Of a stretch of 64,000 bases of DNA, positions 1 through 64,000 are shown one piece after another (positions within the stretch are counted from its first letter, which is position 1; the number at the start of each line of letters is the position of its first letter). The stretch lies in contig NZ_VDOR01000001.1 in NCBI RefSeq assembly GCF_007666205.1, forward strand, positions 310,001 through 374,000, read 5' to 3'. The DNA is from Kocuria palustris (GTDB taxonomy: Bacteria > Actinomycetota > Actinomycetes > Actinomycetales > Micrococcaceae). The position numbers were made by a program, and so were the translations under genes. The notes beneath the pieces are model-generated. The model ran no database searches. It saw only the letters and a program-made list of their open reading frames with translations, and was not told the origin of the DNA.

Positions 1-1
1 C

Positions 2-229
2 CTGCGCTACCTCTTCGTGCGGGTGAGCTCCGGGCGCCAGCTGCAGGGCGAGCGATCGAGCATCGGCGAGGCCATCCGCACCACCTACACGGAGGCCCAC
101 CGCTGCGCCCTGCGGGTCGCCGCGCTGCTCGAGCTGCGCCTGGACTCCCGGATCAGCGACGACGAGGTCGCCTACCTGGCCCTGCACATCGCGCGGGTCA
201 CGACGGACCCGCGCGTCCAGGCCCCCTGA
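2..229 (+). CDS. BglG/LicT-family PRD antiterminator, C-terminal fragment
   Basis: This is the last 75 codons of a gene whose start lies outside the window. The visible part contains a run of the type DDEVAYLALHIAR, which is the closing helix of a PTS regulation domain (PRD2) in BglG/LicT/SacT transcriptional antiterminators. Such proteins bind an RNA hairpin in the leader of sugar-PTS operons and are switched by phosphorylation of PRD histidines by EII and HPr. The residues that bind RNA and the first PRD are not in view, so the substrate cannot be told. A PTS operon probably lies just left of the window. The family call rests on the short C-terminal motif only. Confidence 0.6.
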   Translation: MRYLFVRVSSGRQLQGERSSIGEAIRTTYTEAHRCALRVAALLELRLDSRISDDEVAYLALHIARVTTDPRVQAP

Positions 230-319
230 ATCTGATCCCCGGACCCGAACGGAGCCGGGGCTCCCGCGCTCCTGGCATGCTGGGAGCAGCACCGAATCCG
301 TCCCAGCACAGGAGACCCC

Positions 320-1198
320 ATGACCTTCCGCCTCGTCGCCTTCGACATCGACGGCACCCTGCTGGGCAGCGACCGCCAGCTCCAGCCCGGCACGCGCCTG
401 GGACTGCAGGCCATCCGCGAGAGCGGCGCCCAGATCATGCTGGCCTCCGGGCGCCCGATCCCCGGGCTGAGGGAGCTGGCCGGGCAGTTGGAGATCGGCC
501 AAGACCTGGTCCTGGCCGGGATGAACGGCTCGATCATCGTGGACCAGGCCTCCGGGGAGGTCATCGCCCGCCGCGAGATCGACGAGCCGACCGCGCAGGA
601 GATGATCGACCGCGTGCTGGCCCGCGGCCTCATCGTGATGATCCCCCTCGGGGAGGACCTCTTCGTCTCGGACCCCGAGCACCCGCAGGTCCACCACGAG
701 GCCACCGGCAACGCGCTGACCGTGCACCCGCTGCCCCGGGTGGCCGATCTGCCCGAGCCGCCCACCAAGCTGCTCTTCACGGGCGAGCGCCCCGATCTGC
801 TGGAGCTGCAGAAGGAGTTCGACGCCGACTTCGCCGACCGCGCCGAGTGCACCTTCTCCTCGCCCATCTACTACGAGGCCACCGCCCCCGGGGTGGACAA
901 GTCCTCGGCGATCGCCGACTACTGCGCCGCCCGAGAGATCCCGCTCGAGCAGGTGATGGCCTTCGGCGACAACGGCAACGACGTCACCATGCTGCGCACG
1001 GCGGGCCTGGGCGTGGCCATGGGCAACGGCATCCCGGAGGCCCAGGAGGCCGCCGACGTGGTCACGGCCACGAACGACGACGAGGGCATCGCCCGCATCC
1101 TGGAGCAGCACTTCCCGTTCTCGCTGGCCGAGGTGGACGCGCAGGACGAGCGGCGCGAGGAGCACACGGACACCCCGCACCCCACGGCCCGCAGCTGA
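320..1198 (+). CDS. Cof-type HAD-superfamily phosphatase (IIB)
   Basis: A 292-residue cytoplasmic hydrolase. HAD motif I is DIDGT at residues 9-13 (nucleophile Asp9, acid/base Asp11). A large cap domain of the Cof/YidA type fills the middle, and the Mg2+-binding motif IV reads GDNGNDVTM near residue 214. Relatives dephosphorylate sugar phosphates, FMN, PLP and similar compounds; the substrate here cannot be read from sequence. The ATG is preceded by an AGGAG ribosome site in ACAGGAGACCCC. The gene lies downstream of a PRD antiterminator, which fits a role in clearing sugar phosphates, but this is inference. It converges on the dienoyl-CoA reductase gene with a 9-base gap. Confidence 0.85.
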   Translation: MTFRLVAFDIDGTLLGSDRQLQPGTRLGLQAIRESGAQIMLASGRPIPGLRELAGQLEIGQDLVLAGMNGSIIVDQASGEVIARREIDEPTAQEMIDRVLARGLIVMIPLGEDLFVSDPEHPQVHHEATGNALTVHPLPRVADLPEPPTKLLFTGERPDLLELQKEFDADFADRAECTFSSPIYYEATAPGVDKSSAIADYCAAREIPLEQVMAFGDNGNDVTMLRTAGLGVAMGNGIPEAQEAADVVTATNDDEGIARILEQHFPFSLAEVDAQDERREEHTDTPHPTARS

Positions 1199-1207
1199 GG
1201 CCCGCGC

Positions 1208-3265
1208 TCACAGCGCGGCTGCGACCTCCACGCCCTGCTTGATCGCGCGCTTGGCATCGAGCTCGGCGGCCACATCGGCGCCGCCGATGATGTGCACCGG
1301 GACGCCCGCCTGCTCCAGGGGCTCGGCCAGCTCGCGCTGCGAGACCTGCCCGGCGCACAGGATCACCGAGTCGACGGCCAGGACCAGGTCCTCGCGCGGG
1401 GCCTCGGCCGCCTGGCTCCCGGTCTCGCCCGGAACGGTGAGGTGCAGGCCGTCGTCGTCGATGCGCACGTACTGCGCCCCGGTGATCTGCCGGACGCCGC
1501 GGGCCCGCAGCGCGGCGCGGTGGACCCAGCTGGTCGTGGGGCCCAGGTCCTTGCCGATCTTGGTGGTGCGGCGCTGGATGAGATGCACCTGGCGGGCTGC
1601 CGCCTGCGGCTCGGGCCGGCGCAGAGCGCCGATCTGCGCCTCCGGGCCGGTCAGGGGCGCGACGCCCCATTCCCGCTGCCACTGCTCCACCGGCGTGGGC
1701 TGCGGCCCGGCGTGGGTGAGGTACTCGCACACGTCCACGCCGATCCCGCCGGCGCCGATCACCGCGACGCGCTCGCCGGCGCTGCGGCGGCCGCTGATCA
1801 GCTCCGGGTAGGGGATCACCGACGGGTGGTCGAGGCCGTCGATCTCGGGGACGCGGGGCTCCACCCCGGTGGCCAGCACCACGTGGTCCCAGCCGCCGTC
1901 GATCAGCTCCTGCGCGCCCACCCGGCGGCCCGTGTGCACCGCCACGCCCAGGTCCTCGAGCCGGCGGGTGAAGTAGCGCAGCGTCTCCGCGAACTCCTCC
2001 TTGCCCGGGATGCGCTGAGCCAGCGCGAACTGCCCGCCCAGGTGGTCCTGGGCCTCGAAGAGCTCGACGTGATGGCCCCGCTCGGCGGCCGCCGCGGCGC
2101 TGGCCAGCCCCGCTGGGCCGGCGCCGATCACGGCGATCCGCTCGGCCGTGCGCGTGGGGCCGAGGACGAGGGAGGTCTCCCGCCCGGCCCGCGGGTTCAC
2201 CAGGCACGACGCCCGCCGCTGGGAGAACGTGTGGTCCAGGCAGGCCTGGTTGCAGGCGATGCAGGTGTTGATCTCGTCGTCGCGGCCCTCGACCGCTTTG
2301 CGGACCCACGCGGGATCCGCCAGGAAGGGACGGGCCATCGAGACCAGATCGGCCTGCCCGGCCGCGAGGATCTGCTCGGCGGTCTCCGGCATGGAGATGC
2401 GGTTCGAGGCGGCGACCGGCACCGAGACCTCGGACTTCAGGGCGGCGGTGGCCCGGACGAACGCGGCGCGCGGCACGCTCGTGACGATGGTGGGCACCCG
2501 GGCCTCGTGCCAGCCGATGCCGGTGTTGAAGGCGCTGACCCCGGCGGCCTCGAGCTCGCGGGCCAGCGCCGCGACGTCCGCCCAGCTCTGACCGCCGTCG
2601 ACCAGGTCCATGAGGGAGATGCGGTAGATGATGGGCAGGTCCGGGACCGCCGCGCGCACCGCGCGCACGACCTCGACCGGGAGGCGACGGCGCCGCCGGG
2701 CGTCCCCGCCCCACTCGTCGTCGCGCTGATTGGTGTGCGCGGCCAGGAACTGGTTGAGCAGGTAGCCCTCCGAGCCCATGATCTCGACCGCGTCGTAGCC
2801 GGCCTCCTGCGCCAGGACGGCGGCGCGGGCGAAGTCCTCGATCGTGCGGCGCACGCCGGCGTCGTCGAGCTCGCGGGCGGGGAAGGGGCTGATGGGCGAC
2901 TGCGTGGCCGAGGCGGACACGGCGCCGGGGTGGTAGGCATAGCGCCCGGCGTGCAGCAGCTGCACGGCGATCAGCCCGCCGGCCCCGTGGACCGCGTCGG
3001 TGATGATCCGGTGCTCCGGGACCCGGGCGGGATCGGACAGCTGCCCGCCGTCGGGGGTGAGGCGTCCGTCGTCGTTCGGGCTGAAGCCGCCGGTGATCAT
3101 GAGGCCGGCGCCGCCGCGGGCGCGCTCGGCGAAGAAGGCGGCGAGCTCCGGGAACTGCTCGGGATCGTCCTCCATCCCGGTGTGCATCGATCCCATGAGG
3201 ATGCGGTGCGGCAGGGTCAGCGACCCGATGGCCAGCGGTTCGGAGAGACGAGGGTGCGCGGACAT
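1208..3265 (-). CDS. NADH:flavin oxidoreductase / 2,4-dienoyl-CoA reductase (FadH-like)
   Basis: A 685-residue iron-sulfur flavoenzyme of the FadH / trimethylamine dehydrogenase family. The N-terminal half is an FMN-binding Old Yellow Enzyme barrel. A CxxCxxxCx11C cluster (CIACNQAC and a later Cys) follows to hold a 4Fe-4S centre. Then come an FAD-binding GxGxxG (VIGAGPAGLASA) and an NAD(P)-binding GxGxxG (VIGAGGIGVD). Known relatives reduce 2,4-dienoyl-CoA in unsaturated fatty-acid oxidation, though others act on amines or steroids. I chose the start at 3265 because AGGAG precedes it by 4 bases; an upstream in-frame ATG at 3349 lies inside a good leftward -10 (TATGAT on the minus strand). 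It is divergent from pxpA. Confidence 0.85.
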   Translation of the reverse strand: MSAHPRLSEPLAIGSLTLPHRILMGSMHTGMEDDPEQFPELAAFFAERARGGAGLMITGGFSPNDDGRLTPDGGQLSDPARVPEHRIITDAVHGAGGLIAVQLLHAGRYAYHPGAVSASATQSPISPFPARELDDAGVRRTIEDFARAAVLAQEAGYDAVEIMGSEGYLLNQFLAAHTNQRDDEWGGDARRRRRLPVEVVRAVRAAVPDLPIIYRISLMDLVDGGQSWADVAALARELEAAGVSAFNTGIGWHEARVPTIVTSVPRAAFVRATAALKSEVSVPVAASNRISMPETAEQILAAGQADLVSMARPFLADPAWVRKAVEGRDDEINTCIACNQACLDHTFSQRRASCLVNPRAGRETSLVLGPTRTAERIAVIGAGPAGLASAAAAAERGHHVELFEAQDHLGGQFALAQRIPGKEEFAETLRYFTRRLEDLGVAVHTGRRVGAQELIDGGWDHVVLATGVEPRVPEIDGLDHPSVIPYPELISGRRSAGERVAVIGAGGIGVDVCEYLTHAGPQPTPVEQWQREWGVAPLTGPEAQIGALRRPEPQAAARQVHLIQRRTTKIGKDLGPTTSWVHRAALRARGVRQITGAQYVRIDDDGLHLTVPGETGSQAAEAPREDLVLAVDSVILCAGQVSQRELAEPLEQAGVPVHIIGGADVAAELDAKRAIKQGVEVAAAL

Positions 3266-3384
3266 GCGGCTCCTGGTGGCGGGCCGACGACGCGGGCGAC
3301 GCTCGTCGGCGCCGTGCCGTCGGCCGGAGAGTGTGATCTGCGCCATCATAGTGACGCGGGTCGGACGTCGCGAACATCACATGA

Positions 3385-3399
3385 GATTGTTGAACAATC
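3385..3399. promoter_or_regulatory. Palindromic operator of FadR/FCD GntR type (site 1)
   Basis: A perfect 7-bp inverted repeat around one central base, GATTGTTGAACAATC. Its core TTGTTGAACAA fits the TNGTNNNACNA pattern known for FadR-subfamily GntR regulators. It sits 52 bases before the pxpA start and about 120 bases before the divergent fadH-like start. A candidate rightward -10 (GATAGT, 3406-3411) follows it. A near-copy lies before the Nramp-like gene at 14897-14911. The GntR protein encoded at 7700-8428 is the obvious candidate to bind it. Confidence 0.7.
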
Positions 3400-3450
3400 G
3401 CTTCCGATAGTTCATCCTGTTCCGACCACAGCAAGAGGAGGCCGACTCCC

Positions 3451-4233
3451 ATGAGCGCCATCACCACCGGTCAGCCCCGGATCGATCTGAACGCGGACTG
3501 CGGGGAGTCGCTGACGTCCTGGGCCATGCCCGACGGCGCCGAGATCCTCGAGGTCGTCTCCAGCGCCAACGTGGCCTGCGGGTTCCACGCCGGCGATCCG
3601 TCGGTCGCGCGCGAGACGTGCCGCATCGCCTCCGAGCGCGGCGCCGCGATCGGGGCGCACGTCAGCTACGACGACCTCAAGGGCTTCGGGCGCCGGTTCA
3701 TCGACGTCGTCCCCTCCGAGCTCACGGACCAGGTCGTCTACCAGATCGGCGCGCTGCAGGCCTGCGCCCGCTCGGTGGGCGCGCAGGTCCGCTACGTGAA
3801 GCCGCACGGCGCGCTCTACAACACGATCGTGCACCACGAGGCGCACGCGGCGGCCGTGGTCCGGGCGCTGGTCGAGCTCGGCGACGAGCTCCCGATCCTC
3901 GTGCTGCCGGACTCCGAGATCGAGCGGCAGGCCGCCGCCGCGGGCGTCCCCACGGTGCGCGAGGCCTTCGCCGACCGCGCCTACACCCCGGAGGGCCGCC
4001 TGGTCTCCCGCCGCGAGGAGGGCTCGGTGCTGCACGATCCCGCCGAGATCTCCGCCCGCGTGGTGCAGATGGCCACGCAGCGCACCGTCGCCGCGATCGA
4101 CGGCTCGACCATCGCCGTGGACGCCGCGTCGATCTGCGTCCACGGGGACACTCCCGGCGCGCTCGAGATCGCCCGGCAGGTCTCCGCGGCGCTGGCGGAG
4201 GCCGGCGTCGAGCAGCGGTCGTTCCTCTCGTGA
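3451..4233 (+). CDS. pxpA: 5-oxoprolinase subunit A (LamB/YcsF family)
   Basis: A 260-residue protein of the LamB/YcsF family, which has a polysaccharide-deacetylase-like barrel. The N-terminus carries the family signature DLNADCGES (residues 12-20), followed by NVACGFHAGDP and later VKPHGALYN, both hallmarks of PxpA. With PxpB and PxpC it forms the ATP-dependent 5-oxoprolinase that opens pyroglutamate to glutamate in the cytoplasm. A GAGGAG ribosome site precedes the ATG. The next gene, the PxpB-PxpC fusion, starts inside the stop codon, so the two should be translationally coupled. The operator-like palindrome at 3385-3399 suggests regulation by the GntR protein downstream. Confidence 0.93.
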   Translation: MSAITTGQPRIDLNADCGESLTSWAMPDGAEILEVVSSANVACGFHAGDPSVARETCRIASERGAAIGAHVSYDDLKGFGRRFIDVVPSELTDQVVYQIGALQACARSVGAQVRYVKPHGALYNTIVHHEAHAAAVVRALVELGDELPILVLPDSEIERQAAAAGVPTVREAFADRAYTPEGRLVSRREEGSVLHDPAEISARVVQMATQRTVAAIDGSTIAVDAASICVHGDTPGALEIARQVSAALAEAGVEQRSFLS

Positions 4234-5900
4234 GCCGCTACGAGATCCCGCAGCGCCCGCTGCGCCCGGTCGCCGACCACTCGCTGCTCGTCGAGTGCGC
4301 GGATCTGGCCGATGCCGTGGCCGTGCACGCCGCCCTGTCCGAGGACGGGTACCGGGGCGTGGGCGGCGCCTCCACGGTGCTTATCCGCACCGCCGACCGC
4401 CCCGCCCTCGAGGCCGCCCTCGCGCGCATCCCCCGGGGCTCCCTGGCCGATCAGCCGGGCCGGGAGATCACCCTCGACGTCGTCTACGACGGGGAGGACC
4501 TCCACGAGCTCGCCGATTCGCTGGGGGTCTCCGCCGACGGGCTGATCGCCTGGCACACGGCCGAGCCGTGGATCGCCGCGTTCGCCGGCTTCGCCCCGGG
4601 CTTCCTGTACTGCGCCCGCTCGCTGGAGTCTGTCGAGGGCCTCGAGCTGCCCGAGCCCCTGCGGGGCACCCCCGAGATCCCGCGCCGCAGCACCCCTCGC
4701 ACCGCCGTGCCCGCCGGCTCCGTGGGCCTGGCCGGGCAGTTCTCGGCCGTCTACCCGCGCAGCTCCCCGGGCGGGTGGCAGCTGCTGGGGCGCACGACGA
4801 CGCCCATGGTCGACCTGCGCCGGGATCCGCCGGCGCTGCTGGCCCCCGGCGACCGCCTGACCTACCGTGCGGTGCGCGAGGCCGTGGAGCTCCGGCCCGC
4901 TCCCGCTCCCGAGGAGCCGGCGATCGATCCGTCGCACCACCTGGTGCTCGAGACCGCCGGGCTGCAGGCCCTCGTGCAGGATCGCGGTCGCCCCGGCCGG
5001 GCGGACGTGGGCATCTCCTCGTCCGGCGCCCTGGACCGGGCGGCCGCGGATCGGGCGGCCCGCCTGGTCGGCAATATGCCGGACACGGCATGCCTGGAGA
5101 GCGTGCTCGGCGGTCTGGAGCTGCGCGCCGTGGGCGATCAGGTCCTCGCCGTGACCGGGGCGCCCGTCGAGCTCGAGATCATCGCGGCGCCGTCGTCGGA
5201 GCCCTCCGCGGAGGGGGAGGCCCCGGCAGCCCGTGACTGGCGCCCCCGCACCGGGCTGCCCTTCGCCCTCGAGGACGGGCAGCGGCTGCGCGTCGGGGCG
5301 CCGGCGGACGGGCTGCGCGTCTACATCGCGGTCCGCGGCGGCATCGACGCCGCCCCGGTGCTGGGCAGCCGCGCCGGCGACACCCTGGCGGGCCTCGGCC
5401 CGTCGGCGCTCGCCGACGGCGACCGCCTGGCGGTCGGGCGCGATCCCGGGACCGCCGTCGACTGGCCGCTCGAGGTCGCCGGCGCCGCGGAGGCCCGGCC
5501 CGCGCCGCCGGGCGGGCCCGTGGAGGTCCGCGTGGTCCTCGGCCCGCGCGAGGACTGGTTCACCCCGGAGGCCCTGGCGTCCTTCCAGAAGCAGGAGTGG
5601 ACCGTCTCGGCGGCCTCCGACCGCGTGGGCGCCCGGCTCGAGGGCCGGGAGCTCGCCCGCCGCATCGAGCGCGAGCTGCCCAGCGAGGGCACGGTGCCCG
5701 GCAGCATCCAGGTGCCGGCCTCCGGCCTGCCCGTCGTGTTCCTGAGGGACCACCCCGTGACCGGCGGCTATCCGGTCATCGCCACCGTGGTCGAGGCCGA
5801 CCTGGACCTCATGGCCCAGGCGGCCCCCGGGAGGACGGTGCGCTTCGTCGCCGTCGATCCCGCCGCCGCACCCATCACTTCCCCTTCCGAGACCCGCTGA
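4230..5900 (+). CDS. pxpBC: Fused 5-oxoprolinase subunits B and C (KipI-KipA fusion)
   Basis: A 556-residue protein in one frame. The first ~215 residues match PxpB/KipI (allophanate hydrolase subunit 1 fold), including the signature GFAPGFLYC. The remainder matches PxpC/KipA (subunit 2 fold), with [20 protein letters not shown] marking its start near residue 250. In E. coli and Bacillus these are separate genes; a fusion is common in actinobacteria and in urea amidolyases. The start is GTG at 4230, giving a GTGA overlap with the pxpA stop. The encoded product should complete the ATP-dependent pyroglutamate hydrolase. The next gene starts 10 bases later, so the operon continues. Confidence 0.9.
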   Translation: MSRYEIPQRPLRPVADHSLLVECADLADAVAVHAALSEDGYRGVGGASTVLIRTADRPALEAALARIPRGSLADQPGREITLDVVYDGEDLHELADSLGVSADGLIAWHTAEPWIAAFAGFAPGFLYCARSLESVEGLELPEPLRGTPEIPRRSTPRTAVPAGSVGLAGQFSAVYPRSSPGGWQLLGRTTTPMVDLRRDPPALLAPGDRLTYRAVREAVELRPAPAPEEPAIDPSHHLVLETAGLQALVQDRGRPGRADVGISSSGALDRAAADRAARLVGNMPDTACLESVLGGLELRAVGDQVLAVTGAPVELEIIAAPSSEPSAEGEAPAARDWRPRTGLPFALEDGQRLRVGAPADGLRVYIAVRGGIDAAPVLGSRAGDTLAGLGPSALADGDRLAVGRDPGTAVDWPLEVAGAAEARPAPPGGPVEVRVVLGPREDWFTPEALASFQKQEWTVSAASDRVGARLEGRELARRIERELPSEGTVPGSIQVPASGLPVVFLRDHPVTGGYPVIATVVEADLDLMAQAAPGRTVRFVAVDPAAAPITSPSETR

Positions 5901-5910
5901 GGAGCCCATC

Positions 5911-7659
5911 GTGCAGAAGGTCCTGATCGCCAACCGCGGCGAGATCGCCGTGCGCATCATCCACGCCTGCGCCGAGGCCGGCCTGACCTCGGTGGCCGTC
6001 TACGCCGATCCCGACGCCGACGCCCCGCACGTCCACCTGACCGACGAGGCCTGGGCGCTCGAGGGCACGAGCCCCGCCGAGACCTACCTGGACCAGGAGG
6101 AGATCCTCGAGATCGCCCGGCGCAGCGGCGCGGACGCCGTCCACCCCGGCTACGGCTTCCTGTCCGAGAACGCCTCGTTCGCCCGCGGGGTCGTCGAGGC
6201 CGGCCTGACCTGGATCGGGCCGAGGCCCGAGACCATCGAGAAGCTCGGCGACAAGGTCCAGGCCCGCGACATCGCCCGCTCCGTGGGCGCCCCGCTGGTG
6301 CCCGGAACCGACGGCCCCGTCGACTCGGGCGCGGAGGCCACGGCCTTCGCCCAGGAGCACGGCCTGCCGATCATCATCAAGGCCGCCCACGGCGGCGGCG
6401 GGCGCGGGATGCGCGTGGTCCGCGAGCTCTCCGAGGTCGAGGACGCCTTCGCCTCCGCGGCCCGCGAGGCGCAGAGCGCGTTCGGGCGCCCCGAATGCTT
6501 CGTCGAGCGGTTCCTGGACGAGCCGCGCCACGTCGAGGCCCAGGTCGTGTGCGACTCCCACGGCGCGGTGGCCGTGCTCGGCACGCGCGACTGCTCCCTG
6601 CAGCGCCGCCACCAGAAGCTCGTGGAGGAGGCGCCGGCGCCCTTCCTCGGCGACGAGCAGCGCGAGCGCATCCACACCTCGGCCGCTCGGATCTGCCAGG
6701 AGGCCGGCTACGTGGGCGTCGGGACCGCCGAGTTCCTGGTCGGGCGCGACGGACTGATCTCGTTCCTCGAGGTCAACACCCGCCTGCAGGTCGAGCACCC
6801 GATCACCGAGGAGGTCTTCGGCGCGGACCTGGTCCAGCTCCAGCTGCTCGTGGCCGACGGCGGGCACCTGCCGGAGGGCCTGGGCGAGCAGCCGCAGGGC
6901 CATGCCTTCGAGTTCCGCGTCAACGCGGAGGACCCGGGTCGCGGCTTCCTGCCCGGCGGCGGGCGGATCGAGGCGATCGACGCTCCCACGGGCCCCGGCA
7001 TCCGCGTGGACTCCGGCGTGCGCGCCGGGCAGGAGGTCGCCACGACCTTCGACTCGATGCTGCTCAAGCTGATCGTGCACGCCCAGGATCGGCCGTCGGC
7101 CCTCCGCCGGGCGCGCCGGGCGCTGGCCGAGCTGCGCATCCACGGCGCGGCCACCACGCTGCCGTTCCACCGCGCGGTGATCGAGGCCCCCGAGTTCGCG
7201 GGCGAGTCCGCCGAGGACTTCACCGTGCACACCGCCTGGATCGAGACGGACTTCGCCGAGCGGCTGGACGACGACGACGGCTACGTCGCCGACTACCTGC
7301 GCGCCGCCGAGCTGGGGCGCTCGCGCTTCGCCGTGGACATCGACGGCCGCCGCGTGATGCTCGGCGTGCCCAAGGCGCTGGCCGCCGCTCTGGAGTCCGG
7401 AGCGCAGGGCTCCTCGTCGGCCGCGGAGCCCGCCGCCGCCGACGACGGGGCGGTGACGGCCGGCGTCGGCGGCACCGTCCTGAAGTGGCTCGTGGAGGAG
7501 GGCGCGCAGGTCGAGGCCGGCGACGACCTGCTGGTCCTCGAGGTCATGAAGACCGAGTCCAAGGTCAGCGCCCCGAGCGCGGGCACCCTCTCCGAGCGCG
7601 GCGTGGCCGAGGGCGATGCGGTCTCGGCCGGCCAGGTGCTCGGTCGCATCTCGGCGTGA
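5911..7659 (+). CDS. Biotin carboxylase fused to biotin carboxyl carrier domain
   Basis: A 582-residue protein built like the alpha subunit of acyl-CoA carboxylases. It opens with the biotin carboxylase signature KVLIANRGEIAVRII, carries the glycine-rich ATP-grasp loop AAHGGGGRGMR and the substrate loop EVNTRLQVEHPITEE, and ends in a biotinyl domain (about residues 510-582) with EVMKT, whose Lys takes biotin. The start is GTG at 5911 with AGGAG before it. No carboxyltransferase subunit lies in the window, so it must borrow one encoded elsewhere. Biotin carboxylase/BCCP genes often accompany pxp genes, but their role there is not settled. Confidence 0.88.
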   Translation: MQKVLIANRGEIAVRIIHACAEAGLTSVAVYADPDADAPHVHLTDEAWALEGTSPAETYLDQEEILEIARRSGADAVHPGYGFLSENASFARGVVEAGLTWIGPRPETIEKLGDKVQARDIARSVGAPLVPGTDGPVDSGAEATAFAQEHGLPIIIKAAHGGGGRGMRVVRELSEVEDAFASAAREAQSAFGRPECFVERFLDEPRHVEAQVVCDSHGAVAVLGTRDCSLQRRHQKLVEEAPAPFLGDEQRERIHTSAARICQEAGYVGVGTAEFLVGRDGLISFLEVNTRLQVEHPITEEVFGADLVQLQLLVADGGHLPEGLGEQPQGHAFEFRVNAEDPGRGFLPGGGRIEAIDAPTGPGIRVDSGVRAGQEVATTFDSMLLKLIVHAQDRPSALRRARRALAELRIHGAATTLPFHRAVIEAPEFAGESAEDFTVHTAWIETDFAERLDDDDGYVADYLRAAELGRSRFAVDIDGRRVMLGVPKALAAALESGAQGSSSAAEPAAADDGAVTAGVGGTVLKWLVEEGAQVEAGDDLLVLEVMKTESKVSAPSAGTLSERGVAEGDAVSAGQVLGRISA

Positions 7660-7699
7660 GCCGGGTCGGCGGGGTCTGCCGCCCTGGCACGATGGCGCC

Positions 7700-8428
7700 A
7701 TGAGCGATGCAGCGGAGGCCCCCGTGCCGGACCTGGCGATGGTGGGCCCCATCCGAGTCCAGGTCGAGTCGCAGCACGAGACGCTGGGCGCGGTGGGCCG
7801 GGGCGCCGAGGTCCTGCGCCGCGCGGTCGTCACCGGGGTGCTGCGACCGGGCGCCCGCCTGCCCGAGGAGCGGCTGGCCGCGGAGCTGGGCATCTCGCGC
7901 AACTCCCTGCGCGCGGCGTTCGACGAGGTCGAGCAGGAGCACCTGGTCGAGCGCGAGCGCAACCGCGGCATCCGCGTGTGCGTTCCGGACGCCTCGACCG
8001 TGCACCAGATCCACCGCAACCGGCTGGCCCTCGAGGGCGCCGCGCTGCGCTGGCCCGAGGCCGGGGCTCGGCCGCGGGCGGTCGAGCAGATGCGCCGGGC
8101 GGTCGAGACAGGGCGCTGGGCCAGGGACGCGGAGCAGGTCGCGGCCATGGCCGAGGCCAACGACGCCTTCCACCGCGCGGTCGTGTCGCTGTCGGACTCG
8201 TCGCGCCAGCTCGAGCAGATGAAGCGCGTGCAGGCCGAGCTGCGCCTGCTCTTCCATACGCTCGACGACACCCCCGCCTTCCATCAGCCGTGGGTCGAGC
8301 GCAACGCCGCGCTCGTCGAGCTGGTCGCGCAGGGGCGCGATGCGGAGGCCGCCGAGCGGATCGGGACCTACCTGCAGGATTCGCGGCGCACGATCCTGGA
8401 GCTGTGGGGCCGGCCCGCGGGCCGCTAG
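7700..8428 (+). CDS. GntR-family transcriptional regulator, FadR/FCD type
   Basis: A 242-residue one-component regulator. Residues about 35-95 form the winged helix (LPEERLAAELGISRNSLRAAF, then an arginine-rich wing). The C-terminal helical part, from roughly residue 105, resembles the FCD ligand-binding domain, which usually senses an organic acid through bound metal. It is last in the 5-oxoproline gene block, 40 bases after the biotin carboxylase, and probably senses 5-oxoproline or a product. Its expected operator, TNGTNNNACNA, is found at 3387-3397 and 14899-14909. No Shine-Dalgarno is seen; CACGAT ends 6 bases before the ATG. Its stop shares a CTAG with the convergent gene. Confidence 0.85.
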   Translation: MSDAAEAPVPDLAMVGPIRVQVESQHETLGAVGRGAEVLRRAVVTGVLRPGARLPEERLAAELGISRNSLRAAFDEVEQEHLVERERNRGIRVCVPDASTVHQIHRNRLALEGAALRWPEAGARPRAVEQMRRAVETGRWARDAEQVAAMAEANDAFHRAVVSLSDSSRQLEQMKRVQAELRLLFHTLDDTPAFHQPWVERNAALVELVAQGRDAEAAERIGTYLQDSRRTILELWGRPAGR

Positions 8429-9186
8429 GCCTGCCCCTGGATGATCGCGATCTTCTGCCAGACCTTGCGGGCCATGTCCGAGGTCAGTGTCTCGATGCCC
8501 TCGACCCCGTCGATGACCTCGCCATCCGTCGTGTCCTCGGCGAACAGGGCCGCGGTCTTGCCCACGAGGGAGAGCATCTCGGTGCAGTAGTCCAGGTAGT
8601 GGCGCAGCTGCTCGCGGCTCAGGTCCAGGCCGCCGTCGGCGCGGGAGCCGCGCTCCAGGCGCTCGGGGACCTTGGTGAGCTGATGCATGTCGATCACGTG
8701 GGCCAGGGAGCGCAGCCGATGCAGCAGGCGCATCACGCGGGCTCGCTCCATCCGCTCCGGCACCGCGATCAGGAAGAACACGGCCAGTCCCGCGAAGACG
8801 ACGTTGTTGATCACGGTCTCGAGCAGCGGCAGGAAGTCGATCGGGCCGATGGCGTCCGGGTCGGCCCAGATGTCCGCGGCGGCCAGCAGGATCGTGACGG
8901 CCAGGAACACGACGATCAGCACGATGGCCAGCCGGGAGAGGACCCGGGCCGCACGGATGCGCCGACGGCTGATGCCGCCCTCGGAGCCGACCTCGTCCAC
9001 CAGGGCCGCGAGCTCGCCGCAGACCTCCCACAGCCCGCGGTCCGGGAAGCGCGAGCGGATGCGCTGCTGCAGGGCCACGGTGGAATCGCGCACGGCGCCG
9101 TGGTCGAGGCTCTGGTAGCGGCTGCCGTCGGGCGGGCTGTCGTCGTGGTCATCGGGCCGGTCGGCCATCCGGTCGAGATAGGACAC
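8425..9186 (-). CDS. Two-helix membrane protein of unknown function
   Basis: A 253-residue protein that I do not recognise. It has an acidic, Asp-rich N-terminus and two hydrophobic segments (RLAIVLIVVFLAVTILLAAA near residue 86 and VVFAGLAVFFLIAVPERM near 132). A long charged helical tail follows, with a LLHRLRSLAHVIDMHQLTK stretch. This suggests a small membrane protein with a cytoplasmic helical domain. The start is GTG at 9186; TACTCT ends 6 bases upstream and there is no ribosome site, so the mRNA may be leaderless. Its stop overlaps that of the GntR gene in the palindrome CTAG (8425-8428). Confidence 0.6.
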   Translation of the reverse strand: MSYLDRMADRPDDHDDSPPDGSRYQSLDHGAVRDSTVALQQRIRSRFPDRGLWEVCGELAALVDEVGSEGGISRRRIRAARVLSRLAIVLIVVFLAVTILLAAADIWADPDAIGPIDFLPLLETVINNVVFAGLAVFFLIAVPERMERARVMRLLHRLRSLAHVIDMHQLTKVPERLERGSRADGGLDLSREQLRHYLDYCTEMLSLVGKTAALFAEDTTDGEVIDGVEGIETLTSDMARKVWQKIAIIQGQA

Positions 9187-9341
9187 CAGGAGAGAGTACG
9201 GCCAGTCGGGGTGCGCCGATGCACGAGCGGACTGTGATGTGAGGCATGAGCGGCCGATGCCTCACCTCGGCGCCCTCTCGCGGCTGCCCGCGCGGCTCCG
9301 GGATCAGCAGGGCGCTGCGCACTAGGATCGATGGCTTCGAC

Positions 9342-10496
9342 GTGACCCCCCCCGACGACGAGGCTGATGTGACCCCTGCGCGCCCCCGGAGCCGCTCCTC
9401 CGCGACGATCGGATGCCTGGGCTGCGGCGGCTGCCTGGTGCTGGCGGTCCTCGCGCTCGCGGTCATGGTGGTCATCGGGCTGCTCGTCGGCCCGCAGCCG
9501 GAGGACACGGCCGGCGGGGAGCCGACGACGTCGGCGCCGGCGTCCCCTGCTGAGGAGCCCGCCGCGGGCGAGCCGTCCGCCGAGGACGCGTCCCTGGCCC
9601 CGCAGGCCGAGGAGGAGGACCCGGAGCAGGAGTCCTCGGGGCCGGCGGCCTCCGAGCAGCGGTCCGAGCACTCGCCCGCGCCGATCGAGGACAGCTCGGC
9701 CTCGGACGCCGCGTCGGCGCTGGCCGTCCTGGACACCCTCGAGGTCAAGGGCCGCGCGCCCAAGACGGGCTACGGCCGTGATCGGTTCGGTCCCACGTGG
9801 GAGGACGTCGACGGCAACGGGTGCAGCACCCGCAACGACATCCTGGCCCGCGACCTGACGGACCTCGAGCGGGAGGACGGCTGCGCCGTGACCTCGGGGC
9901 TGCTCCAGGATCCCTACACGGGCACCGCGATCGACTTCACCGCCGGCGTCGACACCTCCGCCGACGTCCAGATCGACCACGTCGTGGCGCTGTCCGACGC
10001 CTGGCAGAAGGGCGCTCAGCAGATGAGCGAGCAGCAGCGGCTCGTCTTCGCGAACGACCCGCTGAACCTCCTGGCGGTCGACGGCCCGACCAATCAGTCC
10101 AAGGGCGATGCCGACGCCGCGACCTGGCTGCCCCCGAACCGCGACTACCGATGCCCGTACGTCGCCCGGCAGGTGGAGGTGAAGTCCAAGTACGACCTGT
10201 GGGTCACCCAGCCCGAGCACGACCGGATCGAGGACGTGCTCCAGGACTGCGACGACCAGCCGGCGTCCGAGACCTCCGCGGACCCGGCGGCCCCGCCGGC
10301 CGACGGCGTCCCGGACCCGGCCCCGGAGCCCGCACCGGAACCGGACCCCGCTCCCGCGCCCGAGCCCGACGCCCCGGCGCAGAGCTTCGGGAGCTGCGCG
10401 GAGGCCCGCGCGGCGGGTGCGGCGCCCCTGCACCGCGGCCTGCCCGGCTACTCGCCGCGCCTGGATCGCGACGGCGACGGGGTCGCCTGCGAATGA
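9342..10496 (+). CDS. Membrane-anchored HNH nuclease (DUF1524-like) with excalibur domain
   Basis: About 384 residues. An N-terminal hydrophobic helix (CLGCGGCLVLAVLALAVMVV) is followed by a long Pro/Glu/Ala linker. The central domain has the HNH/DUF1524 signature QIDHVVALSDAWQKGA, then NDPLNLLAVDGPTNQSKGD and DAATWLPPN, the pattern of a nuclease with catalytic His. After a Pro-rich EPAPEPDPAPAPEPD spacer the protein ends in an excalibur domain with calcium-loop motif DRDGDGVACE. It should act outside the membrane. The start is uncertain: GTG at 9342 or 9369 are the best candidates; an ATG at 9246 would put a poorly conserved-looking extension before the helix. Two more excalibur proteins lie at 58-60 kb. 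Confidence 0.8.
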   Translation: MTPPDDEADVTPARPRSRSSATIGCLGCGGCLVLAVLALAVMVVIGLLVGPQPEDTAGGEPTTSAPASPAEEPAAGEPSAEDASLAPQAEEEDPEQESSGPAASEQRSEHSPAPIEDSSASDAASALAVLDTLEVKGRAPKTGYGRDRFGPTWEDVDGNGCSTRNDILARDLTDLEREDGCAVTSGLLQDPYTGTAIDFTAGVDTSADVQIDHVVALSDAWQKGAQQMSEQQRLVFANDPLNLLAVDGPTNQSKGDADAATWLPPNRDYRCPYVARQVEVKSKYDLWVTQPEHDRIEDVLQDCDDQPASETSADPAAPPADGVPDPAPEPAPEPDPAPAPEPDAPAQSFGSCAEARAAGAAPLHRGLPGYSPRLDRDGDGVACE

Positions 10497-10523
10497 CCGG
10501 GCCGCGCCCGATGTGACGAGACT

Positions 10524-10542
10524 CGCGGGAGTCCGTCCCGCG
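10524..10542. terminator. Possible terminator hairpin after the HNH nuclease gene
   Basis: A 7-bp perfect stem, CGCGGGA pairing with TCCCGCG, with a 5-base loop, 28 bases after the nuclease stop. There is no T-run, so intrinsic termination is only suggested. The rest of the 204-base gap up to the MFS start shows only the ribosome site at its end. Confidence 0.35.
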
Positions 10543-10700
10543 ACGGCCTGGCGGGATGCGCGAGACCGGGCATAGCGTGGCATGCGGTGCTGTGCGCGGA
10601 CGGCGAGGTCACGCGGCAGCACTTCTCCATGTGCCCGGTCCGCTGCGCGCGACCCGCCGCTCGTGACCCCTCGTCGACCCGTCCCTCCCGGAGGTGCCCC

Positions 10701-12002
10701 GTGACCGCTGTGCCCGAGACCCAGGCCGGAGCCGGTGCGCCGCTGTCCCCGGCGCGCCGCCGCACCGCGCTGATCGCCCTGGCGCTGGGCGGGTTCGGCA
10801 TCGGCTGCTCCGAGTTCGTCGCCATGGGCCTGCTGCCGCAGATCGCCGACGCGCTGCTGCCGGAGCTGATGGCGACGCAGCCGGAGCAGGGGCTGGCCCG
10901 CGCGGGCTGGGCCATCACGGCCTATGCGCTGGGCGTCGTGATCGGCGCCCCGCTGCTGTCCCTGCTGGCCGTGCGCATGAGCCGGACCCGGCTGATCGTG
11001 GTCTTCGCCGCACTGCTGGCCGTGAGCACGCTGGCCTCGGCCGCCATGCCGAGCTTCGAGCTGACGCTGCTGTCCCGCTTCGTCGCGGGGCTGCCGCACG
11101 GCGCCTACCTGGGCGTGGCCTCGCTGCTGGCGAGCTCGCTGCTGGGTCCCGGCTCCCAGGGCAAGGGCGCGGCCGTCGCGCTGTCGGGCCTGGCCGTGGC
11201 CAACCTGGCGGGCGTGCCCCTGCTGACGGCGCTGGGCCAGGCCGCCGGATGGCGCGCGGCCTTCCTGACGATCGCGGCGGTCTTCGCCCTGACCACCCTC
11301 CTGGTGGCCACGACGATCCCGTCCCAGCCCGCGCCGCAGGGCCGCCGCGTCCAGGACGAGCTGCGCGCCTTCTCCCGAGCGCAGCTGTGGGTGGTCATGC
11401 TCATCGCCGCGGTGGGCTTCGCCGGATCGTTCGCGGTCTTCAGCTACATCGCCGACATCGGCCGGCAGGTGGCCGGGATGAGCGCCGGCTTCATCCCCGT
11501 CCTGCTGGCGGTGGCCGGGCTGGGCATGATCATCGGCAACGCCATCGGGGGCTTCGCCACGGACCGCTCGCTCGAGCGCACTCTGCTCGTGGCCTTCCCG
11601 CTCTACATCGCCGCGATGGTGCTCCTGGTCCTCGCGGTCGCCCACCCGGTGGGCCTGACCGTGGGGTTCTTCCTCACCAACATGGGCCACGCGACGCTGG
11701 GCCCGGCCATGCAGACCTGGCTCATGCGCGTGGCCGGGCCCTCCGAGATGCTGGGCGCCTCCCTGCATCACGCCGCGTTCAACGTGGCCAATGCCCTCGG
11801 CGCCATGCTGGGCGGTGCGGTGATCTCCGCGGGCTTCGGGCTGGCGGCTCCCACGGTGGTCGGCCTGACGGTCGCGACCCTGGGCTACCTCATGCTCCTG
11901 GCCTCGTTCGCCCTGCTGCGGATCCGCTCGCGGCGCTTCCGCCGCGAGCTCGACACCGCGCAGGTCCCCGTGCACTCCCCCGAGGACGCCTCGGCCCGCT
12001 GA
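10701..12002 (+). CDS. MFS transporter, DHA1 (AraJ-like) efflux family
   Basis: A 433-residue, 12-helix major facilitator. The first helix reads ALIALALGGFGIGCSEFVAMGLLPQIA, typical of the AraJ/YdhP-type drug:H+ antiporters. The loop between helices 2 and 3 carries a degenerate signature A (VRMSRTRLI). The central cytoplasmic loop is short. Substrate is unknown; relatives export sugars, purine analogues or drugs. I chose the GTG at 10701 because GGAGG ends 6 bases before it; upstream in-frame codons have no support. It stands alone, followed 167 bases later by ohr. Confidence 0.85.
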   Translation: MTAVPETQAGAGAPLSPARRRTALIALALGGFGIGCSEFVAMGLLPQIADALLPELMATQPEQGLARAGWAITAYALGVVIGAPLLSLLAVRMSRTRLIVVFAALLAVSTLASAAMPSFELTLLSRFVAGLPHGAYLGVASLLASSLLGPGSQGKGAAVALSGLAVANLAGVPLLTALGQAAGWRAAFLTIAAVFALTTLLVATTIPSQPAPQGRRVQDELRAFSRAQLWVVMLIAAVGFAGSFAVFSYIADIGRQVAGMSAGFIPVLLAVAGLGMIIGNAIGGFATDRSLERTLLVAFPLYIAAMVLLVLAVAHPVGLTVGFFLTNMGHATLGPAMQTWLMRVAGPSEMLGASLHHAAFNVANALGAMLGGAVISAGFGLAAPTVVGLTVATLGYLMLLASFALLRIRSRRFRRELDTAQVPVHSPEDASAR

Positions 12003-12169
12003 GCTCGGCCGGCCCCTCCTCGCCGCGCGGCTTCCAGGTGCTCGCTCGGACCGGCGCGGCGGCCCGCGCGAGGTGGTCGCGCAGCCGATGCACACATGTC
12101 TTGACGGGAGTCCTACGCTGAGAGCACCGCGCGCCGGAGACGCCGGGCGCGGATCACGAGGAGGATGAC

Positions 12170-12589
12170 ATGGATCCCCTGTACACCACCGAGGCGCTGG
12201 CCACCGGCGCAGGACGAAACGGCAGCGTGACGGTCCCCGACGGGGGCCTGGAGTTCGATCTGGCCTCGCCCCGGGCCATGGGCGGCAGCGGCGACGGGAG
12301 CAACCCGGAGCAGCTCTTCGCCGCGGGCTACGCGGCCTGCTTCCACTCCGCGCTGCAGCTCACCGCCAAGCAGCGGGGCAAGGACCTGGGCGACTCCTCC
12401 GTGGGCGCCAAGGTCTCCATCGGCAAGGAGGGCGAGGGGTTCGGCCTGGCGGTCGAGCTCGAGGTCGTCATCCCGGGCATGCCGCACGACGAGGCGCAGG
12501 AGCTGGCCGATGCGGCGCATCAGGTCTGCCCGTACTCCAATGCCACGCGCGGCAACATCCCGGTGGAGGTCACGGTCTCGGACGACTGA
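12170..12589 (+). CDS. ohr: Organic hydroperoxide resistance protein (Ohr/OsmC family)
   Basis: A 139-residue thiol peroxidase. It starts with LYTTEALATGAGRNGSV, as in Ohr rather than OsmC. The two redox cysteines are Cys57 (AAGYAACFHSAL) and Cys120 (HQVCPYSNATRGN), spaced as in the family. It reduces organic hydroperoxides in the cytoplasm using lipoylated partners. An AGGAGGATGAC ribosome site lies directly before the ATG. No MarR-type OhrR gene is adjacent, so its regulator must be elsewhere. It converges on the YcsI-like gene with 9 bases between stops. Confidence 0.92.
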   Translation: MDPLYTTEALATGAGRNGSVTVPDGGLEFDLASPRAMGGSGDGSNPEQLFAAGYAACFHSALQLTAKQRGKDLGDSSVGAKVSIGKEGEGFGLAVELEVVIPGMPHDEAQELADAAHQVCPYSNATRGNIPVEVTVSDD

Positions 12590-12598
12590 TGCGCGGCC

Positions 12599-13393
12599 TC
12601 AGGGCACCTGGTACGACGCGTTCGGCGCGTCCGTGATCAGCATGTGCCCCGGGGCGTGACCGATCGCGAACGGGACGCCGCTGGCCGCGACGGCCGCCTG
12701 GGGCGTGACGCCGCAGGCCCAGAACACGGGCAGCCATCCGTCGGGGATCTCCACGGCATCGCCGTAGTCGGGCCGCGCGAGATCCCCGATGCCGATGGCT
12801 CCCGGGTCGCCCACGTGCAGCGGCGCCCCGTGCACGGCCGGGTAGCGCGAGGTGATGCGCACGGCGTCGGCCACCATGGCCCCCGGCAGCGGCCGCATCG
12901 AGACCACGGTCGGTCCGTGCAGCCGGCCTGCGGCTCCCGCCGGGATCGACGTGCGGTACATCGGCACGTTGACGTCCTGGTCCTGATGCGCCAGCGGCAG
13001 ACCGGCCTCCAGCAGTGCGGCCTCGAACGTGAAGCTGCACCCGATCAGGAAGGCCACCAGGTCATCGCGCCACAGCTCGGTGACGTCGGTGGGGGAGTCC
13101 ACGAGCTCGCCGTCGCGGTGGACGGTGTAGCGCGGGATGTCCGTGCGGATGTCGCCGCCGGGCAACAGGTCGCTGCTGAGCTGCCCGGCCTCGAGCACGC
13201 CCAGCAGCGGGCAGGACTTCGGATTGCGGTGGGCGAAGAGCAGGACGTCGTAGGCCCAGTCCTGCGGCACCGCGATGAGATTGGCCTGGGCGAAGCCGTC
13301 GCACCACCCGGAGGTGGGCGCGGCCCGGCCGGAGCGGAAGAGCTCCCGCGCGGCGGCGGGGCTCAGCCTCGAGACGGGGACGTCGTCGTGCAT
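12599..13393 (-). CDS. YcsI/DUF1445 family protein, putative hydro-lyase or D-glutamate cyclase type
   Basis: A 264-residue cytoplasmic protein. Family marks are [15 protein letters not shown] near residue 29, [12 protein letters not shown] near 56, and a C-terminal [12 protein letters not shown] ... [14 protein letters not shown]. Members are annotated putative hydro-lyases; vertebrate relatives (DGLUCY) cyclise D-glutamate to 5-oxo-D-proline. In Bacillus subtilis ycsI sits with ycsF (pxpA), ycsG and kipI-kipA. Here it follows the YcsG-like gene by 31 bases in the same direction, and the shared promoter carries the same operator-like palindrome as pxpA. A role in 5-oxoproline or glutamate interconversion is therefore likely but inferred. 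Confidence 0.85.
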
Positions 13394-13424
13394 GGGAGCT
13401 CCTTCCGCCGCGCGGGTCGGGGGA

Positions 13425-14762
13425 TCAGGACCAGAGCTTGGCGATGCCGGACAGGGACAGCCAGCCCAGGACCAGCGTCAGGATCCACACCAGCGTGCCG
13501 ATCAGCGCCAGCCACTTGGGGTAGGCGTACCCGTGGAGCAGGTCGCGGCGGAACCAGGCCACGATCAGGATGACGGTGAATCCGATGGGCAGGATCAGCC
13601 CGTTCACGGCGCCGGCCACGATCAGCAGCGTCGAGGGAGCCTGACCGAGCAGGAGGAACACGGTCGCGGAGATCGCGATGAACGCGACCGTCAGGATGTT
13701 GCGGGTCCGTCCGGAGGTCCTGTCCGTGGTGATGAACGAGACCGAGGTGTAGGCGGCGCCGATCACGGAGGAGATCGAGGCGGCCCAGAGGATCAGCCCG
13801 AACAGGCGCAGGCCGATCTCGCCGGCGGCCGCCTGGAAGGCCTGGGCCGCGATGTTCTCGCCGGCCAGCTGCACGCCGCCGGCGACGACGCCCAGGATGG
13901 CCAGGAACAGCAGGAAGCGCATGACGCCGGTGATGACGATGCCCAGCACCGACGAGTTGGAGATGCGGCGGGCGTTCTCGGGTCCGGTGATCCCGGAGTC
14001 GACCATGCGGTGCGCACCCGCGTAGGTGATGTAGCCGCCGATGGTGCCGCCGATCAGCGTGGTGATCACGAAGAAGTCCACCTGCTCCGGCAGGACCATG
14101 TTCTTCATGGCGTCGCCGACGGGCGGGTCGGAGACGATCGCGACGTATCCGGTCACCAGGATCATCACGACGCCCAGGCCGACCACGATCTTGTCGAGGG
14201 CCGCGCCGGCCTTCTTGGACAGGAACACCCCGATGGCCAGCAGGGCGGTGATGAGCCCGCCCCACTTGGCGTCCAGGCCCGTCATGGCGTTGATGCCCAG
14301 GCCGCCGCCGGCGGTGTTGCCGATGTTGAAGACGAGGCCGCCGATCGCGACCAGCACGGCCACGAGCCAGCCGAGGCCCGGCAGCACGGCATTGCCGAGC
14401 TCCTGGGCCTTGTACCCCGAGACGCCGATGACGCGCCACACGTTCAGCTGCACCGCGATGTCCACGAGGATCGACAGCAGGATCGCGAAGGCGAAGGCCG
14501 CGCCGAGCTGGACCGTGAAGTTCGCGGTCTGGGTGATGAAGCCCGGCCCGATGGCGCTCGTCGCCATGAGGAACAGGGCGCCCAGGATCGCCTGACGGGT
14601 GGAGGAGGAGGCCAGGGCGGGCGTGGCCGCGCCGGTCGTCTCGACGTCCGAGGCGCCCGAGGCGCCCGAGGCGCCCGGTGCAGGGCTGCTGCCGGAGGGT
14701 GCAGCAGTGCGTGCGGAGCCTGCGCCCTCGGCGGGGTTCAGCTCGGGATCGTTCTGGGTCAT
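13425..14762 (-). CDS. Nramp-like (NRAMP family) transporter, YcsG type
   Basis: A 445-residue membrane protein of about 11 helices with the Nramp fold. An Ala/Ser/Thr-rich cytoplasmic leader of ~50 residues precedes helix 1. Classical metal transporters have DPGN in helix 1 and MPH in helix 6. Here helix 1 reads [17 protein letters not shown] and helix 6 reads [20 protein letters not shown], so both metal-binding motifs are missing. It is the YcsG-type branch that travels with pxp genes and may import an organic acid such as 5-oxoproline rather than metal; that is inference. The start at 14762 has a GAGG element upstream. It is first in a two-gene unit with the YcsI-like gene. Confidence 0.85.
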
Positions 14763-14888
14763 GGCCTGCCTCGAAGGGGTCAGCGGGGCGCGGAGCGGGC
14801 CGCGGCCACCGGTGGTGCGCACCGAGGGGGAGGACCGCCCCCGGCGTGGAGCCCCCGCTGGAGGGGAGCTCCGTGATCAGTGGGGGAC

Positions 14889-14911
14889 ACGGTACAGATT
14901 GTTCAACAAAT
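14889..14911 (-). promoter_or_regulatory. Operator (site 2) abutting the -10 of the Nramp-like gene
   Basis: GATTGTTCAACAAAT at 14897-14911 contains the perfect 11-bp core TTGTTCAACAA (14899-14909), the same palindrome as at 3387-3397. On the minus strand, TACCGT (14894-14889) begins two bases after it and is a good -10 for the Nramp-like gene, so the operator lies in the promoter spacer. A bound repressor would block polymerase directly. The divergent acyl-CoA synthetase promoter is about 40 bases further right. Confidence 0.7.
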
Positions 14912-14949
14912 TGACGAGAGGTGGGCCACATCGTCGGCGTCGCGCTGTT

Positions 14950-14978
14950 TTGTGACCTGACTCACGGTCCTTTACCGT
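14950..14978 (+). promoter_or_regulatory. Candidate promoter of the acyl-CoA synthetase gene
   Basis: TTGTGA (14950-14955) and TACCGT (14973-14978) are separated by 17 bases, a good housekeeping-type arrangement, 36 bases before the GTG start at 15014. Confidence 0.5.
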
Positions 14979-15013
14979 GGAGTCTCCGTCCCTGACCCAC
15001 CAGGAGCCCCTCA

Positions 15014-16822
15014 GTGCGCGAGATCAGCGTCCCGCTTGCCGTCCAGACCCCCCGAGACACGAACGTGACCGAGCTGCTCCTGCGTCAGGCGCGGAAGCCC
15101 TCCGATCCCGCGATCTTCTCCCGGCGCGAGGGCGAGGACTGGGTCGATCTCCGGTCCTCGGACGTGGTCGAGCAGGTCACGGCCCTGGCCAAGGGCCTCG
15201 TCGCGGCGGGCGTCCAGCCCGGCGACCGCGTCGGGCTGATGTCCCGCAACCGCCTGGAGTGGAGCCTCGTCGACTTCGCGATCTGGTTCGCCGGGGCGGT
15301 CACGGTCCCCGTCTACGAGTCCTCGGCGCCCTCGCAGCTGGCGTGGAACCTCTCGGACTCGGGGGCCTCGGCGCTCGTCGTCGAGACCCCGGAGCACCGG
15401 GAGGTCTTCGAGCGGGCCGCCCAGGACACCGTGCTGTCCGCCGTGCACAGCGTGTGGTGCTTCGACGAGGGCGCGACCGATCACCTGCGCGAGGGCGGCC
15501 GGGACGTGCCCGACGAGGAGATCGAGCGCCGCTGCGGCCTGGCCGGCCTCGACGACCTCGCCACGATCATCTACACCTCCGGGACCACGGGGAAGCCCAA
15601 GGGCTGCGAGATCACCCACGGCAACCTGGTCGAGCTCGCGGAGTCGGCGCTCTCGGCGATGCCGGAGATCCTGCAGGAGGGCCGCCGCACGGTGATGTTC
15701 CTCCCGCTGGCCCACGTGTTCGCCCGGTACATCTCGGTCCTGTCGGTGGCCGCGGGCTGCACCATGGCCTACACCGCGGACATGAAGGACCTGCTGCCGG
15801 ATCTGCAGAGCTTCCGCCCGGACTTCCTGCTCGTCGTCCCGCGAGTGTTCGAGAAGGTCTACAACTCGGCGCAGCAGAAGGCCGAGGCCGGCGGGCGCGG
15901 GAAGATCTTCGACCGCGCCGCGGCCGTCTCGATCGCCTGGTCGCGCGCGGAGCAGGAGGGGAGGGTCCCGCTGCCGCTCAGGCTCCAGCACGCGGTCTTC
16001 GACCGCCTCGTCTACGCCAAGCTGCGCGAGGCCATGGGCGGGAAGGTCTCGTTCGCGGTCTCCGGCGGCGGTCCGCTGGGCGAGCGCCTGGCGCACTTCT
16101 TCCACGGGGTCGGCCTGATGGTCCTGGAGGGCTACGGGCTGACCGAGACCACGGCGCCGCAGACCGTGAACACGCCCCGTCAGCTGCGCCTGGGCAGCGT
16201 GGGCCGCCCGCTGCCGGGCAATGCCGTGCGGATCTCGGACATGGGCGAGGTGCAGGCCAAGGGCATCGCCGTGATGCGCGGGTACTGGAACAGCCCGGAG
16301 AAGACCGAGGAGGCCTTCGAGGACGGCTGGTTCCGCACCGGAGATCTGGGGGAGATCGACGACGACGGCTACCTGCGCATCACGGGGCGCATCAAGGAGC
16401 TGATCGTCACCGCGGGCGGCAAGAACGTCAGCCCCGTCATCCTCGAGGACCAGATCCGCGCCCACACGCTCGTCTCCCAGTGCATCGTCGTGGGCGACGG
16501 CCGCCCCTTCATCGCCGCGCTGATCACCCTCGACGAGGAGGCCCTGCCGGGCTGGCTCGAGGCGCACGGCCTGGATCCGCAGATGCCGCTCGAGGAGGCT
16601 CGGGGCGATGGCGAGGTCCGCCGCGCGATCGCCGAGGTCGTCGAGACCGCCAATCAGTCCGTCTCCCGCGCCGAGCAGATCCGGGAGCACCGCATCCTGA
16701 GCTCCGACTTCTCGCCGGCCGACGGCACCCTGACCCCGTCGCTCAAGCTCCGGCGCCGGCAGGTCCTGCGCACGTACGACGACGTCGTCGAGGAGATCTA
16801 CGGGGCTCAGCGCCAGGACTGA
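15014..16822 (+). CDS. Long-chain acyl-CoA synthetase (AMP-forming)
   Basis: A 602-residue adenylating enzyme of the FadD15/FAA type. The AMP-binding P-loop reads [18 protein letters not shown] (about residue 188). The A5 motif is [10 protein letters not shown], and the A7/A8 region is [36 protein letters not shown]. It activates fatty acids with ATP and CoA. The GTG start at 15014 is preceded by AGGAG. A promoter candidate lies at 14950-14978, and the operator at 14897-14911 lies in the same divergent region, so co-regulation with the Nramp-like gene cannot be excluded. No other beta-oxidation gene is next to it. Confidence 0.92.
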
Positions 16823-16923
16823 GGCCGGGGCGCAGGAGGCCTTCGGGGAACCGCGCGGGGAATCAAACGCGGCGGCGGACCGCTGCAGAGAGCAGAGCAG
16901 CCCTCGACCCGAAAGGCCCCGTC

Positions 16924-17904
16924 ATGCCCCTCCCCCTCTCCGTCCTCGACTTCGCCTCCGTCCGCAGCGGCAAGACCGTGGGGGAGGCGTTCCAGGAGTC
17001 CGTCGAGCTCGCGCAGGCCGCGGAGCGGCTGGGCTACGAGCGCGTCTGGTACACCGAGCACCACAACATGGGCTCGATCGCCTCGGCCGCCCCGGCGGTG
17101 CTGATCGCGCACATCGCCGCCCAGACGGAGTCGATCCGGCTCGGCTCGGGCGGCGTGATGCTGCCCAACCACGCTCCGCTGATCATCGCGGAGCAGTTCG
17201 GCACCCTGGCGGAGCTGCATCCCGGGCGCATCGACCTGGGACTCGGCCGTGCGCCGGGCACGGATCAGGCCGCCGTGCGCGCCATGCGCCGCGATCCCCG
17301 GGCCGCCGAGGAGTTCCCCCAGGACGTCAAGGAGCTGCAGGCCTTCCTGCGCGACGAGTCGCAGATCCCGGGCCTGCGGGCCGTCCCGGGGGCCGGCACG
17401 AACGTGCCGATCTACATCCTGGGATCGTCCATGTTCGGCGCGACCCTGGCGGCGGCCTACGGCCTGCCGTACTCGTTCGCATCGCACTTCGCCCCCGAGG
17501 CGCTCGAGCAGGCCACCCAGGCCTACCGCGCGCAGTTCCAGCCGTCCGAGGCGTTCGAGGAGCCGTACGTGATCGCCGCGGTCAACGTGGTGGGACGCGA
17601 CGACCGGGACGCGGCGGCCGAGGAGCTCGAGTGGTACCGCCGCTCGCGGGTGCGCCAGATGGCCGGGCGCGGCCGGAAGCTCTCCGAGGAGGAGCTCGAC
17701 CTGGTCATGCACTCGCCGGCCGGGCAGCAGATCCTCAACATGATCCGCTACACGGCCGTCGGCGACGGCGCCCAGGTCAAGGAGTACGTCGAGGACTTCG
17801 CCCGGCGCGCCGGCGCCGACGAGATCATGGTCGCCCCCGTGGGCTCCACCTCCGAGGGGGCCGTCGACTCCCTGCGCGTGCTGCGCGAGGCCTGGGGCCG
17901 CTGA
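16924..17904 (+). CDS. LLM-class flavin-dependent oxidoreductase (luciferase-like)
   Basis: A 326-residue protein of the bacterial-luciferase-like family. The opening [20 protein letters not shown] and [20 protein letters not shown] match the MsnO8/YhbW-type group, and [13 protein letters not shown] is the conserved central loop. Such enzymes use reduced FMN supplied by a separate reductase to oxidise small organic molecules. Substrate unknown. It lies 100 bases after the acyl-CoA synthetase; GAAAGG before the ATG serves as ribosome site. It is followed by a YdhR-type frame that looks damaged. Confidence 0.88.
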
Positions 17905-17939
17905 GGCCCTCGACGCACGAACGGATCGGAAGGACACCG

Positions 17940-18233
17940 ACCAAGCCCCGTCTCGTCTGCGTCACCTTCCCCTCCGACGGCCCGTTCGGTGCCGAGGCTG
18001 CCGAGGCCTGCGCCGAGCCGGCCCAGGACATCGCCGCGGAGGAGGGCCTGATCTGGAAGGCCTGGACCGAGGACCCCCAGGCCTCCGTGGCCGGCGGCGA
18101 CTACCTGTTCGCCGATGAGCAGTCTGCGGAGCGCTATATCGACAAGCACACGCAGCGCCTCGGCTCCTTCGGCATCACGGATGGCGAGGTCACGGTCCTG
18201 GAGGTCAACGAGGCCCTGTCGCGCATGGATCAC
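17940..18233 (+). pseudogene. YdhR-type monooxygenase-like coding region without normal start or stop
   Basis: Codons from 17940 spell a clear YdhR-family (dimeric alpha-beta barrel) protein of about 98 residues: LVCVTFPSDGPFG, GLIWKAWTED, GGDYLFADEQSAERYIDKH and VLEVNEALSRMDH. The homology begins exactly 6 bases after a good ribosome site (GGAAGGA, 17928-17934), but the codon there is ACC, not a start codon. The nearest in-frame alternative is a CTG at 17901, before the ribosome site. At the other end no in-frame stop occurs where the family ends; the frame stays open for almost 800 more bases through the next gene. Either the gene is decaying, or the sequence has errors at both ends. Confidence 0.5.
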
Positions 18234-18360
18234 ACGGTGCTCGAGCGCGACCGATCGCCGGCCGCTCGGCCATGCCGGCGTCGGCGGGCCGCTGCGGGCA
18301 GCGCCGGCCCAGCATCCAGGGGCAGCCGATGCGGCGGCGCTGTCCGAGCCGCGAGTCAGG

Positions 18361-18858
18361 ATGGAGTGCATGACGAGCCACGAGAAGCCCAGCAAGGCCG
18401 CCCCCGCGCAGTGTCGGCACCGCGCCGACGCTCTGGCTCGCCGCCAGGCACGCATGTATGCCGTCACGGGCATGCTGCATCTGGCAGTGCCCGGGGTCTA
18501 CGAGCGGATCATCCCCGAGGCGCTGCCCGGCACGCCGCGGCAGTGGGCTGTGGGGTCGGGCGTCGCCGAGCTCGGTGTCGCCGGGCTGCTGGCCATGCCG
18601 CGCACACGACGGCTCGGCGGGGCTGCTTCCGCCGCCCTGCTCGTGGGCGTGTGGCCGGGCAACCTCAAGATGGCGCTCGACTGGCGGGACAAGCCGTGGC
18701 CGGCTCAGGCTGTCGCGATCGGGCGCCTCCCGCTGCAGATCCCGCTCATCCGCTCCGCGATGACCATCGCCCGCTCAGCGGGTCCACGGAGCCGAACCGC
18801 GGGCGGGCCCGTCGGTCTCGGCCGCCGCCTCCTCGCCGGGGTCGAAGGGCTCCCCTGA
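18361..18858 (+). CDS. DoxX-like membrane protein
   Basis: A 165-residue protein with four hydrophobic segments from about residue 35 (ARMYAVTGMLHLAVPGVYERIIPEALPG, then GVAELGVAGLLAMP, GGAASAALLVGVWPGNLKMALDW and a last helix). The GH..P.Y.R.IP..LP and NLKMALDW patterns are typical of DoxX-like quinol-oxidase-related or DUF417-type small membrane proteins. The starts at 18361 and 18370 are both possible. The last 84 bases overlap the tail of the convergent BCCT gene. Confidence 0.75.
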   Translation: MECMTSHEKPSKAAPAQCRHRADALARRQARMYAVTGMLHLAVPGVYERIIPEALPGTPRQWAVGSGVAELGVAGLLAMPRTRRLGGAASAALLVGVWPGNLKMALDWRDKPWPAQAVAIGRLPLQIPLIRSAMTIARSAGPRSRTAGGPVGLGRRLLAGVEGLP

Positions 18859-20697
18859 CTCCACGCACGACATCTCGCTCGTCGCCTCGTCGGCCCAGCG
18901 GTCCTTCTCGTAGTCGTACTCCGCCGGCTCGCCGTTCTCGTCGGTGCGCCGGTACCACTCCGTGTACTCCGGGGAGGTCGAGTCGAAGTCGCGGCCGGCG
19001 GAGGCGCCGTCGGCCTCGTGCTTGACGGACAGGGCGAAGTCGTCGCCGTGCTCGGTCATGCCGGTGCGCATGGCGTCGTCGATCGCCACGCGGGCGTACT
19101 GCAGCCGCAGCATCATGGGATCGGTCGAGAGCAGCCGGTAGAACGCCGGCATGATCGCCAGCAGGATCACCGCGAACGGCAGCGCCGCGACCGTCACCAG
19201 GTCCTGCAGGCCCTGCAGCGCCTGGGCACCGCCCACCACCAGCATGATCGCCGCGACGCCGGCCAGGGCCAGCGCCCAGAACGCGACGATCGGCTTGGAG
19301 GGATTCGGGTTGCCGCGCTGGGACATCGAGGCCATGACCACGGATGCGGAGTCCGCCGAGGTGATGAAGAAGATCGACAGCAGGATCATCACGGCCACCG
19401 AGCTGATCTGCGACATCGGCAGGGCATCGAGCATCTGGAAGAGCATGTCCTCGGGAGAGGCGGCGCCGGCGATGTCCGTGCCGGAGCGCTGCAGCCAGAT
19501 GGCGGTGCCGCCGAAGATCGAGAAGGCCAGCACGCAGATCGCCGTGGGCGCCAGCAGGACCACCGACACGTACTGGCGCAGGGTGCGACCGCGCGAGATC
19601 TGCGCGACGAACGCGCCCACGAACGGCGCCCAGGAGACCCACCAGGCCCAGTAGAACAGGGTCCAGTAGCGCATGAACTCCTCGGCGTCCTCGCCCTTGG
19701 AGGCGGACATCGCGAGCATGTCGAACATCTCGCCGAAGTACGTGGCCACGACGGACGGGATGAAGTTCAGCAGGAAGACCGTGGGGCCCACCACGAACAG
19801 GAAGAACGCGACGACGGCGGCCAGGACCATGTTGATGTTCGACAGCAGCCGGATGCCCTTGGCGATCCCCGAGACGGCCGAGATCAGGAAGCAGGCCGTG
19901 AGCACGGCGATGATGCCGATCAGCGCGGCGTTCGGCAGCGGCCCGACGCCCGCGATGACCTCGACGCCGCGGCCGATCTGCAGCGTGCCCAGACCGAGGG
20001 AGGCGGCGGTCGCGAACAGGATGCCGATCACCGCGAACGCGTCGATCAGGCGCCCCCACACGCTGGAGGGGGCCTTGGAGCCGAAGATCGCGGAGATGAG
20101 CAGCGGTCGCCCGCGACGGTAGGCGGCGTAGCCCATGGCGGCGCCGACCATCGCGTAGATGGCCCAGGCCTGCAGCCCCCAGTGGAAGATCGTCTGCGCC
20201 ATGGCCGAGTGCATGGCCCGGACGGACTCCGGCTCGGCGCGCCCCGGCGGCGGCGTCATGTAGTAGACGACCGGCTCGTAGGCGCCGAAGAAGATCAGGC
20301 CCACGCCCATGCCCGCGGCGAAGAGCATCGCGATCCACGAGGTCATCGAGTAGGCGGGGCCCTCGCCGTCCTTGCCCAGCGGAATGCGCCCGAAGCGGGA
20401 GAAGCCCACGAAGAGCAGGAAGATCAGCACGACGGCGGCCAGCAGCGTGAAGATCCAGCCGCCGTAGGTGACGGTGAAGCCCAGCGCGGCGGTGGACGCG
20501 GTGGTCAGGCTGTCGGTGGAGAGCGCACCCCACAGGATGAAGGCGACGATGAGTCCGCCGGCCACGCCGAAGGTGATCTTGTCGGTGCGGTAGCGCACCC
20601 GCTGCTCGTCCACGGCCACGCCGGGGACGAGCCCCGGATGGGTGCCGTGGGGATACTCGGGGTCTCCGGGCGCGGAGGAACGGCTGGAGGATGACAT
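18775..20697 (-). CDS. BCCT-family transporter (betaine/choline/carnitine type)
   Basis: A 640-residue, 12-helix transporter. Family signatures include the glycine-rich helix AAGMGVGLIFFGAYEPVVYY and the tryptophan-rich substrate helix YWTLFYWAWWVSWAPFVGAFVAQISRGRT. Members take up betaine, choline or related quaternary amines with Na+ or H+, often for osmoprotection. The GMGVG sequence resembles Na+-coupled members that have GMG. The C-terminal tail of about 100 residues is strongly acidic (EYTEWYRRTDENGEPAEYDYEKDRW), as in members regulated by osmotic stress. No clear ribosome site precedes the ATG at 20697. It is divergent from a two-component system. Confidence 0.9.
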   Translation of the reverse strand: MSSSSRSSAPGDPEYPHGTHPGLVPGVAVDEQRVRYRTDKITFGVAGGLIVAFILWGALSTDSLTTASTAALGFTVTYGGWIFTLLAAVVLIFLLFVGFSRFGRIPLGKDGEGPAYSMTSWIAMLFAAGMGVGLIFFGAYEPVVYYMTPPPGRAEPESVRAMHSAMAQTIFHWGLQAWAIYAMVGAAMGYAAYRRGRPLLISAIFGSKAPSSVWGRLIDAFAVIGILFATAASLGLGTLQIGRGVEVIAGVGPLPNAALIGIIAVLTACFLISAVSGIAKGIRLLSNINMVLAAVVAFFLFVVGPTVFLLNFIPSVVATYFGEMFDMLAMSASKGEDAEEFMRYWTLFYWAWWVSWAPFVGAFVAQISRGRTLRQYVSVVLLAPTAICVLAFSIFGGTAIWLQRSGTDIAGAASPEDMLFQMLDALPMSQISSVAVMILLSIFFITSADSASVVMASMSQRGNPNPSKPIVAFWALALAGVAAIMLVVGGAQALQGLQDLVTVAALPFAVILLAIMPAFYRLLSTDPMMLRLQYARVAIDDAMRTGMTEHGDDFALSVKHEADGASAGRDFDSTSPEYTEWYRRTDENGEPAEYDYEKDRWADEATSEMSCVESGEPFDPGEEAAAETDGPARGSAPWTR

Positions 20698-20907
20698 GAG
20701 GACGCTCGGGTTTCGGTGGAGGGAAGCGGACCCGACGGGCCCATGACCCCACCACGGTAGCCCGTCCGCCGACCGGGCCCTCCCCGATGACCTCCGCTCG
20801 CGGCGGCCTGCCGGGACCGGGGCGGACGCGCTCGTCGGAAGGGAGGAGCGCCGTCTCGTGCTTCCGGACGGTGCCCCGCGCCCCGCGCTGCTCCTACGCT
20901 GAGGACC

Positions 20908-22242
20908 ATGCCCGCCACGTCGTCATCGACCATCGCCCCATGGGTCGCTCGGCCGCCGCGCGGGGCCCCGGGCCGGCGCGGCCGGAGGCTCCAGCGTCCC
21001 TGGACCACCGGGATCCTCACACTCGCCGCCCTGCTGCTCGGGCCTGCCCTCGTGAGCCTGGTCCTGCTCGCGGTGCTCGTCCCCGGAAGTCCCCCCGAGC
21101 CGTCCGAGCTCTACGGCCCGGGGCGTCCGGTCGTGGCCCTGGCGGTGCTGGACGTGGCCCTGGGGCTGGTGGCCGTGGGCCTGGTCCCGATCGCTGTGCG
21201 CCACGGATACGCCGGCGCGGAAGCCGCCGGGGAGCCGGCCGCGCTCGTGGACCGCCCGGAGCCCCGATCGGCGCTGATCGCCGCCGTGGTCATCGGGGTG
21301 TTCACCGCCGTGTCCGCCTCGGCGGCGGCGGCGTCGCTGATCACCATGATCTCGGTGTGCTCGCGCGGCCGCCGGTCGTGGGCGGTCGTCGTGTACGGCG
21401 TCACCCTCGCGGCCACGGGCGCCGGGTACTTCGTGCAGGGACCGGTCGGCTCGTGGATCGACACGCTGGTCCTCCTCGGCGTCTCGGCCGTCATGCTCCT
21501 GGTCCCCGTGCTGATCGGCATGTACCGGTGGTCCCGCCGCCGTCGGATCCGGGCCCTGCAGGCGGAGGCGATGACCGCCCGGCGCGAGGCCGCCGCGCTG
21601 GTGCGCGAGGAGCACGCGCGAGCCGAGCAGTCCCGCGCCCAGGAGCGGACCCGGATCGCCCGCGAGATGCACGACACCCTCTCCCACCGCCTCGCGCTGA
21701 TCAGCACGTACGCCGGGGCGCTGGACTACCGCGAGGACCTGGACCGGGCCACCGTGCGCTCGACCGCCCGGCTGGTGCAGCAGACCGCGGCGACCGCCTC
21801 GGCGGAGCTGCGCACGGTGCTCGACGTCCTCCGCGACGATCCCGGGGACACCCGGCCCGAGCCGGATCTGCACGACATCCCGCAGCTGCTCGAGGAGTTC
21901 CGCGCCGCGGGCGCCGAGATCGAGGTGATCGGCGATGATGGGATCGATCCCGGGGCGCTGCCCGACATCACGGCGCGCACGCTCTATCGGATCCTGCAGG
22001 AGGCGCTGACCAATGCTGTCAAGCACGCACCGGGCGCTCCGGTCACGGTGCGCTGGGCGCGCCGACCCGACGCCGTGTCCCTGGTCGTGAGCAATCCCCT
22101 GGTCGCCGACGCGCATCCGGCGCCCAGCGGCTTCGGCCTCGTGGGCCTCGACGAGCGCGCCCGCGGGCTCGGCGGCACGATCGGCACCGAGCGCACCGAC
22201 ACCGCGTTCCGATTGGAGGCGTGCATCCCATGCCGCAGCTAG
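20908..22242 (+). CDS. NarL/DesK-type sensor histidine kinase
   Basis: A 444-residue membrane sensor. Residues about 32-205 hold five hydrophobic segments without a sizeable external domain. The HisKA_3 box is TRIAREMHDTLSHRLALIS with phospho-acceptor His255. A HATPase domain follows with RILQEALTNAVKHAPGAPVTV (N-box) and GFGLVGLDERARGLGG (G-box). It should phosphorylate the response regulator encoded next, with which it overlaps by 13 bases. The signal is unknown; lacking an extracellular domain, it may sense membrane state. TACGCT ends 7 bases before the ATG and there is no ribosome site, so the message may be leaderless. Confidence 0.9.
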   Translation: MPATSSSTIAPWVARPPRGAPGRRGRRLQRPWTTGILTLAALLLGPALVSLVLLAVLVPGSPPEPSELYGPGRPVVALAVLDVALGLVAVGLVPIAVRHGYAGAEAAGEPAALVDRPEPRSALIAAVVIGVFTAVSASAAAASLITMISVCSRGRRSWAVVVYGVTLAATGAGYFVQGPVGSWIDTLVLLGVSAVMLLVPVLIGMYRWSRRRRIRALQAEAMTARREAAALVREEHARAEQSRAQERTRIAREMHDTLSHRLALISTYAGALDYREDLDRATVRSTARLVQQTAATASAELRTVLDVLRDDPGDTRPEPDLHDIPQLLEEFRAAGAEIEVIGDDGIDPGALPDITARTLYRILQEALTNAVKHAPGAPVTVRWARRPDAVSLVVSNPLVADAHPAPSGFGLVGLDERARGLGGTIGTERTDTAFRLEACIPCRS

Positions 22243-22985
22243 AGCCCGCGCAGTCCGCGCCCGTGCGCGTCCTGCTGGTCGACGACGAATCCCTCATGCG
22301 GGCCGGTCTCCGGCTGCTGCTCGACGGCGCCGAGAACCTGCAGGTCGTGGGGGAGGCCGCCGACGGGGAGGAGGCCGCTCGGCAAGCCCGGGAGCTGTCC
22401 CCGGACGTCGTGCTCATGGACATCCGCATGCCCCGGGCGGACGGGATCGAGGGGTGCCGGCTCGTGCGCGCCCTGCCGCGGCCGCCCGAGGTCCTGATGC
22501 TCACGGCCTTCGACACGGACTCCTTCATCCTGGAGGCGCTCGAGGCAGGGGCGCTCGGCTTCCTGCTCAAGGACACTCCCCCGCGCCGGCTCGTCGAGGC
22601 CGTCCAGGAGGCGGCCGACGGGCGGGCGGCCGTCTCGCCGCAGGTGCTGACGCGGCTGATCGCGGTCGCGACCGCCCAGGGGCGCCGGCCTGCGCCGGAG
22701 CAGGCCGGGACGATGATCGCCGAGGCGGCGTCGGCAGCGGACCGGCGCGGGCCGGGCGACGACTCCTCCCGCGCTCCGGCCGACCGGCCGGGGCCCGGCC
22801 TCGAGGTGCTGAGCGCCCGGGAGCGCGAGATCGCGGAGGCGGTCGCCCGGGGGCTGACGAACTCCGAGATCGCGGCGGAGATGTTCCTGTCGATCACCAC
22901 GGTCAAGACCCACGTGGCCAGCATCTTCGCCAAGCTCGACGTCACCAACAGGGTCCAGGTGGCCATCCGCGTCCTGGAGCCCTGA
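22230..22985 (+). CDS. NarL/LuxR-family response regulator
   Basis: A 251-residue regulator. The receiver domain has acidic pair Asp18-Asp19, phospho-acceptor Asp64 in VVLMDIRMP, and the conserved Lys in LLKDTPP. A Pro/Ala-rich linker of about 50 residues, longer than usual, separates it from the LuxR-type helix-turn-helix (LSAREREIAEAVARGLTNSEIAAEMFLSI ... VKTHVASIFAKL). I chose ATG 22230, with GGAGG 10 bases before; GTG 22221 lies too close to it. It overlaps the kinase gene and is its partner. Targets are unknown; the divergent BCCT gene is the nearest candidate. Confidence 0.9.
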   Translation: MPQLEPAQSAPVRVLLVDDESLMRAGLRLLLDGAENLQVVGEAADGEEAARQARELSPDVVLMDIRMPRADGIEGCRLVRALPRPPEVLMLTAFDTDSFILEALEAGALGFLLKDTPPRRLVEAVQEAADGRAAVSPQVLTRLIAVATAQGRRPAPEQAGTMIAEAASAADRRGPGDDSSRAPADRPGPGLEVLSAREREIAEAVARGLTNSEIAAEMFLSITTVKTHVASIFAKLDVTNRVQVAIRVLEP

Positions 22986-23041
22986 GGACGGCCGGTCCGA
23001 TCGCGGCGGATCCGACGGGGCCCTCGCGGCGCGTCGGGTCC

Positions 23042-23359
23042 TCAGCTCGAGGAGATGCCGAGCTGGCCGGCGAGCTCGGAGAGCCGGCGGGCCATGTTGA
23101 CGTCCTTCTGGGTGATGGCCTCGACGTCGTGGCTGATCAGCGAGAGCTGGACGGAGGGGTAGGTCAGCAGCACGTCCGGGTGGTGGCCGACCTCCTCCGC
23201 GATCTCGGCGAGGGTGCTGACGAACTTGAGGCCGCTGGTGAAATCGCCGGTCCCGAACGTCGCGCGCAGCACGCCGTCCTCCACGGTCCAGCCCTCGAGC
23301 TGGGCCTCTGCGATCTCCTGGTCGGTGAGCTGTCCGGTGCTGTGATCCATGTCCCTCAT
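23042..23359 (-). CDS. 4a-hydroxytetrahydrobiopterin dehydratase (PCD/DCoH family)
   Basis: A 105-residue protein with the pterin-4a-carbinolamine dehydratase pattern: LTDQEIAEAQLEGWTVEDGVLRATF, FKFV-type segment FVSTLAEIAEEVGHHPDVLLTYPSVQLSLISHDVEAIT. The two adjacent histidines (GHHP) and the later His are the catalytic set. Such proteins recycle the cofactor of aromatic amino-acid hydroxylases, and in some bacteria serve other roles. No hydroxylase gene is nearby. Start may be 23359 (GGA 5 bases before) or 23350. Confidence 0.85.
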   Translation of the reverse strand: MRDMDHSTGQLTDQEIAEAQLEGWTVEDGVLRATFGTGDFTSGLKFVSTLAEIAEEVGHHPDVLLTYPSVQLSLISHDVEAITQKDVNMARRLSELAGQLGISSS

Positions 23360-23470
23360 GATAATCCGGCGTGTCGGCGCCGACCAGCGGATCCTCCCCC
23401 GGGAGGACCTGCCGCGGATCAGCCTTCGGACCGATGTGCCCGGCGCCTCCCTCCTCCTACCGTTCGGGGC

Positions 23471-24478
23471 ATGGACAGCAGCACCGGCACCGGGGGCATG
23501 GGCTCCGACGACGCCGACCACATGAGACCCCACGGCACGCATCTCGACAGCTCCGAGGGCACGCACCCCGACGGCCGCGCCGACCGCGAGCGCGCCGAGA
23601 TCTGGCGGCTGGAGCACCCCGAGCTCGGCGAGCTCTCCGTCGCGGTCGGGACGCAGGATCAGCTGCGCCGGATCGACCTCGGCTTCCTGCCCGAGGAGGG
23701 GGACATGGCGCAGGACGGCACGGGTCTCGTCGTCCGCCGCGGCGAGGCCGTCCTGGGGCGCGCCTCGCGCGTGGGCGGGCACCGCGTGGGCGTGTGCCCC
23801 CATCGGGATGAGCCGGAGCCCTCCGGGCCGAGGATCCGACCGCTGCTGCTGGACATGGAGAATCCCCGGATCGTCGTGGAGACGGACTGGCGCGACCGCC
23901 GGGTGACGCAGGTCCGCTTCCGCGACGAGGACCAGATCGCCGACTTCCAGGCCCCCGAGGGCTCCTGGGCCGCCCGGCGCCTGGCCGCGATCGAGGCATC
24001 GCCCTGGAAGCGGGTCGCCTACCCGCTGGCCGCCGGCCTCGGGAAGTCCGGGGCCGCGGTCCTCGGCATCGTGCTCATCCCGCTGCTCCTGCGCCTGCTC
24101 GATCCCGTGATCGCGCGGATCTCTCGGCTGCTGCCGGAGATCGACCTCCCCCGGCCGCAGCTGGGCCTGCCCCGCCTCCCCGAGCTGCCCCTGCCGAGCC
24201 TGCCGGAGATCGACCTGCCGGGGTGGGCCGAGCTGATGCTGGACTGGTCGAGGGTGTGGGTGCCGCTCCTGCTGGCGGTCGTGGTGGCGGCCGGTGCTGT
24301 GCACCGGGCCCGGCGGGCCGAGCGCACCCGCCGGCAGTGGGAGCGCGACCGGGCCGCCGAGACCCCGGATCAGGCCGGATCCGCGTCCGTCACACCCGGG
24401 ATCGGAGTCGCGTCCGGGAAGTGCTCGCGCAGGGCGTCGACCCCGTGCTGGGGACGGGCCTCGTCCACGAGCGACTGA
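23471..24478 (+). CDS. Membrane protein of unknown function with Pro/Leu-rich segment
   Basis: A 335-residue protein I do not recognise. The first ~175 residues are charged and soluble, with an Asp/His-rich start and a beta-rich stretch (PRIRPLLLDMENPRIVVETDWRDRRVTQVRF). A hydrophobic helix near residue 185 is followed by repeats of the type LPRPQLGLPRLPELPLPSLPEIDLP and a second helix (VWVPLLLAVVVAAGAV). The last ~35 residues are encoded by bases that are antisense to the next gene and look like noise. TACCGT ends 7 bases before the ATG with no ribosome site, suggesting a leaderless message. Confidence 0.6.
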   Translation: MDSSTGTGGMGSDDADHMRPHGTHLDSSEGTHPDGRADRERAEIWRLEHPELGELSVAVGTQDQLRRIDLGFLPEEGDMAQDGTGLVVRRGEAVLGRASRVGGHRVGVCPHRDEPEPSGPRIRPLLLDMENPRIVVETDWRDRRVTQVRFRDEDQIADFQAPEGSWAARRLAAIEASPWKRVAYPLAAGLGKSGAAVLGIVLIPLLLRLLDPVIARISRLLPEIDLPRPQLGLPRLPELPLPSLPEIDLPGWAELMLDWSRVWVPLLLAVVVAAGAVHRARRAERTRRQWERDRAAETPDQAGSASVTPGIGVASGKCSRRASTPCWGRASSTSD

Positions 24479-25083
24479 CGCTGCTCGCGGGTGGCGGGGG
24501 TGTCCAGATCGAGGGCCTCCTCGCGGTTCTGCTCGAGGCTCGGATCGGCCTCGCCGTCGCGGTTGAAGGACCACATCAGCACGGGATCGCCCAGAGGCAG
24601 CTGATGGCCGGGCTGCCCGTCGTGGCGGCCGGTGTGCCATGTGTGCCAGGTCTTGCCGTAGCTGTTCATCAGCCGCGCCAGGAAGGCCTTCTCCGCGGCG
24701 GCCGGCAGGCCGGGCGCCACGAGCTGTCCGGAGAGGATCTCGTAGTCGTGCGGGTGCCAGTACGCGCGCTCCTGCTCCGGGAGCTCGTCGAACAGCGCCT
24801 CGGAGATCATGTACTCGATGCCGATGAGATTGGCATCGGCCGTGTTGCCGTCGAAGATCAGGCACTGCAGGAAGTCGTCGTTGACCACGTTGCAGTAGTG
24901 ATGGGCCTCCATCTGCATGTCCGGATCGTCCTTGGCCAGATGCAGTCCCACGACGTAGGCGTCGAAGCCCTTGAGCGGGGAGGTGTCCTGGAGGACGTCC
25001 GCGCCCTTCTCCAGCAGTGCGAGCCAGGCGCCCTTGCCGCGGCCGGCCGCCTGGACGGGTGCATGTCGCTGCGGTGCGCTCAT
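24370..25083 (-). CDS. Oil-body-associated-protein (DUF1264) homologue
   Basis: A 237-residue soluble protein of the DUF1264 family, best known from plant oil-body-associated proteins (OBAP) and also found in bacteria and fungi. Matching parts are FDAYVVGLHLAKDDPDMQMEAHHYC, NDDFLQCLIFDGNTADANLIGIEYMISEALFDELPEQERAYWHPHDYEI and LMNSYGKTWHTWHTG. Its molecular function is not established. It is the last of four leftward genes (DinB-like, P450, VOC-SRPBCC, this) separated by overlaps or short gaps. Its 3' end overlaps the convergent membrane-protein gene by 109 bases. The start at 25083 gives the family's natural N-terminus. Confidence 0.85.
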   Translation of the reverse strand: MSAPQRHAPVQAAGRGKGAWLALLEKGADVLQDTSPLKGFDAYVVGLHLAKDDPDMQMEAHHYCNVVNDDFLQCLIFDGNTADANLIGIEYMISEALFDELPEQERAYWHPHDYEILSGQLVAPGLPAAAEKAFLARLMNSYGKTWHTWHTGRHDGQPGHQLPLGDPVLMWSFNRDGEADPSLEQNREEALDLDTPATREQRQSLVDEARPQHGVDALREHFPDATPIPGVTDADPA

Positions 25084-25135
25084 GGCCTCAGTCTCGGCCG
25101 CGGCCCGCGGGCGCGGCAAGGGGCCGGGCAGGGGC

Positions 25136-26083
25136 TCAGCCCGCGGCGAAGTGCCCGCGCAGCGCCTCGAGCTCGATGCGCCAGCCCTCGGCCTGATCGT
25201 CGTGGGCCGGGCGCCGCTCGTCATCGGTCGCGCCGCCGTCGCGGAAGCCGGACTCGAGCAGCCGCACCATCGTGGTCCCGTCCTCGAGCGGATCCACCCA
25301 GAACTGGGTGAGGGTGCGGGGATCGTCGGCGTCCTGGCGGCCTTCCCGGCGGAGGGCGATGTACTCGCCCTCGCGGGAGTCCTCGACGGTCAGCGCGAAG
25401 GCCCCGTGGGCGGGATCGGTCACCGTGTGCCGGGCGCCGTCGGAGACGATCTCGTGGTCGCGGATGACGCCGTCGTCGACCCACCAGTCGGGCCGCGAGA
25501 CGAGGGCCCACACGTCCTGCGCCGGGGCGGGGACGCGGACGGCGCCCTCGATGTGGTGCGGGACCGGCCCCTGCTCCGGAGCCGGCTGCGGCATTCGGTC
25601 CTGGGTCTCGGTGCCGCGCGCGATGCGCCGGATGACGTCGATGTCCAGGCGGTGCATGGCCAGCATGGCCTGGGTGCTGCGCCGGGCCACCGCAGGATCG
25701 GGGTCCGACTGCAGCTGCGTGAACTCCCGCGGCACGATCTGCCAGCTCATCCCGTAGCGGTCCCTGCACCAACCGCACATCGACTCCGTGCCGCCGCGGG
25801 TCAGCTCCTCCCAGTACCGATCGGCCTCGGCCTGGTCGTCGCAGGTCAGCGAGATGGAGACCGCCTCGGTCAGCGGGAAGTGCGGGCCGCCGTTGACGGC
25901 TCCGAAGCGCTGCCCGTTCAGCTCGAAGGACACGTGGAGGACCGCACCCTCCTGCGTGTGCGGATTGCCGCCCCGATCGCGGACGACCTCGACGATCCGC
26001 GAGCCGGGGACCAGGGAGGTCCAGAACTCGGCGGCCTCGAGGGCCTCGGTGTCGAACCACAGCTCTGTCCGGACGACGGGCAT
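25136..26083 (-). CDS. VOC (PhnB-like) domain fused to SRPBCC/AHSA1 domain
   Basis: A 315-residue protein in one continuous frame. Residues 1-155 form a PhnB/3-demethylubiquinone-methyltransferase-like VOC domain (ELWFDTEALEAAEFWTSLVPGSRI, FELNGQRFGAVNGGPHFPLTEAVS, WCRDRYGMSWQIVPREF). Residues 175-315 form an SRPBCC/AHSA1-like domain (GAVRVPAPAQDVWALVSRPDWW, LTQFWVDPLEDGTTMVRLLESGF). Each is usually a separate small protein; VOC domains bind metals or hydrophobic compounds and SRPBCC domains bind hydrophobic ligands. GAGAGGGG precedes the ATG. It begins 11 bases after the P450 stop, so co-transcription is likely. Substrate unknown. Confidence 0.82.
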   Translation of the reverse strand: MPVVRTELWFDTEALEAAEFWTSLVPGSRIVEVVRDRGGNPHTQEGAVLHVSFELNGQRFGAVNGGPHFPLTEAVSISLTCDDQAEADRYWEELTRGGTESMCGWCRDRYGMSWQIVPREFTQLQSDPDPAVARRSTQAMLAMHRLDIDVIRRIARGTETQDRMPQPAPEQGPVPHHIEGAVRVPAPAQDVWALVSRPDWWVDDGVIRDHEIVSDGARHTVTDPAHGAFALTVEDSREGEYIALRREGRQDADDPRTLTQFWVDPLEDGTTMVRLLESGFRDGGATDDERRPAHDDQAEGWRIELEALRGHFAAG

Positions 26084-26094
26084 GCCGACCCCTC

Positions 26095-27210
26095 TCAGCT
26101 CAGGATGACCGGGACGGCGCGGAAGCCGCCCATCGGGGGCTGCTCGGGCACGGCGTCCCCTGCGCGCTCGAGCGCACCGGCCGCCAGGAGGGCCCGGGTG
26201 AGCTCGCGCAGCTCGAGCCGGGCCAGCGGACGGCCCGGGCACGCGTGCCGACCGATGCCGTAGGTCAGGTTGTCCGCCGCATGGACGTGCGGATCGAGCG
26301 CGTCGGGATCCCCGAAGACCTGCGGATCCCGGTTGGCCCGGGCCCAGTCCAGGACGACGCGGCTGCCCTCGGGGATCGGGCAGCCCGCCAGCTCCGTGTC
26401 CCGGGCGGCGATCCGCCGGTTCGAGACGAACGGGTCCTCGACCCGCAGGAACTCCTCGAGGATCGCGTCGACCTCCGCATCCGAGGCCCCCTCGGCGATG
26501 CGGGCGGCGATCTCGGGATGCTCCAGCAGGAAGTGGGTCACCACGCCGACGCACTGCGCGATCGAGCTGAGGTCGCCGCCGGTCCAGTTGCGCAGGATCG
26601 AGACGATCTGCTCGTCCGTCAGGCGTCCTGCCGTGGTGTCGTGGATGAGCGCGTCGGTGACGTCGCGGGTGCCGTCGGAATCGCGCCGGGGCTCGATCAC
26701 CGAGGCGATCAGCTCGTCGAAGCGCCGCGCCACCGCGGCGGTGCGGGCCCGGTCGCCCGAGCGGGCGGCCTCCTGGTTGGAGCGCACCCACTCGACGAGC
26801 TCGTCGGCCATCGACGCGGGCCAGCCCAGCCACGCCGACTGCGCCGCGACCGCGAAGCGGTAGCCGAGATCCGAGACCGCGTCGAAGGCCTCACCGTGCG
26901 GCAGATCCGCGACGGCCTCCTCCGCCGCCCGGCGGCACCGCGGCTCGACGTCGGCCATGGCCTGCGGCGTGAAGTAGCGGTCGATCAGGGCGCGGTGCCG
27001 CGAGTGCTCGGCGCCGTCCAGGCCGTTGGGGATCTGCAGGTGGCGGGAGACGGCGCTGGAGAAGGTGCTGTCGTCCAGCGCCGCCTGCTGGACGGCCGCG
27101 TGGCCGTGGACGGTGAAGGAGCCGTCGTCGTGCTCGGTGATCGCCCGGGGGCTCTGCTCCCCGCGCGTCTCGGCGGCGGCTCCGGCGGGCTCATGCATCG
27201 GTGCGCTCAT
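26095..27210 (-). CDS. Cytochrome P450
   Basis: A 371-residue soluble bacterial-type P450. The haem loop is YGIGRHACPGRPLARLEL, with the axial Cys near residue 332. The K-helix ExxR is EFLR. The I-helix reads NWTGGDLSSIAQCVG, so the position of the usual oxygen-activating Thr is Leu. The length is slightly short for the family (about 400), with a brief N-terminus. No ferredoxin or reductase is adjacent. The start at 27210 has GGGAGG 6 bases upstream and overlaps the end of the DinB-like gene by 20 bases. Substrate unknown. Confidence 0.9.
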   Translation of the reverse strand: MSAPMHEPAGAAAETRGEQSPRAITEHDDGSFTVHGHAAVQQAALDDSTFSSAVSRHLQIPNGLDGAEHSRHRALIDRYFTPQAMADVEPRCRRAAEEAVADLPHGEAFDAVSDLGYRFAVAAQSAWLGWPASMADELVEWVRSNQEAARSGDRARTAAVARRFDELIASVIEPRRDSDGTRDVTDALIHDTTAGRLTDEQIVSILRNWTGGDLSSIAQCVGVVTHFLLEHPEIAARIAEGASDAEVDAILEEFLRVEDPFVSNRRIAARDTELAGCPIPEGSRVVLDWARANRDPQVFGDPDALDPHVHAADNLTYGIGRHACPGRPLARLELRELTRALLAAGALERAGDAVPEQPPMGGFRAVPVILS

Positions 27211-27820
27211 CCGCCGCCTCCCGGTTCTCGTCATGGGTCTGCTCGGCGGCCTCCGCGGCCGCCTCCTCGACCCCCGCCTGCGGCGCCTCGGCGCCGGCGT
27301 CCTGCAGGTGGTGGCGGACCTCGTGCAGGAGGTAGTCGATCAGGGCCGCGACCGTGAAGGCGCGGCCGTCGGCCCGCGAGCCGGTGCGCGCGAGCTGCCG
27401 CTCGTCGAGCCCGTCCAGCAGATCGGCGCCCAGATCGGCCGACTGCGCGTACTCGGCGGCGACCGCGGCGGGGTCCTGGGCCGCGTAGTCCGACTCGACG
27501 GCGACCTGCTCGCCGTCCCAGGAGCCGAACTGCGGATCGTCCTGATCCAGCAGCAGCCGGATGCGCTCGCGGAACAGGTCCACCACGTCGCGGGTGTGGG
27601 CCGCGTACTCCAGCGGGGACCAGACCTCGGGCGACGGGCGCTCGCGGACGTCGTCGCGGGAGATGACGCCCTGCCAGGAGGCCGCCGAGGCGCGCAGGGC
27701 CTCGGCCGGCGGCAGCTCGTGGCGGCCCGGGGCGAATCCGCAGGCCTCGCACGGCTCGTCGGTCACGAAGGCCCAGTCGACCTCGTCCGGGGGTGTGGGG
27801 GTGGTCCTGTGAGTGGTCAT
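27191..27820 (-). CDS. DinB-like (YfiT/DinB superfamily) protein
   Basis: A 209-residue protein of the DinB-like four-helix fold. Likely metal-binding histidines are in EYAAHTRDVVDLFRERI and DYLLHEVRHHLQDAG, spaced as in DinB/mycothiol-dependent maleylpyruvate isomerase-like proteins. A short CEACGF pair precedes the fold. Some members are thiol-dependent transferases using bacillithiol or mycothiol. The tail is rich in Ala and Glu. TACGGT ends 6 bases before the ATG with no ribosome site, so this is probably the promoter of a four-gene leftward unit with the P450. Confidence 0.75.
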   Translation of the reverse strand: MTTHRTTPTPPDEVDWAFVTDEPCEACGFAPGRHELPPAEALRASAASWQGVISRDDVRERPSPEVWSPLEYAAHTRDVVDLFRERIRLLLDQDDPQFGSWDGEQVAVESDYAAQDPAAVAAEYAQSADLGADLLDGLDERQLARTGSRADGRAFTVAALIDYLLHEVRHHLQDAGAEAPQAGVEEAAAEAAEQTHDENREAADERTDA

Positions 27821-28029
27821 GCCCCGACCGTAGGCACGTCCCGCGTCCGGACGCCACGGATTGCCGGAACGAGCACGGCCGGATCGGCCCCCTCCGCCCT
27901 CAGGCGCCGGTGGGCTGTCGCGGCCCGTCGGTAGCCTGGAGGCGGCCTGCGACGGGCCCGGAGCGCGAGCGCTCCGCCGCGTCCTCAGCCGCCCCGCCCG
28001 TGCGCATCCCCGGCAGAAGGAGAGACCCC

Positions 28030-29760
28030 GTGAGCATCCCGAGCCCCGACGCCCCGCCGCCGAATCCGGCCTGGAGCTCGCCCGACTGGTGGCGCCAGGC
28101 CGTGGTCTACCAGGTCTACCCGCGCAGCTTCCAGGACACGGACGGCGACGGCCTGGGCGACCTGCGCGGCGTGACGCGGCGCGCCGACCACCTGCGGGAC
28201 CTGGGCGTGGACGCGGTGTGGCTGAGCCCCTTCTACCCCTCGGAGCTGGCCGACGGCGGCTACGACGTCGCGGACCACCGGGCCGTCGACCCGCGCCTGG
28301 GCACGCTCGAGGACTTCGACGAGCTCGTCGAGGCCCTGCACGAGCGGCGGATCAAGGTGGTCGTGGACATCGTGCCCAACCACAGCTCCGATCGGCACGA
28401 GTGGTTCCAGCAGGCTCTGGCCGCCGGGCCGGGCAGCCCCGAGCGGGCCCGCTACATCTTCCGGGAGGGCCGCGGCGAGCACGGCGAGCTGCCGCCTGCC
28501 GACTGGACCTCCATGTTCGGCGGCCCGGCCTGGACCCGGGTCACGGAGCCCGACGGCACGCCGGGCCAGTGGTACCTGCACCTGTTCGCGCGCGAGCAGC
28601 CCGACTTCGACTGGTCCCACCCGGACGTGCACCAGGAGTTCCTGACCACGCTGCGCTTCTGGTCGGACCGCGGGGTGGACGGCTTCCGGGTCGACGTCGC
28701 CCACGGCCTGGCCAAGGACCTGGGGGATCGGCTGCCCGATCAGGCCGAGCTGCCGGACGAGTTCGTCAGCCACGGAGCCCACCCGTTCTGGGACCGCGAC
28801 GAGGTCCAGGACATCTACCGGGAATGGCGCGAGGTCCTCGACGAATACGATCCGCCGCGCTCGGCCGTGGCCGAGGCCTGGGTCCACCCCGACCGCCTGG
28901 CCCGCTACGCCAGCTCGGAGGGCCTCGGACAGGCGTTCAGCTTCGACCTGCTGGAGGTGCCCTTCGAGGCCGAGGAGTTCCGGCGAGCCATCCGCAAGAA
29001 CCTCTCGGAGGCCGCCCGGTCCGGGGCCTCGAGCACGTGGGTGCTCTCCAACCACGACGTCGTCCGCCATGCCACCCGCTACGGGCTGGACCGCGCGGCG
29101 CTGAAGGAGGTCATCGGGCAGCTGCCGCGCAACGCGGCCGGCGGGGAGGACCTCAAGGTCGCCGCCGAGCAGTGGCTGCTGCTCGCGGACGGCGAGCGCA
29201 TGCTGGACCGCGAGCTCGGGGAGCGCCGCGCCCGGGCGGCGGTCCTGCTGCTGCTGGCCCTGCCCGGCTCCGCCTATCTCTACCAGGGGGAGGAGCTCGG
29301 CCTGCACGAGGTCGTGGAGATCCCCGACGACCAGCGCCAGGACCCGTCCTTCTTCCGCAATCCCGGGGCGGACCGCGGCCGCGACGGGTGCCGCGTGCCC
29401 CTGCCGTGGGATGCGCACGAGCCGCACCTCGGCTTCGGCGGCCCGCCGCACCTGCCGCAGCCCGAGTGGTTCGCGCGGCGCGCTGCCGCCCAGGAGGCGC
29501 AGGACCCGGAGTCGTTCCTGAGCCTCTACCGGCGCGCTCTGAGCCTGCGCCGGCGGCTGCAGGGGGACGAGGTGCTCGAGTGGGGCGATCGCGACGACGG
29601 CGCCGTCGTGCATCTCGTGCGCCCCGGCGGCTGGGAGTCGGTGACGAACTTCGGCGCCGAGCCGGCCGAGCTGCCCGAGGGCGAGGTCCTGCTGGCCAGT
29701 CGCGAGCTCGAGGCCGGCCGCCTTCCGGGCGCGGCCACCGCCTGGCTGCGGCGGGGGTGA
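28030..29760 (+). CDS. GH13 alpha-glucosidase / oligo-1,6-glucosidase type
   Basis: A 576-residue cytoplasmic alpha-amylase-family enzyme. Family regions: WRQAVVYQVYPRSFQDTDGDGLGDLRG at the start, VDIVPNHSSDRHEWF (region I), GFRVDVAHGL with nucleophile Asp (region II), AVAEAWVHP with the acid Glu (region III) and LSNHDVVRH (region IV). It should cleave alpha-glucosidic bonds of imported oligosaccharides. The start is GTG at 28030, preceded by AGGAG. There is no signal peptide. No sugar transporter or regulator is adjacent, and it stands alone between the DinB-like promoter and a small isomerase. Confidence 0.9.
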   Translation: MSIPSPDAPPPNPAWSSPDWWRQAVVYQVYPRSFQDTDGDGLGDLRGVTRRADHLRDLGVDAVWLSPFYPSELADGGYDVADHRAVDPRLGTLEDFDELVEALHERRIKVVVDIVPNHSSDRHEWFQQALAAGPGSPERARYIFREGRGEHGELPPADWTSMFGGPAWTRVTEPDGTPGQWYLHLFAREQPDFDWSHPDVHQEFLTTLRFWSDRGVDGFRVDVAHGLAKDLGDRLPDQAELPDEFVSHGAHPFWDRDEVQDIYREWREVLDEYDPPRSAVAEAWVHPDRLARYASSEGLGQAFSFDLLEVPFEAEEFRRAIRKNLSEAARSGASSTWVLSNHDVVRHATRYGLDRAALKEVIGQLPRNAAGGEDLKVAAEQWLLLADGERMLDRELGERRARAAVLLLLALPGSAYLYQGEELGLHEVVEIPDDQRQDPSFFRNPGADRGRDGCRVPLPWDAHEPHLGFGGPPHLPQPEWFARRAAAQEAQDPESFLSLYRRALSLRRRLQGDEVLEWGDRDDGAVVHLVRPGGWESVTNFGAEPAELPEGEVLLASRELEAGRLPGAATAWLRRG

Positions 29761-29812
29761 GCCCTCCGCCGCAGCTCTGGCGCCGTCCGGGCCCCGGTGG
29801 CATGCTCAGCCC

Positions 29813-30175
29813 ATGCCGCATCTGATCATCGAGACCACCGTCGACATCGCCGCCCTGCCCGGCTTCGCGGCCCAGGAGCTGATCCGGGCGGGCATGGGCG
29901 CTCTGAAGGAGCTCGGCGAGTTCGACATGACCGCCGCCAAGGCGCGTGCGCGGGTCCTGGAGGACTACGCCGTGGACCACCCGCACGACGGCACCGGCTA
30001 CGTCGCCGTCCAGCTGCGGATCCTGCCCGGGCGCTCCGAGGAGCTGAGGGCCCGCACGTCGGAGGCGATCCTCGAGGCCGTGGCGGGAGCCGTCCCGCAG
30101 GGGGCCGCGGGCACCGTCTCCGTGGAGATCGTGGAGATGGTGCGGGAGACCTACGTCAAGAAGCGGCTGGGCTGA
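29813..30175 (+). CDS. 5-carboxymethyl-2-hydroxymuconate isomerase-like tautomerase
   Basis: A 120-residue member of the tautomerase superfamily (CHMI type). It begins MPHLIIE, giving the N-terminal Pro that is catalytic after Met removal. The pattern VAVQLRILPGRSEELRARTSEAILEAV matches the family's core. The known enzyme acts in homoprotocatechuate degradation, but no pathway neighbours are here, so the substrate is open. The message may be leaderless; CATGCT ends 6 bases before the ATG. Confidence 0.75.
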   Translation: MPHLIIETTVDIAALPGFAAQELIRAGMGALKELGEFDMTAAKARARVLEDYAVDHPHDGTGYVAVQLRILPGRSEELRARTSEAILEAVAGAVPQGAAGTVSVEIVEMVRETYVKKRLG

Positions 30176-30246
30176 GCCCTTCGAGGATCGGGCTCCGCCC
30201 GCCCGGCCGGTCGGGGGGAGCCGTCGCCGGCGCGTAGGGTGCTCGG

Positions 30247-31734
30247 GTGATGACCAACCCCCCGGAGGCACCTGTGGATCAGCGCCGCTCTGCCCTGTAC
30301 ATCGACTTCGACAACTTCTTCGGCGGCCTCCTGCGCTCCGACCCGCAGGCCGCCGTGCGCATCGCCGAGCGACCGCAGGTGTGGATCGAGGGGCTGACCA
30401 ATCCGGAGGGCGCTCCCTCGCGCCGGTGGCTGCAGCTGCGCTGCTATCTCAACCCGGGCGGCAGCGTCCCCCACCCCACCGAGCCGGGGCAGCGGATCCG
30501 CTTCGACGCGTTCCGTCCGTACTTCACGCAGGCCGGCGTGGAGGTCGTGGACTGCCCGGCGCTGACCAAGCAGGCCAAGAACGGCGCCGACATCCGCATC
30601 GTCGTCGACGTCATGGCCTCGCTGAACCAGGGTGCCCTCTTCGAGGAGTTCGTGCTGGCCTCCTCCGACTCGGACTTCACCCCGCTCCTGCAGGTCCTGC
30701 GCGCCGCGGATCTGCGCACCTGCGTGATCGCCACCGGCTCGACCGCCATCGCCTACGAGGCCCTGGCCGACGAGTACCTCGACGAGCAGAGCATCTTCGA
30801 TCTGCTGGCGGCCACGGAGGGCGCCGAGCAGGCCGAGGAGGAGGCCGACGCCGCCGACTCCGAGCCGGCCGATGACGAGGAGGAGGACTGGGAGGACGAC
30901 GATCCCGCCGTCGTCGAGGACTCCGACGACTACGACGACGACGAGATCGACGAGTTCGACGACGAGGACGACGAGCCGCGTCTGCGCCCGGAGCGCGGCA
31001 CGCGGCGGGGCCGCTCGCCGGAGGGGCCGCAGGACGCCGACTGGGAGGACTTCCGCTCCTTCGTGACCCGGGCCTACCGGCGCTCGACGACGCCGCTGAC
31101 CTACACGCATCTGTCCCGCGTGGCCCTGGACGAGCTCGGGGACGGCCTCAAGTCCAGTCGGTGGTTCGGAGCCGGCTCGTTCAAGAAGGCCCTCGAGAAG
31201 GTCGGCCTGCCCCACGCGCGCTTCGACGACCGCTGCGTCTGGGACGACACCCGGCACAAGGCGCCGAAGGCCGGCTCGGGATCCTCGTCCGGCTCGCGCG
31301 GCGGGGGCCAGGAGACCGCGAGCTCGACGCTGGAGGCCAAGGCGCAGCACCAGGTGCGCGTCCCGGAGCCCGTGGGGCGGTTCTGCACGGTGGCCAAGGC
31401 GCCTCGGCTGTCGCGCAAGCAGTGGAACGCCGTGTTCACGGTGCTCGAGGAGTACTCGCGCACGGCGGAGAGCTTCAGCCTCTCCGAGGCCACCACGTGG
31501 TGCCAGCAGCGCGCCAAGCAGCTCGGCCACCACCAGATCTCGCGCGAGGACCTGCTCTACGCCATCCGCGGGTGCACGGATGCCGGCATCGACCTGGCCG
31601 GCGACGATCAGCCGAGCAGGGACGTGATGCGCAGCGCGGTGCACGCCTCCATCGTGGAGCAGGCCCGCCGCGTGGGATTCAACGCCAGCGCCAAGGACAC
31701 GCGTGCGCTCGCGGACTGGATCGGCCTGGACTGA
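30247..31734 (+). CDS. NYN-domain (LabA/DUF88-type) protein with LOTUS/OST-HTH-like C-terminus
   Basis: A 495-residue protein in three parts. Residues 15-190 form an NYN (PIN-like nuclease) domain with the acidic sites LYIDFDNFF, DIRIVVDVMASL and ASSDSDFTPLLQVLR. Residues 195-250 are an extremely acidic linker, mostly Asp and Glu. Residues about 265-335 (FRSFVTRAYRRSTTPLTYTHLSRVALDEL ... WFGAGSFKKALEKVGL) look like an OST-HTH/LOTUS RNA-binding domain, and a second helical domain closes the protein. NYN-LOTUS proteins are thought to act on RNA. GTG at 30247 directly precedes ATG 30250; TAGGGT ends 6 bases upstream without a ribosome site. Confidence 0.8.
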   Translation: MMTNPPEAPVDQRRSALYIDFDNFFGGLLRSDPQAAVRIAERPQVWIEGLTNPEGAPSRRWLQLRCYLNPGGSVPHPTEPGQRIRFDAFRPYFTQAGVEVVDCPALTKQAKNGADIRIVVDVMASLNQGALFEEFVLASSDSDFTPLLQVLRAADLRTCVIATGSTAIAYEALADEYLDEQSIFDLLAATEGAEQAEEEADAADSEPADDEEEDWEDDDPAVVEDSDDYDDDEIDEFDDEDDEPRLRPERGTRRGRSPEGPQDADWEDFRSFVTRAYRRSTTPLTYTHLSRVALDELGDGLKSSRWFGAGSFKKALEKVGLPHARFDDRCVWDDTRHKAPKAGSGSSSGSRGGGQETASSTLEAKAQHQVRVPEPVGRFCTVAKAPRLSRKQWNAVFTVLEEYSRTAESFSLSEATTWCQQRAKQLGHHQISREDLLYAIRGCTDAGIDLAGDDQPSRDVMRSAVHASIVEQARRVGFNASAKDTRALADWIGLD

Positions 31735-31808
31735 GGGGCCCCGCCGCGCGGGGCGGCGAGGCCGGGCCGGTGCTGCGCGATCGCGGAAGTCGGATCACCA
31801 CGGCCGGA

Positions 31809-32144
31809 TCACCACAGCCCGGTGCGGCCGAGGATCGGCAGGAGGACCACGAGCAGCGCGCCCGCGGCGGTGACGCCCAGCAGCACGCGCAGCGCGACCC
31901 GGTCCTTGGGCAGGGAGCTGCGCAGCGGCGGGTTCACGAGCAGGCCCGCGCCGGCGCCGAAGGCCAGCACGCAGGCCAGGAGCAGCAGCAGGTTCGCCGC
32001 AGGGCTCACCGCCGCGCCGATCCCGCAGGCCACGGCCGCCGCGAAGGCGATCGCGGCGGCTCCCGGCCGGGAGCGCGAGGCTCCCTGGCGGTCCGCTTCG
32101 CTCGCCCGTCCGCTCCGGTCGGCATTCATCGATGTGGAATCCAT
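31809..32144 (-). CDS. Small three-helix membrane protein, unknown
   Basis: A 111-residue protein. A polar, Arg/Ser-rich N-terminus of about 30 residues is followed by hydrophobic segments AAAIAFAAAVACGIGAAV, ANLLLLLACVLAFGAGAGLLV and LRVLLGVTAAGALLVVLLPIL. I do not recognise a family. GAAGGAG before the ATG at 32144 fixes the start. It begins 20 bases after the DUF4287-like gene and is probably co-transcribed with it. Confidence 0.55.
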   Translation of the reverse strand: MDSTSMNADRSGRASEADRQGASRSRPGAAAIAFAAAVACGIGAAVSPAANLLLLLACVLAFGAGAGLLVNPPLRSSLPKDRVALRVLLGVTAAGALLVVLLPILGRTGLW

Positions 32145-32164
32145 GCGGTGCTCCTTCCCAGTGG

Positions 32165-32734
32165 TCACAGCGTCTTGAGCAGCTCCTTCCAGGCGGCGCG
32201 CCTGCGCTCGACCTCCTCGGAGCTGCTGAGCTTGGTGTGCGTGGCGCTCAGCACGGCCTTCTCCGGTCCCTTGGCCTCGGCGGAGACCGCTGCGCGCGAG
32301 CCGTCCGCCAGGCCGATGCGCCAGTGGCGGCGCTTCTCGGTGCCGGTCGTCCGGGGGCCGTCGACGATCTGCGTGCCGTCGATCTCCGTGAGGTCCTCGG
32401 CCGCCGACTGCCAGCGGCGGAAGGCGTCGTCCATCGACCCGGGCAGCGTGCGGGTGGCCGAGACCTGGAACGAGCCGTCGTGGGCCTGGCCCTTCACCCG
32501 TCGGCCGGTGTGCTGCTCATAGGCCACGGCGACCGACTGGGCCCACCACTCCGGGTTCTCCACGTCGCCCCCCATGGCCGCCAGGGCGATCTCGGCGATC
32601 CCCGAGTGACCTGCGTCGGCGGCGCCGCCGTCCTCCAGGGTCCGCACCCACCGGTGCCACGGGAGGCCGGTGGCCCTCTCGATGACGGCCGCCTTCTCCG
32701 GACCGGAGCCCTGTCCCGCGTCACGAACTGTCAT
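32165..32734 (-). CDS. DUF4287-like protein
   Basis: A 189-residue soluble protein. The N-terminal part, with ATGLPWHRWVRTLED, HSGIAEIAL and NPEWWAQSVAVAYEQHTGRRVKGQ, follows the DUF4287 pattern of actinobacterial proteins with unknown function. The C-terminal half (FQVSATRTLPGSMDDAFRRW ... VLSATHTKLSSSEEVERRRAAWKELL) resembles an SRPBCC/AHSA1-like fold, a pairing often seen with DUF4287. TAGCCT ends 6 bases before the ATG and there is no ribosome site, so leaderless translation is likely. Confidence 0.65.
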   Translation of the reverse strand: MTVRDAGQGSGPEKAAVIERATGLPWHRWVRTLEDGGAADAGHSGIAEIALAAMGGDVENPEWWAQSVAVAYEQHTGRRVKGQAHDGSFQVSATRTLPGSMDDAFRRWQSAAEDLTEIDGTQIVDGPRTTGTEKRRHWRIGLADGSRAAVSAEAKGPEKAVLSATHTKLSSSEEVERRRAAWKELLKTL

Positions 32735-33018
32735 GTATCCAGGCTAGTCACGGGCCCGGGCCCCGCGACAGAGGGGGTACGTCCAGCTCTGTGATGCGTC
32801 TCTCGGTAAATGCTCAGCAAACTGCTGGATCACCTTGAGGCGATTCTCAAGGAAAGTTGATGCACAGGCATTCCATCCACGCATAGGGTTGACGATAGGC
32901 AAGCAGCCTCCAGATCTGTTCCTGGGCGTCCGACGATGGGCGCCCGTCGATCTGGGACCTGTCTCGGGCCCACAGCCCGGGGCAGGTACGTGCATGACAC
33001 TTGAGTAAGGAGCACGGC

Positions 33019-33951
33019 ATGGCCAAGAACATCAGCATCGAGGACCTCCAGCGCAGCACCGTCTTCGACCAGGACGGCGACAAGGTCGGCAAGGTCGGCC
33101 AGGTCTACCTGGACGACGCCACGGGCCAGCCGAACTGGGTCACGGTGAACACCGGCCTGTTCGGCGGCAACGAGACCTTCATCCCGCTGGACGAGGCCAC
33201 CCAGGACGGCGACGACCTGCGCGTGCCCTACACCAAGGCGTTCATCAAGGACGCCCCGAACCTCGACGCCGACTCCCACGTGGACGAGCGCGAGGAGGAG
33301 GAGCTCTACCGCTACTACGGCCTCCAGGGCGGCGGCAACGACCGCGTCCGCGACGGCCGCGACCAGGCCGGTCGCAGCGAGACCGGCAACGCCGGTGTCG
33401 CAGGCACCGCAGGCACCGCGGCGGGTGCCGCCGGGGTCGCCGGCGCCGCCGATCGCCGTGGCGACCGCCGCGACGATCACCTGGACGCCGACGCGCAGCG
33501 CCGCGGCGATGCCCGCGACGGCGACGCCCGTCACCGCGACGGCGCCGCCGCAGGTGTCGCCGGCGATGACAACTCCGTGGTCCGCCACGAGGAGGAGGTC
33601 AACGTCGGCACCGAGCGCGTCCAGACCGGCCGTGCCCGCCTGCGCAAGCACATCGTGCACGACACCGAGACCGTGACGGTCCCCGTCGAGCGCGAGGAGG
33701 TCGAGCTCGTCCGCGAGCCGGTCGCCCCCGGCGAGGAGGGCGGCACCCTGTCCGACGAGGACGTCGAGGTGACCCTCTCCGAGGAGCGCCCGGTCGTCGA
33801 GAAGGACGTCGTCGCCAAGGAGCGCATCGGCCTGGACAAGAACGTCGTCCGCGACCAGGAGCGCGTCCAGACCGACGTGGCCCGCGAGGAGGTCGAGGTC
33901 GAGCGCGACGCCGACGCCCGCGGCACCGATGGTCGCAACGACCGTCGCTGA
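33019..33951 (+). CDS. PRC-barrel and DUF2382 stress protein (YsnF/AvaK-like)
   Basis: A 310-residue soluble protein. Residues 5-95 form a PRC-barrel (LQRSTVFDQDGDKVGKVGQVYLDDATGQPNWVTV). Residues 105-195 are a low-complexity Gly/Ala then Asp/Arg-rich linker. Residues 195-305 match DUF2382 (VVRHEEEVNVGTERVQTGRARLRKHIV, then VPVEREEVELVREPV), a domain common in stress-induced proteins. AAGGAG 6 bases before ATG 33019 fixes the start. The 284-base region upstream is less GC-rich and probably holds a stress promoter, but I could not assign boxes with confidence. A strong hairpin terminator follows. Confidence 0.88.
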   Translation: MAKNISIEDLQRSTVFDQDGDKVGKVGQVYLDDATGQPNWVTVNTGLFGGNETFIPLDEATQDGDDLRVPYTKAFIKDAPNLDADSHVDEREEEELYRYYGLQGGGNDRVRDGRDQAGRSETGNAGVAGTAGTAAGAAGVAGAADRRGDRRDDHLDADAQRRGDARDGDARHRDGAAAGVAGDDNSVVRHEEEVNVGTERVQTGRARLRKHIVHDTETVTVPVEREEVELVREPVAPGEEGGTLSDEDVEVTLSEERPVVEKDVVAKERIGLDKNVVRDQERVQTDVAREEVEVERDADARGTDGRNDRR

Positions 33952-34017
33952 GACGGCTCGGGTCGGCTGAGCTGACCGTCGCCGGCCGCGTGTCCCTCCA
34001 GTCGCGCGGCTGAGCAG

Positions 34018-34058
34018 AAGGGGCGCTTCGCACCAATGGGTGGGCGGAGCGCCCCTTT
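34018..34058. terminator. Intrinsic terminator after the PRC/DUF2382 gene
   Basis: A perfect 10-bp stem (AAGGGGCGCT pairing with AGCGCCCCTT) with a 20-base loop, followed by TTT. It is symmetrical enough to serve the leftward permease gene too. The remaining bases to 34246 show no gene. Confidence 0.7.
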
Positions 34059-34246
34059 CGCATGCCCGGGCTCGCGTGCACGGGCTCGGGTCCGGTCCGG
34101 GCCCGGACATCAGCCGGGCAGGGGGGGCGCCTCGCCCTGCCGCCGAGCGGGGCCGGCGGCGTCGCCGGCGAAGCGCACCGAGGCTCGCGGGCGCATGACG
34201 CCGCCCGGTCGACCCCGCGTCGGGCCCGACCGGACGGCTGCAGGTC

Positions 34247-35680
34247 TCAGGCGGCCGGGCCGGCTCCCTGCTCGGCCTCCGCGACCGCCGGGCGGCGCCG
34301 TGCGAGCACCGCGCCGATGATCATCAGGACCACCACCAGGGCGCCGGTGGCCAGCAGCTGGAAGCGCACGTCCGGCACGCCCATGCCGAGCACCACGATC
34401 ACGGCGATGATCGCCAGGGCCACGTAGTCGACGAAGGGGAAGCCGCGGCCCTTGACGGGCATCGGGATGCCCTCGCGCTCGGCGCGCCGGCGCAGGATGA
34501 GGTGGGAGACGATCGTCGCGATCCACGTCACGATCAGCGTGGAGCCGACGATGTTGAGCAGGATCCCCAGCACGGCCTCGGCCCACAGGTAGTTCAGCAG
34601 CACGCCGATGAACCCGATGGCGACCGAGGCCAGCACGGCCGGGAGGGGGACGCGGCGGGAGTCGACGCGATGGAGGGCCGCGGGGGCCAGGCCGCGCTCG
34701 GCCAGCGAGTAGACCATGCGGGAGGCGCCGTAGAGGTTGGCGTTCAGCGAGGACAGCAGCGCGATCACGATGATCACGCCCAGCACGGCGCCCAGCCCCG
34801 GAAGGCCGGCGGCGTCCAGCGTGGCGACGAACGGCGAGGCCAGCAGCTCCTCGGAGTCCCACGGCAGCGCGATCACCATGAGCGCGACCGAGCCCATGTA
34901 GAAGATCAGGATGCGCCACACGATCGTGCGGACGGCGCGGCGGATGTTCTGCGCCGGGTTCTCGGTCTCGGCGGCGGCCACGGCCACGATCTCGATGCCT
35001 CCGAAGGCGAAGGCCACCACGAGCAGACCCGCCGCGACGCCGCCGATGCCCATGGGGAAGAACCCGCCGTGCTCGGTCAGGTTGCTCAGCCCGGGCGACG
35101 GGGCCGGCGTGCCGCCGAGCAGGAAGACGACGCCCACGATGAGGAAGGCCACGACCGCGCCGACCTTGATCATGGAGAACCAGAACTCGAACTCGCCGAA
35201 CTTGCCGACCCCGAGCATGTTGACCGCGGTGAACACGACCATGAACACGAGGGCGAGGACCCACTGCGGGATGACGGGCCACAGGTCGCTGAGCAGCTGC
35301 GCCGCGGCCGTCGACTCCGCTGCGATCACCAGGCACAGCTGGAGCCACCAGAGCCAGCCGACCGTGAAGCCGGCCGCCGGGCCCAGGGCCCGGGACGTGT
35401 AGACGGAGAAGGCGCCGGAGGAGGGCCGGGCCGCGGTGAGCTCGCCCAGGCTGCGCATCACGACGATGACCACGAGCCCGGCGATGACGTAGGAGAGCAG
35501 GACGGCGGGCCCGGCGGTGGCGATGCCCGCGCCCGAGCCCACGAAGAGCCCGGCTCCGATCGCGGAGCCGAGGCTCATCATCACGAGGTGGCGGCCCTTC
35601 ATCCCCGCCCCGAGGCTGGACGATCCGTCGGGTGCGGCGGCTGGCTGCTGCGGACCGGCAGCGCTGGCGGGTGAGCTCAT
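34247..35680 (-). CDS. APC-superfamily amino-acid permease (AAT family)
   Basis: A 477-residue, 12-helix transporter. The helix 1 signature SLGSAIGAGLFVGSGAGIATAGPAVLLSY and the helix 3 region GELTAARPSSGAFSVYTSRALGPAAGFTVGWLWW are typical of the AAT group (GabP, CycA, AroP, proline permeases). Helix 6 carries FAFGGIEIVAVAAAETENPAQNI. The substrate cannot be told. TAGGTT ends 7 bases before the ATG at 35680 and there is no ribosome site. Its promoter region is close to the tandem operator of the divergent TetR gene, so it may be co-regulated. Confidence 0.9.
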   Translation of the reverse strand: MSSPASAAGPQQPAAAPDGSSSLGAGMKGRHLVMMSLGSAIGAGLFVGSGAGIATAGPAVLLSYVIAGLVVIVVMRSLGELTAARPSSGAFSVYTSRALGPAAGFTVGWLWWLQLCLVIAAESTAAAQLLSDLWPVIPQWVLALVFMVVFTAVNMLGVGKFGEFEFWFSMIKVGAVVAFLIVGVVFLLGGTPAPSPGLSNLTEHGGFFPMGIGGVAAGLLVVAFAFGGIEIVAVAAAETENPAQNIRRAVRTIVWRILIFYMGSVALMVIALPWDSEELLASPFVATLDAAGLPGLGAVLGVIIVIALLSSLNANLYGASRMVYSLAERGLAPAALHRVDSRRVPLPAVLASVAIGFIGVLLNYLWAEAVLGILLNIVGSTLIVTWIATIVSHLILRRRAEREGIPMPVKGRGFPFVDYVALAIIAVIVVLGMGVPDVRFQLLATGALVVVLMIIGAVLARRRPAVAEAEQGAGPAA

Positions 35681-35762
35681 GCAGGTGAACCTAACACCGG
35701 TCCGAGCCGGTTCCGGACCGCCGGGTGCACCGAGGTCATCGTCGACGGTCGCGGGGTGACTC

Positions 35763-35796
35763 ATTGCACTGCGTGCAACATTGCACTCGGTGCAAT
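35763..35796. promoter_or_regulatory. Tandem palindromic operator for the adjacent TetR regulator
   Basis: Two inverted repeats follow each other, TTGCACTGCGTGCAA (35764-35778) and TTGCACTCGGTGCAA (35781-35795). Each has 6-bp arms and a 3-base spacer, and they repeat at 17 bp. They end 9 bases before the TACGCT -10 of the tetR gene, so binding would cover its promoter and probably autoregulate it. Confidence 0.85.
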
Positions 35797-35816
35797 GACC
35801 TCCGTACGCTGGCGTC

Positions 35817-36494
35817 GTGAACCTCGACTGCATGACTCCTCCGGCGGACAAGCGGGAGGCCACCAAGTGGCGCAACCGCCGGGCGATCATCGATGCCGCC
35901 GCCGAGCTCGCGAGCGAGCACGGGGCGGACGGGGTGACGGTGAAGGCGCTCGCGGAGCGGGCCGGGGTCTCGCGCCGGACCATCTTCAACCACTTCACGA
36001 CGGTCGACGAGGCGGTCTTCGAGTCCTTCTCCGACCGGATCGGCTCCCTGTACGAGCAGATCGAGCAGCGGCTGGGCGACTCCCGCTTCCGGACGCTGTC
36101 GGAGGCCTGCACGGCCTTCGCCGCCGCCCTGCGCTCGGTCGACGTCCTCGGCGCGGTCCACTCCCTCCTGGGACCGGTCGAGCGGGAGGCCGAGGGGATC
36201 GCCTCCGACCCCTCGAAGCCCCCGAGCACGAGCGAGATCTGGAGCAGCCGCATCGTGGACGGCATCGTCCGCAGCTGCGCGGAATCGCTGCAGAGCCGGA
36301 TCCGCGCGGCCGATCCGTTCGAGACCAGGCTGTTCGTCGAACTCGTCGTCACGGCCATGGCCACGAGCCTCGAGCACCGGGCGGAGACGACCGACCGCAG
36401 CCTCTCGCCGGCCAGCCGCCAGGAGTGGGACCTCCTGCTCTCCCGCGGGCTGCGCCACCTCGAAGCAGGCTTCGGGCAGCGCCCCGCCGCCTGA
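35817..36494 (+). CDS. TetR-family repressor
   Basis: A 225-residue regulator. The helix-turn-helix is at residues about 20-65 (RRAIIDAAAELASEHGADGVTVKALAERAGVSRRTIFNHF), and the C-terminal helical domain binds an unknown ligand. GTG 35817 lies 6 bases after TACGCT, which would make it the first codon of a leaderless mRNA; ATG 35832 is the alternative and lacks a ribosome site. The tandem palindrome directly upstream is its probable operator. The MMPL pump follows 88 bases later and is the expected target. Confidence 0.9.
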   Translation: MNLDCMTPPADKREATKWRNRRAIIDAAAELASEHGADGVTVKALAERAGVSRRTIFNHFTTVDEAVFESFSDRIGSLYEQIEQRLGDSRFRTLSEACTAFAAALRSVDVLGAVHSLLGPVEREAEGIASDPSKPPSTSEIWSSRIVDGIVRSCAESLQSRIRAADPFETRLFVELVVTAMATSLEHRAETTDRSLSPASRQEWDLLLSRGLRHLEAGFGQRPAA

Positions 36495-36582
36495 ATCCCG
36501 CATCCGCCACGACCTCTCCGCACGCACCTCGCCGGCGCAGCCAGCCGCCGGCGCCCGGACCTCCTGAAGGGAGACCACTCCA

Positions 36583-39051
36583 GTGGCCAGACTCCTCTAC
36601 CGCCTGGGACGCGGCGCAGCGACCCGCGCCTGGGCGGCCATCATCACCTGGATCGTCCTGCTCGGACTCGCCGGCGGGGCCTTCGCCGCGTTCAGCGGGA
36701 CGCTGTCCGAGTCCTTCGAGATCCCCGGAACGGAGACGCAGCAGCTCGCGGACCGACTCTCCGAGGAGCTGCCCGAGGCCAATCAGGGCACGGGCACGAT
36801 CGTGTTCAGCACCGACGACGGCTCGGAGTTCACCGAGCAGCAGAAGACCGAGATCGACGAGGCCCTGGACGCCGCGGCCGATGTCGACGGCATGGCCTCC
36901 GCGATGAACCCGTTCGAGGCGCAGTCGGAGCTCGACGGCCAGCGGGATCAGGTCGAGCAGGGCTCGGAGCAGCTGCCCCAGCTCATCGAGCTGCGCGACA
37001 GCGGCCGGCTCGACATGGCCGTGGCGGCCGGGCTGGTGCCCGAGGGCACCACCGAGGAGTCGGTGACCCAGCAGGAGCAGCAGCTCGAGGTCGGCCGGCA
37101 GACCGTGGACATGATGGGCGACTTCGGCTTCGTCTCCCCGGAGGATTCCACGGCGGTGGCCACGGTGAACTTCGAGGCCGACCAGATGTCGATCGAGCAG
37201 GAGACCAAGGACGGCCTGATGGCCGCCGTCGAGGACCACCCGGTCGACGGCGTCTCGGTCGACTACTCGACGGAGATCGCCCAGAACACCTCCATCCTGG
37301 GCATCGGCGAGGTCATCGGCGTGATCGTGGCGGTCATCGTCCTGCTGATCATGCTGCGCACCGCGGTGGCCGCCGCGCTGCCGGTGCTCACCGCGCTCGT
37401 GGGCGTGGCCTTCTCGACCATGCTGGCCCTGTCGCTGTCCGGGCAGGTGCAGATGAGCTCGGTGACTCCCGTGCTCGGCATCATGCTGGGCCTGGCCGTG
37501 GGCATCGACTACTCCCTCTTCCTGCTCAACCGCTACCGCACTGAGCTGCGCCGCGGCACCGAGGTCACGGAGGCCATCGGCCTGGCCACCGGAACCGCCG
37601 GCTCGGCCGTGAGCTTCGCGGGCATGACCGTGATGATCGCGCTGATCGCGCTGTCGGTCACGGGCATCCCGTTCCTGGCCCTCATGGGCGCGGTCGCCGC
37701 GTTCGCGGTCCTGGTCGCGGTGCTGATCACCCTGACGCTGACCCCCGCCCTGCTGGGTCTGGTGGGCACGCGCGTGCTGCCCAGGAAGCAGCGCGGCGTG
37801 GTCGTGGACGAGGCCGAGCAGGTCAGGACCCCCATGGCGGTGCGCCGACCGCTGCCGGTGCTCATCGCGGCCGTCGCGGCCCTGGCGATCCTGGCCATTC
37901 CCATGGGCTCGATGCGCCTCGGCCTGCCGGACGGCTCGGCCGAGCCGGCGGAGTCCACCCAGTACCGCGCCTACACGACGGTCGCCGAGGAGTTCGGCGC
38001 GGGCAAGAACGGCCCCATGACGGTCGTGGCGGATCTGCCCGAGGACGCCTCCGAGCAGGACGCGCAGGAGCTCCAGCTCACCGTGGGGCAGGAGATCTCC
38101 GAGCTCGACGGCGTGGCCTCCGTGGTCCCGACCCCGATCGACGTCGATTCGGGCATGGCGCTGCTGCAGGTCGAGCCGGAGACCGGCCCGTCGGACGCCG
38201 AGACCGAGACCCTGGTGGACGACATCCGCGGCCTGTCCGGGAACCTGGAGGCCGCCGACGACCCGACCATCGGCGTGGCGGGCACCACTGCGGCCAACAT
38301 CGACGTCTCCCAGGTCCTCTCCGATGCGCTGCCGATCTACCTGGCCGTCGTCGTGGCGATCTCGCTGGTCCTGCTGATCCTGGTCTTCCGCTCGATCCTG
38401 GTGCCCGTGATCGCATCCCTGGGCTTCCTGCTGTCGCTGCTGGCGGCCCTCGGCGCGGTCGTCGCCGTGTACCAGTGGGGCTGGCTCGGCGGGGTCTTCA
38501 ACGTGACCGAGCCCGGGCCGGTGCTCAGCTTCCTGCCCACGCTGATGGTCGGCATCCTGTTCGGCCTGGCGATGGACTACCAGCTGTTCCTGGTCACCGG
38601 CATGCGCGAGGCGCACGTCCGCGGTTACCCGGCCCGCACGGCCGTGGTCCGCGGCATGGTGGGCGGCCGCGCCGTGGTGACCGCAGCGGCGATCATCATG
38701 ACCTCGGTGTTCGCGGGCTTCATCTTCTCGGAGATGGCGATGATCCGGCCCATGGGCTTCGGCCTGGCGACCGGCGTGCTGCTCGATGCCTTCCTGGTCC
38801 GCATGACGATCATCCCGGCGCTGATGACCCTGCTGGGCGAGAAGGCGTGGTGGATCCCGGGATGGCTCGATCGGATCCTGCCGAACGTGGACGTCGAGGG
38901 GGAGTCGCTGCAGGAGGGCAGGGCCCCGACCGAGGCCGCGTCCTCCCGCGACGAGCGCATGGCCCGCGAGGTCGTGGCGGCCGAGGAGGAGCAGGCGCTC
39001 GCCGGCTCGTCCGGCTCGGGGGCCTCCCGCGGCAGGCGCACAGCCGGGTGA
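36583..39051 (+). CDS. MMPL-family RND transporter
   Basis: An 822-residue membrane protein with two RND halves. Helix 1 is at residues 15-37, followed by a large external domain, helices 2-6, helix 7 near residue 425, a second external domain and helices 8-12. The proton-relay pairs sit in LAVGIDYSLFLLNRYR and FGLAMDYQLFLVTGMR. Members export lipids, siderophores or drugs. The C-terminal cytoplasmic tail is Glu/Ser-rich. GTG 36583 is preceded by AAGGGAG. Control by the upstream TetR is likely. Substrate unknown. Confidence 0.9.
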   Translation: MARLLYRLGRGAATRAWAAIITWIVLLGLAGGAFAAFSGTLSESFEIPGTETQQLADRLSEELPEANQGTGTIVFSTDDGSEFTEQQKTEIDEALDAAADVDGMASAMNPFEAQSELDGQRDQVEQGSEQLPQLIELRDSGRLDMAVAAGLVPEGTTEESVTQQEQQLEVGRQTVDMMGDFGFVSPEDSTAVATVNFEADQMSIEQETKDGLMAAVEDHPVDGVSVDYSTEIAQNTSILGIGEVIGVIVAVIVLLIMLRTAVAAALPVLTALVGVAFSTMLALSLSGQVQMSSVTPVLGIMLGLAVGIDYSLFLLNRYRTELRRGTEVTEAIGLATGTAGSAVSFAGMTVMIALIALSVTGIPFLALMGAVAAFAVLVAVLITLTLTPALLGLVGTRVLPRKQRGVVVDEAEQVRTPMAVRRPLPVLIAAVAALAILAIPMGSMRLGLPDGSAEPAESTQYRAYTTVAEEFGAGKNGPMTVVADLPEDASEQDAQELQLTVGQEISELDGVASVVPTPIDVDSGMALLQVEPETGPSDAETETLVDDIRGLSGNLEAADDPTIGVAGTTAANIDVSQVLSDALPIYLAVVVAISLVLLILVFRSILVPVIASLGFLLSLLAALGAVVAVYQWGWLGGVFNVTEPGPVLSFLPTLMVGILFGLAMDYQLFLVTGMREAHVRGYPARTAVVRGMVGGRAVVTAAAIIMTSVFAGFIFSEMAMIRPMGFGLATGVLLDAFLVRMTIIPALMTLLGEKAWWIPGWLDRILPNVDVEGESLQEGRAPTEAASSRDERMAREVVAAEEEQALAGSSGSGASRGRRTAG

Positions 39052-39057
39052 CAGATC

Positions 39058-39094
39058 GGGCATCGGCCCCCGGCGGCGCCGCGGGCCGATGCCC
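39058..39094. terminator. Hairpin terminator after the MMPL gene
   Basis: GGGCATCGGCCC (39058-39069) pairs perfectly with GGGCCGATGCCC (39083-39094), a 12-bp stem starting 6 bases after the stop. No T-run follows. In the rest of the 304-base gap up to dps I see nothing except the AAGGAG ribosome site at its end. Confidence 0.6.
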
Positions 39095-39355
39095 CTCCGC
39101 GTCCCGCTCCCGCCCGCCCGCTGGGCCGGCCCCGCTGCGCCGATCCGGCGGCGGGGCCGGGTCGTCAGGGCCTGCCCGCCGCTGCCTCGCCCGTCGCGAA
39201 CACCCTGGACATCGGCTCCCGGCTCGGAGCACGCTGGAAGCATCCAGCACATCGGCCGCCCGTTCCGAGACGGGATCCGCCGGATCGATCGAGCGCCGGC
39301 ACGGCGCCCTCGGATCGCCCGGAGCAGGCCGACCCGGAAGAGAAGGAGCAGAACC

Positions 39356-39925
39356 ATGGCTGAGGCCTTCCCGAACAACGCCAAGTACACCCTGCCCGGT
39401 CTGACCCCGGAGCAGGGCAATCGCATCGCCACGATCCTGCAGGACCGCCTGTGGGCGCTGAACGACCTGCAGCTCGTGCTCAAGCACGCGCACTGGAACG
39501 TCGTGGGCCGCAACTTCATCGGCGTCCACGAGATGCTCGATCCGCAGGTCGACGAGGTCCGCGCGGCCGTCGACGACGTCGCCGAGCGCATCGCCGCCCT
39601 GGGCTACTCCCCGGACGGCCGGGCGGGCGCCCTGGTGCAGGGCCGCACGTGGGACGACTACTCCGTGGGCCGCGCCGGGGTGCTCGAGCACCTGGGCGCC
39701 CTGGACCTCGTCTACAGCGGCATCATCGAGGACCACCGCAAGGCCGTCGACGAGGTCGGCGAGCTCGACAAGGTCACCGAGGACATGCTGATCGGCCAGA
39801 CCGGCAACCTCGAGGCCTTCCAGTGGTTCGTGCGCGCCCACCTGGAGGACGGCCAGGGCGATCTGGCCTCGCGCGGCGCCAACTCGGAGAACGACGCCGC
39901 CCAGCGCGCGGCGGGCAACGCCTGA
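39356..39925 (+). CDS. dps: Dps-family DNA-protecting ferritin-like protein
   Basis: A 189-residue dodecameric mini-ferritin. The ferroxidase site residues are in LKHAHWNVVGRNFIGVHEMLDPQVDEVRAAVDDVAERI, with His, Asp and Glu spaced as in Dps. It oxidises Fe2+ with peroxide and can coat DNA in stress. The N-terminus is short; the C-terminal ~20 residues are polar (ASRGANSENDAAQRAAGNA). AAGGAG before the ATG fixes the start. The gene is monocistronic, closed by a strong terminator. Confidence 0.93.
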   Translation: MAEAFPNNAKYTLPGLTPEQGNRIATILQDRLWALNDLQLVLKHAHWNVVGRNFIGVHEMLDPQVDEVRAAVDDVAERIAALGYSPDGRAGALVQGRTWDDYSVGRAGVLEHLGALDLVYSGIIEDHRKAVDEVGELDKVTEDMLIGQTGNLEAFQWFVRAHLEDGQGDLASRGANSENDAAQRAAGNA

Positions 39926-39984
39926 GCGCGCTGACACCGCGGCTCGGCCGAGCCGGTCCGCACGCGCTCGGCCGCTGAGCGCAC

Positions 39985-40014
39985 GGCCCCCGACGACCTC
40001 GGTCGTCGGGGGCC
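39985..40014. terminator. Strong intrinsic-type terminator after dps
   Basis: A perfect 14-base inverted repeat, GGCCCCCGACGACC and its complement, separated only by TC (in practice a 13-bp stem and a 4-base loop), 59 bases after the dps stop. CTCT follows. The rest of the gap to 40170 shows only the GGAGGAG site of the next gene. Confidence 0.75.
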
Positions 40015-40170
40015 TCTGCATGCCCGGCTGCCCGATGCGTCGACGGGGCGATGCCGCTCACACTCCGGGCTCGGGGCCGGCCCCGGCATGTACCGTTCAC
40101 CGGCATCCCCGTGCGCCGGATCGGTCAGGGGCGCTGCGCAGACCGTCCCGCACCCCTGGAGGAGCCCTCC

Positions 40171-41673
40171 GTGTCCCACCCCGCAGAGCAGTCCCCGGAC
40201 GACCGGTCCTCCGGTGAGCGGCCCTCCGCAGATCGGCCCTCCGTCGTCGGCTCGGAGCTGGATCCGGCGCGCGTGCGCACCCTGCTGGGCGTGCTGATCA
40301 CCGCCGCCTTCGTCGTGATCCTCAACGAGACCGTGCTCTCGGTGGCCCTGCCCGACCTGATGCACGAGCTGTCGATCCCGGCCACGACCGCGCAGTGGCT
40401 CACGACCGGCTTCATGCTCACGATGGCCGTCGTGATCCCGACCACCGGCTTCATCCTCCAGCGGCTGCCGCACCGGACCGTCTTCCTGGCGGCCATGGCG
40501 CTGTTCGTCCTGGGCACGGCCCTGGCCATGGCGGCCCCCGGGTTCCCGGTGCTCATGATCGGGCGGGTCGTCCAGGCCTGCGGCACGGCCCTGACGCTGC
40601 CCCTGCTGATGACGACGGTGCTCACCGTGATCCCGGAGCAGCGCCGCGGCACGGTCATGGGCCTGATCTCGGTCGTGATCTCGGTGGCCCCGGCGATCGG
40701 CCCCACGCTCTCGGGGCTCGTGCTCGGCGCGCTGGGCTGGCGCTGGCTGTTCCTGCTGATGCTGCCGATCGCCGTCGCCGCCCTGATCCTGGGCGCCGTG
40801 CTCATGCCGGCGATGAGCGAGCAGCGGAGGGTGAGCCTGGACCTGGTGTCCGTGCCGCTCTCGGCGCTGGGCTTCGGCGGCCTCGTCATGGGCCTGAGCA
40901 CGATCGGCTCGGAGCAGCCCGCGGTGCCGCCGATCCCGTCGCTGCTGGCGGGTGTCGCGGCGCTGGTCCTGTTCGTCCTGCGGCAGCGGGTCCTCCAGCG
41001 CCAGGACCGGGCGCTGCTGGATCTGCGGCCCTTCGCCCGCCCCGTCTTCTCGATCTCCCTGGGGCTGATGATCGTCTCGATGGGCGGGCTGTTCGGCGTG
41101 ATCATCCTCCTGCCGATCTTCCTGCAGGAGGTGCTGGGCCTGTCGACCACGGCCACGGGCCTGACGATGCTGCCGGGCGGGCTGCTCATGGGCCTGCTCT
41201 CGCCGTTCGTGGGCCGGCTCTACGACCGCTTCGGGGCCCGGGTCCTCGTGATCCCCGGCGCGCTGCTGCTGTGCCTGGGCATGCTCGTGATGAGCCGCCT
41301 GTCCGAGGACTCGACGCAGGCCGCGGTCATCGCGGGGCACATGGTGATCTCGGGCGGGCTGGCGCTGATGATCACCCCGCTCATGACCTCGGCGCTGGGC
41401 AGCCTGCCGCAGTCGCTGTACTCCCACGGCTCCGCGCTGCTCAACACGCTGCAGCAGGTGGCCGGCGCGGCCGGCGGCGCCCTGTTCATCACGCTCATGG
41501 CCATCGGCTCGCTCGCCGCGGCCGATCGGGGTGCGGCGGGGGCGGCGGCGATCGCCCACGGCGTCCACGTGGCGTTCCTGGTCGGCTTCGGCATCACGGT
41601 GCTGGCCGCCGTCATCTCGCTGTTCGTCCCGCGCCGCGCCGAGGGCACATCGGCGCGGCGCGAGATCCGCTGA
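40171..41673 (+). CDS. MFS multidrug transporter, DHA2 (EmrB/QacA) family
   Basis: A 500-residue, 14-helix transporter. Helix 1 has the DHA2 pattern ITAAFVVILNETVLSVALPDLMHELSIPATTAQWLTTGFML, and helix 5 has motif C-like GLISVVISVAPAIGPTLSG. It should export hydrophobic compounds using protons. The GTG at 40171 is preceded by GGAGGAG. The N-terminal ~35 residues are polar. It stands alone, converging on the FAD/Fe-S dehydrogenase gene. No adjacent regulator suggests a substrate. Confidence 0.9.
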   Translation: MSHPAEQSPDDRSSGERPSADRPSVVGSELDPARVRTLLGVLITAAFVVILNETVLSVALPDLMHELSIPATTAQWLTTGFMLTMAVVIPTTGFILQRLPHRTVFLAAMALFVLGTALAMAAPGFPVLMIGRVVQACGTALTLPLLMTTVLTVIPEQRRGTVMGLISVVISVAPAIGPTLSGLVLGALGWRWLFLLMLPIAVAALILGAVLMPAMSEQRRVSLDLVSVPLSALGFGGLVMGLSTIGSEQPAVPPIPSLLAGVAALVLFVLRQRVLQRQDRALLDLRPFARPVFSISLGLMIVSMGGLFGVIILLPIFLQEVLGLSTTATGLTMLPGGLLMGLLSPFVGRLYDRFGARVLVIPGALLLCLGMLVMSRLSEDSTQAAVIAGHMVISGGLALMITPLMTSALGSLPQSLYSHGSALLNTLQQVAGAAGGALFITLMAIGSLAAADRGAAGAAAIAHGVHVAFLVGFGITVLAAVISLFVPRRAEGTSARREIR

Positions 41674-41697
41674 GCCGACGCCCGCCGGGTCCCCGCG

Positions 41698-44571
41698 TCA
41701 GCGGGCGGCCGCCTCCAGGTGCTGGAGGATGTGCCGGTAGGGGCGGCCGGTGGCCTCGGTCATGCCCTGCTCGCACGTGCGGTTGAGCGAGGCGTAGGCG
41801 TCGTGCTCCCGGTGCTCCAGCTCGGCGGTCTCACGGCGCGTGGCGGAGGCGGTGAGCTCGGGATGCAGCATCCCGCGATCGCCCGCGTACGCGCAGCAGC
41901 GCCACTCCAGCGGGGTGACGACCTCGTCCGCGACGGCCTCGGCGATCCGGTGCAGGGAGTCGTTCAGCCCCAGCTGGGTCGACGAGCACGTGGGGTGCAG
42001 GGCCATGGATCCGAACCGGTGCTCGATCTCCAGGTGCGGCAGCAGCCGCTGCGCCGCGAACTCGACCGCGTCCACGAACCGCAGGCCCGCCCAGGGCGAG
42101 CCCTCGCCGGCCGCCTTGCGCATGGTCTCGAGCCCCTCGGTGCACGAGGAGGCATCGCAGATCACCGGCAGCCGCCCGTGATCCGAGGCCTCCCACAGCA
42201 GGGGCAGGGTGGTCCGGGTCATGCGCTCGAAGCCCGAGAGCATGCCCTTGGACTTCCACGGGGTGCCGCAGCAGGTCCCGGACATCCCGGCCGGGACCGC
42301 GATCCGGACCCCCGCCCGCTCGCACAGCGCCAGCAGCGCCTGCGCAGCGCTCGGGCCCTGCCCGTCGGGCGTGCCGAACATCGAGGAGACGCATGCCGCG
42401 TACAGGACGGCCTCCGGCTCGGACGGAGCCTGGGGAGCCGGGCGGGGTCCGCCGCCGGCGGGCAGGCCGTCGGTGTAGAGCGGCACCCTGTCCTCGCCCA
42501 GCACGCTCCGCGCGGCCCGAGTGGCCGTGCGCGGCAGGACCGCGGGCACGGCATCGGCCGCGGTGAGCGCCGTCGAGGCGGCCCGCACGCCCAGTCCCCA
42601 GCCGCGGGCGGCCGCATCCCAGCCGAGGTCCTCGAGCCGGGAGGCGCCCTCGGCGCGCAGCCGTCGGACGAGGTCGCCGGTGTCGATGTCCACGGGGCAG
42701 GCGGTCGAGCACATGCCGTCCGCGGCACATGTCTGCTCGCCCTCGTAGGCGTACTCGCGCAGCATGGCCTCGGCGCCGTCGTGATCGCCCCGGGCCAGGG
42801 CGTCCTGGATCTCGCGGCGCCCGGCGATGCGCTGCCGCGGGGTCAGCGTGAGGTCCTGCGACGGGCACACCGGCTCGCAGTAGCCGCACTCGACGCAGCG
42901 ATCGACCTCCTGCTCGACCTGCGGCGCGGTCTTGAGGTCCTGGAGATAGCAGCGGGGGTCGTCGTTGAGGATCACGCCCGGGTTGAACAGCCCCCGCGGG
43001 TCCACGAGGGACTTGAGCTCGCGCATCACGTCGTAGAGCTCGTCGCCGTACTGGCGGCGCACGAAGGGTGCCATGATCCGCCCCGTCCCGTGCTCGGCCT
43101 TGAGCGAGCCGCCGGCGCCCAGGACCAGATCGGCCATCTCGTCGGTGAACCGCTCGTACCGGGTGAGCTTGGCGTCGTCGGCGAACTGCTCGTTGAGCAT
43201 GAAGTGGACGTTGCCGTCCTTGGCGTGGCCGAAGATCACGGACTGCTCGTACTCGTGGGCCTCGAACAGCCGGTTGAGCTCGCGGCAGGTCTCGCCCAGG
43301 TGCTCGACCGGCACGACGATGTCCTCCAGCAGCGCGTTCGCCCCCTCCGGCCGGCTCCCGGCGACGGCGGCGTAGAGGCCCTTGCGCACGGTCCACAGCG
43401 CGGCGCGGGCCGCCGGGTCGTCGGTCAGGCCGGGATCGGCCGTCAGGTCGAGGCCCCGGAAGTGCTGCTCGGCCGCGCGGCGGCGCTGGGCGAGCTCGTC
43501 GGGGCTCGAGCCGTTGTACTCGACCAGCAGCGCGGCATGGTCGGCGACGTCGATGTCCATGATCTGGGCCGGCGCCTGGCCCGAGGCCTGGGCCACGCGC
43601 AGCGAGGTGGCGTCCATGAGCTCCACGGTGGCCGAGCCGAGGCCCACGAGATCGGGCACGGAGGACGTGGCCTCGAGCAGCGTCGGGAACACGAGCAGCC
43701 CGGTCGCGACCTCGGGGCGGATCTCGACGGTGCGCAGCACCGCCTCGGCCACGAAGCCCAGCGTGCCCTCCGAGCCGATCATCAGCCGCTGCAGGATCCG
43801 CACGGGCTCGGTCTCGTCCAGGAAGGCGTTGAGCCCGTAGCCCATGGTGTTCTTCATGGCGAAGAGGCGCTCGATCGTCGCGCGCGAGGCGCTGTTCTGC
43901 GTGACCCGGCGGCGCAGGCGCAGCAGGCCCTCGTGCAGCTCGGGCTCGGCCTCCCGGAGCCTCCGGTCCGCATCGGCGGCCGCGGTGTCCAGGACCGTCC
44001 CCGACGGGGTCACGATCACCATGGACTCGAGGGTGCGGTAGGTGTTCTGCTCCGTGCCGCAGTGCATGCCCGAGGAGTTGTCGGCGATCACCCCGCCGAG
44101 GGTGCAGGCGGACTCGCTCGCGGGGTCGGGGCCGAGCTTGCGGCCGTGGCGGGCCAGCACGGCATTGACCTCACGGACGGTGCTCCCGGGGCGCACGCGC
44201 ACCCGGGCTCCGTCGTCCAGGACCTCGACGCCGCGGAAGTGCCGCCGGACGTCCACGAGGACCTGGTCGGTCACGGCCTGTCCCGACAGCGATGTGCCGC
44301 CCGAGCGCAGGGTCAGCCCGGCATCGTGGCGCTCGAGGATCCGCAGCAGCGAGCCGAGCTCGTCGGCCGAGTGCGGGCGGACCAGGGCGCGCGGCTGCAG
44401 GAGGTAGTGGGAGGCGTCGTGGGCGGCGGACCGGCGCTCGAGCTCCGAGTCCACGAGCCGGCCCGGCCAGGCGCCGAGGTCCTGCAGCAGGGGGTCCTGC
44501 GCAGCGGCATCCGGCCCGTGCCGTCGCGCGGAGGATGAGGATCTGACGGGCAGGGGCAGCGGCGTCTTCAT
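41698..44571 (-). CDS. FAD-linked oxidase with 4Fe-4S and CCG domains (D-lactate/2-hydroxyacid dehydrogenase type)
   Basis: A 957-residue three-part enzyme. The N-terminal part binds FAD through a PCMH fold (VRPHSADELGSLLRILERHDAGLTLRSGGTSLSGQA, later GGVIADNSSGMHCG). An FAD-oxidase C-terminal domain follows. Residues about 560-640 carry two ferredoxin-like clusters, CVECGYCEPVCP and CAADGMCSTACP. The end has two cysteine-rich CCG segments (CCGTPWKSKG and CCAYAGDRGMLHPE). This fused layout is that of quinone- or cytochrome-linked D-lactate or 2-hydroxyglutarate dehydrogenases. ATG 44571 has GAGGGA 10 bases upstream. Substrate not decided by sequence. Confidence 0.88.
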   Translation of the reverse strand: MKTPLPLPVRSSSSARRHGPDAAAQDPLLQDLGAWPGRLVDSELERRSAAHDASHYLLQPRALVRPHSADELGSLLRILERHDAGLTLRSGGTSLSGQAVTDQVLVDVRRHFRGVEVLDDGARVRVRPGSTVREVNAVLARHGRKLGPDPASESACTLGGVIADNSSGMHCGTEQNTYRTLESMVIVTPSGTVLDTAAADADRRLREAEPELHEGLLRLRRRVTQNSASRATIERLFAMKNTMGYGLNAFLDETEPVRILQRLMIGSEGTLGFVAEAVLRTVEIRPEVATGLLVFPTLLEATSSVPDLVGLGSATVELMDATSLRVAQASGQAPAQIMDIDVADHAALLVEYNGSSPDELAQRRRAAEQHFRGLDLTADPGLTDDPAARAALWTVRKGLYAAVAGSRPEGANALLEDIVVPVEHLGETCRELNRLFEAHEYEQSVIFGHAKDGNVHFMLNEQFADDAKLTRYERFTDEMADLVLGAGGSLKAEHGTGRIMAPFVRRQYGDELYDVMRELKSLVDPRGLFNPGVILNDDPRCYLQDLKTAPQVEQEVDRCVECGYCEPVCPSQDLTLTPRQRIAGRREIQDALARGDHDGAEAMLREYAYEGEQTCAADGMCSTACPVDIDTGDLVRRLRAEGASRLEDLGWDAAARGWGLGVRAASTALTAADAVPAVLPRTATRAARSVLGEDRVPLYTDGLPAGGGPRPAPQAPSEPEAVLYAACVSSMFGTPDGQGPSAAQALLALCERAGVRIAVPAGMSGTCCGTPWKSKGMLSGFERMTRTTLPLLWEASDHGRLPVICDASSCTEGLETMRKAAGEGSPWAGLRFVDAVEFAAQRLLPHLEIEHRFGSMALHPTCSSTQLGLNDSLHRIAEAVADEVVTPLEWRCCAYAGDRGMLHPELTASATRRETAELEHREHDAYASLNRTCEQGMTEATGRPYRHILQHLEAAAR

Positions 44572-44667
44572 GCGCCGATTGTCCCTCATGCGCAGGCTTC
44601 GCGCCGCAGTGCGTCACATGCGGGCGCCATGGGACGCCGAGGCCGCGTGCGGCCTACTCTGCCGCCC

Positions 44668-44973
44668 GTGACATCCTTCGCCCCGCTGCTCGTCCTCGGT
44701 CTGGTCCTGGGTCTGGCCGGATTCATCGTCCTGGTCCTCGTGGCCGTCCTCGTCGCGGTGATCGTCCGATCCGCCGGCGGCCCCCGCCGACGCCGACGTC
44801 GCAGAGGCGGCGCCGCAGGCGCCTGGGGCGACGGGGACAGCTGGGGCGATGGCGACAGCTGGGATGACGGGGACGGCTGGGGCGACGCCGACAGCGGCTT
44901 CGACGGCGGCGGGGACTCCGGCGGCGGGGGCGACGGCGGCGGTGGAGGAGACGGCGGCGGCGGGGGCGATTGA
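44668..44973 (+). CDS. Small membrane protein with Gly/Asp-rich tail
   Basis: A 101-residue protein. One or two hydrophobic stretches (LLVLGLVLGLAGFIVLVLVAVLVAVIV) are followed by an Arg-rich stop-transfer segment (RRRRRRRGG). A repeat-like tail follows (WGDGDSWGDGDSWDDGDGW), ending in runs of Gly and Asp. I recognise no family; the tail could be calcium-binding or disordered. GTG 44668 lies 7 bases after TACTCT, which would make it a leaderless start; an upstream ATG at 44629 has no support. The Gly-rich tail could also be biased composition, so the gene is only moderately sure. Confidence 0.5.
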   Translation: MTSFAPLLVLGLVLGLAGFIVLVLVAVLVAVIVRSAGGPRRRRRRRGGAAGAWGDGDSWGDGDSWDDGDGWGDADSGFDGGGDSGGGGDGGGGGDGGGGGD

Positions 44974-45021
44974 GACGACCGTCGCTTTGCCCCGCAGGCC
45001 CCGGCAGGGAAGCATGGAGCC

Positions 45022-47025
45022 ATGGCCCCTGCACCGCGCGGATCCGCCGCGACCGCTTCCGCCGACCGCCCCGTCCTGACCGACCTCTCGAGCACCGTCG
45101 AGTCGGTCGATGCAGCTCGCGACCGCGCGGTCGAGGTGCTGCGCGAGCTCGTCTCCCAGCGCGTCGCGGCCCCGTGGCAGGCGGCGTCCTTCCTGGCGCG
45201 CTTCGACGAGCACTTCCCCGCGCTGCTCGAGCTGTTCCGCCGGACCTACGGGTCGGGGGAGAGGGCCGCGGCCGTCGTCGTCGAGCTGGCGGCGGATCTG
45301 GCCCGCTCGTGGGCCCGGCGCCCGGGCGAGCTGCGCGCCCTGGACGACACCCGCGGCGAGGACCCCGAATGGTTCCTGCGTCCCGATCAGGTGGGCGGGG
45401 TCTGCTACATCGACCGGTGGGCCGGCGATCTGGCCGGGCTGCGCTCGCGGATCCCGTACCTGCGCGAGCTGGGGCTGACCTATCTGCACGTCATGCCGCC
45501 GTTCGCGGTGCCCGAGGGCAACAGCGACGGCGGGTACGCGGTGTCGTCGTACCGCGAGCTGAAGCCCGAGCTCGGGACCATGGCCGAGCTGGCCGAGACC
45601 GCGGGAGAGCTGCGCGAGTCCGGGATCGGACTGGTCGTCGACTTCGTGCTCAACCACACCGCCTCCGACCACGAATGGGCGCGCCGCGCCCGGGCCGGGG
45701 AGCCGGAGTACGAGGACCTCTACTGGATCTTCCCCGACCGAGAGATGCCGGACGCGTTCGAGCGGACCACGCGCGAGATCTTCCCGGACGACCACCCGGG
45801 CTCCTTCACGCGGGTGGGAGCCGATGACCCCCGCTGGGTGTGGACGACGTTCCACGACTTCCAGTGGGACCTGAACTGGACCAATCCGCGCGTGCTGGCC
45901 CTGATGGCCCGGGAGATGCTGTTCCTGGCGAACCAGGGGGCGGAGGTGCTGCGCCTGGACGCGGTCGCGTTCCTGTGGAAGCAGCTCGGCACCCCGTGCG
46001 AGTCCCTGCCGCAGGCGCACTGGATCGTGCAGATGCTCAACCGCGTCTGCCGCATCGCCGCCCCGGCCACGATCTTCAAGTCCGAGGCGATCGTGCACCC
46101 GGATGAGGTGGTGCAGTACGTGCACCCCGACGAGTGCCAGATCTCCTACAACCCGCTGCAGATGGCGCTGACCTGGGAGGCGCTGGCCACCCGGCAGGCC
46201 ACGCTGCTCGCCGACGCCCTGGCCGAGCGCCACGAGCTGCCGACCGGGACCGCCTGGGTCAACTACGTCCGCAGCCACGACGACATCGGCTGGACCTTCT
46301 CCGACGAGGATGCGGCCCGCCGCGGCATCGATCCCCAGGGCCACCGCCGCTTCCTCAACGACTTCTACACCGGCCGCTTCGAGGGCTCCTTCGCCGACGG
46401 CGTCGCGTTCCAGGCCAATCCGCGCACCGGCGATGCCCGGGTCTGCGGCACCACGGCCTCCCTGGCCGGCGTGACCACGGAGCCGGAGCTCGGCGTGCGC
46501 CGCGTGCTGCTGGCCCACGCGCTGGCCTTCTCCACGGGAGGGCTGCCGCTGCTCTACCTCGGCGACGAGCTGGCCCAGGCCAACGACGAGACCTGGGCCC
46601 AGGACCCGGTGCGCTCCGGCGATGCCCGATGGGCGAACCGGCCGAGCTTCCCCGAGGCCGCCTGGGAGGACCGCTTCGACGTCACGACCGTGCCCGGGCG
46701 GGTGTGCGCGGGGCTCAAGCACCTGCTGGCCGTGCGCGCCGCCGCCCCCGAGTTCGACGGCGCCGAGCTGATCGGCTTCGACGCGCACAGCGAGCATCTG
46801 GTGGCCTATCAGCGCCCGGGGCTCGATCCCCAGGGGCGGCCGTCGGTGATCCTGTGCCTGGTGAACGTCTCGGAGCACCCGCAGGCGGTGTCGGCGCAGA
46901 CGCTGTCGGGCTTCGAGCCGGAGGCCGAGCCCCTGCTGGCCGACGGCAGCGCTCGCCTGGATCTGAGCCGCGGCCTCGAGATCGGCCCGCTCGAGACGCA
47001 CTGGCTGCGCGTGCACTCGGCCTGA
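45022..47025 (+). CDS. Amylosucrase (GH13 subfamily 4)
   Basis: A 667-residue enzyme with an N-terminal helical domain of about 110 residues, as in amylosucrases, before the GH13 barrel. Catalytic regions: DFVLNHTASDHEWA, LRLDAVAFLWK (nucleophile Asp), FKSEAIVHPDE (acid Glu) and VRSHDDIGW. WTTFHDFQWDLNWTNP is typical of the family. It makes an alpha-1,4-glucan and fructose from sucrose, or hydrolyses sucrose. There is no signal peptide and no sucrose transporter nearby. The start is supported by GGGAAGC-like sequence only; the upstream gene lies 48 bases away. Confidence 0.9.
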   Translation: MAPAPRGSAATASADRPVLTDLSSTVESVDAARDRAVEVLRELVSQRVAAPWQAASFLARFDEHFPALLELFRRTYGSGERAAAVVVELAADLARSWARRPGELRALDDTRGEDPEWFLRPDQVGGVCYIDRWAGDLAGLRSRIPYLRELGLTYLHVMPPFAVPEGNSDGGYAVSSYRELKPELGTMAELAETAGELRESGIGLVVDFVLNHTASDHEWARRARAGEPEYEDLYWIFPDREMPDAFERTTREIFPDDHPGSFTRVGADDPRWVWTTFHDFQWDLNWTNPRVLALMAREMLFLANQGAEVLRLDAVAFLWKQLGTPCESLPQAHWIVQMLNRVCRIAAPATIFKSEAIVHPDEVVQYVHPDECQISYNPLQMALTWEALATRQATLLADALAERHELPTGTAWVNYVRSHDDIGWTFSDEDAARRGIDPQGHRRFLNDFYTGRFEGSFADGVAFQANPRTGDARVCGTTASLAGVTTEPELGVRRVLLAHALAFSTGGLPLLYLGDELAQANDETWAQDPVRSGDARWANRPSFPEAAWEDRFDVTTVPGRVCAGLKHLLAVRAAAPEFDGAELIGFDAHSEHLVAYQRPGLDPQGRPSVILCLVNVSEHPQAVSAQTLSGFEPEAEPLLADGSARLDLSRGLEIGPLETHWLRVHSA

Positions 47026-47040
47026 GGCATCCCGGGAGCT

Positions 47041-47059
47041 CGGGCCGGGGGCCGGCCCG
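47041..47059. terminator. Hairpin between convergent amylosucrase and MFS genes
   Basis: CGGGCCGG and CCGGCCCG form an 8-bp stem around a GGG loop in the 39-base gap between two convergent stops. It could end both transcripts, though no T-run is present. Confidence 0.45.
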
Positions 47060-47064
47060 GGCGC

Positions 47065-48330
47065 TCAGGCGCCGTGGGCCGCGAGCTCCTCGTCGACCGT
47101 TCGGCCGCGGCCGACCATGACGCCGGAGACGATCAGGCCCGCCGCTCCGGCCATGAGCATCAGCAGCGGTGCGGTCCAGCCGCCGGTGGCATCGCGCAGC
47201 ACGCCCACCAGCAGCGGGCCCAGGGCGGCGAAGAGGTAGCCGACCGGCTGGGCGAAGCCCGACAGCCGCGCGGTCGTCTCGGGCGTGCCCGCCCGCACGA
47301 CGATCAGCGTCAGCGCCAGCGGGAAGGTGAACTGCCCCAGTCCGAGCAGCAGCGCCCACAGGATGCTCAGCGAGGCCGGCGCGATCAGCAGCCCCGTCCA
47401 GCCGGCGAGCACCGCCAGCGACAGCCCTGCCGCCCACGCGGAGACCGAGGAGGAGCGCGTGGCCACGCGGGGCATGAGCAGGCCGCCGGGGATGCCGAAG
47501 AGGGTCACCACGCCCACGAGGGCCGCCGCGGCGGACGCGGAGATCCCGGCGTCGCGGTACATCTGGGCCAGCCAGCCGAAGGTCACATAGGCATTCGTGG
47601 ACTGCAGGCCGAAGAACGCGCACAGGGCCACCGCGGTGCGCGAGCGCTGGATGGGCAGACCGGCCGCGCGGCGGCCCACGCCGTGATCGCGGCCGCGCAC
47701 GCGCAGCCGCATGACGGCCCAGACGATCGCCGCGAGCAGCGCGAACAGCCCCCAGAGGCCCAGCGACCATCGCCACCCGTCGGCCCCCAGGGCCACGAGC
47801 GGCGGTGCGGCGAAGATCGGCAGCGCCGCGCCCAGGCCCAGCCCGACCGTGTAGATCGAGCTCACGCCCGCGGTGCGCCGGCCCGCGTACCTCTTGATGA
47901 CGGCCGGCACCAGGACGTTGCCGATGCCCATGCCCGCCAGCGTGATCGCCGACAGGATCAGGAAGGCCGCGGCCGAGTCGACGACCGCCCGGGCCGTCGC
48001 GGCGGCCGCGACCACCAGCAGGCCGCCGCACACCGTGCCCACGAGCCCGAAGCGCCGCGCGATCCCCACGGCCGTCAGCCCCGCGAGCCCGAAGACGAAC
48101 CCGGGCAGGGCCGTGAGCAGGCCGGCGACCGAGGGCGAGATCCCCAGGCCCTCCTGGATCTCGGCCAGCACCGGGCCGATCGCGGTGGCCGACGGGCGCA
48201 GGTTCACGGAGACCGCGGCCACGGCCAGCGCCACCAGGGCGAACGGCAGGACCACGGGCGCCGACGCGCTCCGGTCCCCGTGCGGGGGCGTCGGCGCCCC
48301 CGCGGCGTCGTCGGCGGACGGGCGCGCCAC
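47065..48330 (-). CDS. MFS transporter, cyanate/nitroimidazole (CynX/NimT) type
   Basis: A 421-residue, 12-helix facilitator. The first helix VLPFALVALAVAAVSVNLRPSATAIGPVLAEIQEGLGIS is the family signature of CynX/NimT proteins, with the NLRP motif. Known members move cyanate or are linked to nitroimidazole resistance; the substrate here is unknown. The GTG at 48330 starts immediately after the stop of the DUF1801 gene (TGAGTG), so the two are translationally coupled. Confidence 0.88.
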   Translation of the reverse strand: MARPSADDAAGAPTPPHGDRSASAPVVLPFALVALAVAAVSVNLRPSATAIGPVLAEIQEGLGISPSVAGLLTALPGFVFGLAGLTAVGIARRFGLVGTVCGGLLVVAAAATARAVVDSAAAFLILSAITLAGMGIGNVLVPAVIKRYAGRRTAGVSSIYTVGLGLGAALPIFAAPPLVALGADGWRWSLGLWGLFALLAAIVWAVMRLRVRGRDHGVGRRAAGLPIQRSRTAVALCAFFGLQSTNAYVTFGWLAQMYRDAGISASAAAALVGVVTLFGIPGGLLMPRVATRSSSVSAWAAGLSLAVLAGWTGLLIAPASLSILWALLLGLGQFTFPLALTLIVVRAGTPETTARLSGFAQPVGYLFAALGPLLVGVLRDATGGWTAPLLMLMAGAAGLIVSGVMVGRGRTVDEELAAHGA

Positions 48331-48813
48331 TCAGCAGACCTTCGGCTCGGAGGCCCAGGCATGGCCGACGAGCTCGCGGAGCACGTCGAGGTCGATGTCG
48401 GCCAGCTTGTTCACGTACACGCAGGACACGGCGGTGCGGTGCTTGCCGAGCCGCTCCAGCAGCTCCTCGGAGCGCGGATGGCCCTGCAGCCCGTACAGGC
48501 TCACGGCCGCCTTGCGCGGGCTGAACCCCAGGCGGAAGGTGTCGCCCTCGCGTCCGGTGGCGTAGCGGTAGTGGACGGCGCCGTAGCCGATCATCGACGG
48601 CCCCCACATGATCGCGGGCTCCTCGGTGACGGCGCCGAGGAGATCGAGCAGGGCCAGGCCGTCGTCGACGCGTCGCCGCGGGGTCAGGCCCGCGATGAAC
48701 TCGCGCGGGTCGACGTCCGTGGGGCGGGTCCTGAGGTCCGGCGAGTTCACGCCCGTGTGCCCCGGGGTGACGACCGCGCTCTCGCCGGGCGACCTGCTCT
48801 CGGGTGTGCTCAT
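48331..48813 (-). CDS. DUF1801-domain protein
   Basis: A 160-residue soluble protein with the DUF1801 (YdhG-like) fold: DVDPREFIAGLTPRRRVDDGLALLDLL, EPAIMWGPSMIGYGAVHYRYATGREGDTFRLGFSPRKAAVSLYG. The fold resembles frataxin-like or iron-chaperone proteins, but the function is not established. TACCCT ends 6 bases before the ATG and there is no ribosome site, suggesting a leaderless start. It is first in a two-gene unit with the MFS transporter and is divergent from the FNR-like gene. Confidence 0.8.
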   Translation of the reverse strand: MSTPESRSPGESAVVTPGHTGVNSPDLRTRPTDVDPREFIAGLTPRRRVDDGLALLDLLGAVTEEPAIMWGPSMIGYGAVHYRYATGREGDTFRLGFSPRKAAVSLYGLQGHPRSEELLERLGKHRTAVSCVYVNKLADIDLDVLRELVGHAWASEPKVC

Positions 48814-48885
48814 GGCCCGAGGGTACGGGAGAATGGGGGCACCGCGCGGGCCTGCGCGGAGGAGCCGATCCCGGGAGGAGAGACA

Positions 48886-49620
48886 TTGTCCGTTGGGTGC
48901 CGGTGCTGCCATGACGAGCACGCTCGGGTGGACGGCTCGGGCCGCGTCCGGATGGACGAGGACCACCGCCTGGCCTGCGTCAGCCGGGTCCCGATCTTCC
49001 GGGGCCTTCCGGAGGAGGACCGGCGGCGGATCGCGGCGCGCACGACCACTCGGCTGGTCCCCAGGGGCGAGGTGGTCCAGCAGCAGGGCAGCACGCCGTC
49101 CCTGCAGATCGTGCATGCCGGGCAGATCAAGCAGGTCCGGCTCGGCGAGGACGGATCGCAGCGGCTCCTGCGGATCCTGGGCCCGGGGGAGTTCATGGGC
49201 GAGCACTCGGTGCTCACCGGCAGGCCCGCCCCGCGCGAGGCCACCGCGATGACCGAGTCCCAGATCTGCTCGCTCTCGCGCCGCGACGTCCAGCAGTGGC
49301 TCGACGAGCGCCCGCAGCTCGCGATCGCGCTGCTCAATGCCGTGACCGCGCGGCTGGAGGACACCGAGACGCGCCTGGCCGAGTTCGTGGGCAGCACGGT
49401 GGGCCATCGGCTGGGGGAGTACCTCGCGGCCGCCGCCGGCGGCGAGGAGGGCCGCCCCTTCGACCTGCCCATGAGCAAGCGGGACTTGGCGCAGCTGCTC
49501 GGCACCACTCCGGAGACCCTCTCCCGGCGGCTGCGTGCGCTCTCCGACGCGGGACTGATCGAGGTCGGCCCGGGGCGCCGGATCGTCGTGAGGGACATCC
49601 CAGGGACCCTGCAAGGCTGA
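48886..49620 (+). CDS. Crp/Fnr-family regulator with N-terminal cysteine cluster
   Basis: A 244-residue regulator. I chose TTG 48886 because GGGAGGAG ends 8 bases before; the in-frame ATG 48952 has none. The longer start adds MSVGCRCCHDEH, and another Cys lies at about residue 32 (RLACVSRVPIFRGL) directly before the cNMP-binding barrel, the position of Fe-S ligand Cys29 in E. coli FNR. The helix-turn-helix is near the end (SKRDLAQLLGTTPETLSRRLRALSDAGLI). This layout suggests an oxygen- or NO-sensing Fe-S switch rather than cAMP sensing. It is divergent from the DUF1801-MFS pair. Confidence 0.85.
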   Translation: MSVGCRCCHDEHARVDGSGRVRMDEDHRLACVSRVPIFRGLPEEDRRRIAARTTTRLVPRGEVVQQQGSTPSLQIVHAGQIKQVRLGEDGSQRLLRILGPGEFMGEHSVLTGRPAPREATAMTESQICSLSRRDVQQWLDERPQLAIALLNAVTARLEDTETRLAEFVGSTVGHRLGEYLAAAAGGEEGRPFDLPMSKRDLAQLLGTTPETLSRRLRALSDAGLIEVGPGRRIVVRDIPGTLQG

Positions 49621-49712
49621 CCCAGGAAGGCCTGCCACACTCTCGGACCTCCCGCCGGGACGCCCGCCTGCGGCGCCTCGGCTCCCGCCCCTGATCCGAG
49701 GATGGCCCTTCC

Positions 49713-50354
49713 GTGTCCCAGCGCCTGACCCCGCAGCTCGAGCTCGATGCCGTCGCGCGCTCGATCGACGTCATCGGGGAGCCGGAGCACGTGGCGCTCC
49801 GGCAGTCCCTGCGCCGCGGCTTCGCGGCCCCCGTGGAGGAGGTCTGGGCGGCGCTGACTCGAGCGGATCGGCTGGGCCAGTGGTTCGGGCGGGTCGACGG
49901 GACGCTCGAACCGGGCGGCGCCTACGCGATCGACGGCGATGCCGCGGGGACGGTGCTCGAGTGCACGACCCTCCGTCGCTTGGCGCTGACCTGGGAGTCC
50001 GGCGGATCCGCGAGCGACGTCGTCGTCGAGGTCGACGCCGGCGAGGAGCGCACCGACGTCCGCCTCCTGCATGCGGCCGACATCCCGCGCGAGCAGTGGG
50101 TGCGATACGGCGCCGGGGCCGGCGGGGTCGGCTGGGACCTCGCGCTGCTGAGCCTCCGCCGCCACCTCGAGGAGGGGGCGACCCAGCCCCTCGAATCCAC
50201 CCCGTGGATCGGCTCGGAGGAGGCCCGGTCGTTCCTGGCCGACAGCGCGCGCCGCTGGGGCGATGTCTCGATCGAGGCCGGCTGCGAGGTGGGCGAGGCC
50301 CGTGCGGCGGCCGAGCGCACGCGCGCCTTCTACCTGGGGGAGACCGAGGGCTGA
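49713..50354 (+). CDS. SRPBCC/AHSA1-type protein
   Basis: A 213-residue soluble protein. LRRGFAAPVEEVWAALTRADRLGQWFGRVDGTLEPGGAYAI is the typical AHSA1-like start of the helix-grip fold, followed by LRRLALTWESGGSASDVVVEV. Functions of this subgroup are unknown; relatives bind hydrophobic ligands or stimulate Hsp90. The GTG at 49713 opens MSQRLTPQLELDAVARSI. It follows the FNR-like gene by 92 bases and converges on the patatin gene with a 4-base gap. Confidence 0.75.
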   Translation: MSQRLTPQLELDAVARSIDVIGEPEHVALRQSLRRGFAAPVEEVWAALTRADRLGQWFGRVDGTLEPGGAYAIDGDAAGTVLECTTLRRLALTWESGGSASDVVVEVDAGEERTDVRLLHAADIPREQWVRYGAGAGGVGWDLALLSLRRHLEEGATQPLESTPWIGSEEARSFLADSARRWGDVSIEAGCEVGEARAAAERTRAFYLGETEG

Positions 50355-50358
50355 TCCC

Positions 50359-51315
50359 TCACAGGCCCAGGAACTCCTTCCAGGCCGGCAGCTCGCGCTG
50401 GGCCTGCAGGTAGCCGGCCGCGTACGAGGCCTGGAGCCTGGGCAGGCGGCGCTCCCCGTTGGAGACCGGCATGTGATCCGGGACGAAGACCATGGCGTCG
50501 CCCGAGGCCTCGAGGTCGAAGACCTGCTCGCGCATGCGGTTGTAGTTCTCCGCCCTGCCCTCGAGCGCCTCCACGACGGCGGGCAGCTCGCGGAAGTGCC
50601 GGCGCGTGACCGCGCTGAAGCGCTCGGCGGCCTTGGTGAACGAGCGCTCGCGGCTCAGCACGATGAGGAACCTCGTGTAGCCGTCGGCCTGCGCCGCATC
50701 CAGCGGGATACCGCCCGACGGGCCGATCGCCCCGTCGTAGTAGAGGTCGCCGTCGCGCTCGACCGGCGGCATCACGACGGGCATGGACGACGACGCCCGG
50801 GCCAGGCGCATCAGGTCCTGCGCGGAGCGGACCGACTCCCGTCCGAGGTAGTGCATGGTGCCCTTCGAGGCGTTGAACGTCCCGATCCGGAACGACGCGG
50901 GGTTCGCCAGGTACGTCGCGTAGTCGTAGGGCAGCGCGCCCCCCGGCCTGGCGGCGTCCTCGTAGATGTACTGGGCATTGAACAGACCCTGGCCCCGGGC
51001 GAACGTGGACAGGCTCCCGAAGTCCGGGTCCTGCGAGAACTCCACGAACGAGCGACGCGCGCGCCAGGTGTCCCGCGACAGGTAGTGGGCGGTGTGGCTC
51101 GCCCCGGCGGAGATGCCGCAGACGTAGTCGATGTGGATCCCGGCGCCCAGCAGCGTGGTGACCGCGCCGGCGGTGTAGCTGCCGCGCATGCCGCCGCCCT
51201 CGAAGACGAGGGCGACGTCGGTGACATTGCTGGTCAGCGACTGCTCGGGGGCGCGGTTCTCGGCATCGGGCGGTGTCGTCGGGCGCTGCGGATCCACCTT
51301 CCCGAGCCTACTCAT
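50359..51315 (-). CDS. Patatin-like phospholipase (YjjU/DUF6363 type)
   Basis: A 318-residue serine hydrolase. The oxyanion loop is VFEGGGMRGSYTAGAV, the nucleophile elbow VCGISAGASH (Ser in GxSxG), and the second catalytic residue is in YYDGAIGPSGGIPL. The C-terminal region matches the YjjU group (SFTKAAERFSAV). It should cleave acyl esters of lipids in the cytoplasm. The ATG lies inside the last codons of the GntR gene (8-base overlap), so the two are co-transcribed. Why a lipase is coupled to an amino-sugar repressor is unclear. Confidence 0.85.
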   Translation of the reverse strand: MSRLGKVDPQRPTTPPDAENRAPEQSLTSNVTDVALVFEGGGMRGSYTAGAVTTLLGAGIHIDYVCGISAGASHTAHYLSRDTWRARRSFVEFSQDPDFGSLSTFARGQGLFNAQYIYEDAARPGGALPYDYATYLANPASFRIGTFNASKGTMHYLGRESVRSAQDLMRLARASSSMPVVMPPVERDGDLYYDGAIGPSGGIPLDAAQADGYTRFLIVLSRERSFTKAAERFSAVTRRHFRELPAVVEALEGRAENYNRMREQVFDLEASGDAMVFVPDHMPVSNGERRLPRLQASYAAGYLQAQRELPAWKEFLGL

Positions 51316-52066
51316 GTCCGCGGACAGCGGGTGAGCCGGGTGCGCGGTCCATGACCTCCATGGACAGCTGGTACCGATCGCCGCGGTAGACGGAGACGGA
51401 GTACTCGACGGGGATCTCGCCGACGGGGCCGCGGCTGAAGGACCGGCGGTGGAACACGAGCACGGGGGACCCCGGGGCCACGTCCAACAGCTCGGCATCC
51501 TCGGCGCTCGCGCCGAGGGCCTGGACGGTCTGCTCGGCGCGGGTGATCCCGGCGCCGGCCGCCTCGAGCATGCGGTAGAGCGAGGTCGACCAGTCGGCCT
51601 CGAGCCGGAGCAGGCCCTCGGGGACCCAGCTGTTGTCGACGCTGACGGGGGATCCGTCGCCCAGGCGCAGCCGACGGATCCGCAGGCTGCGCTCGGCGCC
51701 CAGATGAGCGGCCGCCTCGGCCGGGGAGTCCTCGATCCCGACGATCACCGGGACGGTCGACGGCGCGAGCCCTGCCATGCGCATGTCGTCGTGGAAGGAG
51801 GCGAGGTGCAGCCGGGAGCGGGCCGGGCCCGTGCCCACGAACGTCCCGCGGCCGTGCTCGCGCACGAGCAGGCCCTGGTTCACGAGCTCGGCGATGGCGC
51901 GGCGCACGGTGATGCGCGAGACCCCGTGCTCCTCCTCGAGGCGCCGCTCTCCCGGCAGCCGGTCGCCGGGGGAGAGCTCCTGGGTGATCAGGCGGGCCAG
52001 CTCCGCCCGCAGCCGCTCGTGCTTGGCCGTCGGAGCTGCCCCTCCGCGGGCGTCGGCGGTGCTCAT
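51308..52066 (-). CDS. GntR/HutC-type regulator of amino-sugar use (NagR/DasR-like)
   Basis: A 252-residue regulator. The wHTH is at residues about 15-80 (LARLITQELSPGDRLPGERRLEEEHGVSRITVRRAIAELVNQGLLV), and a UTRA effector domain follows (RSLRIRRLRLGDGSPVSVDNSWVPEGLL). NagR/DasR proteins bind glucosamine-6-P or GlcNAc-6-P and release dre sites; a dre-like palindrome is at 52913-52930. It lies 31 bases after the IIA gene in the same direction and overlaps the patatin gene. The genomic setting makes the amino-sugar role likely. Confidence 0.88.
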   Translation of the reverse strand: MSTADARGGAAPTAKHERLRAELARLITQELSPGDRLPGERRLEEEHGVSRITVRRAIAELVNQGLLVREHGRGTFVGTGPARSRLHLASFHDDMRMAGLAPSTVPVIVGIEDSPAEAAAHLGAERSLRIRRLRLGDGSPVSVDNSWVPEGLLRLEADWSTSLYRMLEAAGAGITRAEQTVQALGASAEDAELLDVAPGSPVLVFHRRSFSRGPVGEIPVEYSVSVYRGDRYQLSMEVMDRAPGSPAVRGHE

Positions 52067-52097
52067 CCTCGTTCCCTCGGGTGGTCGGCGGGGTGAC

Positions 52098-52568
52098 TCA
52101 CGAGCCCGGATGCAGGGCGAACAGGGGATCGAGCGAGCCGAGCTGCGAACCCGCCGCAGCGGGCCGGTCCAGGCGCTCGGGGCCGGCGTCCATGGCCACG
52201 ACGGGCGTGCACAGGCTCAGCCCCGCCTCGCGCACCACCGCGGCATCCACGCGCAGCACGGGATCGCCGGGCTCCACGCGCTGCTTCTTCTCGACCAGGA
52301 CCTCGAGGCCGCGGCCCTTCAGGCCCACGGTGTCCAGGCCGACATGGACCAGGACCCCGGTGCCGTCCTGGGCGATCAGAGCGATCGCGTGGGGCATGGC
52401 TTTCAGCACCGTGCCGGCGGCGGGGGCCAGCACCTCGATGGTGGCTGCGTCGTCGGCAGGCAGCAGGGCCAGGCCAGTGCCCACCATGCCCTGCGCGAAG
52501 ACGGGATCCGGCACCTGGTCCAGGGGCAGGACCCGACCCGCGAACGGGGCGCGGATCTCGAGGCTCAC
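52098..52568 (-). CDS. PTS EIIA component, glucose/N-acetylglucosamine family
   Basis: A 156-residue protein of the Crr type. The phospho-relay histidines are His60 (KAMPHAIALI) and active-site His75 (GVLVHVGLDTVGL). It passes phosphate from HPr to the IIB component. The start overlaps the IIB gene end by 4 bases (52565-52568), so the two are coupled. With the separate IIB and IIC here it forms a complete three-piece GlcNAc-type permease. Confidence 0.92.
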   Translation of the reverse strand: MSLEIRAPFAGRVLPLDQVPDPVFAQGMVGTGLALLPADDAATIEVLAPAAGTVLKAMPHAIALIAQDGTGVLVHVGLDTVGLKGRGLEVLVEKKQRVEPGDPVLRVDAAVVREAGLSLCTPVVAMDAGPERLDRPAAAGSQLGSLDPLFALHPGS

Positions 52569-52795
52569 AGCAGGTCCTGGATGTCCTCGGCCAGGTTCTC
52601 GGCCTCGGGCCCGACCACGACCTGCACGACCCCGCCCGAGACCATGACGCCGTGGGCTCCGGCGGCCTTCAGGGCGGCCTCGTCGATCACCGAGGAATCG
52701 GCCACCTCGGTGCGCAGGCGCGTGATGCAGCCTTCGATGTCCTCCACGTTCTGGGCGCCGCCGAGCGCTCGCAGGATGTCCTCGGGCTTCGACAT
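52565..52795 (-). CDS. PTS EIIB component, glucose/N-acetylglucosamine family
   Basis: A 76-residue phosphocarrier. Cys23 in the motif EGCITRLRTEV is the phospho-acceptor. In E. coli NagE this domain is fused to IIC, while here it is a free gene, as in Streptomyces. It is the first gene of the leftward unit IIB-IIA-gntR-patatin and is divergent from the IIC gene, with the dre-like site between. Confidence 0.92.
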   Translation of the reverse strand: MSKPEDILRALGGAQNVEDIEGCITRLRTEVADSSVIDEAALKAAGAHGVMVSGGVVQVVVGPEAENLAEDIQDLL

Positions 52796-52912
52796 GGTGT
52801 CCTCCTGGGGTTCGCCCGCGCGGCGGGCATCGGGGCGGAGCGGCCGGATGCGGCGATGACCGCTCTCAGGTCATTGACAGGTTCGCATGAGGTGCCGCAC
52901 AGTGTCATGCAT

Positions 52913-52930
52913 CACTGGTCATAACCAGTG
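52913..52930. promoter_or_regulatory. DasR-type dre operator
   Basis: CACTGGTCATAACCAGTG has 7-bp inverted arms around CATA. Its inner 16 bases match the dre consensus of DasR, ACTGGTCTAGACCAGT, at 14 of 16 positions. It lies between the divergent IIB and IIC genes, 30 bases before the IIC start, so it should control both directions. Confidence 0.88.
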
Positions 52931-52959
52931 GGACAGCACGATACGGAGCGAGGAAACCG

Positions 52960-54225
52960 ATGTCCACGGCGAATCCGGCGGCTGCGGCCGGCGACCGGGC
53001 GGCCCAGAGCCGACCCGAGAAGAAGCCCTCCCGGGCCATGCAGGGTCTGCAGCGCTTCGGGCGCAGCCTCATGCTGCCGATCGCCGCGCTGCCCGCGGCC
53101 GGCATCCTGCTGCGTCTGGGCCAGGACGACATGATCGGCAGGTTCGAGGGCAGCGAGCTCCTTCAGACCATTGCGGCTGTCCTGGCCGGCGCCGGCAATG
53201 GGCTCTTCGAGAACCTCGGCTACCTCTTCGCCGTCGGACTGGCCTTCGGCTTCGCCAAGAAGGGCGACGGCTCGGCGGCCATGGCGGGTCTGGTGGGCTA
53301 CCTCGTGCTGCTCGGGGTCTTCGATGCCATGGCGCCGATCGTGCTGGGGGCTCCGGAAGAGGGGGCCGAGCCGCCGGTCATCAACTACGGCGTCCTGGGC
53401 GGCATCCTGGTGGGCGTCATCGCCGCCAAGCTGTGGGAGCGCTACCACCGCATCAAGCTGCCCGACTGGCTCGGCTTCTTCGGCGGCCGGCGCTTCGTGC
53501 CGATCGTCGTGGCCGCCGTCTGCGTGGTCCTGGGCGTGCTCATGGCGCTCGTCTACCCGCTCTTCGATGCCGGGCTGACCTGGCTCAGCAGCGCGGTGGC
53601 CCAGAACGCCGTGATCGGCGGCGGCATCTACGGCGTGGTCAACCGCCTGCTGATCCCCCTGGGGCTGCATCACGTCCTCAACAACCCCCTGTGGTTCCAG
53701 CTCGGCGAGTACGAGGGCGTCCAGGGCGAGATCCCCCGCTTCCTCGCGGGCGATCCCACGGCGGGCATCTTCACCACGGGCTTCTTCCCGATCATGATGT
53801 TCGCCCTCCCGGCCGCCGCACTGGCGATCTACCACGAGGCCAAGCCGGAGAAGAAGAAGGTCACCGGCGGCATCATGATCTCGATGGCGCTCACGGCCTT
53901 CGTCACGGGCATCACCGAGCCGCTCGAGTTCGCCTTCATGTTCGTGGCCTGGCCGCTGTACCTGATCCACGCGGTGCTCACGGGCACGTCGATGGCACTG
54001 GTCAACGCCCTGGACATCCACATGGGCTTCAGCTTCTCGGCCGGGGCGATCGACTACCTGCTCAACTTCGGCATCGCCCAGAAGCCCCTGCTGCTGGCCC
54101 TGATCGGCATCGGCTACGCGGTCGTGTACTACGTCCTCTTCCGCTTCGTGATCCGGAAGTGGAACCTGCGCACGCCGGGGCGCGAGGACGAATCCGTGGA
54201 CGCCGAGATGCAGGGGAAGGTCTGA
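52960..54225 (+). CDS. PTS EIIC component, N-acetylglucosamine permease
   Basis: A 421-residue membrane permease of the glucose superfamily. RFGRSLMLPIAALPAAGILLRLGQ opens it, HHVLNNPLWFQLGEY is the conserved substrate loop, and the ITEPLEFAFMFVAWPLY segment includes the catalytic Glu. It carries GlcNAc through the membrane while IIB phosphorylates it. No IIB or IIA is fused. The gene precedes nagB directly; the stop TGA touches the nagB GTG. Repression by the GntR protein through the dre site is expected. Confidence 0.92.
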   Translation: MSTANPAAAAGDRAAQSRPEKKPSRAMQGLQRFGRSLMLPIAALPAAGILLRLGQDDMIGRFEGSELLQTIAAVLAGAGNGLFENLGYLFAVGLAFGFAKKGDGSAAMAGLVGYLVLLGVFDAMAPIVLGAPEEGAEPPVINYGVLGGILVGVIAAKLWERYHRIKLPDWLGFFGGRRFVPIVVAAVCVVLGVLMALVYPLFDAGLTWLSSAVAQNAVIGGGIYGVVNRLLIPLGLHHVLNNPLWFQLGEYEGVQGEIPRFLAGDPTAGIFTTGFFPIMMFALPAAALAIYHEAKPEKKKVTGGIMISMALTAFVTGITEPLEFAFMFVAWPLYLIHAVLTGTSMALVNALDIHMGFSFSAGAIDYLLNFGIAQKPLLLALIGIGYAVVYYVLFRFVIRKWNLRTPGREDESVDAEMQGKV

Positions 54226-55005
54226 GTGGTCCGGGTCGTCGTCGCAACGGAGGAGCAGGCCGGCCGGCTGGCGGCGGAGGCCGTGGCCGCCGTCGTCGAT
54301 CGCCTCCCGCGGCCGGTCCTGGGGCTGGCCACGGGGTCCAGCCCCAGGCCCGTCTACCGCGCGATCGCCCAGCGGGTCCGCGACGGAGCGCTCAGCCTGG
54401 TGCATGCCCGGGCCTTCCTGCTCGACGAGTACCTGGGCCTTCCCGCCGATCACCCGCAGTCCTACCGGGCGGAGATCGAGCGGGAGCTGGTCGAGCGCAC
54501 CGACCTGCCGTCGACGGCCGTGCAGTCCCTCGACGGGACGGCCGGGGACGTCGAGGCCGAGTGCGCCGCCTATGAGCGGGCCATCCACGACGCCGGCGGC
54601 GTGGACCTCCAGCTGCTGGGCATCGGCACGGACGGGCACATCGGCTTCAACGAGCCGGGGTCGCCGCTGGACTCGCGCACGCGCCGCATGCGGCTGGCGC
54701 AGCGGACGCGGGAGGACAACGCCCGCTTCTTCGACGACGACATCGACCGCGTCCCGACGCACTGCCTGACCCAGGGCATCGCCACGATCCTGCAGGCGCG
54801 CCATCTCGTCCTGCTGGCCTTCGGGGAGGCCAAGGCGGAAGCGGTCCGCCAGCTGGTCGAGGGCCCCGTGACTGAGCGCTGGCCGGCCACGGCGCTGCAG
54901 CGCCATCCGCACGTGACGGTGCTGATCGACGAGGCGGCCGCCTCTCGGCTGAGCGGAGCCGCATCGGCTCAGGACGACGGCTGGACGGACGGGGCGGCGC
55001 TCTGA
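54226..55005 (+). CDS. nagB: Glucosamine-6-phosphate deaminase
   Basis: A 259-residue isomerase. LGLATGSSPRPVYRAI binds phosphate, FLLDEYLGLPADHPQSY holds the catalytic Asp, and GIGTDGHIGFNEPGSPLDSRTR the active-site His. It converts glucosamine-6-P to fructose-6-P and ammonia. GTG start, directly abutting the IIC stop, implies translational coupling. The next gene, nagA, starts after one base. Confidence 0.95.
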   Translation: MVRVVVATEEQAGRLAAEAVAAVVDRLPRPVLGLATGSSPRPVYRAIAQRVRDGALSLVHARAFLLDEYLGLPADHPQSYRAEIERELVERTDLPSTAVQSLDGTAGDVEAECAAYERAIHDAGGVDLQLLGIGTDGHIGFNEPGSPLDSRTRRMRLAQRTREDNARFFDDDIDRVPTHCLTQGIATILQARHLVLLAFGEAKAEAVRQLVEGPVTERWPATALQRHPHVTVLIDEAAASRLSGAASAQDDGWTDGAAL

Positions 55006-55006
55006 C

Positions 55007-56173
55007 ATGCACATGTCTGCTGCGACGTCATCGGGGCCGCTCGACCGGATCCTGCACAGCACCGCCGTGGTCCTGCCCCGGGGGCCGGTCCGCGAGGCCT
55101 GGGCCGGTCTGCGCGGCGACAGGATCGTCGCCGTGGCCGAGGGTCCGGTGCCCGCGGACCAGCAGGGGGCGGTCGTCGACGAGCTGGGCGAGTGCCTGCT
55201 GAGCCCGGGCTTCGTGGACCTCCACGTCCACGGCGGCGGAGGCGGCGCGTTCACTGAAGGGGCCGACGGAGCGGCGGCCGCACTGGCGGCGCATCGTGCG
55301 GCCGGCACCACGAGCTCGATGGCCTCCCTGGTCACCGACACGATCGACCGGCTCGAGGAGCAGATCCGCGATCTCGTGCCTCTGGTCCGCTCCGGCGAGC
55401 TGGCGGGGATCCACCTCGAGGGCCCCTGGCTGGCCGAGTCCCGCTGCGGGGCCCACACCCCGGAGCTGCTGCGCGATCCCCGTCGCGAGGACCTCGAGCG
55501 GCTGCTGCGAGCGGGGGAGGGCGCCGTCCGCATGGTCACGCTGGCCCCCGAGCGCGACGGCGGCCTCCAGGCGATCCGCCTGCTGCGCGAGCACGGCGTG
55601 ATCGCGGCGATCGGCCACACCGAGGCCGACGAGGACGTCGTCGACCGGGCGATCGAGGCCGGCGCGAGCGTCGCGACGCATCTGTTCAACGCCATGCCCT
55701 CGATCCACCACCGCACCCCGGGTCCGATCCCGCGCCTGCTGGGGGACCGGCGGACGGCCGTCGAGCTGATCGCCGACGGCATCCATGTTCAGCCCTCCGT
55801 CCTGCGCATGGCCGTTCAGGCCAGTGCGGGGCCGTGGGTCCTGATCACCGATGCCATGGCCGCGGCCGGCAGCCCCGACGGCCCCTACCGCCTGGGGCCC
55901 CTGGAGGTCGACGTCGTGGACGCCGTGGCCCGCATCCGCTCGACGGGCGCGATCGCCGGCTCCACGCTGACCCTGGACCGGGCCGTGCGCTTCGCGGTGC
56001 AGCAGGTGGGCCTCGAGCCGGCCGAGGCCGTGCGCGCGGCCTCGCAGACCCCCGCGGACCTGCTGGGCCGGGCCGATCTGGGGCGGATCGCCGTCGGGGC
56101 CCGGGCCGATCTCGTCGTCCTGGACGCGGACGGCGGCGTCACCCGGGTCCTGCGCGGCGGCGCCGAGCTCTGA
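55007..56173 (+). CDS. nagA: N-acetylglucosamine-6-phosphate deacetylase
   Basis: A 388-residue amidohydrolase. PGFVDLHVHGGGGGAF carries the HxH metal pair; LEGPWLAESRCGAHTPELL, AIGHTEAD and HLFNAMPSIHHR are family marks, and VLITDAMAAAGSPDG holds the catalytic Asp. It removes acetate from GlcNAc-6-P, feeding NagB. Start may be ATG 55007 or ATG 55013. It closes the three-gene rightward operon IIC-nagB-nagA; the next gene follows after 48 bases and has its own promoter. Confidence 0.95.
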   Translation: MHMSAATSSGPLDRILHSTAVVLPRGPVREAWAGLRGDRIVAVAEGPVPADQQGAVVDELGECLLSPGFVDLHVHGGGGGAFTEGADGAAAALAAHRAAGTTSSMASLVTDTIDRLEEQIRDLVPLVRSGELAGIHLEGPWLAESRCGAHTPELLRDPRREDLERLLRAGEGAVRMVTLAPERDGGLQAIRLLREHGVIAAIGHTEADEDVVDRAIEAGASVATHLFNAMPSIHHRTPGPIPRLLGDRRTAVELIADGIHVQPSVLRMAVQASAGPWVLITDAMAAAGSPDGPYRLGPLEVDVVDAVARIRSTGAIAGSTLTLDRAVRFAVQQVGLEPAEAVRAASQTPADLLGRADLGRIAVGARADLVVLDADGGVTRVLRGGAEL

Positions 56174-56221
56174 CGGCCCGCGCTCGGTCGTCGGCCCCGC
56201 CGCGAATGGGATGATCAGGCC

Positions 56222-57422
56222 ATGACCGATCAGCCCTTCTCCGGATTCCCCGTCTCGCCCGTCTACGACGGGATGACCTCGACCGCTGTGCGCGATCTGC
56301 TCGACGTGCTCTCCGTCCCCGGCGTCATCTCGTTCGCCGGCGGAGCCCCGGCGGCCGAGTCCTTCGAGATCGACGACGTCCGGGCGTGCTTCGACTGGGT
56401 CTTCGCCCACCGCGGGGCCAAGGCGCTGCAGTACTCCTCGACGCCCGGAGAGCCCGAGCTGCGCGAGCAGGCCGCCCGCCGCGTCTCCCGTTGGCTGCCC
56501 ACGACCGCCGATCAGATCCAGGTCACCACGGGGTCGCAGGAGGCCATCTACCTCGTGGGGCATGCGATGCTGCGCCCCGGGGACGTCGTGCTCGTCGAAC
56601 GGCCCACGTATCTGGCCGCGGTCCAGGCCTTCGCCTCCTCCGGCGCCCGGATGATCGGGATCCCGTCCGACGACGACGGCGCCGAGCCCGAGGCGCTCGA
56701 GGCCCTGATCCGCGAGCACTCCCCGCGCTTCGTCTACCTCATCCCCACGTTCCAGAACCCGTCGGGCGTCTCCATGCCGGAGCAGCGCCGCCGGGAGATC
56801 GCCGACGTCCTGCTGCGCACCGGCGCCCCGCTGATCGAGGACGACCCGTACGGCGAGCTGCGCTTCGAGGGGCAGGCCGCCCCGCAGATCGCCGCGCTGC
56901 CGGGGATGGCCCGCCAGACGCTGCTGCTGAACTCGATGTCCAAGATCATGTCCCCGGGCATCCGCGTGGGCTGGATCCGCGGCGAGGGCCCGATCATGAA
57001 CACGCTGTCGATCGCCAAGGAGGCCATGGGGCTGCACTCCTCGGTCGTGGACCAGCTGGCGGTGGCCCGCTACCTGGAGGCCTATGACGTCGACGCCCAC
57101 GTGGCCGAGGTCGCCCAGCTGTACCGGGGCCGCCGCGACGCCATGGCCGCGGCGCTGCCGTCGATCCTCCCGGGGGGGTGCGACGATCACCCGGCCGGAG
57201 GGCGGCATGTTCCTGTGGGCCGCGCTCGGCGGCGGGATCGACACGACCGCCCTGCTGCCGTCGGCCGTGGAGGAGGGGGTGGCCTTCGTGCCGGGGGCGT
57301 CGTTCTACGCGCACGATCCGGACCGCACGACGATGCGGCTGTCCTATGTGACGAACCCGCCGGAGGTCATCGCCGAGGGCGTGCAGCGGCTCGGCCGCGC
57401 GCTCGAGCGCCGACGCGGCTGA
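56222..57422 (+). pseudogene. PLP-dependent aminotransferase (class I/II) interrupted by a frameshift
   Basis: A PLP aminotransferase of the 2-aminoadipate/valine-pyruvate type, split between two frames. The first 319 codons carry SFAGGAPAAESF, TTGSQEAIYLVGHAML, PTFQNPSGVSMP and the PLP lysine in NSMSKIMSPGIRVGW. At a run of seven Gs (57172-57178) the frame must shift: without one G the reading continues as GGATITRPEGGMFLWAALGG ... TMRLSYVTNPPEVI to the stop at 57422. The repaired protein would be 399 residues, the family's normal length. Unrepaired, it ends in about 140 nonsense residues at 57607. It could be a recent mutation, a slippage site or a sequencing error. Confidence 0.85.
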
Positions 57423-57546
57423 CGGGCCCGATCGCGCGGTCCGGCGAGGACGTCACGGCCCGGTCGACGCCGGATCGGCCCGTGAGAGCATGGGAGCCGC
57501 CCGCGGCCCCCGCCGCGGCTCGTCGCGATGCGCTAGGAGCAGTTCG

Positions 57547-57897
57547 GTGCCCGAGTTCACGTTCATGCGGGAGATCCAGGTCCCTCAGGACATCTTCCCC
57601 CTCCTGATCCAGGGGGAGCAGCCGGTCTGCGCATTCGCGACCTTCCGCGACGGCTCCGTGTTCACGAACAAGCGGCTGATCCTGCGCGATGTCCAGGGCA
57701 TGACGGGCAGCAAGGTGCAGGTGCTGTCGCTGCCCTACTCGCAGATCGTCTCCTGGGCCTCGGAGAACGCCGGGACCTTCGACGCGGACTCCGAGCTGAC
57801 GCTGAACACCCGCGCCGGCATCTTCAAGCTCAACCTCCGCGGCGGCATCGACGTCCGCGCGCTCGACAACCTGATCGCCCAGGTCGTCCTGGTCTGA
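57547..57897 (+). CDS. Bacterial PH-domain protein (bPH/YvbH-like)
   Basis: A 116-residue single-domain protein of the bacterial PH type. EQPVCAFATFRDGSVFTNKRLILRDVQGMTGSKVQVLSLPYSQIVSWASENAGTFDADSELTL is the family core. Function is unknown; these domains form soluble rings and are found in many bacteria. The GTG at 57547 has AGGAG 9 bases before. No clear partner gene. The following 252 bases hold a less GC-rich promoter-like region before the excalibur gene. Confidence 0.8.
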   Translation: MPEFTFMREIQVPQDIFPLLIQGEQPVCAFATFRDGSVFTNKRLILRDVQGMTGSKVQVLSLPYSQIVSWASENAGTFDADSELTLNTRAGIFKLNLRGGIDVRALDNLIAQVVLV

Positions 57898-58149
57898 CGG
57901 TCCCTGTCCCCGGGTTCTCGGGGGCGGCGGTGTCCATCACGGGGTCGGCGCGGACGACGAGCCGCGGCGCAACGGCCTCGTCGGCATGTTTGCCATCGTT
58001 ACCGAATGGTGATCGTCATAATGGCGATGTTTCACGATCGTAATCGAATGTGCAGTCGCAACGTGGTGTGCTTCAGTTACTGAGACCGGCGCAACAGCGC
58101 CGAGCCCCTCAGCTCACCGCCCACTCTCCGAGAAACCGGGAGCACTGCC

Positions 58150-59028
58150 ATGAAGAAGACCACTGCCACCACCGCTCTGGCCGCCACCATCGGCCTCTCC
58201 GCCTGGACCATGACCGCCGCGCTCGCCGTGGCGCCCACCGAGGCTCCTGCCGAGCCGGCGCCCGTGACGGCGCCTGCCGAGGCCGCCCCGGCTCCGGCGC
58301 CCGCCGCCGAGCAGCCGGTCGCCGAGCAGGCACCCGCCCCGGCCGCCGAGGCGCCCGCGGCCGAGGGGGCGGCGCCTGAGGAGGTCGTCATCCCCGACTG
58401 GTCCCGGGACCTCGACAACTCCGTCTCCTGCGCCGACGCCGTGGGCACCCCCTACATGGACAACGTGCTCAAGCCGGGCCTGCCTCCGGTCCTGGACGCC
58501 GACGGCGACGGCATCATGTGCGAGTCGAACGGCGACGACGATGCGGCCCGCGCCGTCTCGCTGGATCCGTGGGAGGGGGCGGCTCCGCCGCTGCCGGCGG
58601 GCTACGTCTACCCCAACTGCGACACGGCCTACGACCTCGGCCTCGCCTACGCCGCCCCGGTCTCGCTGCCGTTCTTCGGCGCGCACCTGGATCCGGACGG
58701 CGACGGGATGGCCTGCGAGACCAACGGGGACGACGACGCGGCCTTCACCGGCGTGGTCCACGAGGCTCCGCTGGCGGTCGACACGCCGGCTCCGGCCCCT
58801 GTGGCCCCCGGTGCCGCGGCCCCGGCCGATCAGGCTCCCGCGGCTCAGGCCCCGGCCGCCGAGGCCCCCGCCGCTGCCGAGAAGTCCCAGGTCGAGGAAG
58901 TCCCGGTCGGCGGCGCCGACACCGGTGCCTCCGGGTCCCAGGGCCGCACCGCCCTGTTCGCCGGCGGCGGCGCCCTCGCGGCGCTGGTCGGGGCGGGCCT
59001 GCTGGCCCGTCGCGCGCGCCAGCACTGA
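58150..59028 (+). CDS. Excalibur-domain surface protein with C-terminal sorting-like signal
   Basis: A 292-residue exported protein. Residues 1-25 are a signal peptide (KKTTATTALAATIGLSAWTMTAALA). A long Ala/Pro/Glu linker follows. Two excalibur repeats (about residues 95-125 and 155-185) each end in a calcium-loop motif DADGDGIMCE or DPDGDGMACE. A second Ala/Pro linker leads to VPVGGADTG (251-259), then a hydrophobic helix and the tail RRARQH. This end resembles a sortase sorting signal, but is not LPxTG. The next gene has the same layout and the same signal, and a sortase gene follows. GGGAG before the ATG. Confidence 0.85.
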   Translation: MKKTTATTALAATIGLSAWTMTAALAVAPTEAPAEPAPVTAPAEAAPAPAPAAEQPVAEQAPAPAAEAPAAEGAAPEEVVIPDWSRDLDNSVSCADAVGTPYMDNVLKPGLPPVLDADGDGIMCESNGDDDAARAVSLDPWEGAAPPLPAGYVYPNCDTAYDLGLAYAAPVSLPFFGAHLDPDGDGMACETNGDDDAAFTGVVHEAPLAVDTPAPAPVAPGAAAPADQAPAAQAPAAEAPAAAEKSQVEEVPVGGADTGASGSQGRTALFAGGGALAALVGAGLLARRARQH

Positions 59029-59046
59029 TCCGCAGGCGGACGACGA

Positions 59047-59088
59047 GGGGCTCCGGTGCGACGGATCCGTCCACGGCACCGGAGCCCC
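59047..59088. terminator. Nested hairpin terminator after the first excalibur gene
   Basis: GGGGCTCCGGTGC (59047-59059) pairs perfectly with GCACCGGAGCCCC (59076-59088), a 13-bp stem. The loop contains a second palindrome, GACGGATCCGTC (59060-59071). No T-run follows. Confidence 0.6.
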
Positions 59089-59160
59089 GCGCGTCATGGT
59101 GCATGTCACATTCTGCAATGGGAGTGGGGCGACGCGGTGTCGAGCCGCTCCAAGTGGTCA

Positions 59161-59207
59161 GATGAATGGTCATGTCATTCGCCCAGGTGAGGGCATGGCC
59201 ATTCATC
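59161..59207 (+). promoter_or_regulatory. Leader inverted repeat before the second excalibur gene
   Basis: GATGAATGGTCATG (59161-59174) can pair with CATGGCCATTCATC (59194-59207), a 14-base arm with one G-T-type mismatch and a 19-base loop. It ends 8 bases before the GAAGGG ribosome site. It could be a regulatory mRNA hairpin or a large operator. The DNA here is richer in A and T than its surroundings. Confidence 0.5.
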
Positions 59208-59229
59208 CGACTAACAGAAGGGCACCACC

Positions 59230-59946
59230 ATGAAGAAGCTCGCAGCCGGCGCCGGCGCCACCGCCGTCGCCCTGGCAGGCCTGTCGGGTCTGAGCATCGC
59301 CCCGGCCGCCGCCGCCCCCGGCGTCTACGACAACTGCGCTGAGGTCTACGCCGATGGCAAGGCGAATATCACCAACGCTGACCCCGGGTACACCCCTGGA
59401 CTGGATGGCAGTGACAACGATGGTGTGGGTTGCGAGAACCCCGGCGTCGGCCTCCCGGACCCGGTCTCTCCGCAGACCCCCGAGGTCAACACCCCGCAGG
59501 CACCGCAGGCGCCCCGGGCACCCGAGGCGCCTGTCACGGCCGATCCGGCCGCGCAGGAGCCGTGGACCTGGGACAACTGCTCCGAGGCCTTCGCCAACGG
59601 CGTCTCCAACATCCCGGCAGGCGCCCCCGGCTACGGCACCCACCTGGATCGCGACCTCGACGGCATCGGCTGCGAGCTCAACGGCGATGACGACGCCGCG
59701 TTCCCCACCCCGGTCGTCGCTGATGATGCCGATGACGCCTACGAGACCGACGGCGCCGCCGATCAGGTGAGCGCCGATCCGGCCGCCGAGGTGTCCCAGG
59801 TCACCCAGGTCCCGACCGGCGGTGCCGAGACCGGTGTGCCGGTCCAGGAGTCCTCGCCCCAGGCCGGCGTGATCGGCCTCTCGGCGCTGGCGCTGGGCGC
59901 CGCCGCCGGCGCGGGGCTGCTCGTCCGCCGCGCGGTGCGGGCCTGA
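59230..59946 (+). CDS. Second excalibur-domain surface protein with matching sorting-like signal
   Basis: A 238-residue exported protein. A signal peptide covers residues 1-28 (KKLAAGAGATAVALAGLSGLSIAPAAA). Two excalibur repeats follow (YDNCAEVYADGKA... DGSDNDGVGCE and WDNCSEAFANGVS... DRDLDGIGCE) with an acidic Pro linker between. The C-terminus reads VPTGGAETG (194-202), a hydrophobic helix and RRAVRA. Both its layout and its end match the gene before it, and a sortase gene comes next. A ribosome site GAAGGG precedes the ATG. It is likely a paralogue of the previous gene, with different linkers. Confidence 0.85.
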   Translation: MKKLAAGAGATAVALAGLSGLSIAPAAAAPGVYDNCAEVYADGKANITNADPGYTPGLDGSDNDGVGCENPGVGLPDPVSPQTPEVNTPQAPQAPRAPEAPVTADPAAQEPWTWDNCSEAFANGVSNIPAGAPGYGTHLDRDLDGIGCELNGDDDAAFPTPVVADDADDAYETDGAADQVSADPAAEVSQVTQVPTGGAETGVPVQESSPQAGVIGLSALALGAAAGAGLLVRRAVRA

Positions 59947-59996
59947 GCCTCCTGCCGACAGGATGACCGGGGCGGCCCGTCCGTCGGCCCGGTCGC

Positions 59997-60040
59997 GCCC
60001 GGTCGCCGCGATGCCCGCCCCGGCGTCGCGGCGACCGGGC
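59997..60040. terminator. Long hairpin between second excalibur gene and sortase
   Basis: GCCCGGTCGCCGCGA (59997-60011) pairs perfectly with TCGCGGCGACCGGGC (60026-60040), a 15-bp stem with a 14-base loop, followed by TTC. It probably ends the excalibur transcript or attenuates read-through into the sortase gene. Confidence 0.65.
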
Positions 60041-60103
60041 TTCAGGGAGGGGACGAGGCACTGGGCACACCGACATGACGCTCGAACGAAGAGGTGCAGG
60101 ATC

Positions 60104-60727
60104 ATGAAGACCGCCCCCTCCCGTCATCTCCTCGCCGCGCTCGGACTTGCGCTGCTGCTCAGCGGCTGCTCGGGCGGCGAGGCGCAGGGCGGGCCGAGCC
60201 CGGCCCCTTCTGCCCGCACCGGATCGTCCGCGGGAGCATCGGACTCGTCGTCGGGCGAAGCGCCTGTCGTCCTCCCCGAATCCGCCCCCGCGGCGGTGCG
60301 GATCCCGGCCATCGGCACGGACTCCGAGCTGCTGCACCTGGGGCTGCGGGACAACGGCTCGCTCGAGGTCCCCCCGACAGCCGCCGGCTCGCCGGCCTCC
60401 TGGTACGACAAGTCGCCCACTCCGGGCGAGCTCGGGCCGTCGGTCCTGCTCGGCCACGTCAACGAGGACGACGGGAGCGACGGCGTCTTCGCAGGGCTGC
60501 GCGATCTGCAGCCCGGCGACGAGATCGAGGTCGATCGCGAGGACGGCTCGACGGCGACCTTCGCCGTGGACTACGCAGAGGCCTACGCCAAGGACGACTT
60601 CGCCACCGAGAAGGTCTACGGCAACACCGACGACGCCCAGCTGCGCCTCATCACCTGCGACGGCTACGACCCCGCGACGGGGCTGTGGGACGACAACTAC
60701 GTCGTCTACGCCACGCTGATCGGCTGA
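60104..60727 (+). CDS. Class F-like sortase with lipoprotein signal
   Basis: A 207-residue exported transpeptidase-like protein. The N-terminus has a lipobox, LLLSGC, with Cys22, so it is probably a lipoprotein rather than a signal-anchored enzyme. The sortase core starts at PAAVRIPAIGTDSELLHLGLRDNGSLEVP. Catalytic residues are His118 (LLGHVNEDDG) and Cys185 (LRLITCDGYDP). Nine residues after Cys185, where I would expect the Arg, Leu and Trp occur (GLWDDNYVVYATLIG). Class F sortases are typical of actinobacteria. The two preceding genes encode likely substrates. The start at 60104 has GAGG/AGG upstream. Confidence 0.82.
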   Translation: MKTAPSRHLLAALGLALLLSGCSGGEAQGGPSPAPSARTGSSAGASDSSSGEAPVVLPESAPAAVRIPAIGTDSELLHLGLRDNGSLEVPPTAAGSPASWYDKSPTPGELGPSVLLGHVNEDDGSDGVFAGLRDLQPGDEIEVDREDGSTATFAVDYAEAYAKDDFATEKVYGNTDDAQLRLITCDGYDPATGLWDDNYVVYATLIG

Positions 60728-60730
60728 GCC

Positions 60731-61252
60731 TCAGTCTCCGAGCTCGATCAGCATCGTCCCCGCCGCGGCGCCGGGCGCGTCCCGGTACCCCAGGGACTCG
60801 TAGAGGTGGCGGGCCGGATTGCCCGCCCCGACGCTCAGCGACAGCGCCCGGAGGCCGCGCCGACGGGCCTCCTCATGCAGCTCGTGCAGCAGCAGCCGGC
60901 CCACCCGACGCTCCCGCCAGGCGGGCCGGACGTGGAGCGAGACCTCGGGGATGCCGGGCCCCGCGAAGCCGTACCCGGGGTCCTCCGGCGGCAGGAGCAC
61001 AGCCCAGGCCGCACCGGCCCATTCCGTCGACGGCCGCGACGAGACCGGCATGGCGACGACGCCGAAGTCGCCGCGCCCCAGCTCCAGGCGCGCGTAGTGC
61101 GCGAACTCGGGGCGCTCGCGCACGTCGGCGTCCCGGAAGCGAGGACCCTGCCAGTTGAGGTTGCCGAGGGTCGCCTCGTGCAGGACAGCGGCGGCCTCGG
61201 CGGCCTCGAGGGGCCGCACCGTGATGCCGCTGATCCGCGCGCGCTCAGGCAT
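60731..61252 (-). CDS. GNAT-family N-acetyltransferase
   Basis: A 173-residue acetyltransferase. The acetyl-CoA loop is VRPAWRERRVGRLLLHELHEEARRRG (Q/RxxGxG-like), followed by LSVGAGNPARHLYESLGY, the typical C-terminal half. The N-terminus ITVRPLEAAEAAAVLHEAT is the usual first strand and helix. Substrate unknown. It overlaps the end of the membrane protein gene by 8 bases, so the two are co-transcribed leftward. Its stop is 3 bases from the sortase stop. Confidence 0.85.
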   Translation of the reverse strand: MPERARISGITVRPLEAAEAAAVLHEATLGNLNWQGPRFRDADVRERPEFAHYARLELGRGDFGVVAMPVSSRPSTEWAGAAWAVLLPPEDPGYGFAGPGIPEVSLHVRPAWRERRVGRLLLHELHEEARRRGLRALSLSVGAGNPARHLYESLGYRDAPGAAAGTMLIELGD

Positions 61253-61937
61253 GGGGCGCCCCGTCGTCGGCCCGAGGGCGCCGCTCGTCCGTCTCCCGGC
61301 CCACGGTGCGGAAGAACCAGGCGTAGAAGGCGCTCCACCCGGCCGCGAAGATCACCAGCTCCACGGTGCGGGGCTCGACCCCCAGCAGCCGCGGCAGTCC
61401 CGAGCCCGGGGCGCTGAGCCCGGACCGGCGCGCCAGGGCTGCGAGCCCGGAGACCATCGCGGTCACGGGCACGAAGCGGGACAGCCGCGCCGGCACGGTC
61501 CAGACCAGGAGCCTCCCGAGGGGCAGGTCGAGGACTCCGGCGGAGCGGGCGTAGAGCTTGTACGGGGTCCCGGTGAAGGGGCCGATCAGCAGGGCGGGGA
61601 AGCCGTGCGTGCGCATCTGGGCGTCGACCCGGGCGACCATCGACGGGCTGATCGCGGGAATGCGAGCAGCGAGCCCGGCCGAGCGGGCGGGCCCGGTGCG
61701 TGCGGACCAGCGGTGGACCGCCGCGCCGCCGAGCACGGCTCCGGCGGTCGCGGTGAGGGTCAGGGCCTGCCCCCGAGCCGGTCGGCGCAGCGCGATCGCG
61801 GAGGTCCAGGCATCGGGCACCACGAAGAAGACGGTGGCCTCGGCGAAGCCCCAGGCGAAGGCGACGCCGTGCTGCCGCAGCCCTCGAGGGCGGTTCCTGC
61901 ATCGGTCCCCGCGGCAGGTCGGCAGCAGCGCGCTCAT
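61245..61937 (-). CDS. Membrane protein, possibly DedA/VTT-like
   Basis: A 230-residue polytopic protein. AFAWGFAEATVFFVVPDAWTSAIALRR near residue 27 and GFPALLIGPFTGTPYKLYARSAG near 112 resemble the paired re-entrant motifs of VTT (DedA/SNARE-associated) proteins, which flip lipids. Four or five hydrophobic segments are visible, with the last at VELVIFAAGWSAFYAWFF. CAGGAT ends 6 bases before the ATG with no ribosome site. The family assignment is tentative. The gene is divergent from two phospholipid-synthesis genes, which fits a membrane-lipid role. Confidence 0.6.
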   Translation of the reverse strand: MSALLPTCRGDRCRNRPRGLRQHGVAFAWGFAEATVFFVVPDAWTSAIALRRPARGQALTLTATAGAVLGGAAVHRWSARTGPARSAGLAARIPAISPSMVARVDAQMRTHGFPALLIGPFTGTPYKLYARSAGVLDLPLGRLLVWTVPARLSRFVPVTAMVSGLAALARRSGLSAPGSGLPRLLGVEPRTVELVIFAAGWSAFYAWFFRTVGRETDERRPRADDGAPHA

Positions 61938-62088
61938 AGCGGCATCCTGCCACCCGGGTGCGGCGGCTGAGGGGAGCGCGGGACACATCGTGTCACGGCA
62001 GGCCTGTACACATGAGGCCACATGGGTTTGTCTTGGTGAACACAGGTCGGCGGCCCGGTCCGACCGACGACCCGTCACAGGAGACGCC

Positions 62089-62925
62089 ATGAGCTCGTGC
62101 TCGGAGGAACCGCGGGACGCCGCCGCCAGGTCGACGCTCGATCGGATCGACGACGAGCGCACCATGCGCCGTGAGATCCCCCAGCGCAGCACGGCCTGGG
62201 CCCGGGGCCTGGCCGCTGCGACCGGGCGGGCCGGCATCACGCCGAACATGATCTCGTCCGCATCCGTGCTGATCGCCGCCGGGGGATGCGCCGCGCTCGT
62301 CGGATCGGGCTGGGCGGTCGAGGCGGGCGACGACGGCGTGCGCGCGGCCCTGCTGATCGTCGCCGCGCTCACGGCCCCGCTGCGGCTGCTCATGAACATG
62401 CTCGACGGCATGGTCGCCGTCGAAGGCGGCCGGCAGACCCCCGTCGGCGATCTCTTCAACGAGGTGCCGGACCGGGTCGCCGATGTGCTCCTGCTGGCCG
62501 GTGCCGGCTATGCGATCGCGTCCGTCCACGGCGGCCTCACGATCGGCTGGGTCGCAGCGGTCCTGGCGCTGCTGACCGCCTACGTCCGCTCGCTGGGCGC
62601 TGCGCAGGGGCTCTCGAACCACTTCGAGGGGCCCATGGCCAAGCCGCGGCGCATGTGGCTGCTGATGCTCGGCTGCCTGCTCTCCCTGCTGGAGCCGGTC
62701 GTGGTCGTCCCACTGGGACTCGAGAGGGGCGCGGTGCTCGGCGTGGTCCTCGCGGTGATCGCGGCCGGGTCGCTGGCCACGGTCGGCATCCGACTGCATC
62801 TGATCGGGCGCGAGCTCAAGGAGCGCGCGGCCTCGATGGCCGGCGTCGGTCCTTCCGGGCCGTCCGCTGCTCCATCCGCCGGGCCGGCCGCGGAGCACCC
62901 GCGGACGACGACCGGGGAGGGCTGA
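62089..62925 (+). CDS. CDP-alcohol phosphotransferase-like protein (YnbA-like)
   Basis: A 278-residue membrane enzyme. The catalytic region reads MNMLDGMVAVEGGRQTPVGDLFNEVPD (residues 102-128). Compared with DxxDGxxARx8GxxxDxxxD, Asp106, Gly107, Gly120 and Asp128 are kept, but the first Asp is Asn103, Arg is Val111 and the third Asp is Asn124. This resembles a variant branch rather than PgsA or PssA. The next gene encodes a CDP-diglyceride synthetase, as in E. coli ynbA-ynbB. The product is unknown. AGGAG precedes the ATG. The last ~30 residues are disordered Pro/Ala/Gly. Confidence 0.8.
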   Translation: MSSCSEEPRDAAARSTLDRIDDERTMRREIPQRSTAWARGLAAATGRAGITPNMISSASVLIAAGGCAALVGSGWAVEAGDDGVRAALLIVAALTAPLRLLMNMLDGMVAVEGGRQTPVGDLFNEVPDRVADVLLLAGAGYAIASVHGGLTIGWVAAVLALLTAYVRSLGAAQGLSNHFEGPMAKPRRMWLLMLGCLLSLLEPVVVVPLGLERGAVLGVVLAVIAAGSLATVGIRLHLIGRELKERAASMAGVGPSGPSAAPSAGPAAEHPRTTTGEG

Positions 62926-62929
62926 GCCC

Positions 62930-63970
62930 ATGGGGCCCGCGACGACGCCCGCAGGGCTGCTCGGCCTCGACGGCCTTCCCCAGCAGATCGGGCTGATCGG
63001 CGGTGCCGCGGCATGGCTGCTGGCGGGATCCGTCGTCGTGCTGATCCTGGCCACGCTCGTCGTTCTGGCCCTGACGGCCCGGATGCCCGCGGCCAAGGCC
63101 GGGTTCAGCACGGAGCTGCGGCAGCGGACCTGGGCCTGGTGGTACATGATCGGCGTCCTGGGCATTGCGCTGCTGGGCGGGGAGACCGCGGTGATCCTGC
63201 TGTTCGCGGTGCTCTCCCTGCTCGGGCTGCGCGAGATGGCCTCGCTGCTGCCGGATCAGCGCGCGGACCGCGCGGTGCTGCTGTGGCTGGCGGTGATCAC
63301 GCCGCTGCACTACTGGTTCCTGTGGGAGCACTGGTACGGGATGTCCGCGATCTTCATCCCGGTCTACGCGTTCCTCTTCCTGCCGGCGGTCTCGGCGCTG
63401 CAGGGGCGCACCGAGGGATTCCTGGCCCGCGCGGCGTCGATCCAGTGGGCGCTGATGGTCTGCGTCTACGCGGTCTCCTACGTGCCGGCCCTGCTCCAGC
63501 TGCCGGTGGCCCTGGAGCAGGGCAAGGCCGCGGCGGAGGGCTCGGCCCCCGGATCCGGCGGGTGGCAGGGCGCGGCGCTGCTGCTGTTCCTGGTGATCGT
63601 GGTCCAGGGCTCCGACGTGCTGCAGTACGTGTGGGGCAAGACGCTGGGGCGGCACCCGGTGGCGCCGTCGGTGAGCCCGAACAAGACGTGGGAGGGGCTG
63701 ATCGGCGGGGTCCTCTCGGCCACGGCGCTGGGTGCGGCGCTGTGGTGGGCCACTCCCTTCGCGCCGTGGCAGGCGGGGCTGCTCGCGCTCGTGAGCTGCC
63801 TGCTGGGCTTCGCGGGAGGCCTGGTGATGTCGTCGATCAAGCGCGATCGCGGGGTCAAGGACTTCGGCGCCGTGATCCCCGGCCACGGCGGGATCATGGA
63901 CCGCTTCGACTCCCTGGTCTTCGCGGCCCCGGTCTTCTTCCACCTGGTGCGCTTCTTCTTCTCCGCCTGA
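62930..63970 (+). CDS. Phosphatidate cytidylyltransferase (CdsA family, YnbB-like)
   Basis: A 346-residue, about 8-helix enzyme. The C-terminal signature is spread over SPNKTWEGLIGG and SSIKRDRGVKDFGAVIPGHGGIMDRFDSLVFAAP, with the conserved Lys, Asp and the DRxD pair. It makes CDP-diacylglycerol from phosphatidate and CTP. It starts 4 bases after the CDP-alcohol phosphotransferase stop and is coupled to it. A housekeeping cdsA should exist elsewhere; this copy with its partner may make a dedicated lipid. Only 30 bases follow it before the window ends. Confidence 0.88.
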   Translation: MGPATTPAGLLGLDGLPQQIGLIGGAAAWLLAGSVVVLILATLVVLALTARMPAAKAGFSTELRQRTWAWWYMIGVLGIALLGGETAVILLFAVLSLLGLREMASLLPDQRADRAVLLWLAVITPLHYWFLWEHWYGMSAIFIPVYAFLFLPAVSALQGRTEGFLARAASIQWALMVCVYAVSYVPALLQLPVALEQGKAAAEGSAPGSGGWQGAALLLFLVIVVQGSDVLQYVWGKTLGRHPVAPSVSPNKTWEGLIGGVLSATALGAALWWATPFAPWQAGLLALVSCLLGFAGGLVMSSIKRDRGVKDFGAVIPGHGGIMDRFDSLVFAAPVFFHLVRFFFSA

Positions 63971-64000
63971 CCCGCCCTCCCCGCTGCCGAGCGGGCGATC

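Follow-up and report, generated by a model that had tools for sequence, protein, structure and literature searches.

A common palindrome, predicted to be a PxpR operator, at two convergent 5-oxoproline operons and a distant permease gene of Kocuria palustris

The window, i.e. the whole analyzed stretch of 64,000 nucleotides of Kocuria palustris DNA, encodes two facing sets of genes, each preceded by a palindromic site (Table 1): a rightward run of pxpA, a pxpBC fusion, an accC-like gene and a gntR gene behind site 1, and a leftward pair of an Nramp-like and a ycsI-like gene behind site 2. Domain and family matches bear out the preliminary description, made from the letters alone, in its calls of pxpA, a fused pxpBC, an Nramp-like transporter and a YcsI/D-glutamate cyclase, and likewise in that of a GntR regulator: the protein encoded at 7700-8428 combines a GntR HTH (PF00392) with an FCD domain (PF07729), both above their cutoffs. 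The accC-like gene is apparently in the same operon as pxpA-pxpBC, and its stop codon is separated by 40 bp from the ATG of the regulator gene (henceforth pxpR), which is probably autoregulated since it is the last gene of the pxpA run. The Nramp-like protein is a candidate equivalent of YcsG/PxpT, judging by its family and by the gene context given in literature passages, and the true start of its gene may, from the open reading frame, lie at 14762. Four genes separate the two sets, and three of them (the one of unnamed function, the MFS gene and the Ohr gene) were seen only in the window and in its sister genome (G010) upon tblastn of the fetched Kocuria loci. The outer neighbors are an OYE/fadH-like reductase gene to the left of site 1 and an acyl-CoA synthetase gene to the right of site 2.

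Table 1. Genes, predicted operators and candidate promoter elements at the locus, in window positions.
Feature	Position	Strand	Basis or remark
Predicted PxpR operator 1 (site 1)	3385..3399, core 3387-3397	.	15-bp palindrome GATTGTTGAACAATC, pxpA promoter; PWM 30.8
Candidate -35 TTGAAC, pxpA promoter	3390..3395	+	inside operator
Candidate -10 CATCCT, pxpA promoter	3413-3418	+	spacing 17 from TTGAAC
pxpA, 5-oxoprolinase subunit A (LamB/YcsF)	3451..4233	+	NF003814, 346 bits vs cutoff 226
pxpBC fusion, 5-oxoprolinase subunits B and C	4230..5900	+	carboxyltransferase-like C/D + A/B domains
Biotin carboxylase-BCCP fusion (accC-like)	5911..7659	+	domain match
pxpR candidate, GntR-FCD repressor	7700..8428	+	last gene of pxpA run
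Genes between the convergent operons	8425..12589	.	four genes in the window
Gene of unnamed function	8425-9186	-	between operons
GmrSD_C/Excalibur gene	9246-10496	+	between operons
MFS gene	10587-12002	+	between operons
Ohr gene	12170-12589	+	between operons
ycsI-like, D-glutamate cyclase/putative hydro-lyase	12599..13393	-	domain/family matches
pxpT-like (YcsG/Nramp-family) 5-oxoproline transporter	13425..14822	-	Nramp family match
Candidate -10 TACCGT, pxpT promoter	14889..14894	-	alignment
Predicted PxpR operator 2 (site 2)	14897..14911, core 14899-14909	.	TTGTTGAACAA toward pxpT; PWM 30.6

On the forward strand the cores read TTGTTGAACAA at 3387-3397 and TTGTTCAACAA at 14899-14909, and both are the same 11-mer, TTGTTGAACAA, when taken in the orientation of the gene that they precede. 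Thus, the two palindromes are located where the preliminary description had placed them as one operator, while the one-base central difference that it reported is merely a strand effect. The palindrome of site 1 extends to the 15-mer given in Table 1, and the outer bases of site 2 (GATTGTTCAACAAAT, 14897-14911) are without symmetry; both sites carry the ATTGTTSAACAAT operator of PxpR regulators, with one outer base of the 13-mer missing at site 2. The best non-operator score in the window of a PWM trained on other Kocuria loci is 2.3, and TTGTTNAACAA matches the window twice, whereas 100 dinucleotide shuffles average 0.00 matches. The sites do fit the FadR-type pattern TNGTNNNACNA, as had been proposed, but that pattern is itself uninformative, its 3 window matches being at chance level (2.51 expected). 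The genome scan advised in the preliminary description finds TTGTTNAACAA at exactly three places in 2,824,357 bases (61 contigs) and the reversed control at none: before pxpA, before the pxpT-ycsI pair and before the gene of a serine/threonine-type permease outside the window. At one mismatch the genome yields 11 matches versus 8 for the reversed control, so that the exact sites alone stand out; the longer ATTGTTNAACAAT, with two mismatches allowed, yields 8 versus 1.

We scanned 27 Kocuria genomes for the motif, retrieved the DNA around every site and mapped its genes. The motif is present in 26 of the 27, with 66 exact sites versus 17 for the reversed control (summed over genomes): 22 lie at pxpA and 30 at pxpT, one of the latter being a contig-end site placed there only for its promoter-like sequence; of the rest, 10 are at the permease and 4 elsewhere. 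In all, 62 of the 66 exact Kocuria sites are at pxpA, pxpT or permease promoters. The pxpT sites include three between divergent pxpR and pxpT genes and 12 that occur as tandem pairs in six genomes. The four other sites comprise one in G010 before an amino-acid permease gene, two lone sites in G002 (L067, L068) and one in G019 (L055); the last three have no promoter assignment and were treated as background. G019 is without pxpA and without a strong GntR match, and its single stray site compares with three matches of the reversed control. In G004 exact sites are lacking, but pxpT and pxpR have a one-mismatch site between them. Eight Kocuria genomes encode a second pxpA paralog (36-39% identical), and none of the eight has an exact site there. 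Thus, the pair of sites at the pxpA and pxpT promoters recurs across the genus, and the genome-wide and genus-wide counts rule out a chance origin.

The arrangement of the genes is equally recurrent: pxpR and ycsI stand tail to tail, 11-329 bases apart, in 14 of the 16 Kocuria loci measured by tblastn bounds, the window being counted among the 16; the gap is 4,177 bases in the window and 5,356 in G010. The usual unit is thus two convergent operons, each with an operator of its own, and in the window other genes lie between them. The preliminary description of ycs-kip type genes split into two operons under one repressor stands as regards the regulon and is slightly off as regards the split, and a reading of the 10-kb separation as a broken operon can be set aside on the same 14 of 16 loci. 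A different architecture is seen in G017, G020 and G022, where pxpR is divergent from a pxpT-pxpA-pxpBC-accC run with one site between them; pxpR and pxpT are likewise divergent in G004.

Promoter elements were read by eye from alignments of 21 of the 22 pxpA sites, the 10 permease sites and 23 pxpT promoters (one site each, the contig-end site omitted). All 21 pxpA sites and all 10 permease sites read TTGTTGAACAA in gene orientation, with G in the middle; the pxpT sites divide into 12 with G and 11 with C at this position. At pxpA a CATnCT element starts 26 or 27 bases after the start of the site in all 21 aligned promoters, which makes the TTGAAC within the operator a plausible -35 element. 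All 10 permease promoters have a TA-rich -10-like element 26-27 bases after the site start, i.e. at the same spacing as at pxpA. At pxpT a TAnnnT element starts at +15 in 19 of 23 promoters (the exceptions being the three divergent promoters and L065), and hence the operator would there fill the spacer between -35 and -10; the leftward -10 that had been proposed at 14889 is the TACCGT that matches this element. Both positions would suit a repressor that blocks RNA polymerase.

The third exact site (C11:196850-196860) lies ~117 kb away, with the 3' end of an AlkZ-like gene on one side and the permease gene on the other. The permease, of the HAAAP family, belongs to the tryptophan/tyrosine-permease Pfam family, and among NCBIfam models it matches the serine/threonine transporter subfamily best, at 454 bits, below the cutoff of 526; a search of solved-structure sequences with it gave no match. 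An intact copy is encoded by 14 of the 27 Kocuria genomes, and a fifteenth, G008, retains fragments. The exact operator precedes the gene in 10 of these 14; in G003, G006, G013 and G021 the permease is retained, but its upstream region has no near match. A sample of the family (197 genomes, 37 with a permease match, 28 of these outside the genus) provided 21 of the 28 for examination as loci: near the permease start, exact sites are absent from all 21, and three have a one-mismatch site there. With 10 of 14 Kocuria genomes as against none of the 21 other loci, it is probable that Kocuria gained the permease operator or that it was lost elsewhere. The same distribution, together with the four genomes that lack it, would fit a chance or relic site that makes no working third member of the regulon; however, the exact 11-mer is present in all 10, identically oriented and with the -10-like element placed as at pxpA, and the core stays constant while the flanks differ among species. 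We therefore regard a chance or relic site as improbable, though not negligibly so, and the regulon as likely to have at least one more member, namely this permease.

As to what the control of the permease would achieve, it might provide an additional 5-oxoproline or glutamate carrier, or permit the co-uptake of amino acids that accompany 5-oxoproline. Searches of the literature on 5-oxoproline/serine transport and on Kocuria 5-oxoprolinase showed no permease target of a 5-oxoproline repressor among the matches listed. Extending the regulon by one-mismatch sites met with poor recurrence, and two such sites are treated as weak leads only: that of an AnsP-like permease (C1:43186 in the genome of the window) recurs, among the loci examined, only in the sister genome, where it is exact, and that of an ornithine-cyclodeaminase gene (C1:47298) is found in none of four other genomes with the gene. 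It is conceivable, though we would sooner bet against it than for it, that PxpR acts in Kocuria as more than a local repressor, with 5-oxoproline serving as a cue for amino-acid-rich surroundings that turns on the uptake of other amino acids via the permease and perhaps also, though just in the two sister species, via the asparagine-permease-like gene. With respect to a speculative link between pyroglutamate and serine on skin, the passages of PMC3627960 drawn on here support the pyrrolidone carboxylic acid part only.

An alignment of 23 PxpR proteins was assembled from the 27 Kocuria genomes (omitting G001, where the gene is split between frames, G007, G015, and G019, where none was found); identity with the window protein falls to 31%, yet all 23 retain the recognition helix SRN(S/T)LR. 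When named genomes were scanned with this alignment, it retrieved at least 595 stretches, at least 484 of them encoding relatives, and the best 80 were kept, which span Arthrobacter, Streptomyces and Nocardioides to Pseudomonas, Paracoccus and enterics. Exact operators number 85 and are spread over 64 of these best 80 of at least 484, as against 0 for the reversed control and 0 or 1 for each of eight other palindromes, counts that are biased in their favor since the 80 were selected partly by a recognition-helix peptide pattern. Within this same best-80 set, 74 of the 85 sites are close to where a pxp, pxpT or gntR gene is projected to begin, and 11 are away from mapped starts of this kind, several of them before other transporter genes. 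Fourteen of the remaining 16 loci (again among the best 80 of at least 484) have a one- or two-mismatch form beside gntR, several of these forms being changed symmetrically, mainly in Streptomyces (TCGTTGAACGA); L180 and L202 alone among the 80 show no operator-like site near gntR.

A second test is free of the helix bias, as its loci were selected by pxpA. Of 393 genomes of the class, 257 matched pxpA, covering 77 genera including that of the window, and 50 loci from other actinobacterial genera were hand-picked, one per genus, as the first match for the genus among the matches listed (the second for g85). PxpR was scored as present above 100 bits within the fetched stretch, ~9 kb on either side and shorter at contig ends, and is nearby in 17 of the 50 and absent from 33, one of which has a 57-bit GntR match. 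Sites with one mismatch or none occur somewhere in the stretch in 17/17 loci with PxpR versus 5/33 without (Fisher 2.7e-9), and exact sites in 11/17 versus 1/33 (Fisher 3.4e-6), both values being optimistic, i.e. too small, as genera share ancestry and are not independent. The 33 loci without PxpR comprise one exact site (L317), four one-mismatch sites and, in one more locus, a symmetric two-mismatch variant. These comparisons support the view that the operator tracks the PxpR-type gene and not pxpA alone. They also weigh against the proposal that some other regulator binds the sites, with the 7700-8428 protein, which would then have a different operator, as a bystander. The genome does encode four weaker matches to this protein (E 7.9e-6 or worse), but the 17/17 versus 5/33 distribution, the site between pxpR and pxpT in divergent arrangements, and the recognition helix retained in all 23 aligned Kocuria proteins make such a bystander very improbable.

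Scarcely credible is the suggestion that the operator serves fatty-acid genes, i.e. the fadH/OYE-like reductase and the acyl-CoA synthetase, under an acyl-CoA-sensing FadR-like regulator: both genes diverge from the sites, and the operator conforms to the loose FadR-type pattern, but among the fetched Kocuria loci (some cut by contig ends) OYE/fadD neighbors occur only in the window and G010, the sites persist elsewhere beside pxpA and pxpT, neither the AlkZ-like nor the permease gene flanking the third site is a fatty-acid gene, the layout of the promoters favors the oxoproline genes, and the regulator that acts on the same site in Corynebacterium glutamicum has 5-oxoproline as its ligand (PMC13274462). 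Neighborhood and third site thus speak against membership in a FadR fatty-acid regulon, and the preference given from the outset to the oxoproline genes is vindicated by gene neighborhood and promoter geometry.

Taken together, we consider it highly probable that both palindromes are operators of PxpR, the GntR-FCD protein encoded at 7700-8428. When 5-oxoproline is lacking, PxpR would sit on TTGTTGAACAA as a dimer and block RNA polymerase, at pxpA by covering the -35 region, with the TTGAAC in the palindrome probably being the -35 itself, and at pxpT by occupying the spacer between -35 and -10. Binding of 5-oxoproline to the FCD domain would release PxpR, so that the operon for uptake (pxpT-ycsI) is induced along with the one for catabolism (pxpA-pxpBC-accC-pxpR); PxpR would repress its own gene as part of the latter, and the third operator would place the serine/threonine-type permease under the same control. 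Repression, operator binding and 5-oxoproline binding by this protein, and its action as a dimer, are what we infer. The central proposal of the preliminary description, i.e. one operator and one GntR-FCD repressor for two 5-oxoproline operons, holds up on three counts: the core is that of the C. glutamicum PxpR operator, it recurs across the genus and it tracks the PxpR-type gene.

For a single species, C. glutamicum, PxpR had already been described together with its ligand and its operator (PMC13274462), and it is the sole experimentally studied 5-oxoproline regulator that we found among the papers listed; a search with the operator letters returned nothing relevant by title among the matches listed. 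To this the present comparisons would add the two-operon architecture with pxpR in the pxpA run, the conservation of the regulator-operator pair across distant bacteria, the parting of the operator from pxpA where PxpR is absent, and a lineage-specific additional target. The pair would thereby extend from a single studied species to Actinobacteria and Proteobacteria, and suggests a rule for annotation, whereby a PxpR-type GntR protein together with ATTGTTSAACAAT marks candidate 5-oxoproline uptake genes, even those of other transporter families. The permease target raises the question of whether pyroglutamate is a bacterial cue for other amino acids.

Several known systems resemble this one in part. 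FadR has a GntR HTH and an operator of the GT-N3-AC type; the window protein differs from it in its FCD domain PF07729 and its oxoproline neighbors, and ligand and targets presumably differ as well. The ycs-kip genes of Bacillus subtilis, YcsI included, form one operon, with the IclR protein KipR as regulator. No IclR-type regulator was found within the window gene block, whose regulator is GntR-FCD and hence PxpR-like rather than KipR-like. The B. subtilis operon is similar in part of its content, namely PxpABC and YcsG (PMC13274462). The closest parallel is C. glutamicum, for which the passages of PMC13274462 (2026) drawn on here describe PxpR as a GntR repressor of pxpTABC, encoded beside those genes and composed of an HTH and a C-terminal ligand-binding domain. 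Its motif agattgttcaacaatct had been proposed in RegPrecise, and mutation or deletion of the operator AGATTGTTCAACAATCT raised reporter expression 6.5-fold; the protein binds 5-oxoproline with a KD of 726 nM and, according to the same passages, does not bind L-proline, L-glutamate, L-glutamine or L-aspartate (PMC13274462). The operator core there, TTGTTCAACAA, is identical to that of the window sites, and both systems place a GntR repressor beside 5-oxoprolinase genes and those of a YcsG-like Nramp-family transporter (PMC13274462), the transporter pair of the window being 4 kb off across the inserted genes. By operator identity, gene partners and domain architecture, the window protein is a candidate ortholog of C. 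glutamicum PxpR (cg1143). The C. glutamicum system, however, is one operon divergent from pxpR, for which its authors deem autoregulation unlikely (PMC13274462), whereas the window has two convergent operons with their own operators and pxpR in the pxpA run, a fused pxpB-pxpC, the addition of accC and ycsI, and a third operator at a distant permease gene.

Paired operators, 11-bp palindromes predicted to bind the GntR-FCD repressor PxpR, precede the Nramp/YcsG-like transporter gene pxpT in six Kocuria genomes and five of the PxpR-like loci from named genomes. Their spacing of 23-25 bases (mostly 24) suggests, at the level of sequence, that PxpR would bind these tandem sites cooperatively. Further pairs occur in L300, with a spacing of 36, and in L224, with a spacing of 22 and upstream of a different transporter gene; the pxpT promoter of the window carries a single operator and no tandem pair.

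L224 belongs to a group of loci, from some Arthrobacter, Sinomonas, Paenarthrobacter and Cryobacterium, where the operator lies upstream of unrelated transporter genes, which we take to be DUF969-like (NCS1-like in L179), as if the transporter had been exchanged beneath one unchanged operator. The operator itself also varies: a symmetric form, with both half-sites altered together, adjoins gntR in Streptomyces and Nonomuraea.

Operator-like sequences are also seen at other positions. In the Kocuria palustris genome itself, two one-mismatch sites flank a pair of asparagine-permease-like genes, the second site preceding an ornithine cyclodeaminase gene. The counterpart of the first is an exact operator in the sister genome G010 (locus L071), and neither site was found among the remaining genus loci examined. 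In two pxpA loci of other genera (L317, L332) the fetched stretch holds a site and no PxpR, whose gene may lie elsewhere in these genomes.

Operator sites and genes by locus or position
Feature	Locus or position
Tandem-operator pxpT promoters, Kocuria	L038, L039, L052, L054, L061, L063
Tandem-operator pxpT promoters, named loci	L163, L175, L194, L195, L219
Operator before unrelated transporter gene	L162, L169, L171, L172, L174, L210, L224; also L179
TCGTTGAACGA beside gntR, Streptomyces	L177, L185, L199, L207, L231, L234
TCGTTGAACGA beside gntR, Nonomuraea	L227
One-mismatch sites, G000 (K. palustris)	C1:43186-43196 and C1:47298-47308 (L260)
One-mismatch site near pxpT	L332:3324
Exact operator-like site near pxpA	L317:9897
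Biotin carboxylase-BCCP fusion	window 5911-7659
Candidate PxpR	window 7700-8428
GmrSD_C-Excalibur protein	window 9246-10496

Within the 5-oxoprolinase run of the window, and within that of many of the relatives seen, a biotin carboxylase-BCCP fusion is encoded, adjoining the carboxyltransferase-like PxpBC. Between the two operons lies a gene for a protein combining a GmrSD_C domain with an Excalibur calcium-binding domain.

Among solved structures, the closest in sequence to the window regulator is 2hs5 (genus profile search, E 4e-61), named just 'putative transcriptional regulator GntR'. The two proteins have SRNT at the recognition helix in common, and, judged by sequence, 2hs5 may be a PxpR not yet recognised as such.
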